Of a stretch of DNA of 40,810 nt, positions 1 through 40,810 are shown piece after piece. Source of the DNA: Verrucomicrobiia bacterium (GTDB lineage Bacteria > Verrucomicrobiota > Verrucomicrobiia > Verrucomicrobiales > DEV007); NCBI GenBank assembly GCA_030425385.1, contig JAUIAH010000050.1:1-40810 (forward strand). The letters are read 5' to 3'. Positions within the stretch are counted from its first letter, which is position 1; every line of letters starts with the position of its first letter. A program made the position numbers and the translations under genes. Below the pieces are notes generated by a model. That model ran no database searches and was not told where the DNA came from. It saw only the letters and a list, made by a program, of their open reading frames with translations.

Positions 1-109
1 AGCACACATCAATAGATAGCCCGAAGAGAAGCCAAAGTTAAGATTGCACGAATGCCGAACGAGGGCATTTTTGACTCGTCATCAGCGAGTTACGCTCCTT
101 CATGCTCCG

Positions 110-307
110 CTATGGGATGCCTGTGATGAAGAATGAGTGCTCACGAGACACCACTTCCTTGATCAGAGGATCCTGCACGCCGCCCACATGGACGCCGTAT
201 TCGCGGGAGACGACCTCCTTGATCAACACGGGGCCCTGCGCCGAGGCGGGCACGATCCAGCCTAGCAGAAGGCACAGTGCACCTATAAATCGGGGTGAGA
301 ACATCAC
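110..307 (-). CDS. small secreted protein with a duplicated motif
   Basis: A 65-residue product with a clear Sec signal peptide (about residues 1-24, ending A-S-A-Q). The mature part is only about 40 residues and consists of two copies of a short motif, L-I-K-E-V-V-S-R-E, followed by an aromatic/beta-rich tail in each copy. The start lies 20 nt after the stop of the Gly-rich surface protein gene upstream, so the two are probably one transcript. I do not recognise a function. SRE-type phrases like this occur inside larger secreted proteins of PVC bacteria, so this may be the stump of a longer protein ended by the TAG at 110-112. Confidence 0.6.
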   Translation of the reverse strand: MMFSPRFIGALCLLLGWIVPASAQGPVLIKEVVSREYGVHVGGVQDPLIKEVVSREHSFFITGIP

Positions 308-327
308 ACCAAAGCCTAACGCAAGCG

Positions 328-1587
328 TTATGGACGAATAACCCGTGCCTGCACCGCGGAGTAGCCAATACCCACCGGAATCTCAGCCGTCCATCGGATG
401 ACAAGCGGGCTCGTGCTCACGACCGTATCCACCGCCGCGTCCACCACCGTGAAATCGGCGTTGGCCCGTGGGGTGACCCGCACTTTCACCTGGGACGCTT
501 GTTCCACATTCGTCGTTTCGAGGACAACCTGCGTCGTTGAGGTTTCTGGTAGAGCCACATCGGGATTCGACGCGCCGAAAGCCGCACGGGGATCGGCGGG
601 AGCGGCCTCGCCACCGATGGAAACGACCTTCACTTGAGGAGCCGTGGATGGGGGCCAAAGAAGGGCAGTGGCGCCGTCTGTTAGGGAGATGACGCTGGGG
701 TCTGGAGTGATCGCTGAAGAACTGTCATTCACCTGCCGCTCGATCCGGATCCGACCGAAACGAGCGGCTTCATTCTGCCCGCCAACTCCACCTAGCGCTT
801 GGATCGCACCGGTGCCAGCCAGTGTGGTCGAGATAATCCTCACACCACCCCCAGATCCTCCACCTGACAATTGCCCAAACCAAACGTCGCGGCCAGCACC
901 ACCATTAGCTCGGATCACGCCGCCAACTTCTGTTCTTCCAGAGGAAGCGATCAATATCGCTCCTCCTCCAGCGCCGCCTCCAAGATGACTATCTCTATCA
1001 TCATGGTGAGAGCCAGATCCACCTGAACCTCCAACCAATGGCACAAGCGCTGCATTTCCATAGGCTGAATCACCGGCCCCATAGTGCGCACCACGAGCCT
1101 GTCGCTGTCCACCACCAGGACCGAATCCCGCTCCATCATTCACACCCACGGAGAAATCCCCTTGAGCACCCCTGAAACCTCCAGGCCCCGGCTCCGCGAG
1201 CAACGGTGCAGCACGGCCGCTCTGCCCATTCAAACTCACCGTCCCATCAATCGTCACGTCCCCACTGACTAACCAAACCACCGGCGCGCGACTAGCATGA
1301 TTCTTAAACGTCACGGTCGCGTCCGCTGCCACGGTCACGCTCGTGTATTTGAAGACCACGGCCCATTTCTCGGGATCATAGATCCCTTTCCCCGCATTGG
1401 CCGCATTGTTCGTATCCCATTTCACCGTCGTCCCATCGCCATCCACCGCCTGAGAAAGATCGATCACCATGTCCTCGGTCACGACGAGGGCACCATCGGA
1501 ACCATCCGCACCCGGCACGACGATGGCGGCCACGGAAACCGAGGCCATGGTGAGAATGAGAGAGAGGCAAAGCGTGACGAGTTTCAT
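328..1587 (-). CDS. secreted glycine-rich surface protein
   Basis: A 419-residue product with a signal peptide (residues 1-20, ending S-V-A-A). Residues about 60-125 look like a beta-helix or 'deposited matrix' segment of the T-V-T-F-K-N and V-T-I-D-G-T-V-S-L-N-G type. Residues about 125-280 are very Gly-rich (GGGSGGG, GGAGGGAILIAS). Secreted PVC and myxobacterial surface proteins often have this layout. The C-terminal 100 residues are beta-rich, with an Ig-like appearance. No catalytic motif is visible. The gene is preceded by a 20-bp inverted-repeat element (1645-1664) that also precedes the lipoprotein operon at 5442. It is likely co-transcribed with the small secreted protein after it. 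Confidence 0.75.
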   Translation of the reverse strand: MKLVTLCLSLILTMASVSVAAIVVPGADGSDGALVVTEDMVIDLSQAVDGDGTTVKWDTNNAANAGKGIYDPEKWAVVFKYTSVTVAADATVTFKNHASRAPVVWLVSGDVTIDGTVSLNGQSGRAAPLLAEPGPGGFRGAQGDFSVGVNDGAGFGPGGGQRQARGAHYGAGDSAYGNAALVPLVGGSGGSGSHHDDRDSHLGGGAGGGAILIASSGRTEVGGVIRANGGAGRDVWFGQLSGGGSGGGVRIISTTLAGTGAIQALGGVGGQNEAARFGRIRIERQVNDSSSAITPDPSVISLTDGATALLWPPSTAPQVKVVSIGGEAAPADPRAAFGASNPDVALPETSTTQVVLETTNVEQASQVKVRVTPRANADFTVVDAAVDTVVSTSPLVIRWTAEIPVGIGYSAVQARVIRP

Positions 1588-1914
1588 AGCACAGTGGTTG
1601 ATTGAATTGATGGATAAGGATGTAAGAGAAATGACAAATCTTGCCTACCCTCCAAATCGAGGGGTGTGAAAGTTGTGGTAATTCCAATGGACTCTACGGG
1701 TATCGACGATTACAGCGTAGCCCCTGAGTTTGCTGGCCTTCTCCCGTTCCATAAGCAACCGCTTCCGAATCGTTACCGGGTCATTTCTATTTCGGCGTCG
1801 CCGCAGGACCCTTGTTCACGCTTGCCTCATGTCGTTGCGAAGCTTCTACCGCCACCATGCACGTCCACACGAACCAACAAGAGTTCGACCTAGCTGGCTC
1901 ATTAGAGCTTCTTC
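1588..1914. other. intergenic region, 327 nt
   Basis: No credible gene; the ORFs here lack ribosome sites and coding character. It holds the leader and upstream element of the Gly-rich protein gene (1598-1664). At its far end, GCTTCTTCC at 1907-1915 pairs with GGAAGAAGC at 1932-1940, spanning the stop codon of the delta-60 protein. This could be a weak terminator, but no T-run follows it. Confidence 0.4.
1645..1664 (-). promoter_or_regulatory. 20-bp inverted-repeat upstream element, copy 1
   Basis: CTACCCTCCAAATCGAGGGG is present here and again, identically, at 5507-5526. CCCTC and GAGGG form an inverted repeat around a six-base centre. Each copy lies about 60 nt upstream of the start of a minus-strand gene for an exported protein. 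Between element and start, both leaders also share TTGATT(G/T)AATTGATG (1598-1612 here), 10-11 nt from the ATG. An operator or specialised promoter is the simplest reading; which factor binds is unknown. Confidence 0.5.
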
Positions 1915-3255
1915 CTACGGACGGCGAAATCGGAAGAAGCCCTTTCTTCGCGCGTCCTTAGGAAGCTCTAGCACTTCGTAATGAAGGCTCACATGGTCCT
2001 CAGAAACCAAGACCGGTCCGCCCGGGATCGGTTTCCACGAGTTCGGGAGAAGGGACGGGCTCCATTCGATCGTTAACTCCTCGAATGCCCCTCGCGGCAG
2101 GGAATAGCGGAGTTGCACCCCATCACCCTCCAGATGCTTCTCCACTGCCATCAGGCTAGCAGATGGCAAAGAAGCCTCACCCTGCGCGGTCACCTCGATC
2201 AACTGCTGCAAGAGCCCGGCTCCATTCAGATAGCGCCCAGAGGCACGAAGAAGCCCGCCATGATGACTCACATCCTTCCATATCCAAACCATGCCTGCAG
2301 CCTCTCGAGACCGTTCCCCTGCGCCCAAAGGGACCCATGTCTCGCCTTCATCCCACGAGGTCTCCAAGGCCACATCCCGTAACAACGGCGCACTCCCACC
2401 CCGTTGCCAGACCACCTGCCCAGCCTCCAATTGCAACGCATCCTGGGCCACGTCATTGGTCACCCTTCCGAGAACCGGGCGGTAAGCCGTCTTCGCTGGC
2501 TCCCGACTGGTCAGCAGGATCCGGCCATCGGCCTGCGGTGTCAGGGTTCGAATTTCGTTCCCTGGCCAAGAGAACCGAAAGCTCGGGTTCAGATGCCCAT
2601 TCCTATCCAGGCGCGCGATATTGTCCCAGGACTGACCAACGATCCGATGGATTCTTCCTCCAATGATCACATCACCATCGGCTTGTATCACGATGCTCAT
2701 GATTCTAGTCTCAAATCCTCGTTCAATGTTAGGAGGGACAAATGTCGGATCGAGCGCCCCATCTTCCGGCAGAAGACGCGCCAAGAAATGACGCTCAGTC
2801 CCATTCACCTGATCAAAGCTCCCACCAATCAAGATCTTACCGTCAGGTTGTAGCGCGGCGCAATTCAGCCACTCACTCACCTTCGGAAAGAAATTCTCGT
2901 CCAAACGACCATCAGGAAGCAAGCGCGCGATCCCCTTGCGCGAGCGCCCATTCACCGATTCCAACCCACTTCCAATCAACAAGATTCTCCCTTCTGCATC
3001 GAGAAGCATTTGGTGAACCTCTCCTCCGATCTCTGGTCGGAAATGTGGATCCAGTTGCCCCTTTTGATCAAACCGGGCAAGAGCTGACCGACGCTCACCT
3101 TGCGCTTCCGTAAAGTTCCCTCCCACAAGCAAACGCCCATCTGAATCGACTAACAACGCGCGACAATCGCGATTCAATCCCGCATCAAACGTCGGATCAA
3201 GCCGTCCCGCTGGCGTGAGCCGAACCAAGCCTCGACGATGCTTCCGCCAGCCCAA
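1915..3255 (-). CDS. delta-60 repeat propeller protein, C-terminal part of a frameshifted gene
   Basis: A 446-codon frame carrying delta-60 (DUF5122-type) beta-propeller repeats: A-L-Q-P-D-G-K-I-L-I-G-G-S-F ... A-R-L ... G-x-L-D-P-T-F recurs about five times in the first 260 residues. A beta-sandwich C-terminal module follows, ending G-F-F-R-F-R-R-P. The open frame begins only with a TTG and has no signal peptide. Its first residues continue the repeat that the overlapping upstream frame (ending 3174) breaks off. I read 4079-1915 as one ancestral gene, thioredoxin plus propeller, interrupted near 3230. This part is probably not translated unless frameshifting occurs. Confidence 0.7.
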   Translation of the reverse strand: MGWRKHRRGLVRLTPAGRLDPTFDAGLNRDCRALLVDSDGRLLVGGNFTEAQGERRSALARFDQKGQLDPHFRPEIGGEVHQMLLDAEGRILLIGSGLESVNGRSRKGIARLLPDGRLDENFFPKVSEWLNCAALQPDGKILIGGSFDQVNGTERHFLARLLPEDGALDPTFVPPNIERGFETRIMSIVIQADGDVIIGGRIHRIVGQSWDNIARLDRNGHLNPSFRFSWPGNEIRTLTPQADGRILLTSREPAKTAYRPVLGRVTNDVAQDALQLEAGQVVWQRGGSAPLLRDVALETSWDEGETWVPLGAGERSREAAGMVWIWKDVSHHGGLLRASGRYLNGAGLLQQLIEVTAQGEASLPSASLMAVEKHLEGDGVQLRYSLPRGAFEELTIEWSPSLLPNSWKPIPGGPVLVSEDHVSLHYEVLELPKDARRKGFFRFRRP

Positions 3256-4079
3256 ATCTCACCATGCCTTCCTACTTCAATGGCTCTGACATACCCCCAT
3301 TCGTGCTGGCTCTGCAGGCAAGGCGTGAAACTAGCATCCCGTGAACCATCCGACAGAAAGCGCTCAAGCATGATCCGCGAGTCTCCTCCTTCTTCGAGCG
3401 GCGCGAAGCCGGCCCCTCCAACCAACCATTTGCCATCTGCCTGGATCGCGGCACTTGTGAAACTGGCACTGATCAATGGCCCAAAGTCCTCTTCGATCTT
3501 ATACTCAAACGGAGGCGGTCCCACCTGCGGGCCTTTCACTTGGTCAATCAGCGCCCGAAACGTCTCAGCCCCCGCAAAGCCCGCTTGGCTATGAAGGATT
3601 TGCCACGCCCGATGGCTGCTTGAATCAGTCACCCCATTGATGATCACAAAGTGAGGTATCGCTCCTTGCGCATACGGACTGAAGGCCACCCGATCCAGAT
3701 CATCCGCAACTTCTTCTAGGCCATAGGTCGCGATAAACTGATCCGTGAGCTCAGGTGCTTCGGACTCGATATTCACCGGCAACACCTTGACAGGGATCCC
3801 TGCGGGATTGCCTCCCTGCTCTGCGTAGTATTCATCGATATCCCGCTTCAAAACCGGAGTCGATGTTCGGCACGGAGGGCACCAATAGGCAAAGAAATCG
3901 AGAACAATGATCGAGCCCTCAAAGTCGTATAAACGAAGCTTCTCTCCACTCAAACGGCTGGGTATTTCAAAGTCTGAGGCCACTCCACCTCCTCGTAATT
4001 GCCCCAAACCAGATGACGGCATCCAGGCCAATGACACGGCCAACATGGCTACGAATTTCGAAGACAACAAGCGTTTCAT
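3174..4079 (-). CDS. TlpA-type thioredoxin fused to delta-60 repeats (N-terminal part of a frameshifted gene)
   Basis: The start at 4079 gives M-K-R-L-L and a signal peptide ending near S-S-G-L-G; the frame opens further upstream to 4142, but that would overlap the barrel gene. After the signal comes a thioredoxin fold with the redox motif Y-W-C-P-P-C-R and a cis-Pro region (G-A-I-P-H-F-V-I), typical of TlpA/ResA-like periplasmic thiol oxidoreductases. Delta-60 repeats start at about residue 190 (A-I-Q-A-D-G-K-W-L-V-G-G). The frame goes wrong after G-G-S-I-V-E-A and ends within 20 codons. Third gene of an operon with the DUF4266-like lipoprotein and the barrel; 23 nt separate it from the barrel gene. 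Confidence 0.75.
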   Translation of the reverse strand: MKRLLSSKFVAMLAVSLAWMPSSGLGQLRGGGVASDFEIPSRLSGEKLRLYDFEGSIIVLDFFAYWCPPCRTSTPVLKRDIDEYYAEQGGNPAGIPVKVLPVNIESEAPELTDQFIATYGLEEVADDLDRVAFSPYAQGAIPHFVIINGVTDSSSHRAWQILHSQAGFAGAETFRALIDQVKGPQVGPPPFEYKIEEDFGPLISASFTSAAIQADGKWLVGGAGFAPLEEGGDSRIMLERFLSDGSRDASFTPCLQSQHEWGYVRAIEVGRHGEIWAGGSIVEAWFGSRQRDGLIRRLMRD

Positions 4080-4102
4080 GATCAATAACTGTTCAAGTAA
4101 TG

Positions 4103-5227
4103 TTAGAATTTGACGGATAAACCCGCCTGCCCAAAGAGCCATTGGCGGTCTTTATAGAGATCAGAAAAGTCGCGAGAATTTCTTCCCACCGGCGCAAAGT
4201 TTGTCCAATAGACACCACCGCCAAACTTGAGCGCCCAATCCAAACGAGGATGCAGATAGCGCAATCCGATCCCGAGTTGCGTGCTGTCCAAGGGAGGCGC
4301 TGCGCTCGAGACGAAATCAGGATCCCTCACCAAGCCATTATCTGAGTAGAACCGCGCGGAAAGCGATATGAACCATTCATTCTCCCAATCCACCTCGATC
4401 CCTAGCCCACCCTCAGCGGCATGGAAACCAGGCGACTCATAGGTCACACCTATATTTCCTTTGACCACAAGATGTTCCCTCAGTGCCCAGCGGCTTTCAA
4501 AGGTGCCATGAGAACGAAGATCTCTCCCCGTGGTGCTCGTGAGCCCCGCGGAGCCTTTCACGCGCCACCGCCGATGAGGCACGGTCTCTAACGATAGCTC
4601 ACCGCTCCAGCTCTCCAGGACGTCGCGCCCACTCCTGAGCGGTGCAAAGAGAGGCTTTTCATAAAACGGTGCGATATGATCACGTCGATACGCCAGCGAC
4701 GCCTTCACGACCCCTTCCAACAGTCGCAATCGATGCTGCAAGCCAAACGCCCACGACATTCCGCTAGGATCGGGTTCTCGGTACCCTTGAAAGGATCCGA
4801 ACAACTCCCGGTAGTAAGTGGCCAACCACAACGAACGGTAATCCTGATAGCCCGATGACAGGCCTACACTGGCATCCAGCACCCACCGGTCATCAGATGC
4901 CCATTGGACCGTGACGCCTCCTGCCCATTGGCTCTCCGATGCCGTCGCGTCTGGGAGGAAACCTCCTGGCACGTGGACGTCGACAGCATGATGAGCCTGG
5001 GAGGCGAGGATGGAGAAACGCCAATTACCCGAGTCTAGCCCAAGCTCCAGTTTCGAATTCGCCAATTCAAAGGCATCACTCACGAGCACCGCCGTCTCCG
5101 CCTGCAGCGAGAGCCGCGCCGAGCTTGGCCATGATCGTCCATCTGCCCAGACGTCGTGAACCGAAAGCATCACCACGACGATTCTAGCACACCAACACAG
5201 AATCCTCCTCAGCGGCATGAAGCGCAT
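4103..5227 (-). CDS. DUF3570-like outer-membrane beta-barrel protein
   Basis: A 374-residue product with an N-terminal signal sequence (cleavage near V-W-A-D) and alternating hydrophobic/polar beta strands throughout. It ends A-G-L-S-V-K-F, a terminal aromatic typical of proteins inserted by the BAM machinery. Size and neighbours fit the DUF3570-like barrels found beside DUF4266 lipoproteins and thioredoxins. The start overlaps the end of the lipoprotein gene by 19 nt, so translation is probably coupled. The family's function is not established. The context (Cys-rich lipoprotein, barrel, thiol oxidoreductase) suggests an outer-membrane assembly needing disulfide or metal handling; that part is inference. 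Confidence 0.7.
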   Translation of the reverse strand: MRFMPLRRILCWCARIVVVMLSVHDVWADGRSWPSSARLSLQAETAVLVSDAFELANSKLELGLDSGNWRFSILASQAHHAVDVHVPGGFLPDATASESQWAGGVTVQWASDDRWVLDASVGLSSGYQDYRSLWLATYYRELFGSFQGYREPDPSGMSWAFGLQHRLRLLEGVVKASLAYRRDHIAPFYEKPLFAPLRSGRDVLESWSGELSLETVPHRRWRVKGSAGLTSTTGRDLRSHGTFESRWALREHLVVKGNIGVTYESPGFHAAEGGLGIEVDWENEWFISLSARFYSDNGLVRDPDFVSSAAPPLDSTQLGIGLRYLHPRLDWALKFGGGVYWTNFAPVGRNSRDFSDLYKDRQWLFGQAGLSVKF

Positions 5228-5442
5228 CCTCCTGATTGGGCACCGATGCCATTTCCCGTGTTACCTGGCTCCACTTGAGCGATGAGCTGGCAGTGGTCTT
5301 CAAAAGCGAACGAGTCAGGAAACACCATGTTCGGCTTCGCCACCCAATGCCGTTCATTGAGCGGCAGTTGCGCGCACGCTCCTAGCAAGATGGTAAGACA
5401 ACAGCACCCGAGGCTGAGGCCAGCTTTCGCGTGGATATTCAT
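5209..5442 (-). CDS. DUF4266-like cysteine-rich lipoprotein
   Basis: A 77-residue lipoprotein with lipobox L-L-G-A-C at about residues 19-23. The body has the A-K-P-x-M-x-F pattern, and the tail is Gly/Cys-rich (G-N-G-I-G-A-Q-S-G-G-C-A-S-C-R). Short length, A-K-P segment and G-G-C-x-x-C tail match DUF4266, which normally ends G-G-G-G-C-G-C-N or similar. First gene of a three-gene operon with the barrel and the TlpA-type protein. Its leader carries the second copy of the 20-bp element (5507-5526). Function unknown; the terminal cysteines could bind metal or be substrates of the thioredoxin. Confidence 0.7.
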   Translation of the reverse strand: MNIHAKAGLSLGCCCLTILLGACAQLPLNERHWVAKPNMVFPDSFAFEDHCQLIAQVEPGNTGNGIGAQSGGCASCR

Positions 5443-5506
5443 ATCATTTCATTGATTTAATTGATGAGTTTCGAGTCATCGAGTTTGGCAGGCCACTCCG
5501 ATCTGA

Positions 5507-5526
5507 CTACCCTCCAAATCGAGGGG
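5507..5526 (-). promoter_or_regulatory. 20-bp inverted-repeat upstream element, copy 2
   Basis: Identical over 20 bp to 1645-1664. It lies 65 nt upstream of the DUF4266-like lipoprotein start and just after the stop of the CAP-domain gene. The shared leader motif TTGATTTAATTGATG is at 5452-5466. Confidence 0.5.
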
Positions 5527-5572
5527 GGGCGGCGAAAGCGCTGAGCGTTCGTCCGCAGCGCCCATTGGCACA

Positions 5573-6757
5573 TTACGGATAGGGACGAGATTCAATACGG
5601 TAATAGCGTTTCTGTGCGCTTGGCAGAGGGTCGGCTGTCTCGTGCCAGGTGCCATCGCCGAGCGTGAAGAGGGTGAGCCGTCGCCACTGCTGGAGATTTG
5701 AACTGCTGAGAAGGCTATAGGCGCGCCCTCTTTCCGTGGCCCAGCGGATGCGATAGACATTCCCCTCGCGTCGGGAGATGTCGATCATGGCCCCGATGGT
5801 TGTTTCGTCAGGTTGTGGCGGCACGAGATCACGGAACCCCAGGTTACCTCTCGCCTGATCATACGTGTAGCTGCCGATGGCCTTTGGTTGAGAAGGGTAT
5901 AGCGTGACACGGCGAAGGGATCCGTCTGCTTGAGGGATAGAGACTTTCTGTGAGACATCGCCGTTCCACTCTAAGCGGACTGTCCCTCGCGGATAGGCGA
6001 GTAGATTGACAAGGGGAAGGGCGAAGCTTCCCGATGCGGTGGAGATCTCTTCCGCATCTTGATTACGAATGGTGATGGCGACATTGGGCAGCCCCTCACC
6101 GATGTCGTAGACTTCATTTCCATTGCGGTCTTCAAAGATCGTCCCTGTGAAATAAACGGGACTGTTAGAGCGGCTTCCCAAGCCCATGGCATAGAGCCGC
6201 TCCACCACCCCGATGCCGATCTCGCGAAAGTGGCTTCCAAACATGTTGGTGCGATGCCCCTCACTATGCCACCACCCTTCGTAAGCATCGGCTGAAGTCT
6301 GATAGCCCCAGGCGATGTTCTCGCCCCACCACGACGGGGCATAGCCTTCATGGCGAAATCGGTCTCCAGGCCGAGGCTCGGTCTCTGGATCGTAGTGTTG
6401 GCTGCCCGCCACTGTGCCATGCTGGAACTCGCCAGTAGTGTGCATGTCCTCGGCGTGGTGACGACTGGCGGCTATGAGGCTTCTGTGAGGAGCCAACGGG
6501 CCGTTACTGGCCGGCACATCCGTGTAGGAAGTCCCATAACGCTCATTCTCGGCTGCGGAATCGAATCGGCCGCGATTGAGATGCCAACGGACCAATTCCT
6601 CTTCAGAAGACGGCTCGCCATCGAGATCATTTCCCAATACTGGCATCAGCGTGAGGACAAAGGCACAGGCTACCCGAAGGATCCCTGCAATGGTGCCACA
6701 CGGAATCGGTGCTCCACTTCGAAGGCTCACATGCATTGCATTCATCTCACTGTTCAA
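5573..6757 (-). CDS. secreted CAP (SCP/PR1-like) domain protein
   Basis: A 394-residue product. Residues about 50-190 form a CAP domain: H-A-E-D-M-H, G-E-N-I-A-W-G and H-S-E-G-H-R-T-N-M, with the usual His and Glu cavity residues, then I-G-I-G-V-V. Next is an SdrD B-like/Cna-B-like segment (F-E-D-R-N-G-N-E-V-Y-D-I-G-E-G-L-P-N-V). The final ~70 residues are the short beta module (Y-R-I-R-W-A-T-E-R-G ... Y-Y-R-I-E-S) common at the ends of verrucomicrobial exported proteins. The hydrophobic N-terminal stretch (about 22-42) is the signal. Starts at M5 or M8 are also possible. The start overlaps the stop of the upstream PPC-like gene by 11 nt, so they form an operon. Confidence 0.8.
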   Translation of the reverse strand: MNSEMNAMHVSLRSGAPIPCGTIAGILRVACAFVLTLMPVLGNDLDGEPSSEEELVRWHLNRGRFDSAAENERYGTSYTDVPASNGPLAPHRSLIAASRHHAEDMHTTGEFQHGTVAGSQHYDPETEPRPGDRFRHEGYAPSWWGENIAWGYQTSADAYEGWWHSEGHRTNMFGSHFREIGIGVVERLYAMGLGSRSNSPVYFTGTIFEDRNGNEVYDIGEGLPNVAITIRNQDAEEISTASGSFALPLVNLLAYPRGTVRLEWNGDVSQKVSIPQADGSLRRVTLYPSQPKAIGSYTYDQARGNLGFRDLVPPQPDETTIGAMIDISRREGNVYRIRWATERGRAYSLLSSSNLQQWRRLTLFTLGDGTWHETADPLPSAQKRYYRIESRPYP

Positions 6758-8561
6758 TCACCCGATAGAGCCCTCGATGCTCTTCCATCGAGAAAGCAAC
6801 ATTCTGCGGAGTTCCGTCACCCTGAATGGTGACGCCAGTATCGATCCACTCGACGAGATTCACGCTGGTCTGCACTTTGTAAGTGATCCCGACGCGCGAG
6901 GGCACGGTGATGACATAAGCAGGCATGGCTTCAATGTCTTCTAGCGTTGTGCCCACGTCACCCTGCGGACGTTGAGAGACATGATAGGTCTGATCACCTA
7001 CAAGAACACTCGCCTCGCGCGCTGTGCCACTGAGGTTGGGCGAGAATGTGAAGGTGAGGGTCCCAGTCCCTGCACCGTTCATCGGGGACACAGTGATCCA
7101 CGAAGGCAGGTCCCCCACGGCCCACTCAATCGATGAGGTCACGTTGAGAGTGGTAGACGTTTCGAGCGTCACCACTTGAGAGGGAACGGAAAGTCGCGTG
7201 AGCGAAGCTTCTTCGAAATGACTATGCAACGTGTAATCCCCTCGCACGAGATCAGCGTTCTCTCCCGATATCAGAAGATAATAGGTTCCTTCGATCACAT
7301 TTCCATCAATATAGAAATTGTTTCCAACACCGTCATTCTGATCATTGAAACCGCCATCGACGAAACTCCCCGCCGGATCGTAGATCGTCGCTTTTGTATC
7401 GGTGATTCCTTCGGATGAGAACGCGATCTCGCCGCCAGTGGTAGCGAATACAAAGAGATCGTGTTCTCCGAAGAGATCAATTCTCTGATTCAGTGATCCG
7501 CTCATCAGAAGTGGAAAGGCACGGGCAGGATCACGGAAAGAAAGCCGATAAGCTCCCGTCAAGACTCCGTCCGATCCATGCTCAATCAGCAAGTAATACG
7601 TTCCAGGCGCTAGGGTTCTTGCGATGAGAAAGTTCCTTCCGGCCCCATCATCATCATCGTTGAAACCACCGGCGATCAAGTTGCCAGCCTCATCATAGAG
7701 CGTTCCTCGGGTGTCCGTCTCTCCTGTGGTATAGAGCCAGAAGGGCCCCACTTCCGTCAGTTGCAATCGATAGTAATCCAGATCTCCCAATATCCCGAGG
7801 GATCCATTCATATCGGAACCCTCAAACACTCGCGCATGATCCTTATTCCGGATACTTAAGGTGTAAGTGCCAGTCAAGATCCCCGCCCCACCACTCCGCA
7901 CTCTCAAATAGTAGTTTCCGGCGGCCAACTTCTCGCTCGAGAGGAAATTGCGCCCGGCTCCATCGTCGTCATCATTGAATCCCCCAAAGAGAAAGTTCCC
8001 AGCTTGATCGTAGACAGTGCCTTCTGTATCTGTTCCCCCTGTCGTATAGATCCAAATCCTCCCTGTCGTCTGAAGATTCATCTGGTAGAGGCGAATGTCC
8101 CCCAAGCGATTCAGACTGTCCACCTGGTTCGGTCCCACAAAGGGCTTACTGAAATCAGGACTACGAACACTGAGGCGATAATCACCCGTAGTCACGCCCT
8201 CCGTCCCGTCATCGATCATGAGATAGTATGTCCCAACCTGAAGAATGCGTTCGATCGCAAAGTTTCTCCGCGCACCGTCGTCGTCATCATTGAATCCTCC
8301 TGCAATGAAGTTCCCCGCAGCATCATATAAAGTGCCTCGCGTATCCGTGTCGCCAGTCGTATAGATCCAATGCCGACCTGGCGTAAACACATCGATTCGA
8401 AACCAATCCTGATCATCTTCAGTCAAGTTACCATCGGTATCCTCAATCTCAATGCGTGTCGCTTCGCCAAGCACATCTCCATGATCGTCCGACCACCCAG
8501 ACGGGGCCATGACAAAGAGTGACGCGAGAATGCATGTGTAGAACAATGAGCGGATATTCAT
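6747..8561 (-). CDS. secreted protein with four PPC-like repeats and a BACON domain
   Basis: A 604-residue product with a signal peptide (cut near G-W-S-D). Four repeats of about 105 residues follow (roughly 45-450). Each has the pattern W-I-Y-T-T-G-x-T-D-T-x-G-T-x-Y-D and then G-G-F-N-D-D-D-D-G-x-G-R-N-F and G-T-Y-Y-L. These resemble pre-peptidase C-terminal (PPC) domains with an acidic, probably Ca-binding, loop; repeat 4 has D-Q-N-D-G in the loop. Residues about 455-535 fit a BACON domain (W-I-T-V-S-P ... G-T-A-R-E-A-S-V). The C-terminal ~60 residues are the same beta-module type as in the CAP protein downstream. No peptidase domain is present, so a binding or structural role is likely. 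Confidence 0.8.
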   Translation of the reverse strand: MNIRSLFYTCILASLFVMAPSGWSDDHGDVLGEATRIEIEDTDGNLTEDDQDWFRIDVFTPGRHWIYTTGDTDTRGTLYDAAGNFIAGGFNDDDDGARRNFAIERILQVGTYYLMIDDGTEGVTTGDYRLSVRSPDFSKPFVGPNQVDSLNRLGDIRLYQMNLQTTGRIWIYTTGGTDTEGTVYDQAGNFLFGGFNDDDDGAGRNFLSSEKLAAGNYYLRVRSGGAGILTGTYTLSIRNKDHARVFEGSDMNGSLGILGDLDYYRLQLTEVGPFWLYTTGETDTRGTLYDEAGNLIAGGFNDDDDGAGRNFLIARTLAPGTYYLLIEHGSDGVLTGAYRLSFRDPARAFPLLMSGSLNQRIDLFGEHDLFVFATTGGEIAFSSEGITDTKATIYDPAGSFVDGGFNDQNDGVGNNFYIDGNVIEGTYYLLISGENADLVRGDYTLHSHFEEASLTRLSVPSQVVTLETSTTLNVTSSIEWAVGDLPSWITVSPMNGAGTGTLTFTFSPNLSGTAREASVLVGDQTYHVSQRPQGDVGTTLEDIEAMPAYVITVPSRVGITYKVQTSVNLVEWIDTGVTIQGDGTPQNVAFSMEEHRGLYRVIEQ

Positions 8562-8589
8562 ATCGATATTCTATATGGGTATCAATGTG

Positions 8590-9366
8590 CTAGGCAGCAT
8601 GACAATCACCTGATCCTCCCAGGAATTTGCGCATGAGTTCGGGATGAGAATTCACCTCAAAGATCCGGTAGACTTCTTTGGCATAGTTTGAAACGGTGCC
8701 CTCCGTGATCCCCAAATCGGCCGCGATGTGTTTCCGGCTGCAGCCCTCTAGCAGAAGGTTAAGAACTAAGCGCTGGCGTGGGGAGAGCCTGGACACGTCA
8801 GCACCAAGATTCTCTGGCCACCTTAGCAAATGGATCCAATAAACCCCTGACAAGATCAAATGGACAATCTGTTTCTCTCTTTGATTGAAATCGGGCCGAC
8901 CAGTTTTGCGGTAGAGTCCCGTGACGCTCATGGAGGCCTCATCGACATAGACACCGCTAAGCATCGATGGCCCGAACCCGACCGCCTGCCAGCGCTGACC
9001 GAGTTCACCCCGCTGCGCCCACATGTCGGGGTCCATCTCATGCTGATCCATGGTGACGTGCTCCCTGGAAACGAAAGCGCGCTCGTAGAACCGGGCAGCC
9101 GCTTTGATCGAGTCGGGATGTTCGACGGCTTCGAGAAATCGGACCCACTGCTCGTCCTCGAACCCACCATGCATGAGACCCGCGTAAGCTTGGGGAACGT
9201 CAGCCTCCGAGCGGGTACCCAGACTCCAAACCCAGGCATCAGCGTGGATCAGGGAACAGAGTTGCTCCATCAAGTGACATTTCTTCTCCCGGTGCGTGCC
9301 CGGATGGGCGGCGACGTCGGCGAGGAGACGGATGATGGCTCGGGCGTGCGCTTTAGTGAGGCTCAT
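8590..9366 (-). CDS. LuxR-type HTH transcriptional regulator
   Basis: I chose the start at 9366 (M-S-L-T-K-A-H-A-R), giving 258 residues. The frame stays open to 9630, but that would overlap the divergent sigma-factor gene and encodes no domain. The last ~60 residues are a GerE/LuxR HTH: L-S-P-R-Q-R-L-V-L-N-L-L-L-E-G, then H-I-A-A-D-L-G-I-T-E-G-T-V-S-N-Y. The N-terminal part (about 1-180) is an uncharacterised alpha/beta sensor region, with no receiver Asp motif and no clear autoinducer-binding signature. It lies at the head of the minus-strand secreted-protein block and is divergent from the ECF sigma gene. It is a plausible regulator of one or both sides. Confidence 0.8.
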   Translation of the reverse strand: MSLTKAHARAIIRLLADVAAHPGTHREKKCHLMEQLCSLIHADAWVWSLGTRSEADVPQAYAGLMHGGFEDEQWVRFLEAVEHPDSIKAAARFYERAFVSREHVTMDQHEMDPDMWAQRGELGQRWQAVGFGPSMLSGVYVDEASMSVTGLYRKTGRPDFNQREKQIVHLILSGVYWIHLLRWPENLGADVSRLSPRQRLVLNLLLEGCSRKHIAADLGITEGTVSNYAKEVYRIFEVNSHPELMRKFLGGSGDCHAA

Positions 9367-9503
9367 GGATCTCGGGGGAACGAGGGCTTTCGCCTTTCCA
9401 TAGAAGAGAATGGCTCGCGCGTTACACCCCGACTGGAAAAATTTCCCCCGTGTGGAGAAGAATCTTATTGGCGAATGAAGCGGTCTATGGTTAGCGACAG
9501 GCG
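9367..9503. promoter_or_regulatory. divergent promoter region between LuxR regulator and ECF sigma gene
   Basis: A 137-nt gap between divergent starts at 9366 (minus) and 9504 (plus); it must carry both promoters. I could not pick out convincing -35/-10 pairs. Confidence 0.4.
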
Positions 9504-10253
9504 ATGCCATTGGAAGGGACAAGTGGATTTCCCGAAACACCGTGGAGCGTGATTCTCCGTTCGCGGACGGAACCAGAGCCGCGCCGCCGGGCAACACTGG
9601 AGGCGGTCTATCAAGCGTATTACGGTCCACTCTATGCGTATGCGCGATGGCGAGGCAATGATGCAGAGGAGGCGAAAGACTTGGTGCAGGATACCTTTGT
9701 CCGTTGTCATTCGACGGATGTGTGGGCCTATGCAGATCCGGGAAAGATGCGTCTTCGGACGCTACTCATCTCAGTGATGAAACAGGCCGCGGCAGAACGC
9801 AAGCGCCACCGGATGGCCCTGAAACGCGGTGGCCGCGACCCCCATTTGTCGCTCGATGAAGCGGCACTCTCGGAAGCGGAAATCCTCACAGATGCTTTGT
9901 CCCCCACACATTCGCCCGAGGCAGCTTTCGACCGCGCCTGGGCCCAGCAGATTCTTCGCCTGACAGAACAGCGAGTGGAGAGCACCTGGCGCAAGCGTCA
10001 TGCGAGCCGTCAGTATGACGCCTTGCAACGACTGTTAGTCACGGGTGCCAGCTCGTCTTATGCCGGCGTGGCCGAGGAGATGGGTGGGACGGTGGGCGCT
10101 CTGCGCACAGGGGTGCACCGCTTGCGCCAGCAACTCAAACAGACGTTTCGCGATCTGGTAGAAGAAACCATGGGGATTCCCGTGGATGAAGCAGCCCTCG
10201 ACGAGGAAGTCCGCTATTTGAGCAGTCTATTGATAAACTCTCAAGACACATGA
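9504..10253 (+). CDS. ECF-type sigma factor
   Basis: A 249-residue product. Region 2 is recognisable: A-L/V-Y-Q-A-Y-Y-G-P-L-Y-A-Y-A-R-W-R-G, then E-E-A-K-D-L-V-Q-D-T-F-V-R. A linker follows, with a region-4-like HTH near residues 185-220 (Y-A-G-V-A-E-E-M-G-G-T-V-G-A-L-R-T-G-V-H-R-L-R). The opening F-P-E-T-P-W-S-V-I-L supports the start at 9504, since related PVC ECF factors begin with a similar F-P-x-T-x-W phrase. The stop overlaps the kinase start by 4 nt (ATGA). This pairing suggests the kinase controls, or is co-regulated with, this sigma factor. No anti-sigma gene is visible. Confidence 0.85.
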   Translation: MPLEGTSGFPETPWSVILRSRTEPEPRRRATLEAVYQAYYGPLYAYARWRGNDAEEAKDLVQDTFVRCHSTDVWAYADPGKMRLRTLLISVMKQAAAERKRHRMALKRGGRDPHLSLDEAALSEAEILTDALSPTHSPEAAFDRAWAQQILRLTEQRVESTWRKRHASRQYDALQRLLVTGASSSYAGVAEEMGGTVGALRTGVHRLRQQLKQTFRDLVEETMGIPVDEAALDEEVRYLSSLLINSQDT

Positions 10254-12529
10254 GTGCATCGCCCTGCGCCCTTTGTCCAATTTGCGGCAATCACTTGGAT
10301 CCTGGTGCTCCATGCGTCTCCTGCCTGGCCCACGCCCTCTGGTCAGATGACGCAAGGCCTCGAAGCGTGGAAGACGCCATCGTAGATGACACCGAGTTGA
10401 TGATTCCAGGGTATCGGTTAGAAGGCGTCCTGGGACGCGGGGGCATGGGAATCATTTATCGGGCAGTGCAATTGGATCCTGAGCGCATGGTTGCTTTGAA
10501 AGTCTTGTTGGTGGGTCGACTCGCATCGATCGAGGCTCAGGAGCGTTTCATGAGGGAGGTGGCGATCGTCGCGAAGCTCCGGCATCCGGGTATCATCGAG
10601 GTCTATGAGGGTGGATTCGCGAAGCGTGAAGGGCTCTTCTACTACGCCATGCCTCTGTTAGAGAAGGCGCGTCCATTGACGGTCTACGCGTCAACTCATT
10701 GTGAGACGATTGATGCGCGGCTAAGTCTGTTTCAGCAGGTTCTCAAGGCTATGCAGCATGCCCATGAGTGTGGCGTGATCCACCGAGATCTGAAACCTAG
10801 CAATGTGCAGGTGGGTGATGACGGACAACCGAAAGTCTTAGACTTTGGACTGGCGAAATGGCTAGAGCCCGATGCCGATCGCACTCAGCTGTCCATGGAA
10901 GGACAAGTGTTGGGCACACCCGCGTACATGTCTCCGGAGCAGGCGGCTGGGGATCCCCACGTGGGTGTCCGGAGCGATGTCTACAGCCTGGGCGTCATGC
11001 TTTACGAAGTCCTCGTGGGGACACCCCCTTTCTCGGTGAAGACCACCAATCGGATCTCCGAGATGCACGAAACGCTGGACAAGATCCAGAACGCGCCTCA
11101 TCCCCGACTTCCCGATGAGATCCCGATAGACTTACGCGCTATCGTGGATCGATCCTTGAATAAAGTGCCAGAGAAGCGCTATGCCTCGGCGCAAGCTTTC
11201 CACGATGATTTGCAGCGTTTCCTTGACCATTTGCCCGTGGAGGCTCGTCCCTTGTCCTCGACCCAGCGTCGGTGGCTGTGGCTGAAGCGGCACCCTCTGC
11301 ACGCCACGGCCTGGTGTCTTGGACTCGCCTTACTCCTCACCTTCGCCATTGGCGGCTCCTGGACAGCGCACCGCCAAGGGGTATTGTTAGAAGCGCTTGC
11401 CGAACGCGACCGAGCACGGCAAGAAGAGTGGGTTCGCCAGGTAATGGATCTGCCATTTGATTGGCTTCCACCTCTCGTTGCTGCGCTACGCGAAGTTGGA
11501 CCAGGCGTGGAAGCGCTCGTGGAGCGAGAACTAGTGAAACCTGATCGAACGGAGGAGGAAGAGATGCGGTTGAGAGCATTGCTAGCTTCCCCTGCCAATG
11601 TCCCCTATTTGAATGAGACATTTCTCCAAACAAAGGATCTGGGAACCGCAATCTTTCTCCGTGATTGTCTAGCTCCACACCAAGAGGATCTTGTCCCGCT
11701 CTGGTGGGAACGTGCCGAAAGCGCTGATCATCATTGGCCAGCACGCTACCGGGCTCTGTTAGGACTTGCGCGCTATGATCCCTTGTCAGAGAAGTGGGGT
11801 AGCTACAAGGGACTACTCGTCGCAGTCACGACAGCAATCTCTCACGAGGATTGGCCGAAGCTGCACTACGCATTCGGATCCGATCTCATCCAGCGGATCA
11901 TCGTTCCCGAACTGCGGAAGCAGATGCGCGCGTGGATTCGCGCGAAACCCAAGCGCGATCGTATTTCCAAGATTCCTCAACTGCTCGCCGCGTGGGTCGA
12001 AGGCCCCATCCGATCACACACGTATCGGCTGATGCTATCGGACGAGGGCTTCCGCAAGCACATTGGAAACCTAGAGGCTCACCCAGAAGACGCCCTCGCA
12101 CTCCTTCATTCGATGGATGCCTCTCTCCGGGAGACGCGCTCCCTTGCCACTCCAGATGCAATCTACTATCCAAGACGCGCCCGCGTCCTTCTAGCACTCA
12201 TGCAGCTCGATCCCAAGGCGCGCGCCTGGGGGCACCTACGCCATCCGATGAAGATGCGCGACCACTTGATGCCGAAATATGCCCTCCTGGAGCTTACTGC
12301 CCCAAAACTCTATCATGTGTATCAAGGCTACGCGAAGAACATCCATTCACACGGCGTCAAGCAGGGGATCGCGCAGTGGATGATACTGACCGACAAGGAC
12401 GGAATCACCTCGGCTATGCGGGATCATATCATTGCGGAACAACAAGCGATTCTGGCCTCGAAGGATCCTCTCATTGACCCTCGATCTAAGACTGCAGCAA
12501 GAGAATTGCTGCGGGAACTGGCAGAGTGA
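10250..12529 (+). CDS. membrane Ser/Thr protein kinase with N-terminal zinc ribbon
   Basis: A 759-residue product. Residues 9-25 form a zinc ribbon (C-P-I-C ... C-V-S-C). The kinase domain spans about 53-325, with G-R-G-G-M-G glycine loop, V-A-L-K-V-L lysine, H-R-D-L-K-P-S-N catalytic loop, D-F-G-L-A, and S-P-E-Q in place of APE; all key residues are present, so it should be active. One TM segment at about 350-375 (C-L-G-L-A-L-L-L-T-F-A-I-G-G) follows. The ~380-residue C-terminal part is helical, of unknown fold, and would be on the other side of the membrane. It may be a sensor replacing the PASTA or WD40 domains of other PVC kinases. Translationally coupled to the ECF sigma gene. Confidence 0.9.
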   Translation: MSASPCALCPICGNHLDPGAPCVSCLAHALWSDDARPRSVEDAIVDDTELMIPGYRLEGVLGRGGMGIIYRAVQLDPERMVALKVLLVGRLASIEAQERFMREVAIVAKLRHPGIIEVYEGGFAKREGLFYYAMPLLEKARPLTVYASTHCETIDARLSLFQQVLKAMQHAHECGVIHRDLKPSNVQVGDDGQPKVLDFGLAKWLEPDADRTQLSMEGQVLGTPAYMSPEQAAGDPHVGVRSDVYSLGVMLYEVLVGTPPFSVKTTNRISEMHETLDKIQNAPHPRLPDEIPIDLRAIVDRSLNKVPEKRYASAQAFHDDLQRFLDHLPVEARPLSSTQRRWLWLKRHPLHATAWCLGLALLLTFAIGGSWTAHRQGVLLEALAERDRARQEEWVRQVMDLPFDWLPPLVAALREVGPGVEALVERELVKPDRTEEEEMRLRALLASPANVPYLNETFLQTKDLGTAIFLRDCLAPHQEDLVPLWWERAESADHHWPARYRALLGLARYDPLSEKWGSYKGLLVAVTTAISHEDWPKLHYAFGSDLIQRIIVPELRKQMRAWIRAKPKRDRISKIPQLLAAWVEGPIRSHTYRLMLSDEGFRKHIGNLEAHPEDALALLHSMDASLRETRSLATPDAIYYPRRARVLLALMQLDPKARAWGHLRHPMKMRDHLMPKYALLELTAPKLYHVYQGYAKNIHSHGVKQGIAQWMILTDKDGITSAMRDHIIAEQQAILASKDPLIDPRSKTAARELLRELAE

Positions 12530-12649
12530 AGGTCAACGCCTTCGGCATCGCCCGCTCTCGCTTGCTTGCGTTCAAGGTCTGTTTGCGATAGGAAAGCTCC
12601 GTCATGCGATTCCTTCTTCTCATCATCTGCAGTGCCTGCGACGCGACCC

Positions 12650-14008
12650 ATGGCTGACGTTCAATCACGCCCCTTTCTCACCGGTGTCATCGAGGGGTTT
12701 TACGGGCGCCCTTGGACAACGGATCAACGGCGTCGGCTCTTTGCGCAAATGCAAGCGGCTGGACTCCGTTGCTATGCTTATGGGCCGAAAGATGATCTTC
12801 ACCATCGTGCTTGTTGGCGGGAGGCTTATTCCGAGTCCGCCTGCGCGGATCTGCGGGCATTGATCGATCTCTGTCATGCACATGACTTGCGCTTTCTTTA
12901 TGCGTTGGGGCCGGGTTTGGATGTCTGTTATGCAGACCCGGAAGACAGCGTCCGCATGGCGGAACGTTATGCTCAAATCATGGCGTTAGGGGCGGATGAC
13001 GTGGCTCTGCTGTTCGATGATATTCCCGATACGATGGCTCAAGCGGACGCGGAACGCTTTGGAAGTTTCGCCAAGGCCCATGCGCATGTGGCCAACGAGG
13101 TGTTCGCTCGGCTCACCAAGGCTTCCCCCGATCTTCGTTTCCTCTTCTGCCCCACTCCCTATTGCAGCCGGATGGCGGACGCGGCTCTCGGCGGTGAGGG
13201 CTACTTACGTGAGTTGGGCGAGGCGTTGCATCCAGAAATCGATGTGTTCTGGACGGGACCGGAGATCATCTCGGCGACGATTGATGATGCCCACGCACGC
13301 ATGATCGGCGATCTTCTGAAACGCCCGCCAATGATCTGGGACAATCTACAGGCGAACGATTACGATTTGCGCCGCCTCTTTGTCGGCCCCTGTCAGGGGC
13401 GTCCTTCGCACCCTGAGGAAAGCTTGTCTGGCATCTTCATTAATCCTAACTGCGAGTTTGAGGCTAACTTCATTCCCATCCACACTTTGGGCGCTTACGT
13501 TTCTAAAGGTTCTGCCTACCAATCTTTGGATGCCTTTTCCGAGGCCCTTGAAGCCTGGCTACCCGCGTTCGCGTCTACCGGCGATGCCTGGACCCTCGAT
13601 GAGGTGCGTTTGCTAGCAGAGATCTTCTATTTGCCACATGAAGATGGGGCGGCCGCACAGCAACTGTTAGAAGACGCCATGGTGGTGGCCTCGCGTCCTC
13701 CCGATGCTTGGGGAGAAGCGGAAGGACGCCTGCGGGAATGGCACACCACGGTGGTGCGCATCGCCGTCAAACTGACCGAATTGAAGAATCGCGATCTCTT
13801 CTACACTTTCAATCGCCAGTGGTGGGAACTGCGCGAAGAGTTGGAGCTTCTGACTCAGTACATGGATTGGCGTCAGTCGGAGACTCCCGACGAGCGCTTC
13901 TTCCCATCTGAGCATCTTCTCGGAACATTCCGGGGAGGCGTCGTGGCGCGTCTACAAGGCTTTCTCGCCATGGAGCCCGATGGCTCTATCAAATCCACAC
14001 ACGCATGA
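12650..14008 (+). CDS. GH84 beta-N-acetylglucosaminidase (O-GlcNAcase)
   Basis: A 452-residue product using ATG at 12650 (M-A-D-V-Q-S-R-P-F). The frame opens at 12566 with a TTG, but the extra residues show no signal peptide or homology. The sequence begins directly with the GH84 barrel: G-V-I-E-G-F-Y-G-R-P-W at 12-22, Y-G-P-K-D-D at 44-49, and the catalytic Asp pair in L-F-D-D-I-P (D123, D124). Substrate-site phrases such as W-D-N-L-Q-A-N-D-Y and I-N-P-N-C-E-F-E-A-N follow. GH84 enzymes remove GlcNAc by substrate-assisted catalysis. With no signal peptide, the enzyme looks cytoplasmic. First gene of a four-gene amino-sugar operon with 4-8 nt overlaps. Confidence 0.9.
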   Translation: MADVQSRPFLTGVIEGFYGRPWTTDQRRRLFAQMQAAGLRCYAYGPKDDLHHRACWREAYSESACADLRALIDLCHAHDLRFLYALGPGLDVCYADPEDSVRMAERYAQIMALGADDVALLFDDIPDTMAQADAERFGSFAKAHAHVANEVFARLTKASPDLRFLFCPTPYCSRMADAALGGEGYLRELGEALHPEIDVFWTGPEIISATIDDAHARMIGDLLKRPPMIWDNLQANDYDLRRLFVGPCQGRPSHPEESLSGIFINPNCEFEANFIPIHTLGAYVSKGSAYQSLDAFSEALEAWLPAFASTGDAWTLDEVRLLAEIFYLPHEDGAAAQQLLEDAMVVASRPPDAWGEAEGRLREWHTTVVRIAVKLTELKNRDLFYTFNRQWWELREELELLTQYMDWRQSETPDERFFPSEHLLGTFRGGVVARLQGFLAMEPDGSIKSTHA

Positions 14009-14646
14009 GCTCCGACACCATCATTCGTCCCTACCGGCCCGGCGACGAGTCTGCTGCTAGCGACGTGTGCCTGCGAACCGGCGATCACGGCGCGGACGGC
14101 ACGCCCTTCTATCAGGATGATCCCGACGCTCTCGCCCGGATCTACGTCTTTCCCTACCTGGAGTATGCACCACATCTCGCCTTGATGTTAGAAGATGCGG
14201 AGGGCGTCTGTGGCTACGCCATGGCGGTCGAGGATTCACGGGCGTTCTTTGACCACTATGAACGAGTTTGTCGCCCTCGCCTTTGTGAGCGTTTTCCAGC
14301 GCCCACCGGACCACGATCATCATGGTCTCGGGTCGACAACGTCCACTGGCTCTATCATCATCCCGACTATCACTGCCCTGAGCCCTACGCTCAGTATCCC
14401 TCTCACCTGCACATCGACCTCCTCCCTCGGGCTCAAGGCAAAGGACGCGGTCGGCGCATGATTGAGACTCTCTTGCATCAGCTGCGTGTGCGAAACTCGC
14501 CTGGGGTGCATTTGGGAATGAGTGCCCTGAACACGCCTGCCTACGGCTTTTATCGTGCTCTTGGCTTTGCAGAGCTGGATCGCGATGGCGAAGGGGTGGA
14601 CGAGGCTATCTACCTTGGCATGATCCTCCAATCGATCGATGGCTGA
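14005..14646 (+). CDS. GNAT acetyltransferase related to the OGA HAT-like domain
   Basis: A 213-residue product. GNAT motif A is clear at 136-151 (H-I-D-L-L-P-R-A-Q-G-K-G-R-G-R-R), which would bind acetyl-CoA. N-A(L)-N-T-P-A-Y-G-F-Y-R-A-L-G-F forms motif B. The N-terminal phrase C-L-R-T-G-D-H-G and Y-P-S-H-L-H-I-D-L-L-P are those I know from the bacterial homologues of the C-terminal HAT-like domain of human O-GlcNAcase. The gene starts 4 nt inside the end of the GH84 gene, so the two halves of the eukaryotic enzyme are here separate but translationally coupled. The acceptor substrate is unknown. Confidence 0.85.
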   Translation: MSSDTIIRPYRPGDESAASDVCLRTGDHGADGTPFYQDDPDALARIYVFPYLEYAPHLALMLEDAEGVCGYAMAVEDSRAFFDHYERVCRPRLCERFPAPTGPRSSWSRVDNVHWLYHHPDYHCPEPYAQYPSHLHIDLLPRAQGKGRGRRMIETLLHQLRVRNSPGVHLGMSALNTPAYGFYRALGFAELDRDGEGVDEAIYLGMILQSIDG

Positions 14647-15526
14647 TTACATCATCGGCATCGACGGAGGGGCCACCCGAAGTGTGGGCGTGGCGATGGG
14701 ATTGGATGGCACCATCCTCTCAGAAGCTTCAGGCCAAGGTCTCAATGCCTGTGCGACCTCAGTGACCTCCTTTCAACACCATCTCCAGGATCTCTGGAAC
14801 GTGCTCACAGCAAGGCGCAGTGGCACCTGCCTGAGTGCTGTGATCGGCACAGCCTCTCTCTTCGAGGAGGCGAGCCCTTCAGAGAAGGAAGCCCTGCTCG
14901 ACACTCTGACATGTTTACCAAGAAAGACGCGCTTGATTGGTGACGCGATGACCGCTCTCTACGGGGCCACGTCCGGGAATCCCGGGGTCCTGGTCATTTC
15001 TGGGACAGGATCGATCGCCATGGCGTTAGGAGCGGATGGCAAGCATCGGACCATGGGGGGTTTCGGTGCCTTGTTAGGTGGCGATCCCGGAAGCGCCTTT
15101 TGGATGAGTTGTCAGGCCATTCTCCACGCAGAGACGCTCCTGCCCTCTTCCCCACTGAGACGCGCCATCGTGGAACATTTCGATGTTGCTACCCTGCATG
15201 ACCTCGTTGGGCTGTCCGTCGACCAGATCGCGAGTCTAAGCGGTCACCTTTCCATTTGCATGTCAGAAGACACTTATTGGCAGCACATCGAGGAGGATGC
15301 CGGACGAGCATTGGCGCGCTTCTCGTGGCCTCTCCTGGAGGATCATCCTCAGCTGCCTGTCTATGTGTCAGGTTCTGTGCTTGAGAAGAATCAACGGGTG
15401 CGCGGCGCCTTTTCCCAAGCGTTAGCCGTCAATGCGGGTCATGACGTTCTCTTGAACACGCCATGTGCTTCCGCCGCCGTGGGAGCTGCCTTTCTTGCCT
15501 TACACACGCTTCCTCTTGATTCATGA
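14639..15526 (+). CDS. BadF/BadG-type sugar kinase, probable N-acetylglucosamine kinase
   Basis: A 295-residue product of the ASKHA ATPase fold. Phosphate-1 motif I-G-I-D-G-G-A-T-R-S at residues 6-15; phosphate-2 region V-L-V-I-S-G-T-G-S-I-A; G-G-F-G-A-L-L-G-G-D-P-G-S-A matches the NagK-like E/D-G-S signature. The C-terminal adenosine motif V-Y-V-S-G-S-V is present. Human NAGK and bacterial MurK/NagK share this plan. Starts 8 nt inside the GNAT gene; ends overlapping the SIS gene by 4 nt. In this operon it most likely phosphorylates GlcNAc released by the GH84 enzyme (inference). Confidence 0.85.
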   Translation: MADYIIGIDGGATRSVGVAMGLDGTILSEASGQGLNACATSVTSFQHHLQDLWNVLTARRSGTCLSAVIGTASLFEEASPSEKEALLDTLTCLPRKTRLIGDAMTALYGATSGNPGVLVISGTGSIAMALGADGKHRTMGGFGALLGGDPGSAFWMSCQAILHAETLLPSSPLRRAIVEHFDVATLHDLVGLSVDQIASLSGHLSICMSEDTYWQHIEEDAGRALARFSWPLLEDHPQLPVYVSGSVLEKNQRVRGAFSQALAVNAGHDVLLNTPCASAAVGAAFLALHTLPLDS

Positions 15527-16260
15527 GCCTTGCCGATACCTATTTCAAGACCGTGCATGATCAGTTAGACGCCATCGCGCGCTCACAACGCCCTATCATT
15601 GCGCAAGTGGCGGAACACGTGTCTGCATGTTTGTTGGAGAATCGCTGGTGGTATCTCTTCGGAACGGGGCACTCACACATGCTCGCAGAAGAACTATTCT
15701 ATCGCGCAGGAGGGCTCCCTTGTATCCGGCCGATTCTTTGTCCTGATCTCATGCTGCACGAATCAGCGGTAACGTCCACAATGAAGGAACGTCAATTGGA
15801 GCGGGCAGCCTCCATCCTGAAAGCGTATCCCATGCAGGCTGACGACCTCCTTCTCATTGCTTCCAATTCTGGACGAAACGCTGTCCCGGTCGAACTCGCC
15901 AAACAAGCGTTAGAGCGAGGCGTCCGCGTCGTCGCCCTGGTGAATCGGCGGCACAGTGAACAGTATCCGTCCAGACATCCGTCCGGGAAGACGTTGGCGG
16001 ACCTGGCTGAGATGGTTCTCGACAATGGCGGTGTCCCCGGCGATGCCTGCGTATCGTTGCCCGAAACGGACATCCGCATCGGTGGCGCCTCGACCATCAC
16101 TGGCGTGATGCTGCTCCAGATGATTGCCTGTGAGGCCGTGGAGAAGGCCATGGCGTCTGGCTGGAAACCAGAGGTCTTTCAAAGCGCCAATGCCGGCCGA
16201 GAAGAGGCAAATGCGCAGATCCTCGCGCGTCTACGGAGGGCTGAGGTGCGTCATTTGTGA
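15523..16260 (+). CDS. SIS-domain sugar-phosphate protein (UPF0309-like)
   Basis: A 245-residue product with one SIS domain (about 35-180). The phosphosugar-binding parts are W-Y-L-F-G-T-G-H-S-H and L-L-I-A-S-N-S-G-R-N-A-V-P; the end is A-N-A-G-R-E-E-A-N. It matches the stand-alone UPF0309-type SIS proteins rather than MurQ or GlmS. Last gene of the amino-sugar operon, where it could bind or isomerise the sugar phosphate made by the kinase. Neither a NagA deacetylase nor a NagB deaminase is encoded nearby, so the downstream chemistry is open. Confidence 0.75.
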   Translation: MSLADTYFKTVHDQLDAIARSQRPIIAQVAEHVSACLLENRWWYLFGTGHSHMLAEELFYRAGGLPCIRPILCPDLMLHESAVTSTMKERQLERAASILKAYPMQADDLLLIASNSGRNAVPVELAKQALERGVRVVALVNRRHSEQYPSRHPSGKTLADLAEMVLDNGGVPGDACVSLPETDIRIGGASTITGVMLLQMIACEAVEKAMASGWKPEVFQSANAGREEANAQILARLRRAEVRHL

Positions 16261-16273
16261 AGAAGCGCCGCGA

Positions 16274-18124
16274 TCAATCGTTCTTCTTGTCTTTGCTAGG
16301 ATCGAAGAAGATACGGATATCGGGCTCTTCCGTCCCACCGATGACCTGTTGCGCGCGGATCAGAGCATCGCGCGTCGAAAGGTTGGGATTGCGAGGGTCA
16401 TTCAGGAAGACATTGCGGTCTTGCTTCTCTGTCCGGTAGGGTTCGGGATCATCGTCCAATACGTCTAGCAACCCACTATTCTTAAGCACTTGATAGACAG
16501 CCTGACTGGCACCGCTGATGAGTAGGAGTCGATCACGAGAACGCATGAACGTAATCAGTTCTTCGAGTGCCATGACGCTGGTGGCATCGAGGTGACGCGC
16601 ATTCTTGAGGCGCAGGATAATCACTTTGATATTGGCGTCCGCACAGACGTGCTGGATCTGCGTGCGGAAGAGTTCCGCTGCCCCAAAGAACAACTCGCCT
16701 TCGACGTGGACAATACTGATCGCGGAACGTTCCTCGCGCTTCTCAGCTTCGGCTAATTGACCCTCCTGATTGAATTCGTATTCTGCGAGATGCGGCTTAC
16801 TCGCTTTCTTGAGGTAGAGCGCAATGGATACTGCAGTGCCCAGAAAGATGGCAATGTCGAGGCGTGAAACCAAGGCGGCTGCCATGGTGACCGTAAGCAC
16901 GGCGGCATCTGAACCCGTGGCATTAAGACAGATGCGAATGCTGCGCGGATTGATCAAGGTGATGGCCACACAAATGACCAAGGCAGCCAAGCTGGCCTTG
17001 GGAATGTAGCCCAAATAACGGCTCAGCAAGACGACACCCACCAAGCAGATGATGCCGCTGTAGACGCTACTCAGACGCGTGACCGCTCCCGAGGTGTAGT
17101 TCAAGGCCGAACGCGTGAGAGAGCCAGATGCTGGCATTCCGCTGAGCACGGACCCTGCCATATTAGCCAAACCCACACTCAGCATGTCCTGGTTGAGATT
17201 GGAATGTTCACCTGTCTGTCCTGCCAAGGTCTTAGACATGACGGACGTTTCCAGAGAAGCCAGAAAGGCGACCCCCAGTGCCGTGCCGAAGAGTAAGCTG
17301 ATGGCATCGAACAGTTGCCAGCCACCCAACGTCGGCATGGTCGGGACGAGGTCCACCAAAGTGAACCCCTCATCGCCCCGGAAATCGGCGTAGGCAAATT
17401 GGCTGGGCAGGTAGTGATGGATCACGGCGGCGAGGATGGTGACAACCACTAGCGTCGTGGGGAAAGCCAAGCGCCGGATCCAATGCCGCAGGGTGAAATA
17501 CACCGCAGCCGTCACCACCCCGATGGCGAGTGGCTGCCATTGCAATTCCTGAATCTTGGCGCCCAACCCTGAAATCACACTGACAAAGGTCCCACCAACG
17601 CTTTCAATCCCTAACACATGCTTGAGCTGATTGGCAATGATCAGGACCGCAGCTCCCGAGATATAGCCCACGACGACACTCCGACTGATGTACTGAACCA
17701 AATCGGCCACTCTGAGAAAGGCGCCCGCGACCAGAATCATCCCGACCAGAAAGACGAGCAATGGCATCAATGCCAGGACCTGGCTCTCTCCGCCAAACAA
17801 GTCACTGCGGCTGAACAAGGTGGACGCGACCAGGAACGCGGTTGCATTGGTGGGGCCCAGAACGGTATAGGGAGATCCTGCAAACATGGGCGCGACGATG
17901 GCGGCCACGATAGAGCACGTGATGCCGTAATAGATGGGCAAATCGGCGAGGAGTGCGTATGCCATGCCCTGCGGAATGGCTAACAACGCAACATTGATTG
18001 CGGCTTTTAAATCCGCGCCCGCACGGCCACCGTTGTAGCCTCGGAAGGCCTTCACCATGGGGAACCACTCCAGGTCGTTGTCGACGAGGAGGCGTTTCAA
18101 TTGGCGAAAGAGCGGACCAAGCAT
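16274..18124 (-). CDS. SulP-family anion permease with STAS domain
   Basis: A 616-residue membrane protein with about 11-14 TM segments in the first 430 residues. SulP features include A-I-P-Q-G-M-A-Y-A-L, the V-L-G-P-T-N-A-T signature and S-G-M-P-A-S-G-S-L-T-R-S-A-L-N. The cytoplasmic C-terminal part holds a STAS domain (I-V-H-V-E-G-E-L-F-F-G-A-A-E-L, then L-D-A-T-S-V-M-A-L). Such proteins carry sulfate, bicarbonate or other anions; which one cannot be told here. Convergent with the amino-sugar operon, with 13 nt between the stops. The membrane protein gene upstream ends 10 nt before this start, so the two are probably co-transcribed. Confidence 0.9.
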   Translation of the reverse strand: MLGPLFRQLKRLLVDNDLEWFPMVKAFRGYNGGRAGADLKAAINVALLAIPQGMAYALLADLPIYYGITCSIVAAIVAPMFAGSPYTVLGPTNATAFLVASTLFSRSDLFGGESQVLALMPLLVFLVGMILVAGAFLRVADLVQYISRSVVVGYISGAAVLIIANQLKHVLGIESVGGTFVSVISGLGAKIQELQWQPLAIGVVTAAVYFTLRHWIRRLAFPTTLVVVTILAAVIHHYLPSQFAYADFRGDEGFTLVDLVPTMPTLGGWQLFDAISLLFGTALGVAFLASLETSVMSKTLAGQTGEHSNLNQDMLSVGLANMAGSVLSGMPASGSLTRSALNYTSGAVTRLSSVYSGIICLVGVVLLSRYLGYIPKASLAALVICVAITLINPRSIRICLNATGSDAAVLTVTMAAALVSRLDIAIFLGTAVSIALYLKKASKPHLAEYEFNQEGQLAEAEKREERSAISIVHVEGELFFGAAELFRTQIQHVCADANIKVIILRLKNARHLDATSVMALEELITFMRSRDRLLLISGASQAVYQVLKNSGLLDVLDDDPEPYRTEKQDRNVFLNDPRNPNLSTRDALIRAQQVIGGTEEPDIRIFFDPSKDKKND

Positions 18125-18134
18125 TCGGGAAGGA

Positions 18135-18533
18135 TTAAGCGAGAGGGTCTTTGAAGAACCTCATCGCGAAGAAGAGGGCTGTCGTCAATGCGCAGCACGC
18201 AATCAAGGCCCAATAGAAATTCCACCTCATCTCCAGGAGTTTGGGCAGGACCAGGAACATGGGCAAGGTCGGCAGCACAAACCAGAACGTGGATGCGGAG
18301 TGACTGGCAATGCGGTTGGGCGAGGCCCCCTCCACCTGCATCCAGATCATGACGAGAATCGACGTGAATGGCAACGCCACGATGAGGGCCCCAATCTTCT
18401 CACTCCGCTTCACAATCTCTGAAACGGCGACAATGATCGCGACCGTCACCAAGGTCTTGACGACAAACATTGGCGAGAGATCCAATTGGGACCACCAAGA
18501 GGTAGCGCGTTCCGGTACTTCGTCAGCTGCCAT
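18135..18533 (-). CDS. DUF3147-like small membrane protein
   Basis: Start at 18533 (M-A-A-D-E-V-P-E-R), giving 132 residues; the frame runs up to 18620, but that would read through the hairpin at 18583-18609. M-F-V-V-K-T-L at 18470 is another option. Four hydrophobic segments are visible, including I-V-A-V-S-E-I-V-K-R-S-E-K-I-G-A-L and L-P-F-T-S-I-L-V-M-I-W, which fit DUF3147. Function unknown. Ten nt upstream of the SulP permease gene, it may modulate that transporter (inference from context only). Confidence 0.7.
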   Translation of the reverse strand: MAADEVPERATSWWSQLDLSPMFVVKTLVTVAIIVAVSEIVKRSEKIGALIVALPFTSILVMIWMQVEGASPNRIASHSASTFWFVLPTLPMFLVLPKLLEMRWNFYWALIACCALTTALFFAMRFFKDPLA

Positions 18534-18582
18534 CCCTTCACTATGAACACAGCCAGGCGCTTGTCTACGGGTAGACATGAAG

Positions 18583-18609
18583 AGACCTGGCCATGATGTG
18601 GCCAGGTCT
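18583..18609 (-). terminator. hairpin terminator after the three-repeat secreted protein
   Basis: A perfect 11-bp inverted repeat, AGACCTGGCCA / TGGCCAGGTCT, with a TGATG loop, 51 nt past the stop of the gene ending at 18660. There is no obvious T-run, so it may act with Rho or as an mRNA 3' end. A second small palindrome, GTCTAC-GG-GTAGAC, lies at 18563-18576. Confidence 0.55.
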
Positions 18610-18659
18610 GCGGTTCCCAATCAATGAGAGGGAGGAGGGAAAGCCTTGGAGCAAAGCAA

Positions 18660-20912
18660 TCAGTGAGTGAACACAAGATCGCTGATGGAGAACGAGAAGG
18701 TCTGCAACCCGTCTTGATACTGCGCTGGATCTGGATGCCCCGCGCGGTTGATCAGCGTCAGGTCCACGCGATCAATGGTGTCCGCCAGATGGATGGAAAT
18801 CACGCCCTGATCGCTGACATGTTGCCCTCCGTAAACCCCGACGATCTGACTTCCGTAATCTCCCGTGAGGACGTTGCCCTCACGCGTGAAAGCATCCCCT
18901 TCGTTGCTGTAAGTCGCGGCTCCCTGGGAGACGCCACCGAGAGATGTCGCAATCGTCATGATGTCTTGAGAGTTGAACCCATCGATCGGCTTGAGGAAGC
19001 CATTGATTCCGCCGAGGTCGAAATCAAGATTCTTCACAGGCTTATCGAACGTGATCGATACCTGGTAACTGGTCTCATCGCCTATGGCAACCGGGGGTGA
19101 CCCAGCAGACCCATCCGTGCCCCAGTAACCCCATACGCCGAAGACAACGTCATTGGCTTCATTCGTCACGATCTGCCATGCACCCGGCTCAGGCGTGGAT
19201 AATCCGTCAGGATCGCCCCAACGATCGATTTCCCATTTCCAATAGCCAAACTTGTCATCGGTCGTGCCCAGATGCTCGATCTCAATCGTGGCGGTGACTT
19301 CGCCATCTTGTGAGGCCACGCTGTAACTGCCGGGCTCGTTGTCGAAAGGCTCCTTAAACAGCGTCGTCCGCAGAGGATCCCAATCGATCATGGTTTGCGT
19401 GCCCGTGAGGAACGAAAGGTCGCCGAGCGAGAAGGACCAGTTCTGCGCGCCATCTGAAAAGAGACTGGGGACGGGATGCTCAGCGGTCGTGGTGAAGGTA
19501 AGATCCACCTGATCCACAGGCTCAGGGAATCGGAGATCGACGGTGCCCACATTGCTGTTGGCTTCAACATCATTCGTCTGGCCGCTCTCTGGGAACTCGC
19601 CATCAATGACGCCGTCCACCACGGGTAACTGCCCGTAGCGCCCCAAAGAAACGGGATTCGCCGCAGGCGCCCCGTTGAGGTAAGAACGCACAGTCATCCT
19701 ATCAATCGTATTATAAGCATCAGACAAAGCAGCATCAATGCTGTGGAGCGCAAAGCTCAGATCCGTCACGGGTTCCGCGAAATTCAGCACGAGTTGATAG
19801 GACGTCTGATCACCAAACGCTGTCGTTGATCCTGGCGTTCCATCGGACCCCCAGAAACCCCAAGGGGCCAGGACCACGTCATTGAAGGCGTTCGAAGGCA
19901 CCTGCCAACTTCCTGGCTCAAGCGTGTAGGTTCCGCTTGGATCTCCCCAGCGATCAATCTGCCACTGGGAATAGCTGAACTTATCTCCCGTGGTGAACGA
20001 GAAATTGAGATCAAAGGCGATGCCAGTGTCATCCGACGCATACACGTAGATGGCATCGGAATCATTGGTATAACCAGGCTTATCAAGCGTGGTCCGCAAT
20101 GGCTCCCACGCCAAGGTCGCGCGATCCAAAGGCAAGGCTTGCGTGAATGTCAGATCGCCCACGGAGATCGACCAGTTCTGTTCCCCTCCAGAAAAGGCAG
20201 CTGGGTCCGTATGGAGGGCTTCCGTACGGACGGCGATTTCAAGACGATCCACCTTATCATTGATCGAGACCGTTACGGATCCGTCGTCCGAGATTGGGTA
20301 GAATCCTGTGACGGAACCCATGGGCACGGCAGGATCCGCAGTGAGCACATTGCCACTCACACGGACACTGGCACCCGCGTCGGCGAAGGCGATCGATTCT
20401 CGGCGATTCGACGTGGCGAGGAACGCGTTAACCACCACCTGATCGCTCGCATTATTCCCATAGGTATCGATCAGCGCGTTGATCCCGTGAATCGGAAAGG
20501 AAAGGTCCGAAACAGGCTCTTCAAAGCGAATCTCAAGCACGTAACTCGTGGCATCCCCAGGATTCAGACCCACGCCTTCACTAAACCATTGCCCCCACAG
20601 ACCCAGGACCGGTGCATTCGCAGTATTGTTGGCAACTTGCCAGGAACCGACCGGTAGGAGGAAGCCAGCGGGATCCCCCCAGCGATCAATTTCCCACTTT
20701 GAATAGGTGTAGATGTCAGGAGACGTCCCTGCATGATGCATCCGAAAGCGCACATCTATCCCATCGTCCGAAGCGATGGTGAACTCACCTGCCGTCTCAT
20801 CGTAGCCGGGCTTGGACAAGGACTGGGCCAACGGGCCCCATGAAACGGTGTCGGCCTGACCCTTTCCAAGAAGGATGAGGAAGACCGCGAAAAGGGAGGG
20901 ATGATAGCGCAT
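18660..20912 (-). CDS. secreted three-repeat protein of unknown family
   Basis: A 750-residue product with a signal peptide (cut near G-Q-A-D). The rest is three tandem units of about 240 residues. Each unit has a start phrase W-x-P-L-R/A-x-x-L-x-K-P, then (K/Q)-W-(E/Q)-I-D-R-W-G-D-P, G-(S/A)-W-Q-(V/I), L/F-G-x-W-G, a T-S-Y-x-(V/L) strand followed by P-V-x-(D/N)-L-x-F, and an end phrase Q-N-W-S-(I/F)-S-(V/L)-G-D-L-(T/S)-F. Everything looks beta-rich, with no catalytic motif, sorting tag or TM helix after the signal. I do not recognise the family. It is monocistronic, with a 125-nt upstream gap and a hairpin after it. Confidence 0.75.
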   Translation of the reverse strand: MRYHPSLFAVFLILLGKGQADTVSWGPLAQSLSKPGYDETAGEFTIASDDGIDVRFRMHHAGTSPDIYTYSKWEIDRWGDPAGFLLPVGSWQVANNTANAPVLGLWGQWFSEGVGLNPGDATSYVLEIRFEEPVSDLSFPIHGINALIDTYGNNASDQVVVNAFLATSNRRESIAFADAGASVRVSGNVLTADPAVPMGSVTGFYPISDDGSVTVSINDKVDRLEIAVRTEALHTDPAAFSGGEQNWSISVGDLTFTQALPLDRATLAWEPLRTTLDKPGYTNDSDAIYVYASDDTGIAFDLNFSFTTGDKFSYSQWQIDRWGDPSGTYTLEPGSWQVPSNAFNDVVLAPWGFWGSDGTPGSTTAFGDQTSYQLVLNFAEPVTDLSFALHSIDAALSDAYNTIDRMTVRSYLNGAPAANPVSLGRYGQLPVVDGVIDGEFPESGQTNDVEANSNVGTVDLRFPEPVDQVDLTFTTTAEHPVPSLFSDGAQNWSFSLGDLSFLTGTQTMIDWDPLRTTLFKEPFDNEPGSYSVASQDGEVTATIEIEHLGTTDDKFGYWKWEIDRWGDPDGLSTPEPGAWQIVTNEANDVVFGVWGYWGTDGSAGSPPVAIGDETSYQVSITFDKPVKNLDFDLGGINGFLKPIDGFNSQDIMTIATSLGGVSQGAATYSNEGDAFTREGNVLTGDYGSQIVGVYGGQHVSDQGVISIHLADTIDRVDLTLINRAGHPDPAQYQDGLQTFSFSISDLVFTH

Positions 20913-20968
20913 GACTTTCAGATTTGATTACAGCTATCGCGACCATTCTTGGTATTGAGATATTGGTC

Positions 20969-20990
20969 AAAGTTTAATTCTAGAAACTTT
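20969..20990 (-). promoter_or_regulatory. inverted repeat upstream of the three-repeat secreted protein
   Basis: AAAGTTT and AAACTTT flank an 8-nt centre, about 57 nt upstream of the start at 20912, in an AT-rich gap (20913-21037). A second imperfect pair, GACCA (20941-20945) and TGGTC (20964-20968), lies between it and the gene. It could be an operator, or the end of the transcript from the PQQ operon, which runs in the same direction and stops at 21038. Confidence 0.35.
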
Positions 20991-21037
20991 ACTTAGTACG
21001 CACCAACTACTTCAGGCCGGTGATAGTTAACCCCACC

Positions 21038-22558
21038 TCAGGGGCGAAACGCGTAGATCTTCGCGTGCGTTCTCACATAGAGCGTGTTCGCACCGAGGGA
21101 TGGCGTGGCGTGGATCGGCTCGCCGAGATCCACTTGGTGGCGAATCTCAAAAGTATCCCCCGTGGAAACCACCGTCACCACGCCCTCATTTGAGGCGAGG
21201 TAGAGGTGATCGCCAGTGCACACAGGCGAGGCGCTGTAATGTCCCGAGGCACCGAGTCGTTTGCGGTAGATCGTCTTTCCATTGGCGGCGTCGACCACGC
21301 TCAGGACACCGCCATCACGCACGAGATAGAGGCGATTCTGATAGAACAACGGGGAAGGCACTTCCGGAATGTTGCGATGCAAGGCCCAGCTCACTTGGGA
21401 CGTCGTGACATCGCCCATCCCTCCTGGCCGGATCGCCATGAGGTTTGGTTTGCCACGATCAAAGCTCAAGTGATTGAGGAGTTCCTCTTTCGACCAGGCC
21501 CCATCCTCATCGCGATCGACCCATTTGAGAAAGCCATCGCGTCGTTCTTCACGTTTCTGAGGGTCCAATGGCAATGGGATGCCGAAACCGGGATGACCGA
21601 TTGGCAAATCAGGCCGGAGCGGAAAGGTGAAATCCCCTGACATTTCATCACGCTCGATCTTGCCATTGCCATTCTGATCGAAGGGCAGCAAGGCATTCCA
21701 GAAGGGCTCGCGATCTGGCTGCTCATCACTCACGCCACCTAACATAGCAGCAGAGACATAGACATGCCCATTCCCGACGACGGGCACCGCAATCGTCTCC
21801 CGCGAGAAACCATCCACGAACCACTTCTCCTCACCCGTATCGGGATCATATCCGTAGACGCGTCCTTGCCCAAGAACGACTAGCTCTTCTCCTCCATCGA
21901 ATGTGGGAACGATGCTAGGGGTCGACCATCCACTGCGGACCAAGGGGCGCGGCGTCTCCCAAACGGTCTCACCCGTTGCCCGGCGGATGGCTACCAACTT
22001 GGACGCTGTCAACTTGCTATCCGCAATGGTGCGCTCATCATCCAGCACGAGGATGAGATGCTCACCATGCGCAATGGGCGAGGTCGACATTCCATAGAGG
22101 CTCTGAGGTGTGGGAATGGCTCGGCGCCAGAGTTCTTTCCCCTCATGATCATAACACAACAACCCAAACGATCCGAAATAGACGATCACGCGTTCAGCAT
22201 CGACGAGAGGCGTGGATGCCGCCGGGCTACTCGTGGCATGCACTTTCTCCAGCGGGGCCTCGGGAGCCACCGCACGCCAGCGGCGATCTCCTGACGCTTT
22301 ATCAAAAGCCAGCGTGACGAGTGTCTTCCCCTTCTCCACGGCGGTGAGAAAGAGCGTCTCCTCTGAGAGCGCCAGCGAGGAATGTCCTGGAGGGACATCA
22401 ATGACCCAAGCCGCCGTATCCGGTGCGAATGTCGCAGGGGCGTGGCTCGCCGCGGCCACCCCCGATCCGTTGGGTCCACGAAATTGTCGCCAGTCAGCAG
22501 ACGCCTCGACACCACTCAGCCATCCCGCGAGTATTGCCCAGAGCCAGCGAGTGCTCAT
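21038..22558 (-). CDS. PQQ-like beta-propeller protein with EF-hand insert
   Basis: A 506-residue product with a signal peptide (cut near V-E-A-S). It opens with W-R-Q-F-R-G-P-N-G-S-G, usual for this family. PQQ-like strands repeat (V-A-I-R-R-A-T-G-E-T-V-W-E-T; Y-D-P-D-T-G-E-E-K-W; V-D-A-A-N-G-K-T-I-Y). Residues about 285-355 carry two EF-hand-like Ca loops: D-Q-N-G-N-G-K-I-E-R-D-E and D-R-D-E-D-G-A-W-S-K-E-E. No dehydrogenase active-site motif is visible; BamB-like scaffolds and many planctomycete and verrucomicrobial exported proteins share this fold. Second gene of a pair, 17 nt after the related propeller gene. Confidence 0.85.
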   Translation of the reverse strand: MSTRWLWAILAGWLSGVEASADWRQFRGPNGSGVAAASHAPATFAPDTAAWVIDVPPGHSSLALSEETLFLTAVEKGKTLVTLAFDKASGDRRWRAVAPEAPLEKVHATSSPAASTPLVDAERVIVYFGSFGLLCYDHEGKELWRRAIPTPQSLYGMSTSPIAHGEHLILVLDDERTIADSKLTASKLVAIRRATGETVWETPRPLVRSGWSTPSIVPTFDGGEELVVLGQGRVYGYDPDTGEEKWFVDGFSRETIAVPVVGNGHVYVSAAMLGGVSDEQPDREPFWNALLPFDQNGNGKIERDEMSGDFTFPLRPDLPIGHPGFGIPLPLDPQKREERRDGFLKWVDRDEDGAWSKEELLNHLSFDRGKPNLMAIRPGGMGDVTTSQVSWALHRNIPEVPSPLFYQNRLYLVRDGGVLSVVDAANGKTIYRKRLGASGHYSASPVCTGDHLYLASNEGVVTVVSTGDTFEIRHQVDLGEPIHATPSLGANTLYVRTHAKIYAFRP

Positions 22559-22575
22559 ACAGTCCTAACCAAAGC

Positions 22576-23835
22576 TTATTTGCCCAGGCAGTAGAGCATC
22601 TCCTGACGCTTGCCATCGTCGTCCACATGAGTGGTCCTGACATAGAGGCGATCGCCAACGATAGTTGGGGTGGCAAAGGTCTCGTCGCCCAATTGGCTCT
22701 CTGACAATTTCTCAAACGTATTGGGGTCGGCCTTGATCACGTAGTGAGTGCCCACTTCATTGACGATGTAGATGCGATCCCCCACAAGGACAGGCGACGC
22801 ACTGATCGGCCCTTTCAGTCGCTCCGCCCACATCTCCTTTCCATCAGTCGCCCGCCAGCAGTAGGCGATGCCGTTGTCATTGATCGCATAGACGTAACCA
22901 TCTTTGGTCAACATGCTCTGTTCGTAACACTTCTTGTTGTTCTCCCAGACCACCTCGCCGGTTCCCGCCCGCACCGCAGCGGTGATCTTCTTGGGATAGC
23001 CACCGCTTGCAAAGACGAGATCGCCGTCCCACACCACAGTCCCGCACGTTTGCGGAGCGGTTCCCCCTTTGCTCTCCCATAACAGTTTGCCATCCAGGGG
23101 ATTGTAGGCCGCAATGCGCTCAATCCCGCTGACCAGGATCTGGTCTTGGCCTCCAATCGTGGCCACCGTAGGCGAGGCATAATTGATGTCCGCAGGGCGC
23201 TGGGTGCGCCAAACCGGCTTGCCCGTTTGGCGATCAAAGGCTGCTAGAAAGCCAGCGTTCACCTGATCACCAATGACAATCACGGTGTCCCCATACACCA
23301 GGGGCGACGCTGCGTAGCCGAACTCATACTTCTTGGGCTCAAATGGACCCACGCGCTGTTCCCAGTCCTTCTTGCCATCCAAGGTCAACGCCACAAGATG
23401 AATCGTCTTGTCATTATAGAAATTGGCAAAGACGCGCTCGCCGTCGCACGCCACCGTAGAGGATGCGTGGGTGTTCTTGGCGTGAATCTTGGGTGGCAAC
23501 TGACCCTCGTTCACCTCAGTGAGCCAGAGTTGCTCGCCGCTCGCTCGATCAAAGGCCACCACCGCCTGTGTCTCATCGATCGCTGTGGCCAGAAAGATCT
23601 TGTCGCCGACAAGCGTGGGCGACGCATGGCCACGTCCCGGCACGGCCGTCTTCCAAATCACGTGCTGGTTTTCTGAAAACTCGAGGACGGGCTGCGCCTC
23701 TCCGGTGACTTTATTGTCACGTGTCGGTCCCCGCCACCAGGGCCAGTCCTGTTTGGGATCGATGGAGAGGTCTTCGGCAAATCCTGTGAAAGCAAGGATT
23801 CCCATGGCGACAGTCACAGCAGAGATCGATTTCAT
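22576..23835 (-). CDS. PQQ-like beta-propeller protein
   Basis: Start at 23835 (M-K-S-I-S-A) gives a normal signal peptide ending G-F-A-E; the frame reaches 23871. The mature protein begins W-P-W-W-R-G-P-T-R-D-N and has about seven PQQ-like blades: A-F-D-R-A-S-G-E-Q-L-W, A-F-D-R-Q-T-G-K-P-V-W, A-Y-N-P-L-D-G-K-L-L-W, A-V-R-A-G-T-G-E-V-V-W, and others. It lacks the EF-hand insert of its partner downstream. The pair probably arose by duplication. Function unknown; secretion and pairing suggest a common extracytoplasmic complex. Confidence 0.85.
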   Translation of the reverse strand: MKSISAVTVAMGILAFTGFAEDLSIDPKQDWPWWRGPTRDNKVTGEAQPVLEFSENQHVIWKTAVPGRGHASPTLVGDKIFLATAIDETQAVVAFDRASGEQLWLTEVNEGQLPPKIHAKNTHASSTVACDGERVFANFYNDKTIHLVALTLDGKKDWEQRVGPFEPKKYEFGYAASPLVYGDTVIVIGDQVNAGFLAAFDRQTGKPVWRTQRPADINYASPTVATIGGQDQILVSGIERIAAYNPLDGKLLWESKGGTAPQTCGTVVWDGDLVFASGGYPKKITAAVRAGTGEVVWENNKKCYEQSMLTKDGYVYAINDNGIAYCWRATDGKEMWAERLKGPISASPVLVGDRIYIVNEVGTHYVIKADPNTFEKLSESQLGDETFATPTIVGDRLYVRTTHVDDDGKRQEMLYCLGK

Positions 23836-23943
23836 GGCTGGGAGTAAAGCGCAGCGCTTGAGCGGTTTCAAGAAAGGCCGATCTGCCTTTGCAAGTTCGG
23901 CTTGATTCCCCCGCCAGGCTCCCTAGGGATGGGTGGTCATTCC

Positions 23944-24441
23944 ATGTACCGCGTTCTCGTATTTCTCATTCTGATGCTGACGTGGATGATCCTATCGGGC
24001 CACTTCGACGCCTTTCACCTCATTATGGGGGCCGTTTGCTCGGGGATCGTCACCTGGCTTTCATCTGATCTTCTCTTTGAAGATCGCTCCCTGAGTTTGC
24101 GGACGCGACTGCGGCAGTTGGCCAGGATTGCCAGTTACTTTGTCTGGCTCCTTGGGCAGGTGGTCCTCGCAAACATCTACACCTTGAAATTGGCACTCAG
24201 CCCAGGTGGGCTCGATGAGGTGGCGCCTCGTGTGGTCACGTTTAGGACGCATCTGAAGTCGGATTTCGCGAAATACCTTCTCGCGCAGTCGATCACCCTC
24301 ACCCCGGGGACGGTCACCGTGAAGATTGTGGGGGATGAATTTCACATCCACGCCATCAGTAAAGTAGCAGCCGACGGCTTGGATGGTTCCATGGAAGGCT
24401 GGATCAAGCATATCTTCGAACCCGAAGCCAGCGCGCGTTGA
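23944..24441 (+). CDS. mrpE: Mrp-type antiporter subunit E
   Basis: Start at 23944 (M-Y-R-V-L-V-F); the frame reaches 23902, but the added residues are not typical. 165 residues with two to three TM segments in the first ~75 (W-M-I-L-S-G-H-F-D, then Y-F-V-W-L-L-G-Q-V-V-L-A-N). The rest is a small cytoplasmic domain with the family's L-A-Q-S-I-T-L-T-P-G-T-V-T-V motif. MrpE is needed for full activity of Mrp Na+/H+ antiporters. First gene of a long operon; divergent from the PQQ pair, with about 108 nt between starts. Confidence 0.9.
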   Translation: MYRVLVFLILMLTWMILSGHFDAFHLIMGAVCSGIVTWLSSDLLFEDRSLSLRTRLRQLARIASYFVWLLGQVVLANIYTLKLALSPGGLDEVAPRVVTFRTHLKSDFAKYLLAQSITLTPGTVTVKIVGDEFHIHAISKVAADGLDGSMEGWIKHIFEPEASAR

Positions 24442-24444
24442 TCC

Positions 24445-24729
24445 ATGGAGCTCTTCTTTAAGCTAGCGGGCATGGCTCTCTTCGTCCTGATGCTGCCCAT
24501 CTTCTACCGCCTGATTGCCGGCCCTAATGCCATGGACCGCATCCTAGCCGTGAACGTGATTGGCACCAAGACGACTGTTCTGCTAGTGATCATCGGCATG
24601 ATCTTTGCTAGGGTAGGCATGTTCGTGGACTTTGCCCTCGCCTACGCACTGCTCAATTTCATCGGTTCGCTCGCAGCCGCCCGCTACTATCATCAGGACC
24701 GCTTGCGCCAAGAAAGGGGGGCATCATGA
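24445..24729 (+). CDS. mrpF: Mrp-type antiporter subunit F
   Basis: A 94-residue protein with three TM segments and the subunit F signature Y-R-L-I-A-G-P-N-A-M-D-R-I-L-A-V-N-V-I-G-T, followed by D-F-A-L-A-Y-A-L-L-N-F-I-G. It sits 3 nt after mrpE and overlaps mrpG by 4 nt, as in most mrp operons. Confidence 0.92.
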   Translation: MELFFKLAGMALFVLMLPIFYRLIAGPNAMDRILAVNVIGTKTTVLLVIIGMIFARVGMFVDFALAYALLNFIGSLAAARYYHQDRLRQERGAS

Positions 24730-25127
24730 TCATCCTCCAGATCACTGGTGCCATCCTCGTCATCCTGGGGCTGGTCTTCTTTCTTGGTGCCGCCGTGGGT
24801 GTCGTCCGCTTTCCAGACTTCTACTCGCGCATGCATGCGGCAGGCAAGGGCGATACGCTGTCGACCATTCTCATGTTGTTAGGCATCGTCTGTTTCCTCA
24901 TCGCTGATGTCCCGTGGGCAGCAGTGATCCACGGCGATTTCTCGCTTCTGGTCGAACCGATTCTGACGTCTATCAAAGTCCTCATGATCGCCCTTCTGAT
25001 CATGGTGACGAGTCCCACCAGCACCCACGCTTTGATGCAGGCGGGCTATGACTCGGGCATCAAGCCTCACCTATCCGAAGCCGACGATGATAGCACGCCG
25101 TCGGATGAGGAAACCCCCACTCCATGA
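24726..25127 (+). CDS. mrpG: Mrp-type antiporter subunit G
   Basis: A 133-residue protein with three TM segments. V-R-F-P-D-F-Y-S-R-M-H-A-A-G-K-G-D-T-L is the conserved MrpG phrase. The C-terminal ~30 residues form an acidic, Ser/Pro/Thr-rich cytoplasmic tail that many MrpG proteins lack. Overlaps its neighbours by 4 nt on both sides. Confidence 0.92.
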   Translation: MIILQITGAILVILGLVFFLGAAVGVVRFPDFYSRMHAAGKGDTLSTILMLLGIVCFLIADVPWAAVIHGDFSLLVEPILTSIKVLMIALLIMVTSPTSTHALMQAGYDSGIKPHLSEADDDSTPSDEETPTP

Positions 25128-25369
25128 TTGCTGTGTTTGACATCTGCATTCTCATCTTTCTCGTCGCCATCGCCATTATCGCCCTCAGCGTGAAGGATTT
25201 GTTAGCCTCTGCCATGATCTTGGGCATCTACAGCTTTCTCATGTGCCTGCTGTGGGCAGAGATGGGCGCGGTCGATGTCGCCTTCACGGAGGCCGCGGTC
25301 GGTGCGGGCGTTTCCACCGTCATCATGATCGCGACTGTTTATCAAACTTCTCGCAAATCCAGCGACTAA
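25124..25369 (+). CDS. DUF4040/MbhD-like subunit (detached MrpA segment)
   Basis: An 81-residue protein with three TM segments. A-L-S-V-K-D-L-L-A-S-A-M-I-L-G-I-Y-S and D-V-A-F-T-E-A-A-V-G-A-G are the core of DUF4040, which in canonical MrpA is fused near the C-terminus and in Mbh hydrogenases is the free subunit MbhD. Here it is a separate gene, so the MrpA function is split. The Glu in F-T-E-A-A is one of the conserved ion-path residues of the family. Confidence 0.88.
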   Translation: MIAVFDICILIFLVAIAIIALSVKDLLASAMILGIYSFLMCLLWAEMGAVDVAFTEAAVGAGVSTVIMIATVYQTSRKSSD

Positions 25370-25382
25370 CTAACGCACTCCC

Positions 25383-26150
25383 ATGGCCCCAATGAAGATT
25401 GTCGCTCTGATCACCGTGATCATCACGGGAGGGCTGCTCTTGTACGCCACGGGCGATTTCCCTGCTTGGGGTGATCCACTTTCTCCCGCTAATAATAGTG
25501 CTCTCTCCCGGCACTATATCGAACAAAGCCGCGTGGAGACTGCGGTGCCAAATTTGGTCACCGCGGTTCTCGCCGATTATCGTGGATACGATACGATGTT
25601 TGAAACCGTCGTCGTCTTCGTCGCCGGACTCGCCATTCTCGCCGTCTTGGGTCAAGGAACGTCGCGAGAGCGCGCCGCCATCCAGCGCTCAGCTGAGCGC
25701 TACCAAGAGCGTGACATGATCAATATCATGACGGCTCGACTGATCGTTCCGGTGCTTCAGCTCTTCTCCCTCTATGTCTTGGCTCATGGACACTACAGCC
25801 CCGGGGGCGGTTTCCAGGGCGGCGTGATGTTTGGGGCCAGCTTCATTCTCATCGCTCTCGCCGGTGGCCTGCCTGAGGCGCTAAGCCGCCTTTCGATTCC
25901 AGGGGCGCTGCTCCTTGCAGGGCTTGGAGTGCTCCTCTATGGCGGCACTGGACTGGTTTGCATGATGTTAGGCCAGAATTTCCTCGACTATCACATCCTC
26001 CATCGATTGCTTCCTGCTACGGATGCGGTCATGGCGCGCTATCACGCCATGCTCATTGTGGAAATCGGCGTCGCTTTCACCGTGACGGCGATCATGTTCA
26101 TCATCTACGCAGCCCTTTCCTCCAGAGGCCGAATGACCGGCGGCTTGTAA
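25383..26150 (+). CDS. mrpB: fused MbhE-like/MrpB subunit
   Basis: A 255-residue protein. Residues about 1-100 (two TM segments, with R-V-E-T-A-V-P-N-L-V-T-A-V-L-A-D-Y-R-G-Y-D between, then E-T-V-V-V-F-V-A-G) match the MbhE-like domain that ends canonical MrpA. Residues about 115-255 are MrpB: Y-V-L-A-H-G-H-Y-S-P-G-G-G-F-Q-G-G-V is its signature. With the preceding DUF4040 gene, it supplies the C-terminal half of MrpA. Confidence 0.88.
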   Translation: MAPMKIVALITVIITGGLLLYATGDFPAWGDPLSPANNSALSRHYIEQSRVETAVPNLVTAVLADYRGYDTMFETVVVFVAGLAILAVLGQGTSRERAAIQRSAERYQERDMINIMTARLIVPVLQLFSLYVLAHGHYSPGGGFQGGVMFGASFILIALAGGLPEALSRLSIPGALLLAGLGVLLYGGTGLVCMMLGQNFLDYHILHRLLPATDAVMARYHAMLIVEIGVAFTVTAIMFIIYAALSSRGRMTGGL

Positions 26151-26165
26151 CACTTTCGAGTTCTC

Positions 26166-26621
26166 ATGGAATTCATCGTCAATAACTTCAATTACTGGAT
26201 CTACGTCATCCTCATGATGATCGGTCTCTTCGCCATGATCGCGAAGAATAATCTCATCAAGAAGCTGGTGGGTATGACGATCTTTCAGACCGCCATCATT
26301 CTCTTCTATGTGTCGATCGGGGTGAAGGGCGAAGGCGCGACCATTCCCATTCTTTCTTATGAGCAGGTGCATGGCACCCATCACGTTGAAGAAGCGGACC
26401 ACGCGGGAGAGGACGATTCGCATCACGCTCAGGCCGATTTGCCGGAGATCGATGCGCGCACGATCACCAACCCCATTCCACATGTACTCATGCTCACAGC
26501 GATCGTGGTCGGTGTCGCTACCCTTGGTGTGGCGCTTGCGATTTCACAGCGCATCTTTCATTTCTACGGATCTCTGGATGAGGATGTGATTCTAGCAAAG
26601 ATTCAGAAGGGCGACGGCTGA
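26166..26621 (+). CDS. mrpC: Mrp-type antiporter subunit C (NuoK-like) with a His/acidic loop
   Basis: A 151-residue NuoK-like protein with three TM segments. A conserved region M-I-A-K-N-N-L-I-K-K-L-V-G-M-T-I-F-Q is followed by the second TM. Between TM2 and TM3 is an insertion of about 35 residues rich in His, Glu and Asp (residues about 62-95, including H-G-T-H-H-V-E-E-A-D-H). Then comes D-A-R-T-I-T-N-P-I-P-H-V-L-M-L-T-A-I-V-V-G-V, the usual MrpC motif. The loop would face outside and might bind metal ions. The start of mrpD follows at the stop codon. Confidence 0.9.
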   Translation: MEFIVNNFNYWIYVILMMIGLFAMIAKNNLIKKLVGMTIFQTAIILFYVSIGVKGEGATIPILSYEQVHGTHHVEEADHAGEDDSHHAQADLPEIDARTITNPIPHVLMLTAIVVGVATLGVALAISQRIFHFYGSLDEDVILAKIQKGDG

Positions 26622-28195
26622 TGGTAGAGCAGTTCCCCATTCTCATCGAACTCTGTCCCCTCTTTGGTGCGATCCTGATCGCCATCCTGGGGTTCCGCAT
26701 GCCCAAGCTGTGCTATCCCATCACCGTCCTCGCCATGGCGCTTTCGTGCGCTGCTGCGATTGGCACGTTCATGATGATGTTAGCCAGTCCCTCCGGCACG
26801 GTCATCTACGATCTCAGTGGCTGGGGACGCGTCAACGACACCGCCATCAGCATTGAGTATCGGGTCGATGCACTCAGTGCGTTGATGCTCGTCCTCATCT
26901 CTTCGGTCGCCTTTCTCAATGTCATCTATTCCAAGGTGCGAGTCGCGCAGGAGACGCCATCAAAGATTCCGCACTTCTATATTCTCTACCTACTCCTTGT
27001 AGCCGGACTGGAAGGCATCACCATCACGAATGACGCTTTCAACCTCTACGTGTTGGTCGAAATCTCATCGCTCACGGGATATGCGCTCATCGCCATCGGA
27101 TCAAAGCGTGCCGTGATCTCATCGTTCAATTACGTCATCATGGGCACGATTGGGGCGTCCTTCTTCTTGTTAGGCGTCGGTTATCTCTACATCAAAACCG
27201 GCACACTTAACATGTCGGATATCCGCTCTATCATGGAGGCGATCCCTGACGATTCGAAGGCCATTAAGGTTGGCTTCATGCTGATCATGATCGGCGTATG
27301 GGTGAAGATGGCATTCTTTCCTCTCCATGGCTGGTTGCCTAACGCATACGCCTATGCGCCCACGGCGACGGGTGCCCTCATGGCTCCGCTCGTGACCAAG
27401 GTGATGATCTATATCATGATTCGGATGATGCTCAGCGTCTTCGGACCCGAATATGTGTACGAAACACTGGGATGGACGGACGTCGTCGTCACTCTTTCGA
27501 CCATTGCAATCGTGGCTGGATCGTTCTTCGCACTTTCCCGTAGTGATCTCCGCAAGATGCTCACCTACATTATTGTGGCTGAGGTCGGCTACATGGTGGG
27601 CGGAGCGTGGCTCGCTAATAGTCAGGGGATGACCGGGGCCATCTATCATCTCTTGAGTGATGCCCTGATGACTTTCTGCCTCTTCATGGTGGTGGGCATC
27701 GTGGTCTCGCGAACAGGCGACCCGAAACTCACAGCCTTCCAAGGACTCTATCGCAAGATGCCCATTACGATGGTAGGCTTTACCATCGCCGCCCTTTCCA
27801 TGATTGGCCTTCCGCCCACCTGCGGCTTCTTCAGCAAGTGGTATCTCCTCCGCGGCGGGATCGAGGCTGGGCAGTATCACTACGTGGGTGCTCTCCTTTT
27901 CTCAAGCTTGGTCAATGCTGTCCTCTTCTTCCGCCTCATCGAAATGGCCTATTACCACGGAGCGCACGCCCATGGAGAACCCATTCGCGATGAAGACCAT
28001 GAGCAGTATCGCATGCACGGGGCCGATCCCGATTCTCAGCCCAAGGAGACCCTCGCAAATGCGCCGTGGTCGATGTTAGGCCCCATGCTTGTGGTGGCCA
28101 TCGGGTTGATTGCCTTGGGCGTCTTCAATAGCACAGTGACCGAATGGATCGGACAGGTGGTGGCTAATCTCAACGTATTGGAGGGGGCAAACTGA
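26621..28195 (+). CDS. mrpD: Mrp-type antiporter large subunit D (first copy)
   Basis: A 524-residue protein with about 14 TM segments of the NuoL/M/N antiporter fold. The TM5 Glu is in L-V-E-I-S-S-L-T-G-Y, the TM7 Lys in V-K-M-A-F-F-P-L-H-G-W-L-P-N-A, and the TM8 Lys in V-T-K-V-M-I-Y. The discontinuous helix region S-R-S-D-L-R-K-M-L is present. All charged residues expected for a proton channel are kept. The N-terminal codon is the last A of the mrpC stop region, so translation is coupled. Confidence 0.9.
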   Translation: MVEQFPILIELCPLFGAILIAILGFRMPKLCYPITVLAMALSCAAAIGTFMMMLASPSGTVIYDLSGWGRVNDTAISIEYRVDALSALMLVLISSVAFLNVIYSKVRVAQETPSKIPHFYILYLLLVAGLEGITITNDAFNLYVLVEISSLTGYALIAIGSKRAVISSFNYVIMGTIGASFFLLGVGYLYIKTGTLNMSDIRSIMEAIPDDSKAIKVGFMLIMIGVWVKMAFFPLHGWLPNAYAYAPTATGALMAPLVTKVMIYIMIRMMLSVFGPEYVYETLGWTDVVVTLSTIAIVAGSFFALSRSDLRKMLTYIIVAEVGYMVGGAWLANSQGMTGAIYHLLSDALMTFCLFMVVGIVVSRTGDPKLTAFQGLYRKMPITMVGFTIAALSMIGLPPTCGFFSKWYLLRGGIEAGQYHYVGALLFSSLVNAVLFFRLIEMAYYHGAHAHGEPIRDEDHEQYRMHGADPDSQPKETLANAPWSMLGPMLVVAIGLIALGVFNSTVTEWIGQVVANLNVLEGAN

Positions 28196-29673
28196 TGGAG
28201 ATCGTGACCAGTATCATACCGCTACTGGCCTGTTTGGCCTCGCTCCTGGCAGTGATCCCCATTGTCGTCTTTCGCAAATCACCGAATCTGCGAGAAGCGG
28301 CTACAGTTGTGGCGGGCGTTGCCAAACTAAGCCTCGTTCTCACGATGTTGCCGGGCATTCTGTCAGGGAAAGTCTACGAGTTCACATTTATCGAAATCAT
28401 AGAGGGCATTCCGCTTCAATTTCGCGTGGACGGCCTGGGCATGCTCTTTGCCCTCGTAGCCTCATCCCTCTGGATCCTCACATCGTTCTATGCGGTGGGC
28501 TACATGCGCGGATTGAAAGAACACGCCCAGACGCGCTTCTACAGTTTCTTCGCCATTTCGTTATCGGCAACGCTTGGCGTGGCTTTCTCCGCCAATCTCT
28601 TCACGCTCTACGTGTTCTATGAGATGCTTTCCTTGGCGACATTCCCGCTCGTCACGCACAATCAAGACAAGGAGGCGCGTTCCGGTGGGCGCACCTATCT
28701 GAGCTATCTCTTGGGCACTTCGGTTGGATTTGTTCTCCCTGCCATGATCTTCTGTTATGTGAAATCAGGGTCGAGCCTGAGTTTCACGGAACTTCATGAT
28801 TGGAGTGGTGTGTTAGACCCTTCCGCGGCGCTTCTTCTCCTTCTCCTCTTTGTCTTTGGGTTCGCCAAGGCTGGCATCATGCCGTTCCACTCCTGGCTAC
28901 CCAATGCCATGGTGGCACCCACACCCGTGTCCGCTCTCTTGCATGCGGTGGCCGTGGTGAAGGTCGGAGTATTCTCCGTCATCCGCGTGTTCACCGGCGT
29001 GTTGGGAACCGATTTCCTATCGACGGTAGACGTTGCCACGGTGGTGAGTTGGGCGGCTGGGGCAACCGTCATCATCTCGTCGCTGATCGCGATGACTCAA
29101 GACAACTTGAAGCGTTTACTCGCCTTCTCGACCGTGGGACAGCTCAGCTATATCACGTTAGGAGTATCTTTGTTAGCCACGCAGGCAGTCCAAGGGAGCA
29201 TGCTTCATATTCCCATGCACGCCTTTGGTAAAATCACCTTGTTCTTCTGCGCGGGCGCGATCTATGTGGCCACGGGTAAGAAATACATCAGTCAGATGAG
29301 AGGTCTCGGTCGGGCAATGCCATGGACGTTCGGTGCGTTTGCCATCGCTGCCATGAGCGTGATCGGCCTGCCCTTGACGGGTGGTCTGCTCAGTAAGATG
29401 TATATGATTTGGGGTGCCGCCAATGCCCAACAGCATGCCTTGCTTGCCGTGTATCTGGTGAGTTCCGTCTTAAACGGCGTCTACTTCTTTCCAATCGTTT
29501 ATCGGGCGTTCCTGGGCAAGCCTGCCGATGGCGAAATGCATGATCGCGTCAAAGAAGCGCCGCTGGCCTGTGTCATCCCCCTGGTCATCACCGCCACTGT
29601 CTCAGTGCTGTTATTCTTCTTCCCCGGAGTGTTCTTCGAACTCACCACTCTGATGATCTCTTCGAAATCATAA
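28195..29673 (+). CDS. mrpD: Mrp-type antiporter large subunit (second copy)
   Basis: A 492-residue NuoL/M-like protein with about 14 TM segments. TM5 Glu in V-F-Y-E-M-L-S-L-A-T; TM7 Lys in F-A-K-A-G-I-M-P-F-H-S-W-L-P-N-A-M; TM8 Lys in V-A-V-V-K-V-G-V-F; then T-Q-D-N-L-K-R-L-L-A-F-S-T-V-G-Q-L. A full set of channel residues. Overlaps the first copy by 1 nt, and is followed 6 nt later by a 66-codon gene. Confidence 0.9.
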   Translation: MEIVTSIIPLLACLASLLAVIPIVVFRKSPNLREAATVVAGVAKLSLVLTMLPGILSGKVYEFTFIEIIEGIPLQFRVDGLGMLFALVASSLWILTSFYAVGYMRGLKEHAQTRFYSFFAISLSATLGVAFSANLFTLYVFYEMLSLATFPLVTHNQDKEARSGGRTYLSYLLGTSVGFVLPAMIFCYVKSGSSLSFTELHDWSGVLDPSAALLLLLLFVFGFAKAGIMPFHSWLPNAMVAPTPVSALLHAVAVVKVGVFSVIRVFTGVLGTDFLSTVDVATVVSWAAGATVIISSLIAMTQDNLKRLLAFSTVGQLSYITLGVSLLATQAVQGSMLHIPMHAFGKITLFFCAGAIYVATGKKYISQMRGLGRAMPWTFGAFAIAAMSVIGLPLTGGLLSKMYMIWGAANAQQHALLAVYLVSSVLNGVYFFPIVYRAFLGKPADGEMHDRVKEAPLACVIPLVITATVSVLLFFFPGVFFELTTLMISSKS

Positions 29674-29679
29674 CTCAGC

Positions 29680-29880
29680 ATGGCCCAATCTTCTAACAAC
29701 GCTCCATTGAAAGAGTTCAAACACGCTGCGGTGCCTGGCTACTTTACCATCTTTATGATCGTGTTTGTCGCCTTGGGTCTCTACCTCGCCGTCATTCTGA
29801 TCTCATCCCCGGGGTCCGCCAAGAAAGCCTATCACAACGACAACTCTGTGAACGAAGCCAACTCCGCCGTTACCGATTGA
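29680..29880 (+). CDS. small single-TM protein in the antiporter operon
   Basis: A 66-residue protein with one TM segment (about 22-44, T-I-F-M-I-V-F-V-A-L-G-L-Y-L-A-V) between polar ends. The cytoplasmic start is K-E-F-K-H-A-A-V-P-G-Y. I recognise no family. Its place between antiporter subunits, and its overlap with the next gene, make it a likely accessory subunit of this complex. Confidence 0.7.
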   Translation: MAQSSNNAPLKEFKHAAVPGYFTIFMIVFVALGLYLAVILISSPGSAKKAYHNDNSVNEANSAVTD

Positions 29881-30188
29881 TGGAATCGAAACCGCCCAAT
29901 CAAGACACATCCGCGGGATGGTTTGAACAGAAGGAGAACATCCGCAGAGTCCTTCTGGGTCTCTTTGCCGGATGTGCCCTACTCATCGGGATTGATGTGG
30001 CCTACTGGATCTCAGGCTATGACAAACATCCCTATTTCAAATGGGAGACGTGGCCTGGCTTTTATGCCGTTTACGGATTTGTCGCCTGTGTCGTGCTCGT
30101 CCTCGCATCAAAGCTTGTGTTGCGACCTCTCGTGATGCGTGACGAACAATACTACGATTCTCGGAAGAAGGGGGGCCATGATGTTTGA
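29880..30188 (+). CDS. small two-TM protein in the antiporter operon
   Basis: 102 residues from ATG at 29880, which overlaps the stop of the preceding gene (TGATG). Two TM segments (about 25-45 and 60-82) are separated by a loop S-G-Y-D-K-H-P-Y-F-K-W-E-T-W-P-G-F. A basic C-terminal tail ends R-K-K-G-G-H-D. I know no named family, but the aromatic loop looks conserved in character. It overlaps the third antiporter subunit by 11 nt, so it is likely part of the same assembly. Confidence 0.7.
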   Translation: MESKPPNQDTSAGWFEQKENIRRVLLGLFAGCALLIGIDVAYWISGYDKHPYFKWETWPGFYAVYGFVACVVLVLASKLVLRPLVMRDEQYYDSRKKGGHDV

Positions 30189-31953
30189 GGGACTGCCACC
30201 CGCTGCCATCTATCTGTTAGGTGCCCTCCTCGTTTCCTTGCTGCGAGGACGGGCCAGGCAAGTGGTCGCTCTGGCCGTTCCAGTCGCCGCCTTCATCAAT
30301 TTCTTCCTCATCACGGAGGGTGTCCACTGGACATTACCCTTTCTCGATTTCGAACTGATTCTCGGCCGGGCCGATCGATGGAGCCTCATCTTTCTTAACA
30401 TCTTCACGATCTTATCGTTCATCGGCATTCTCTATGTCATCAAGGATAACCGGGCCATCGATCTTGCGGCGGGCTTATTATACGCAGGCTCAGCCATGGG
30501 AGTCATCATGGCGGGCGATCTCATCACGCTCTTTCTCTTCTGGGAAATGCTGACCCTAGGCGCCGTGCTATGCATCCTCGCGCGAGGTACCCCAGAAAGC
30601 GGGAAGGCCGCTTATCGCTATCTCATGGTGCATGTCTTTGGAGGAGTCGTGTTGCTCGCGGGATTGTTCATTCACCTCGCCAATGGCGGGAGCGTGGCCT
30701 TCGACCAGATCGAACTGGCCGGCCTTGGGGCCTGGTTGATCTTCCTCGGCTTTGGGATCAATTGCGCATGGCCCGTGCTCGGCGCCTGGCTCACCGACAC
30801 CTATCCGGAAGCTTCCTTTGGCGGCGTCGTCTTCATGGCAACTTACACGACCAAGACGGCAGTCTATGTGTTAGCGCGCTGCTTTCCAGGCGAGAGCACG
30901 CTGATTTGGATCGGCTTGGCCATGGCGACGATTCCCCTCTTCTACGCTGCGATCGCGAACGATCTTCGTCGCATCCTAGCCTACTGCCTGATCAATCAAG
31001 TAGGCTTCATGGTGATCAGCGTGGGCTTGGGAACCGAGCTTTCATTGAACGGCACGGCCGCGCACGCTTACTGTCACCTCCTCTACAAGGCGCTCCTCTT
31101 CATGGCGATTGGGTCGGTCATCTATCGCACCGGGAAATCGAAGGCAACCGAGCTCGGAGGCCTCTATCGGTCGATGCCTTGGACCTGCCTCTTCTGCTGC
31201 ATCGGTGCGATCAGCATTTCGTTTCCATTCTTTTGTGGGTTTGTGAGCAAATCGATTATCATGAGTTCGGCGGCTTCTGCTGGACAATCAGCGGTCTGGC
31301 TCGCTCTGTTGTTCGCCTCCGCAGGAGTCTTCTTGCAAGCCGGACTCAGGGTTCCTTTCTTTGCCTTCTTCTCTCACGACGCCGGCATCCGCTGCGAGGA
31401 AGCGCCTCGAAACCAACTCTTGGCCATGGGAATCACCGCGATCCTCTGTGTGGTGATTGGTACCTTTCCCCAAGCATTCCTCTACAAGATGCTGCCAAAC
31501 CCGGAAGCCACTTATCAGCCCTACACGGTCGCTCACGTCACGGACCAGTACGCGCTCCTCTTCTTCAGCGCCTTGGCTTTCGTGCTCCTCATACGCTCTG
31601 GGCTTCACCCCGCTGAGATCCGCTCGACCAATCTCGACACCGATTGGGTGTATCGACGAGGGGGCCGTGTTATCTACGCCTTCTTTGACATCCTTCTTAA
31701 CGGGCTCAATCGCGTCGCGAAAGCCGCCTTTGTCGATACCTTCATCAAGCGTCTGAGTCGCTTTCTCCAACACGGGCCCGCCCGTCTCTTAGTCATGATT
31801 CAATATCCTTTCTGGTCGCTCTCCGGCCTCGAAGGCGAGGCTCTCAAGGACAAGCGCGCCGATTTCTACGAGCAAACGCGCCTTGGAGCGTTTCCCATCG
31901 GCCTCACCGCATTCTTGGCCGTGCTCCTCCTCGCCATCCTCTTCATCTTCTAA
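30178..31953 (+). CDS. Mrp-type antiporter large subunit (third copy, TM7 Lys replaced)
   Basis: Start at 30178 (M-M-F-E-G-L-P-P). 591 residues with about 15 TM segments and a NuoL/M-like core. The TM5 Glu is kept (L-F-W-E-M-L-T-L), and so is the TM8 Lys (T-T-K-T-A-V-Y). The TM7 site reads G-I-N-C-A-W-P-V-L-G-A-W-L, with Asn where Lys is normal, nine residues before the Trp. I recall the same Asn in one subfamily of Mrp-associated subunits. A C-terminal amphipathic segment (about 500-560) and a last TM resemble the lateral-helix end of NuoL/MrpA. Last gene of the antiporter operon; riboflavin synthase follows after 9 nt. Confidence 0.85.
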   Translation: MMFEGLPPAAIYLLGALLVSLLRGRARQVVALAVPVAAFINFFLITEGVHWTLPFLDFELILGRADRWSLIFLNIFTILSFIGILYVIKDNRAIDLAAGLLYAGSAMGVIMAGDLITLFLFWEMLTLGAVLCILARGTPESGKAAYRYLMVHVFGGVVLLAGLFIHLANGGSVAFDQIELAGLGAWLIFLGFGINCAWPVLGAWLTDTYPEASFGGVVFMATYTTKTAVYVLARCFPGESTLIWIGLAMATIPLFYAAIANDLRRILAYCLINQVGFMVISVGLGTELSLNGTAAHAYCHLLYKALLFMAIGSVIYRTGKSKATELGGLYRSMPWTCLFCCIGAISISFPFFCGFVSKSIIMSSAASAGQSAVWLALLFASAGVFLQAGLRVPFFAFFSHDAGIRCEEAPRNQLLAMGITAILCVVIGTFPQAFLYKMLPNPEATYQPYTVAHVTDQYALLFFSALAFVLLIRSGLHPAEIRSTNLDTDWVYRRGGRVIYAFFDILLNGLNRVAKAAFVDTFIKRLSRFLQHGPARLLVMIQYPFWSLSGLEGEALKDKRADFYEQTRLGAFPIGLTAFLAVLLLAILFIF

Positions 31954-31962
31954 CATCCCACC

Positions 31963-32565
31963 ATGTTCACGGGTATCATTGAAGCCACGGGCACGCTCAC
32001 TCAGATGGCTCCACTCCATGATGGTGGGGCTCGCCTTCACATCGACATTCCCTTCGCGTCCGAACTCGCTCTTGGCGAGAGCGTGGCCGTCAACGGGTGC
32101 TGCCTCACGGTAACGGAAGTGGCTGGAGAGACCGTCGCCTTCGATCTCTTGCAGCAAACACTCAACGTGACGAACCTCGGGCAGCTTGGCGTCGGCAGCC
32201 GAGTCAATCTGGAGCGCGCGCTCCTTCCCAGCGATCGCTTGAGCGGGCACCTTGTTCAAGGGCACGTGGACGATACGGCCAAAGTGTTAGCCATACGCCC
32301 TCAAGGTCAAGACACGCAAATCGACATCCACCTCCCTTCCGAAGCTCGCCCCCTCGTCATTTCGCGAGGATCCATCGCCGTGGATGGCATCAGTCTCACC
32401 ATTGCCGAACTTGCCGCTGATCAATTCACTCTCTGGATCATCCCTCACACCATGGAGGTGACGAACCTCGGTCAGAAACAACCCGGCGACCGGGTCAATT
32501 TGGAGTTCGATCTGCTCGGCAAATACGTGCAGCGCCAGTGGAGCCTAACCAAGGCCGAAGGGTAA
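31963..32565 (+). CDS. ribE: riboflavin synthase alpha subunit
   Basis: A 200-residue protein beginning M-F-T-G-I-I-E, the hallmark of the family. Two lumazine-binding repeats follow: G-E-S-V-A-V-N-G-C-C-L-T-V in the first, and G-S-I-A-V-D-G-I-S-L-T-I in the second. L-S-G-H-L-V-Q-G-H-V-D-D joins them. The enzyme dismutates 6,7-dimethyl-8-ribityllumazine to riboflavin. No FMN riboswitch or other rib genes are nearby. It is separated from the last antiporter gene by 9 nt and probably shares its transcript. Its last 21 nt overlap the end of convergent moeA. Confidence 0.95.
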   Translation: MFTGIIEATGTLTQMAPLHDGGARLHIDIPFASELALGESVAVNGCCLTVTEVAGETVAFDLLQQTLNVTNLGQLGVGSRVNLERALLPSDRLSGHLVQGHVDDTAKVLAIRPQGQDTQIDIHLPSEARPLVISRGSIAVDGISLTIAELAADQFTLWIIPHTMEVTNLGQKQPGDRVNLEFDLLGKYVQRQWSLTKAEG

Positions 32566-33735
32566 AACCTCGACCTCATCACCGGCATCGAGCACGGACG
32601 TCTCGGGCAATCGTGCCAGAGCATTCGCCTTCGAAAGTCCCAGCATGCCGTGAGAGCGCTGCAACCCCACGGCCACGAAGCTCTGCTTTTCTCTGTCCCA
32701 TAGGCCCCGCACGTAATGCGGACGATTGCCTCGATTCTCCACGGAACGCTTCAACGTCGCCTGCACCCGTATTTGAGGCGCCTGCCCCAGCCATTGGCGA
32801 ATGGCGGAGGCAACAAAGAGATGGAAGCTAACAAAGCTCGAAACAGGATTTCCCGGCAGCCCGAATACCTGACATTCCCCTAAAGTCCCAAACAACACGG
32901 GTTTTCCAGGCTGCACACGCACGCGCCAGAAATGCTCTTCAAAGCCTAACGCTGTCAACACAGACCTCACGTGATCGTGATCACCCACGGACACCCCTCC
33001 GGAAAGGATCAGAAAGTCATTCACATCCGCAGCCTCAGCAATGGCAGCGCGCAAGGAAGCCGGATCATCCATGAGATGCCTCTGCTGCCATCCTGGCCAC
33101 CCCAGCGTTTCGCCTAACAAACACAACATCAGCCCATTGCTCTCGTAGAGTTCCCCGGGCTGCAACGGGGCGCCCACAGGTTTCAACTCGTCGCCCGTCG
33201 ACAACACCTGAACGCGCGGCCAGGGCCGCACGGTCACCGATGCCATCCCTTGCGACGCTAACAAAGCAACCGCGGCCGGGGTCAAGCGATCTCCCGGTTC
33301 TAACAGCTGTTGTCCCACGCAAAGGTCGTCCCCTTGCTCTCGGACGCCCTCCCCTTCACGGATGGCCTCGGCCAAACGAATTCGACCTCGTCCCGTATCG
33401 ACCACGTCTTCCTGCATGACCACCGCAGTAGTACCACTCGGCAAAGGGGCTCCTGTAAAGATCCGCACCGCTTCCCCCGCCCGCAACTCGAAGCCGCGAT
33501 CCACGCCTGCCGGCTGTTCCCCAATGACCTCAAATGTGGTCCCCTCCCCATGCCGCCCTTCTGGTAAGGCATAGCCATCCACCATGGCATTGGCAAATCG
33601 AGGAACGGGCAATTTCGCCACCACGGTCGCCGCCACCAGTCGCCCCAAGGATGCAGACAACGGACACTGCTCGGATCGGGCACACGGAGGCGTCGTCTCC
33701 CGAATCAGATCGAAGGCCGTCGATTCCTCAATCAC
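32545..33735 (-). CDS. moeA: molybdopterin molybdenumtransferase MoeA
   Basis: A 396-residue protein with the MoeA domain order. The N-terminal region has F-A-N-A-M-V-D-G-Y-A; the central MoCF-binding domain has V-L-S-T-G-D-E-L, L-I-L-S-G-G-V-S-V-G-D-H-D, and V-F-G-L-P-G-N-P-V-S-S-F. It inserts molybdate into adenylylated molybdopterin. It starts with GTG, overlapping the stop of the lipoprotein gene upstream by 4 nt, so they are co-transcribed. No other molybdenum-cofactor gene is in the window. Confidence 0.93.
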   Translation of the reverse strand: MIEESTAFDLIRETTPPCARSEQCPLSASLGRLVAATVVAKLPVPRFANAMVDGYALPEGRHGEGTTFEVIGEQPAGVDRGFELRAGEAVRIFTGAPLPSGTTAVVMQEDVVDTGRGRIRLAEAIREGEGVREQGDDLCVGQQLLEPGDRLTPAAVALLASQGMASVTVRPWPRVQVLSTGDELKPVGAPLQPGELYESNGLMLCLLGETLGWPGWQQRHLMDDPASLRAAIAEAADVNDFLILSGGVSVGDHDHVRSVLTALGFEEHFWRVRVQPGKPVLFGTLGECQVFGLPGNPVSSFVSFHLFVASAIRQWLGQAPQIRVQATLKRSVENRGNRPHYVRGLWDREKQSFVAVGLQRSHGMLGLSKANALARLPETSVLDAGDEVEVLPFGLG

Positions 33736-34424
33736 AATGATGAAGGGGGGATCTCTTCCGCAAACGACTCTCCTTCATCGGGAGGCCCCCAATCGGGCAA
33801 GGCCAACGGCTCAGCCTCCCGCGTGGGGGCTCTTGGGTCCACATCGTCGCGGACCGCAGGCGCACCCAACACAGGCACAGGAGGAAGCTCGGGCGCCGGC
33901 GCTGGCGTCACCCGTTTCTCCACAGGCAGCATCTTGGGCTTCAGTTTAGGAGTCGGTTCACGCGCGGCCACCTTCTCCTCTCCAGCCTTTGGCTGAAGCA
34001 ACGGCGGGATGTCGTCGAGCGAGGCCTCAGCCGCCGCGTCATCAGTCGCCACACCATAGTGCATCACCACGGGATCCCCTGAACGCGGCCTACCTGAAAG
34101 GACGTTCGCCACCTGATAACCCGATTGTTTCTGAGCCAACGCCTTCAAGAGGATGATCGATTGATCTTCGCTCGAAGTCGCTTGCAGACGCGCCCCACTG
34201 GGCACCTTCACGCCGCGCTGCAACCGGATCAGAACAAAGGGGGGATCCGCGCCTCCCCGCACGAACGCGATCTCTCCAACATCGAGCGCCTGAGTCGAAG
34301 GCAGCCCCCGAGGGACTTCCTGAGTCGCCGCCACCGTGCGTCCCCGCCCCAAGGTCCCGCAGCTGGCCAAAGCGACCACAAACAGGGCCCACAGGCCAAG
34401 AGACAGGGCATCGATCCACCGCAT
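33732..34424 (-). CDS. Pro-rich lipoprotein
   Basis: Start at 34424 (M-R-W-I-D-A-L), giving 230 residues; the frame reaches 34481. Lipobox A-L-A-S-C at about residues 18-22. Residues about 40-125 are a small beta domain (E-I-A-F-V-R-G-G-A-D-P-P-F-V-L-I-R-L, and so on). The second half is low-complexity, rich in Pro, Glu, Lys and Ala, and could span the periplasm or peptidoglycan. I recognise no family. The stop overlaps the moeA start, though no functional link is evident. Confidence 0.75.
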   Translation of the reverse strand: MRWIDALSLGLWALFVVALASCGTLGRGRTVAATQEVPRGLPSTQALDVGEIAFVRGGADPPFVLIRLQRGVKVPSGARLQATSSEDQSIILLKALAQKQSGYQVANVLSGRPRSGDPVVMHYGVATDDAAAEASLDDIPPLLQPKAGEEKVAAREPTPKLKPKMLPVEKRVTPAPAPELPPVPVLGAPAVRDDVDPRAPTREAEPLALPDWGPPDEGESFAEEIPPSSL

Positions 34425-34545
34425 GACCGCCAGCCTACGAGCCGCGCAAGGCTCAAGCAAACGAATGTTCGTTCCCGCCATGATTCCCGTTGACGCGATG
34501 GAAGATTCCGCATTAGTAGGGGCTTTACGTTTCGGCGCGCAACCT

Positions 34546-34635
34546 GGTCAGGTGGCTGAGTGGTCGAAAGCACATCTTTGCTAAAGATGCGAGCCTTAAC
34601 GGGTTCCGTGGGTTCGAATCCCACCCTGACCGCCA
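34546..34635 (+). tRNA. tRNA-Ser (anticodon GCU)
   Basis: A full class II tRNA. The acceptor stem GGTCAGG pairs with CCTGACC (34625-34631), followed by discriminator G and encoded CCA (34633-34635). The anticodon arm CATCTTTGCTAAAGATG has GCT at 34580-34582, reading AGU/AGC serine codons. A long variable arm and GGTTCGAATCC T-arm follow. A weak TTGACG (34490-34495) lies upstream at promoter distance. Its 3' end is overlapped by the C-terminal codons of a serine recombinase ORF, which suggests an integration site. Confidence 0.95.
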
Positions 34636-36332
34636 TCTTTGCCCAAATGCGAACCGGTTCCGCATTGCCCAGGCATCCCCTCAATCAAGGGGTTTAGGTG
34701 CAGTTGAAACGCAACGCGATACCACGAAGTTCGCAATTTCATCTTGAAGACGCTAGGATCACACTCGCACTTCTCGGTCTCTGGATCGAAACGTGATAGG
34801 GTGATCTTGCCAACTAGGAGTCGGAAAAGGTCTCGTTGCTCCTGAAATCGGAGGGCGTCGAACACGTTCCCGAATTCCAACAAGGCACTCGAGATCTGCT
34901 CATCTTGGACGATCAGCTGTTCCCTCCTCAGGATGTTCATCTTCACGATTTCGCGCTCCAGCTCAAGTTGCTCCTTCTGTGCCGCAAGGGCCTCGGCCTC
35001 TTCCTCAAACGCCGATCCAAGTTTCTGGGCGCCATGCTTGGCAGCGAACTGAACACACCGCTTGAGTTCCTCACAACAGTCAACATACCGCTTCTCCAAC
35101 TCCGCAGCTTTCGCCTTCGAGGGTCTGAGAGACTTCTTCCCCTCCGCTTTGGATTGCGCTACTGTTTCGGCGATGGCCTTGGGATGTTTCCCGAATTCTG
35201 TGAGGACGTTGATCACGAATTCCTCAAAGGGCTTGGAGCTGATGTTCCGTAGCTCACAGGGCGATGCACTGCCGTCTTTGGTGACGTCTCCACAGCTGTA
35301 GTAGACATATGGATTGCCGGTGGGATCTTTCTTCCCGGAGGGCTTCGGCGTCATGAGATTTCCGCAGTGACCGCAGTGAAGGCGTCCCTTCAGTAGAAGT
35401 TGATACTTGTTCCGGTCGTCATGGGGACGGCTTTCACTCCCGTTCTGAACAAGGGCCAGATTTGCGCTTTTCCAAAGTCGTTGGCCAACCAAGGCCTCAT
35501 GCTTCCCTTCATACTCAACCTCGCCGTGGAGAATGATGCCGCGATAAATGGGATTGGTAACAATTCTCGTGACCCGATCCCCAATCCATCGCTTTCCTCC
35601 GACTTCCTCTTCCTCGCCGCTACGCCGGGTGATCTTTCGAGTCTTGGTGGTTAGGCCCAGCTCGTTCAGATTGTCAGCAACAGCCGCAGGGCTTCCTAGC
35701 TGTTCGGTAAGCCTGAAGATCCTTTTGATAAGCGGTGCTTCTTCGTCGTCTGGGGTGAGAATCTTGGTGTCTTTGTCATAGTCGTAGCCAGTGGGAACCC
35801 ATCCGCCGTTCCAAAGTCCTCGCTTGGCGCGTTCGAGACTCTTATGTCGCACGCGTTCGCTGGTTAGCTCCCTCTCAAACTGCCCAAAGCTAAGCAGCAT
35901 GTTCAACATGAGGTTGCCAGCTGGGTCAGAGGTATCGAAGGACTGTGTCGCTGAGACAAAGATGATGCCGTGCCGCTTGAAGACCTCCCAAAGTGAGTAG
36001 AAGTCAGCGATCGATCGCGTCAGTCGATCAAGCTTGTAAACGACAACAGCCTCGATGGTCCCAGCACGGGCAGCGGCCAGGAGATCCCTCAGTGCAGGCC
36101 TTTCCAAGTTCTTCCCAGAGTAGCCGCCATCCGAGAAATGCTCACCCTCAACCCATCCTTCATGCTGCTTGATCGCGATAGCATGACGACAGATATCCCG
36201 TTGCGATTCGAGGCTGTTGTAGTCTTGTCGCGTCTGTTCATCGGTAGATACCCGACTGTAAATGGCGCATCGCTTGAGTTTTGATGCCTTCTCTTTGGGG
36301 CGCCCTACGGGCGCGCTTAAGGTCTGATTCAT
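34596..36332 (-). CDS. large serine recombinase (site-specific)
   Basis: A 578-residue product. The resolvase domain is at about 20-170: Y-S-R-V-S-T-D-E-Q with catalytic Ser at residue 29, then V-V-Y-K-L-D-R-L-T-R-S and S-F-G-Q-F-E-R-E-L-T-S-E-R. A 'recombinase' domain follows (about 195-300), then a zinc ribbon (H-C-G-H-C-G-N-L ... Y-S-C) and a coiled-coil segment (about 400-470, E-E-E-A-E-A-L-A-A-Q-K-E-Q-L-E-L-E). The last ~12 codons (G-G-I-R-T-H-G) are the antisense of the tRNA-Ser 3' half, a common artefact of integrase ORFs running into their tRNA target. A winged-helix gene lies 167 nt upstream. This is probably the integrase of the element to its right. Confidence 0.9.
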   Translation of the reverse strand: MNQTLSAPVGRPKEKASKLKRCAIYSRVSTDEQTRQDYNSLESQRDICRHAIAIKQHEGWVEGEHFSDGGYSGKNLERPALRDLLAAARAGTIEAVVVYKLDRLTRSIADFYSLWEVFKRHGIIFVSATQSFDTSDPAGNLMLNMLLSFGQFERELTSERVRHKSLERAKRGLWNGGWVPTGYDYDKDTKILTPDDEEAPLIKRIFRLTEQLGSPAAVADNLNELGLTTKTRKITRRSGEEEEVGGKRWIGDRVTRIVTNPIYRGIILHGEVEYEGKHEALVGQRLWKSANLALVQNGSESRPHDDRNKYQLLLKGRLHCGHCGNLMTPKPSGKKDPTGNPYVYYSCGDVTKDGSASPCELRNISSKPFEEFVINVLTEFGKHPKAIAETVAQSKAEGKKSLRPSKAKAAELEKRYVDCCEELKRCVQFAAKHGAQKLGSAFEEEAEALAAQKEQLELEREIVKMNILRREQLIVQDEQISSALLEFGNVFDALRFQEQRDLFRLLVGKITLSRFDPETEKCECDPSVFKMKLRTSWYRVAFQLHLNPLIEGMPGQCGTGSHLGKDGGQGGIRTHGTR

Positions 36333-36360
36333 GGTTCGTTCTTAAGGTTCTGTTAGACGT

Positions 36361-36376
36361 ACAAGAATGATCTTGT
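36361..36376. promoter_or_regulatory. inverted repeat upstream of the recombinase
   Basis: ACAAGA-ATGA-TCTTGT, 29-44 nt before the recombinase start. A second, GCCGA-GGA-TCGGC, is at 36413-36425. Both lie in the 167-nt gap between the winged-helix gene and the recombinase, and may be operators or recombinase/regulator sites. Evidence is symmetry and position only. Confidence 0.3.
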
Positions 36377-36499
36377 GTAGAAGCAGGACTACCCGGAACG
36401 AACACTAGAAGAGCCGAGGATCGGCAACGGACACACTTGGACAGGTAGATGACACCCTGACTCTGCCATAGTGGCTCATCGCTGTCGAGCGCGTTCAGC

Positions 36500-36874
36500 C
36501 TACGATCCTACCAGAACGTAGGAACTTCCACGCGAGTTCCCTTTGCGGGCGATAAGACCCTTGTCTTCAAGAGCTTTCAGCCTTCGATACGCGGTTGTCC
36601 GGGAGAGGCGAAACTTAGCGCGAATCTCAGCCGGCGAAACCACCCTGACCTTGGCCACAAACTCAAACATCTCCGCAAGTTCATCCGAGAGTTCTGGTTT
36701 GCTGCCATCCTCGTTGGATGCAGCTATCGCGGAAGCCCTCTGCTCGCGTAGGAGAACTCGGGCAACCCCGGCTGCAAGAATACCTCCAATCCGTTGGATC
36801 CTTTCTTCTTCGCTACGAGGCTCTATGAACGTTCCCATCGATTCAACGAGAAGTTCGTCATTTTGACATGCCAA
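36500..36874 (-). CDS. winged-helix DNA-binding protein
   Basis: A 124-residue product. Residues about 60-120 form a winged helix: V-S-P-A-E-I-R-A-K-F-R-L-S-R-T-T-A-Y-R-R-L-K-A-L-E-D-K-G-L-I, then R-K-G-N-S-R-G-S-S-Y for the wing. The N-terminal half is helical (I-Q-R-I-G-G-I-L-A-A-G-V-A-R-V-L). Small HTH proteins of this kind are found next to serine recombinases in PVC genomes. It would most likely regulate the recombinase (inference). An alternative is a recombination directionality factor. Confidence 0.7.
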   Translation of the reverse strand: MACQNDELLVESMGTFIEPRSEEERIQRIGGILAAGVARVLLREQRASAIAASNEDGSKPELSDELAEMFEFVAKVRVVSPAEIRAKFRLSRTTAYRRLKALEDKGLIARKGNSRGSSYVLVGS

Positions 36875-36892
36875 ATCACACCTTTCTCGCCA

Positions 36893-38467
36893 TCACTTCT
36901 GAAGAAGTGGTTGGAGCAAGACCCTTCTGCGTAGCGGGTCTTCGACCATAATGTCGGACCAAGCCGAGATACTCATTGCGCGGCTCTGTTCGGGAGCGCC
37001 AGGGATGTCGCTGAGGTCGATGCGTTGCTCGCCTTGCCAAAGATAGGCGCTGACATCGGATCCTCCGACAATCTGGTTGATGTCGTTGATCCCTCGCGCC
37101 ACCCCGAAGGTTTCTAAGTCGATGATCTGAAAGCCACTTCCGGATGGCTTCCAATAGCAGGCAACGGACCGCTCCTTGGCATCGAGGTAGAACCCAGTGA
37201 CAACACCAAGATTGTTGATCGCAACCGCACCGCCTCCTGTAGCATCGCTAGGAAGTGGCAAGAGCTTGGCTTCTGCGAAAGTGCCGTCGGAACCGGGATG
37301 CCAAACGCACGGGAGCCTAGCTGCCTTCGAAGTTGGAAGCAGTTCGATGAATCCGCAGATGACTCCCTCATCGTTCACATCGTGAGCGATGCCCTTCGTG
37401 GTGAATCGCATCATTGGTAGAGTGATGCACTTCCACCCATTGCCATCCTTTCGCCATAGCGCGGGTTTGGTCTGGCCTTTCTCGAGCGTCGCTCCAACAA
37501 CTTCAGGAACGAAGTGATCATTGGCACCCATCGCAAATCCTTCGATCTCTGACAGAACCAATGGATTCTCAGCGCGCTGTTTCCAGAGAGCTGGGAGCGT
37601 CTTCCCGCTCCTTTCGATCGAGCCGAACAAGGTTCTTCGTTGGTTGAGGTGCTTGGATCGAAACATCTGATCGGCATCCATCGGGATACCAACACCTTCA
37701 TCACTGCTGTCTGCTCTATCGCACAGCGAAAGGGAGGATTCCCAAAGCGGACGTCCCTCCGGTTTCCACCCCAATCGTGTAGAGGGCAAACGTGACCACG
37801 CACCATCGAGCAAGTCTGCGAGGGGCTTGGCTTCAACGCGTTCGAAGTTGAAGACAACCGTGGGGCGAAGACTCGACCATGCTCCAGACTCTACAGCGAG
37901 GCTCAGAGTCTGCGAAGACATGGGCTGGTCTCGTCGCAGTTGAAGTGGCCACGTCAAACTATCCGATAGAACCGTCTTCGCTGATGAGTAGCGAACGAGG
38001 CTATCAGTATTCCCTTCAACTAGATGCACCGATCCATCCCCGGCGGCTACTTTGAGATTGTGCAGAGGCAGGTGGAACTCGGTGGCTTCATTCCAAACGA
38101 CCATTGGTGACAGTGGTGGGCACAAGATCGGCAACGGGTCGCTGGCCCTTGCCAGCGGAACGCCACCGATCAGAATTCGGAAGCGTATTCCCTTCTCGAT
38201 CACGCCAAACTCATTCAACGGGTGAATGATCAAGCGGACCCCTTTCACCAAAGTAGGCTTGGCCGGTCCAGCGCTTGCCTTGACACGTGATTCGGGAGAG
38301 ATCGAGATCGTGAGCAGAGGCTGAGGATTGCCTGAGTGCGATGTCACAATGGTAGGGACCGCGGCCCTCTGGGGTTCGTCCCTCGATTCGCCGTCATACT
38401 CTAACAAGAGAAACACGAGCAGCGCGAGAAGACTTGCGAAAGCAATCAGGAGGCTGGGCCACTTCAT
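36893..38467 (-). CDS. exported protein with HAF-like repeats
   Basis: A 524-residue product with an N-terminal membrane/signal segment (residues 4-23, L-L-I-A-F-A-S-L-L-A-L-L-V-F-L). The middle (about 60-270) is beta-rich with no clear family. From about 290 it carries HAF-like units of the form I-N-(N/D)-x-x-x-V-(V/I)-(T/G)-(G/x) followed by A-x-(Y/L)-W. Examples are A-V-A-I-N-N-L-G-V-V-T-G-F and G-I-N-D-I-N-Q-I-V-G-G, with P-A-L-W, A-C-Y-W and A-Y-L-W. Such repeats form beta propellers in exported proteins. It begins 21 nt after the sulfatase stop, so both were an operon. An exported or membrane-anchored accessory role is possible. Confidence 0.7.
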   Translation of the reverse strand: MKWPSLLIAFASLLALLVFLLLEYDGESRDEPQRAAVPTIVTSHSGNPQPLLTISISPESRVKASAGPAKPTLVKGVRLIIHPLNEFGVIEKGIRFRILIGGVPLARASDPLPILCPPLSPMVVWNEATEFHLPLHNLKVAAGDGSVHLVEGNTDSLVRYSSAKTVLSDSLTWPLQLRRDQPMSSQTLSLAVESGAWSSLRPTVVFNFERVEAKPLADLLDGAWSRLPSTRLGWKPEGRPLWESSLSLCDRADSSDEGVGIPMDADQMFRSKHLNQRRTLFGSIERSGKTLPALWKQRAENPLVLSEIEGFAMGANDHFVPEVVGATLEKGQTKPALWRKDGNGWKCITLPMMRFTTKGIAHDVNDEGVICGFIELLPTSKAARLPCVWHPGSDGTFAEAKLLPLPSDATGGGAVAINNLGVVTGFYLDAKERSVACYWKPSGSGFQIIDLETFGVARGINDINQIVGGSDVSAYLWQGEQRIDLSDIPGAPEQSRAMSISAWSDIMVEDPLRRRVLLQPLLQK

Positions 38468-38488
38468 TTCGAACTAGGGCTGCCTGCG

Positions 38489-39892
38489 CTACGATTCATC
38501 ATTATCGTCGGGAATGGGATGATGCCACTCCAAATGGCGCTCAAACCATGCATTGACAGCACTGCGCTGATTCGAGGGATGATAGGAAGCTTCCCATCCC
38601 GGAAGCAGGTTGCGAAATGGTGCGAGCTGCTCGGTGCTCGCGGTGTGCGCAAGGTTTGTGAAGGCGTTAGGATCCTTCGTAAGATGGTAGAATTCTTCGG
38701 ACCCATCTTCGTAAGCAATGTAATGATGGGTCTTCGACTTCAGACTGTGATTGCCCCTTGCGTAAGTCGTTCTGATGGCCATCCGTGACCACGTGGCCTG
38801 TGGGTTTGTCAGAAGTGGGCTTAAATCCAGCCCATCGAGCCTCTCTTTCATGGGAATACCAGCCAATTTGCAGAGCGTGGGAAAGAGGTCAATCAGCCCG
38901 ACCGCTTGATCAACGACCTGAGCTTTCGCTTTCGATGCTGGCACAATGATCATGGGTACCCGGGTGGATTCTGGCCAGAGACTGTGTTTGGAAACACGGT
39001 TCTTCTCCCCGAGATGGTAGCCATGATCGGAGACCAACGCGATGACTGTGTTTGGTGGAACGGCGTTCACCACCTTGCCAATCTGCGCATCGACAAACGT
39101 GGTGCAGGCAAGATAAGCCTGGACGCACAGACGCCATTGTTGGTCATCGTTAGCTCGAAGAAATGGCCACTGAGGATAACGCGGCAATTCATGCAGCTCG
39201 CGAGCAATTCTGGGAAGGTCATCGAAATCATCTTCTAGGATCTCCGGCAGCTTGATGGAGGAGATGGGAAACTGATCAAGCCATTTCTGAGGAACGTAGA
39301 ATGGCACGTGGGGACGATGAAAGCCAACCGCCATGAAGAAGGGCTTACTGTTCCTATCATTGTTCTTCTTCAATTGCTCGACGGCCCACGTCGCCGTCGC
39401 ATGATCCGGCATCTCTTCATCCCTCTCTGGAAAGGCTCCCCAGTCGGTTTGTGTGCCTGTGTAGGGAATGCTGTAGTCGGGGCGATAATGGAATCGCACA
39501 TCGTTTGGCGGTTTGGGACCTTTCGGTTTCGGCCCCGAGTTTCCAGTGGGGCCAGCGACATCGACGACCGAAGCGAGCTTGATCCCATGAGTGACTTTGC
39601 CCACACCGAAGGTCCGGTAGCCATGTTTGGAAAAGTGTTGGGGTAAGAGGTGTCCGATAAAGTTCTCCCGATCCTGACTCAGACTCTTGTCCGGTTGCAC
39701 ATAGAGGCCCGTGCTGGATGGGTAGCGCCCGGTTAAGAGGGAGGCGCGCGAGGGGCCGCAGATCGGAGCCTGGCAATGGGCATTGGTAAACAGCGTTCCT
39801 CGGCTCGCCAACGCATCCATGTGAGGAGTCTTGGCGTCAGGATGATCGGCCAGTTGACCGTCGAAGTGGAGTGGCTTCAAAAAAAAGCGCAA
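38489..39892 (-). CDS. Cys-type sulfatase, N-terminally truncated (probable pseudogene)
   Basis: The frame encodes an iduronate-2-sulfatase-like arylsulfatase. The formylglycine motif C-G-P-S-R is at residues 45-49 of this frame. V-S-D-H-G-Y-H-L-G-E-K-N-R at 287-299 and S-K-H-S-L-W supply later metal and sulfate ligands. Normal members start with a signal peptide and V-D-D-L/M, whose Asp pair binds Ca. Here both are missing: the frame opens with M-R-F-F-L, encoded by the complement of an IS3-family element. Real homology begins near A-D-H-P-D-A-K-T-P. Thus the 5' end was lost where the IS remnant now lies. Without Asp ligands and export signal, the product would be inactive. Confidence 0.85.
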   Translation of the reverse strand: MRFFLKPLHFDGQLADHPDAKTPHMDALASRGTLFTNAHCQAPICGPSRASLLTGRYPSSTGLYVQPDKSLSQDRENFIGHLLPQHFSKHGYRTFGVGKVTHGIKLASVVDVAGPTGNSGPKPKGPKPPNDVRFHYRPDYSIPYTGTQTDWGAFPERDEEMPDHATATWAVEQLKKNNDRNSKPFFMAVGFHRPHVPFYVPQKWLDQFPISSIKLPEILEDDFDDLPRIARELHELPRYPQWPFLRANDDQQWRLCVQAYLACTTFVDAQIGKVVNAVPPNTVIALVSDHGYHLGEKNRVSKHSLWPESTRVPMIIVPASKAKAQVVDQAVGLIDLFPTLCKLAGIPMKERLDGLDLSPLLTNPQATWSRMAIRTTYARGNHSLKSKTHHYIAYEDGSEEFYHLTKDPNAFTNLAHTASTEQLAPFRNLLPGWEASYHPSNQRSAVNAWFERHLEWHHPIPDDNDES

Positions 39893-40716
39893 GCCTTGGG
39901 TCTGTAGCGCAGAAGCGCGCGGTGGTTGATCCCGGTTGCGACGAATTGAGCATCCGCCGCCAGTGCGAGCTACTGGGTATCAGCCGCCACGCGTTTTACT
40001 ATCAGCCCCGAGGCGAGAGCGCACTCAATCTTGAGTTGATGCGCCGTATTGATAAAATCCACCTGAGTCATCCGTTCATGGGAACGCGTATGATGACGGA
40101 TCGGCTGCGTCTGCTCGACTACATGGTCAATCGCAAGCGCATCAGCCGACTGATGCGGCTTATGGGAATCGAATCGTTGGCTCCTGGGCCGCACACCAGT
40201 CGTCCTGGACGCGGTCGTGAGCACACGATCTTTCCCTACTTGTTGCGCAGTCGAGCGATTAGTGGCCCCAATCAAGTGTGGTGCACAGACATTACCTATG
40301 TCCCTGTCAGTGAGGGATTCATGTATCTCGTCGCAGTCATGGATTGGTGGAGTCGCTACGTGTTGAGCTGGCGCATATCCAATACGATGGAGGCCGATTT
40401 TTGCATCGAAGCTCTGCATGCCGCCGTTGATCACGCGCAATGTGTGCCCCTCATTTTCAACAACGACCAAGGCTCACAATTCACATCGAAACCGTTCACT
40501 TCGGCACTGCGCACACTTGGGGTCGCGATCAGCATGGATGGACGCGGTCGCTATCTGGACAACATCTTCATCGAGCGTTTGTGGCGCAGCTACAAAACCG
40601 AAGAGGTCTATCTTCACGACTACGAAGACGTTGCTCAACTCTATCGTGGAACCGGCCACTGGTTCGACTTTTACAATACCCAGGGAATGGCGCACAATTT
40701 AGTTAAGACATCTTAA
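39848..40716 (+). mobile_element. IS3-family element, 5'-truncated
   Basis: The region starts inside orfA: codons from 39848 read G-Q-L-T-V-E-V-E-W-L-Q-K-K, the usual C-terminal phrase of IS3-type OrfA. They meet an A8 slip site (39879-39886), after which orfA ends at TAG (39905-39907). orfB continues in the -1 frame. The left inverted repeat and most of orfA are missing, cut off at the sulfatase junction near 39845. The right end is uncertain: orfB diverges from the family consensus after F-Y-N-T-Q, and the next bases contain TTAAGA-CA-TCTTAA (40703-40716). Confidence 0.8.
39871..40716 (+). CDS. IS3-family transposase OrfB (DDE)
   Basis: 281 codons from a GTG inside the slip region; normally made as an OrfAB fusion by -1 frameshifting at A8 (39879-39886). 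L-S-I-R-R-Q-C-E-L-L-G-I-S-R is the HTH-like start of OrfB; the HTH_21 region follows. The DDE integrase core has W-C-T-D-I-T-Y-V (first D), F-N-N-D-Q-G-S-Q-F-T-S (second D) and N-I-F-I-E-R-L-W-R-S-Y-K (E). The C-terminus differs: after W-F-D-F-Y-N-T-Q the usual R-x-H-x-x-L-x-Y-x-T-P is replaced by G-M-A-H-N-L-V-K-T-S, so the last ~20 residues are lost or altered. Probably inactive. Confidence 0.85.
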   Translation: MASKKSASLGSVAQKRAVVDPGCDELSIRRQCELLGISRHAFYYQPRGESALNLELMRRIDKIHLSHPFMGTRMMTDRLRLLDYMVNRKRISRLMRLMGIESLAPGPHTSRPGRGREHTIFPYLLRSRAISGPNQVWCTDITYVPVSEGFMYLVAVMDWWSRYVLSWRISNTMEADFCIEALHAAVDHAQCVPLIFNNDQGSQFTSKPFTSALRTLGVAISMDGRGRYLDNIFIERLWRSYKTEEVYLHDYEDVAQLYRGTGHWFDFYNTQGMAHNLVKTS

Positions 40717-40810
40717 ATAAATGTGCGATATTGGGTGCATGAATGTAAACGATCATTGTCCCGGTCCTTACGACGATAACACGAACAGGCGCATGGTCAC
40801 CTTTGCGTCG
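40717..40810. other. right edge, no gene seen
   Basis: The 94 bases after the transposase stop show no coding frame I trust. I looked on the minus strand for the missing sulfatase N-terminus (signal peptide, V-D-D) and did not find it. Confidence 0.4.

Follow-up and report, generated by a model that had tools for sequence, protein, structure and literature searches.

Four overlapping genes in a Verrucomicrobiia bacterium encode, in order, a glycoside hydrolase of family GH84 that appears to be of the O-GlcNAcase (OGA) type, a GNAT acetyltransferase related to the HAT-like domain of OGA, a sugar kinase and a SIS-domain protein. With a probability of roughly 0.55, we read this operon as a route of cytoplasmic amino-sugar salvage in which the GNAT and the GH84 enzyme act in series and the kinase and the SIS enzyme follow. 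The reading builds on the gene anatomy, the family assignments, an acetyl-CoA loop that is intact in the GNAT, a natural fusion of the first two genes in the same genus, the sugar importers that lie next to the pair in relatives and a kinase-SIS module that recurs; the interpretation given in a preliminary description of this DNA is supported in part.

Within the window, by which we mean the whole analysed stretch of 40,810 nucleotides, open reading frames and family matches agree with the earlier account of 12650-16260 as a run of GH84, GNAT, kinase and SIS genes that all overlap (Table 1), GH84 and GNAT by 4 nt (14005-14008), GNAT and kinase by 8 nt (14639-14646) and kinase and SIS by 4 nt (15523-15526). 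Two other genomes repeat this order, one of them with GH84 and GNAT as a fusion, suggesting that the arrangement is more than chance. Promoter-like and terminator-like sites in the window are about as frequent as in shuffled sequence (3 vs. 2.8 and 8 vs. 5.7, respectively). Against the salvage reading, the only transporter gene adjoining the operon in the window is a convergent SulP gene.

Table 1. Features of the four-gene operon, in positions of the window.
Feature	Position	Strand	Basis
GH84 beta-N-acetylglucosaminidase, OGA type (TIM barrel and stalk), probably cytoplasmic	12650..14008	+	PF07555, PDB matches, motifs
GNAT acetyltransferase, OGA HAT-like/OgpAT/SsAT family	14005..14646	+	PDB profile search, tree, fold
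BadF/BcrAD-type sugar kinase, probably GlcNAc (amino-sugar) 6-kinase	14639..15526	+	PF01869, PDB matches
SIS-domain phosphosugar enzyme, NF002805/PRK02947 subfamily, related to NagS and 3cvj	15523..16260	+	NF002805
17-codon hydrophobic ORF, out of frame, overlapping the GH84 start	12604..12657	+	read from sequence

The fusion, from another genome of the window's genus, is a GH84-GNAT protein of 643 aa with the motif RAQGHGQG, directly followed by kinase and SIS genes. Further neighborhoods were taken from the 80 loci best by GNAT similarity (L004-L083), which are not a random sample, with genes called by codon scoring together with profile searches, longest-ORF calls being poor in G+C-rich loci. 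In the closest group (L004-L049, which we cut off above the first Streptomyces row), the GNAT has GH84 upstream of it on the same strand at 38 of 46 loci, or 38 of the 44 that have at least 1.6 kb of upstream sequence. A transporter adjoins 26 of these 38 pairs, an EIIC of the LacE/cellobiose/diacetylchitobiose family in 23 and an ABC sugar importer in three (types identified on representatives, totals counted across the 38 pairs), and one locus (L044) carries ABC importer, GH84, GNAT, kinase and SIS genes in a single run. Moreover, the GNAT adjoins an EIIC without GH84 at five loci, and at three of these the upstream sequence in view reaches 3.5 kb or more. All of this favors salvage. Enzyme I of the PTS (PF05524) is present in 36 of 39 genomes, which says little about the mode of the EIIC.

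The same survey also holds evidence on the other side. Among the 47 other closest loci, some of them incomplete downstream, only L003/L130 and L044 have the full four-gene set; a LacE-type EIIC is absent from all four genomes of the genus, and two of the four lack the GNAT. No GH84 neighbor was seen at the other 34 GNAT loci, from Actinomycetota and others, implying that some OGA-type GNATs work without GH84. Among 387 genomes drawn from the phylum, 31 have a GNAT match (E up to 1e-10) and 64 a GH84 match, only two have both (G000 and G374, in the latter on different contigs), and the pair itself occurs in the window's genome alone. Of the 30 other GNAT matches of this draw, the 29 with loci were placed in the tree and form a separate clade; the draw also gave 30 GH84 loci, all of them lacking a GNAT within about 1.5 kb. 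This sparse co-occurrence marks the pair as a minority arrangement. The pair as such is already published as OgOGA/OgpAT (Rao et al., 2013, section 3.1; PMC3814719); what is new here is the GH84-GNAT fusion followed by kinase and SIS genes, and the importer linkage of the pair in relatives. A literature search of partial coverage, and hence weak as evidence of absence, returned no account of the four-gene operon, of a bacterial GH84-GNAT fusion or of the EIIC linkage.

The GH84 protein of the window matches PF07555 with 248 bits (cut-off 25; 1.5e-73). Its best PDB matches are 7khs and 2xsa (~1e-99), the latter of which we take to be OgOGA, followed by animal OGA structures (about 1e-92 to 1e-88), and the secreted bacterial GH84 enzymes BT_4395 and NagJ are far behind (about 8e-39 and 1e-33). 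These PDB E-values, rather than a GH84 tree, support an OGA-type assignment, with OGA nearer than the secreted bacterial enzymes. The DD, WDNxxAND and NPN motifs are present, the catalytic pair D123-D124 lying at nt 13016-13021, and D123, D124, W230, N232, D237 and N265, presumably the GH84 residues that matter (the Asp pair and sugar binding), are invariant among 17 aligned sequences. The importance of the Asp pair is also brought out in PMC4683255. The preliminary description held that the protein has no signal peptide, and none was seen in frame, the profile match beginning 12 residues after the ATG at 12650. A missed signal peptide was considered and rejected: the hydrophobic stretch overlapping the start is out of frame, and in 23 of 39 relatives the frame meets a stop at most 20 codons upstream of the GH84 profile match, leaving almost no room for one. 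Judged from the window alone, a one-base assembly error hiding a signal peptide is possible. The enzyme is thus probably cytoplasmic, as far as sequence can tell, and the 17-codon ORF may be a leader or coupling ORF or a product of chance.

A cytoplasmic GH84 whose nearest relatives are OgOGA and animal OGA might strip O-GlcNAc from cytoplasmic bacterial proteins, the operon then recycling the sugar, and modification of a protein had been suggested before. There is precedent in Thermobaculum terrenum, which has a cytoplasmic OGT/OGA pair and thus, in TtOGA, a cytoplasmic bacterial GH84; according to the same report, TtOGA differs from the window system in lacking a HAT-like domain, and the T. 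terrenum genome has a GT41 transferase (PMC4683255). GT41 was sought in the four genomes of the window's genus, including the window's own (95.5% complete), and found in none, while the same search detected the Caulobacter and Synechococcus controls. Among 37 other pair-bearing genomes seven have a GT41 match, six of them over the cut-off, so that 31, of completeness not given, have none over it; of the 387 genomes of the phylum draw, 31 have GT41, 64 have GH84 and two have both (G153 and G373). Given these searches and the importers that often adjoin the pair in relatives, protein O-GlcNAc cycling is disfavored and the earlier suggestion of a protein modification is not supported; we regard O-GlcNAc removal as very unlikely to be the function. 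The absence of GT41 from the four genomes of the genus favors salvage, and operon, fusion and importer linkage together argue against taking GH84-GNAT pairs alone as a sign of protein O-GlcNAc cycling in bacteria.

Sequence, tree and fold agree that the GNAT is genuinely related to the OGA HAT-like domain, as had been claimed. It matches PF00583 (9.8e-07), and its profile aligns along the entire domain with 4bmh (9e-75), 3zj0 (4e-66) and OGA (1e-34 to 7e-31), the next GNAT after the OGA family reaching 1e-9 over about 55 residues. In a quick tree 43 rows, among them both OGA rows, OgpAT, SsAT and the window, are set apart by one branch (100*) from 29 other GNATs; the OGA rows have long branches (2.8 and 2.7), fail to pair with one another and are placed with some uncertainty. 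The AlphaFold model (pLDDT 96.3) aligns by VIA-align to 3zj0 with Z 30.5 (202 aligned, 1.4 Å, insertions included), to 4bmh with 28.0 and to 6r45, a eukaryotic OGA HAT-like domain, with 26.1, the next fold following at 17.8. The acetyl-CoA motif RAQGKGRG noted at the outset is kept at residues 142-149, with the loop QGKGRG (residues 144-149) at nt 14434-14451.

GH84 catalysis uses the 2-acetamido group of its substrate. Because the enzyme requires this N-acetyl group, re-acetylation by the GNAT would let it cut glucosamine units. We infer each of the reaction steps, and most of all what the GNAT acetylates. A glucosamine-containing glycoside would enter the cytoplasm (in relatives, through an importer); the GNAT would move an acetyl group from acetyl-CoA onto the free 2-amino group of the glucosamine unit; GH84 would then free GlcNAc, already acetylated units bypassing the GNAT; the BadF-type kinase would yield GlcNAc-6-phosphate; and the SIS enzyme would work on this or on the product of a NagA encoded elsewhere. 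We propose, by analogy, that the GNAT is a glucosaminide N-acetyltransferase of the GlmA/RmNag type, which would acetylate GlcN or the terminal GlcN of oligosaccharides. GlmA of Clostridium acetobutylicum has an activity cited in PMC4680927, which also describes RmNag of Rhizomucor miehei, a beta-N-acetylglucosaminidase fused to a GNAT that cleaves (GlcN)2 only with acetyl-CoA, the same working as is proposed here. The hydrolase of RmNag belongs to GH3 and not GH84, and its GNAT is absent among the best 60 of 190 PDB matches to the window GNAT profile, so that the precedent is an analogue and not a shown homologue; the RmNag structure is also absent among the best 50 fold matches of the model, which excludes nothing.

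Against salvage, our literature search found no tested acceptor for any OGA-type GNAT, and section 3.2 of Rao et al. (2013) reports that OgpAT binds acetyl-CoA and calls its acceptor unidentified. An unlikely alternative to salvage is that the GNAT acetylates a protein, at the N-terminus or a lysine, and so regulates the pathway, or that the pair is a GlcNAc sensor like fungal Ngs1, a GH domain with a GNAT described in PMC5063960 as sensing GlcNAc via histone acetylation. N-terminal acetyltransferases are indeed among the nearest folds after the OGA family (Z about 15-17), but in the structural account of Rao et al. (2013; PMC3814719) the catalytic site of OgpAT lies beneath a narrow tunnel made by two insertions, and in some loci the GNAT adjoins a sugar importer without GH84.

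The kinase matches PF01869 over its cut-off (8.8e-15) and the equivalog NagK_SO3507 weakly, below cut-off (44.8 of 370 bits, 1.1e-11). Its PDB search gave five matches at E up to 0.01, among them hexokinase 2e2n (8e-12), the MurNAc/GlcNAc kinase 8zo3 (5e-11) and NAGK 2ch6/2ch5 (7e-11), in keeping with the amino-sugar character first ascribed to it. The SIS protein matches PF13580 (2.4e-38) and NF002805 (262 bits, cut-off 135; 3.4e-78), and in the PDB 3cvj (1e-45) and NagS of Streptomyces (SCO4393, 9eol; 1e-27). It keeps H53, S54, R64, E94, S119, S121, D179 and N228 of NagS, thus all four catalytic residues (H53, R64, E94, D179), with S91 replaced by Thr. Its identity to NagS is 36.7% over 188 positions, below the minimum of 58.7% among Streptomycetaceae NagS orthologues, and homologues at 26-36% have negligible or no activity on GlcNAc-6P according to section 10 of PMC12680351. 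Activity of the window enzyme on GlcNAc-6P is accordingly doubtful, which tells against this step of salvage. In favor of salvage, a kinase of the window type lies near the SIS gene at nine of 30 SIS loci with GH84 absent within about 1.5 kb, which makes the kinase product a likely SIS substrate. The preliminary description had also reported no NagA or NagB; this stands for the window's contig and fails for the genome, where each has a match that exceeds its family cut-off (contigs C55 and C72), the apparent absence being due to the limits of the window.

In clostridia the peptidoglycan recycling set is NagZ-GlmA-MurK-MurQ, and the operon could correspondingly serve peptidoglycan recycling, with GH84 cutting GlcNAc from muropeptide sugars, the kinase phosphorylating MurNAc/GlcNAc and the SIS protein acting as etherase. 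The kinase match to 8zo3 would suit this, as would the kinship of NagS to MurQ (PMC12680351) and the bacterial glucosamine acetyltransferases, some of which modify non-acetylated peptidoglycan sugars ahead of glucosaminidase cleavage (PMC4680927). However, NF002805 is the model that the SIS protein matches, with no MurQ model among its matches up to E 0.1 (the SIS protein of L077 has a sub-threshold MurQ match, 26 of 168 bits), the hydrolase is GH84 and not a GH3 NagZ, and the transporters linked in relatives are of LacE and ABC types. We consider peptidoglycan recycling improbable.

Among known systems, the OgOGA-OgpAT pair of Oceanicola granulosus (3zj0) is alike in both gene families, with a GH84 gene and directly after it a GNAT that binds acetyl-CoA, a pair whose function its authors call unknown (PMC3814719). 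Compared as a pair only, the window differs in the overlapping kinase and SIS genes that follow, and the survey adds the natural fusion and the importer linkage. Animal OGA has the same two domains in the same order, whereas the window has separate proteins, kinase and SIS neighbors and no GT41 found, and its acetyl-CoA loop is intact while acetyl-CoA binding is lost in animals. In PMC12494797 the C-terminal part of animal OGA appears as a pseudo-HAT domain that lacks catalysis and whose function is unknown. Tentatively, and with less than even odds, the OGA-family GNAT may ancestrally have been a glucosaminide N-acetyltransferase in series with GH84, forming a composite enzyme for GlcN and GlcNAc ends that occurs split or fused in bacteria, animal OGA being a fused descendant that lost acetyl-CoA binding and kept the GNAT for something else. 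If the salvage reading is true, what the animal pseudo-HAT domain ancestrally did can be tested, and operon, natural fusion and importer linkage point to GlcN oligosaccharides with acetyl-CoA as substrates that could reveal it.

All four genes of the operon that the preliminary description had reported as overlapping were found, with clear family assignments; at their stop/start junctions, consecutive genes of the window sequence overlap by 4, 8, and 4 nt. Contig C74, which makes up the window, comes from an 8.0-Mb genome with a completeness of 95.5%. Just upstream of the operon and on its strand, an ECF-like sigma factor gene and a Ser/Thr protein kinase gene overlap by 4 nt (9504-12529), and a SulP-type transporter gene lies downstream in convergent orientation. 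A similar-looking sigma factor/kinase pair, judged by eye, is located near the second SIS gene of the genome (L195:31-3409). A hydrophobic ORF of 17 codons (window 12604-12657), preceded by a Shine-Dalgarno-like AGGAAAG, overlaps the GH84 start by 8 nt out of frame, and could be either a leader or coupling ORF or a product of chance.

Genes of the window operon and the fusion gene of a same-genus genome (locus L130)
Feature	Position	Strand	Remark
GH84 gene	12650-14008	+	family profile match
GNAT gene	14005-14646	+	family profile match
BadF-type kinase gene	14639-15526	+	family profile match
SIS protein gene	15523-16260	+	family profile match
Natural bacterial GH84-GNAT fusion, 643 aa	L130:2073-4004	-	OGA-like architecture, one polypeptide

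In PDB searches, the best solved relatives of the window GH84 are 7khs and 2xsa, the latter of which we take to be OgOGA (about 1e-99), with animal O-GlcNAcase (OGA) at about 1e-92 to 1e-88 and secreted bacterial GH84, BT_4395 for example (about 8e-39), far behind. Both catalytic and sugar-binding motifs were found. The protein had been described as lacking a signal peptide, and indeed none was seen in frame in the window sequence; moreover, 23 of 39 relatives carry an in-frame stop within 20 codons ahead of the GH84 profile match, leaving almost no room for one.

The GNAT had been proposed to be a relative of the HAT-like domain of OGA, a claim that phylogeny could have overturned. It withstood this, as a branch marked 100* in a quick tree puts the OGA rows on the side of the window GNAT and 29 other GNATs on the opposite side; the two OGA rows have long branches and are not joined to each other, which leaves their precise position uncertain. 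With an E limit of 0.001, a one-sequence search of the PDB returned only entries for SsAT (4bmh), OgpAT (3zj0, the partner of OgOGA in Oceanicola granulosus), and OGA. A profile built from 39 bacterial sequences matched SsAT (9e-75), OgpAT (4e-66), and OGA (1e-34 to 7e-31) over their full length; the best match after these, another GNAT, reached 1e-9 over about 55 residues. Fold comparison of the AlphaFold model (pLDDT 96.3) gave Z of 30.5 to OgpAT, 28.0 to SsAT, and 26.1 to 6r45, a eukaryotic OGA HAT-like domain presumably from Trichoplax, before dropping to 17.8. All 39 bacterial rows retain the PxHxHID motif, which is replaced in human OGA in the profile search of the PDB. The acetyl-CoA loop, Q-G-K-G-R-G, satisfies the rule [Q/R]-x-x-G-x-[G/A] quoted by Rao et al. 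(PMC3814719).

In a same-genus genome, GH84 and GNAT form a single protein with the acetyl-CoA motif intact, directly followed by the kinase and then the SIS gene; this is one case, from a fragmented assembly. A contig scan gave at least 593 pattern matches, at least 576 of them related to the GNAT, and the locus counts in this paragraph refer to the best 80 of these. The closest group comprises 46 loci (L004-L049, of which L024 and L025 look like near-duplicates), and GH84 lies upstream of the GNAT on the same strand in 38 of them, or 38 of the 44 showing at least 1.6 kb upstream. A transporter stands beside 26 of these 38 pairs (22 of the 29 showing at least 1.5 kb downstream). Of the 46 loci, 28 contain a LacE-family EIIC. 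It directly follows the GNAT in 19 of these, and five of the 19 lack GH84. One representative reached 330 bits against TIGR00410, whose cut-off is 236, and also matched Pfam PTS_EIIC. At L004, L006, and L012, where the EIIC directly follows the OGA-type GNAT, the 3.5 to 8 kb of sequence upstream contain no GH84. LacE-type EIIC was found in none of the four genomes of the window's genus. Three of the closest loci have an ABC sugar importer ahead of the pair, and at L044 importer, GH84, GNAT, kinase, and SIS genes stand in a row. In 12 of the 46, the stretch also encodes a DegT-type aminotransferase, up to about 7 kb off. The other 34 loci, mainly of Actinomycetota but including Meiothermus, marine Neomarinimicrobiota, and one Rhizobiales MAG, have no GH84 neighbor, 32 of them showing at least 1.6 kb upstream. 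At the rhizobial locus (L077), a SIS gene adjoins the GNAT and sugar-type ABC genes are near. Few seeds went into the kinase and SIS profiles, so distant neighbors of these types may be missed.

The five PDB matches of the kinase include MurNAc/GlcNAc kinase and NAGK, and it falls below the cut-off of the NagK_SO3507 equivalog model. The closest match of the SIS protein is 3cvj (1e-45), followed by NagS (1e-27), the GlcNAc-6P dehydratase of Streptomyces, whose distant homologues at 26-36% identity showed negligible or no activity (PMC12680351). The SIS protein is 36.7% identical to NagS over 188 positions; all four residues on which NagS depends are conserved in it, and S91 of NagS is changed to Thr. 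A same-type kinase lies adjacent to the SIS gene, or one gene away, in 9 of 30 SIS loci of the phylum, and the window's genome has a second SIS gene, which adjoins a ROK-like kinase (by eye only); hence kinase-SIS is a module of its own. Tandem SIS-SIS pairs occur at L161-L164, L167, L170, and L175, with a BadF-like kinase upstream in L161-L163. At L191 and L192, genes for what by eye look like a ceramidase-like protein and two DegT-like aminotransferases come after a kinase-SIS pair, itself also judged by eye.

Cleavage by GH84 enzymes relies on the 2-acetamido group of the substrate itself, and thus a free-amine glucosamine end should not be cut. Such use is stated for human OGA (PMC10636738). 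We suggest that the GNAT would restore the acetyl group on such an end, allowing cleavage by GH84, and that the operon may act in the order acetylate, cut, phosphorylate, and convert the phosphosugar. In this scheme the gene arrangement, the linkage, and the fusion were observed, and every reaction step is inferred. The same acetylate-then-cut scheme is reported for RmNag of Rhizomucor miehei, which has a GH3 domain where the window pair has GH84: it cleaved (GlcN)2 only with acetyl-CoA present, and its authors noted the similar layout of O-GlcNAcases (PMC4680927). Earlier work (PMC3814719) already described the GH84-GNAT pair, its resemblance to human OGA, and the binding of acetyl-CoA by the GNAT of bacteria, and no account of the kinase and SIS extension, the bacterial fusion, or the importer linkage was found in the literature searched. 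As metabolism the operon is ordinary; its interest lies in the concrete activity that it suggests for the ancestor of the animal pseudo-HAT domain.

The absence of NagA and NagB claimed earlier does not extend beyond the window, both being matched over their cut-offs elsewhere in the genome. The OGT-like transferase that the preliminary description proposed to seek did not appear, GT41 being found in none of the four genomes of the genus. Across the phylum draw it occurs in 31 of 387 genomes, and in the other pair-bearing genomes, for which completeness was not given, in 6 of 37 over the cut-off and 7 of 37 at E up to 0.001. The six genomes combining the pair with GT41 over the cut-off (those of L005, L014, L018, L022, L024, and L029) are candidates for harboring a genuine O-GlcNAc cycle in bacteria.
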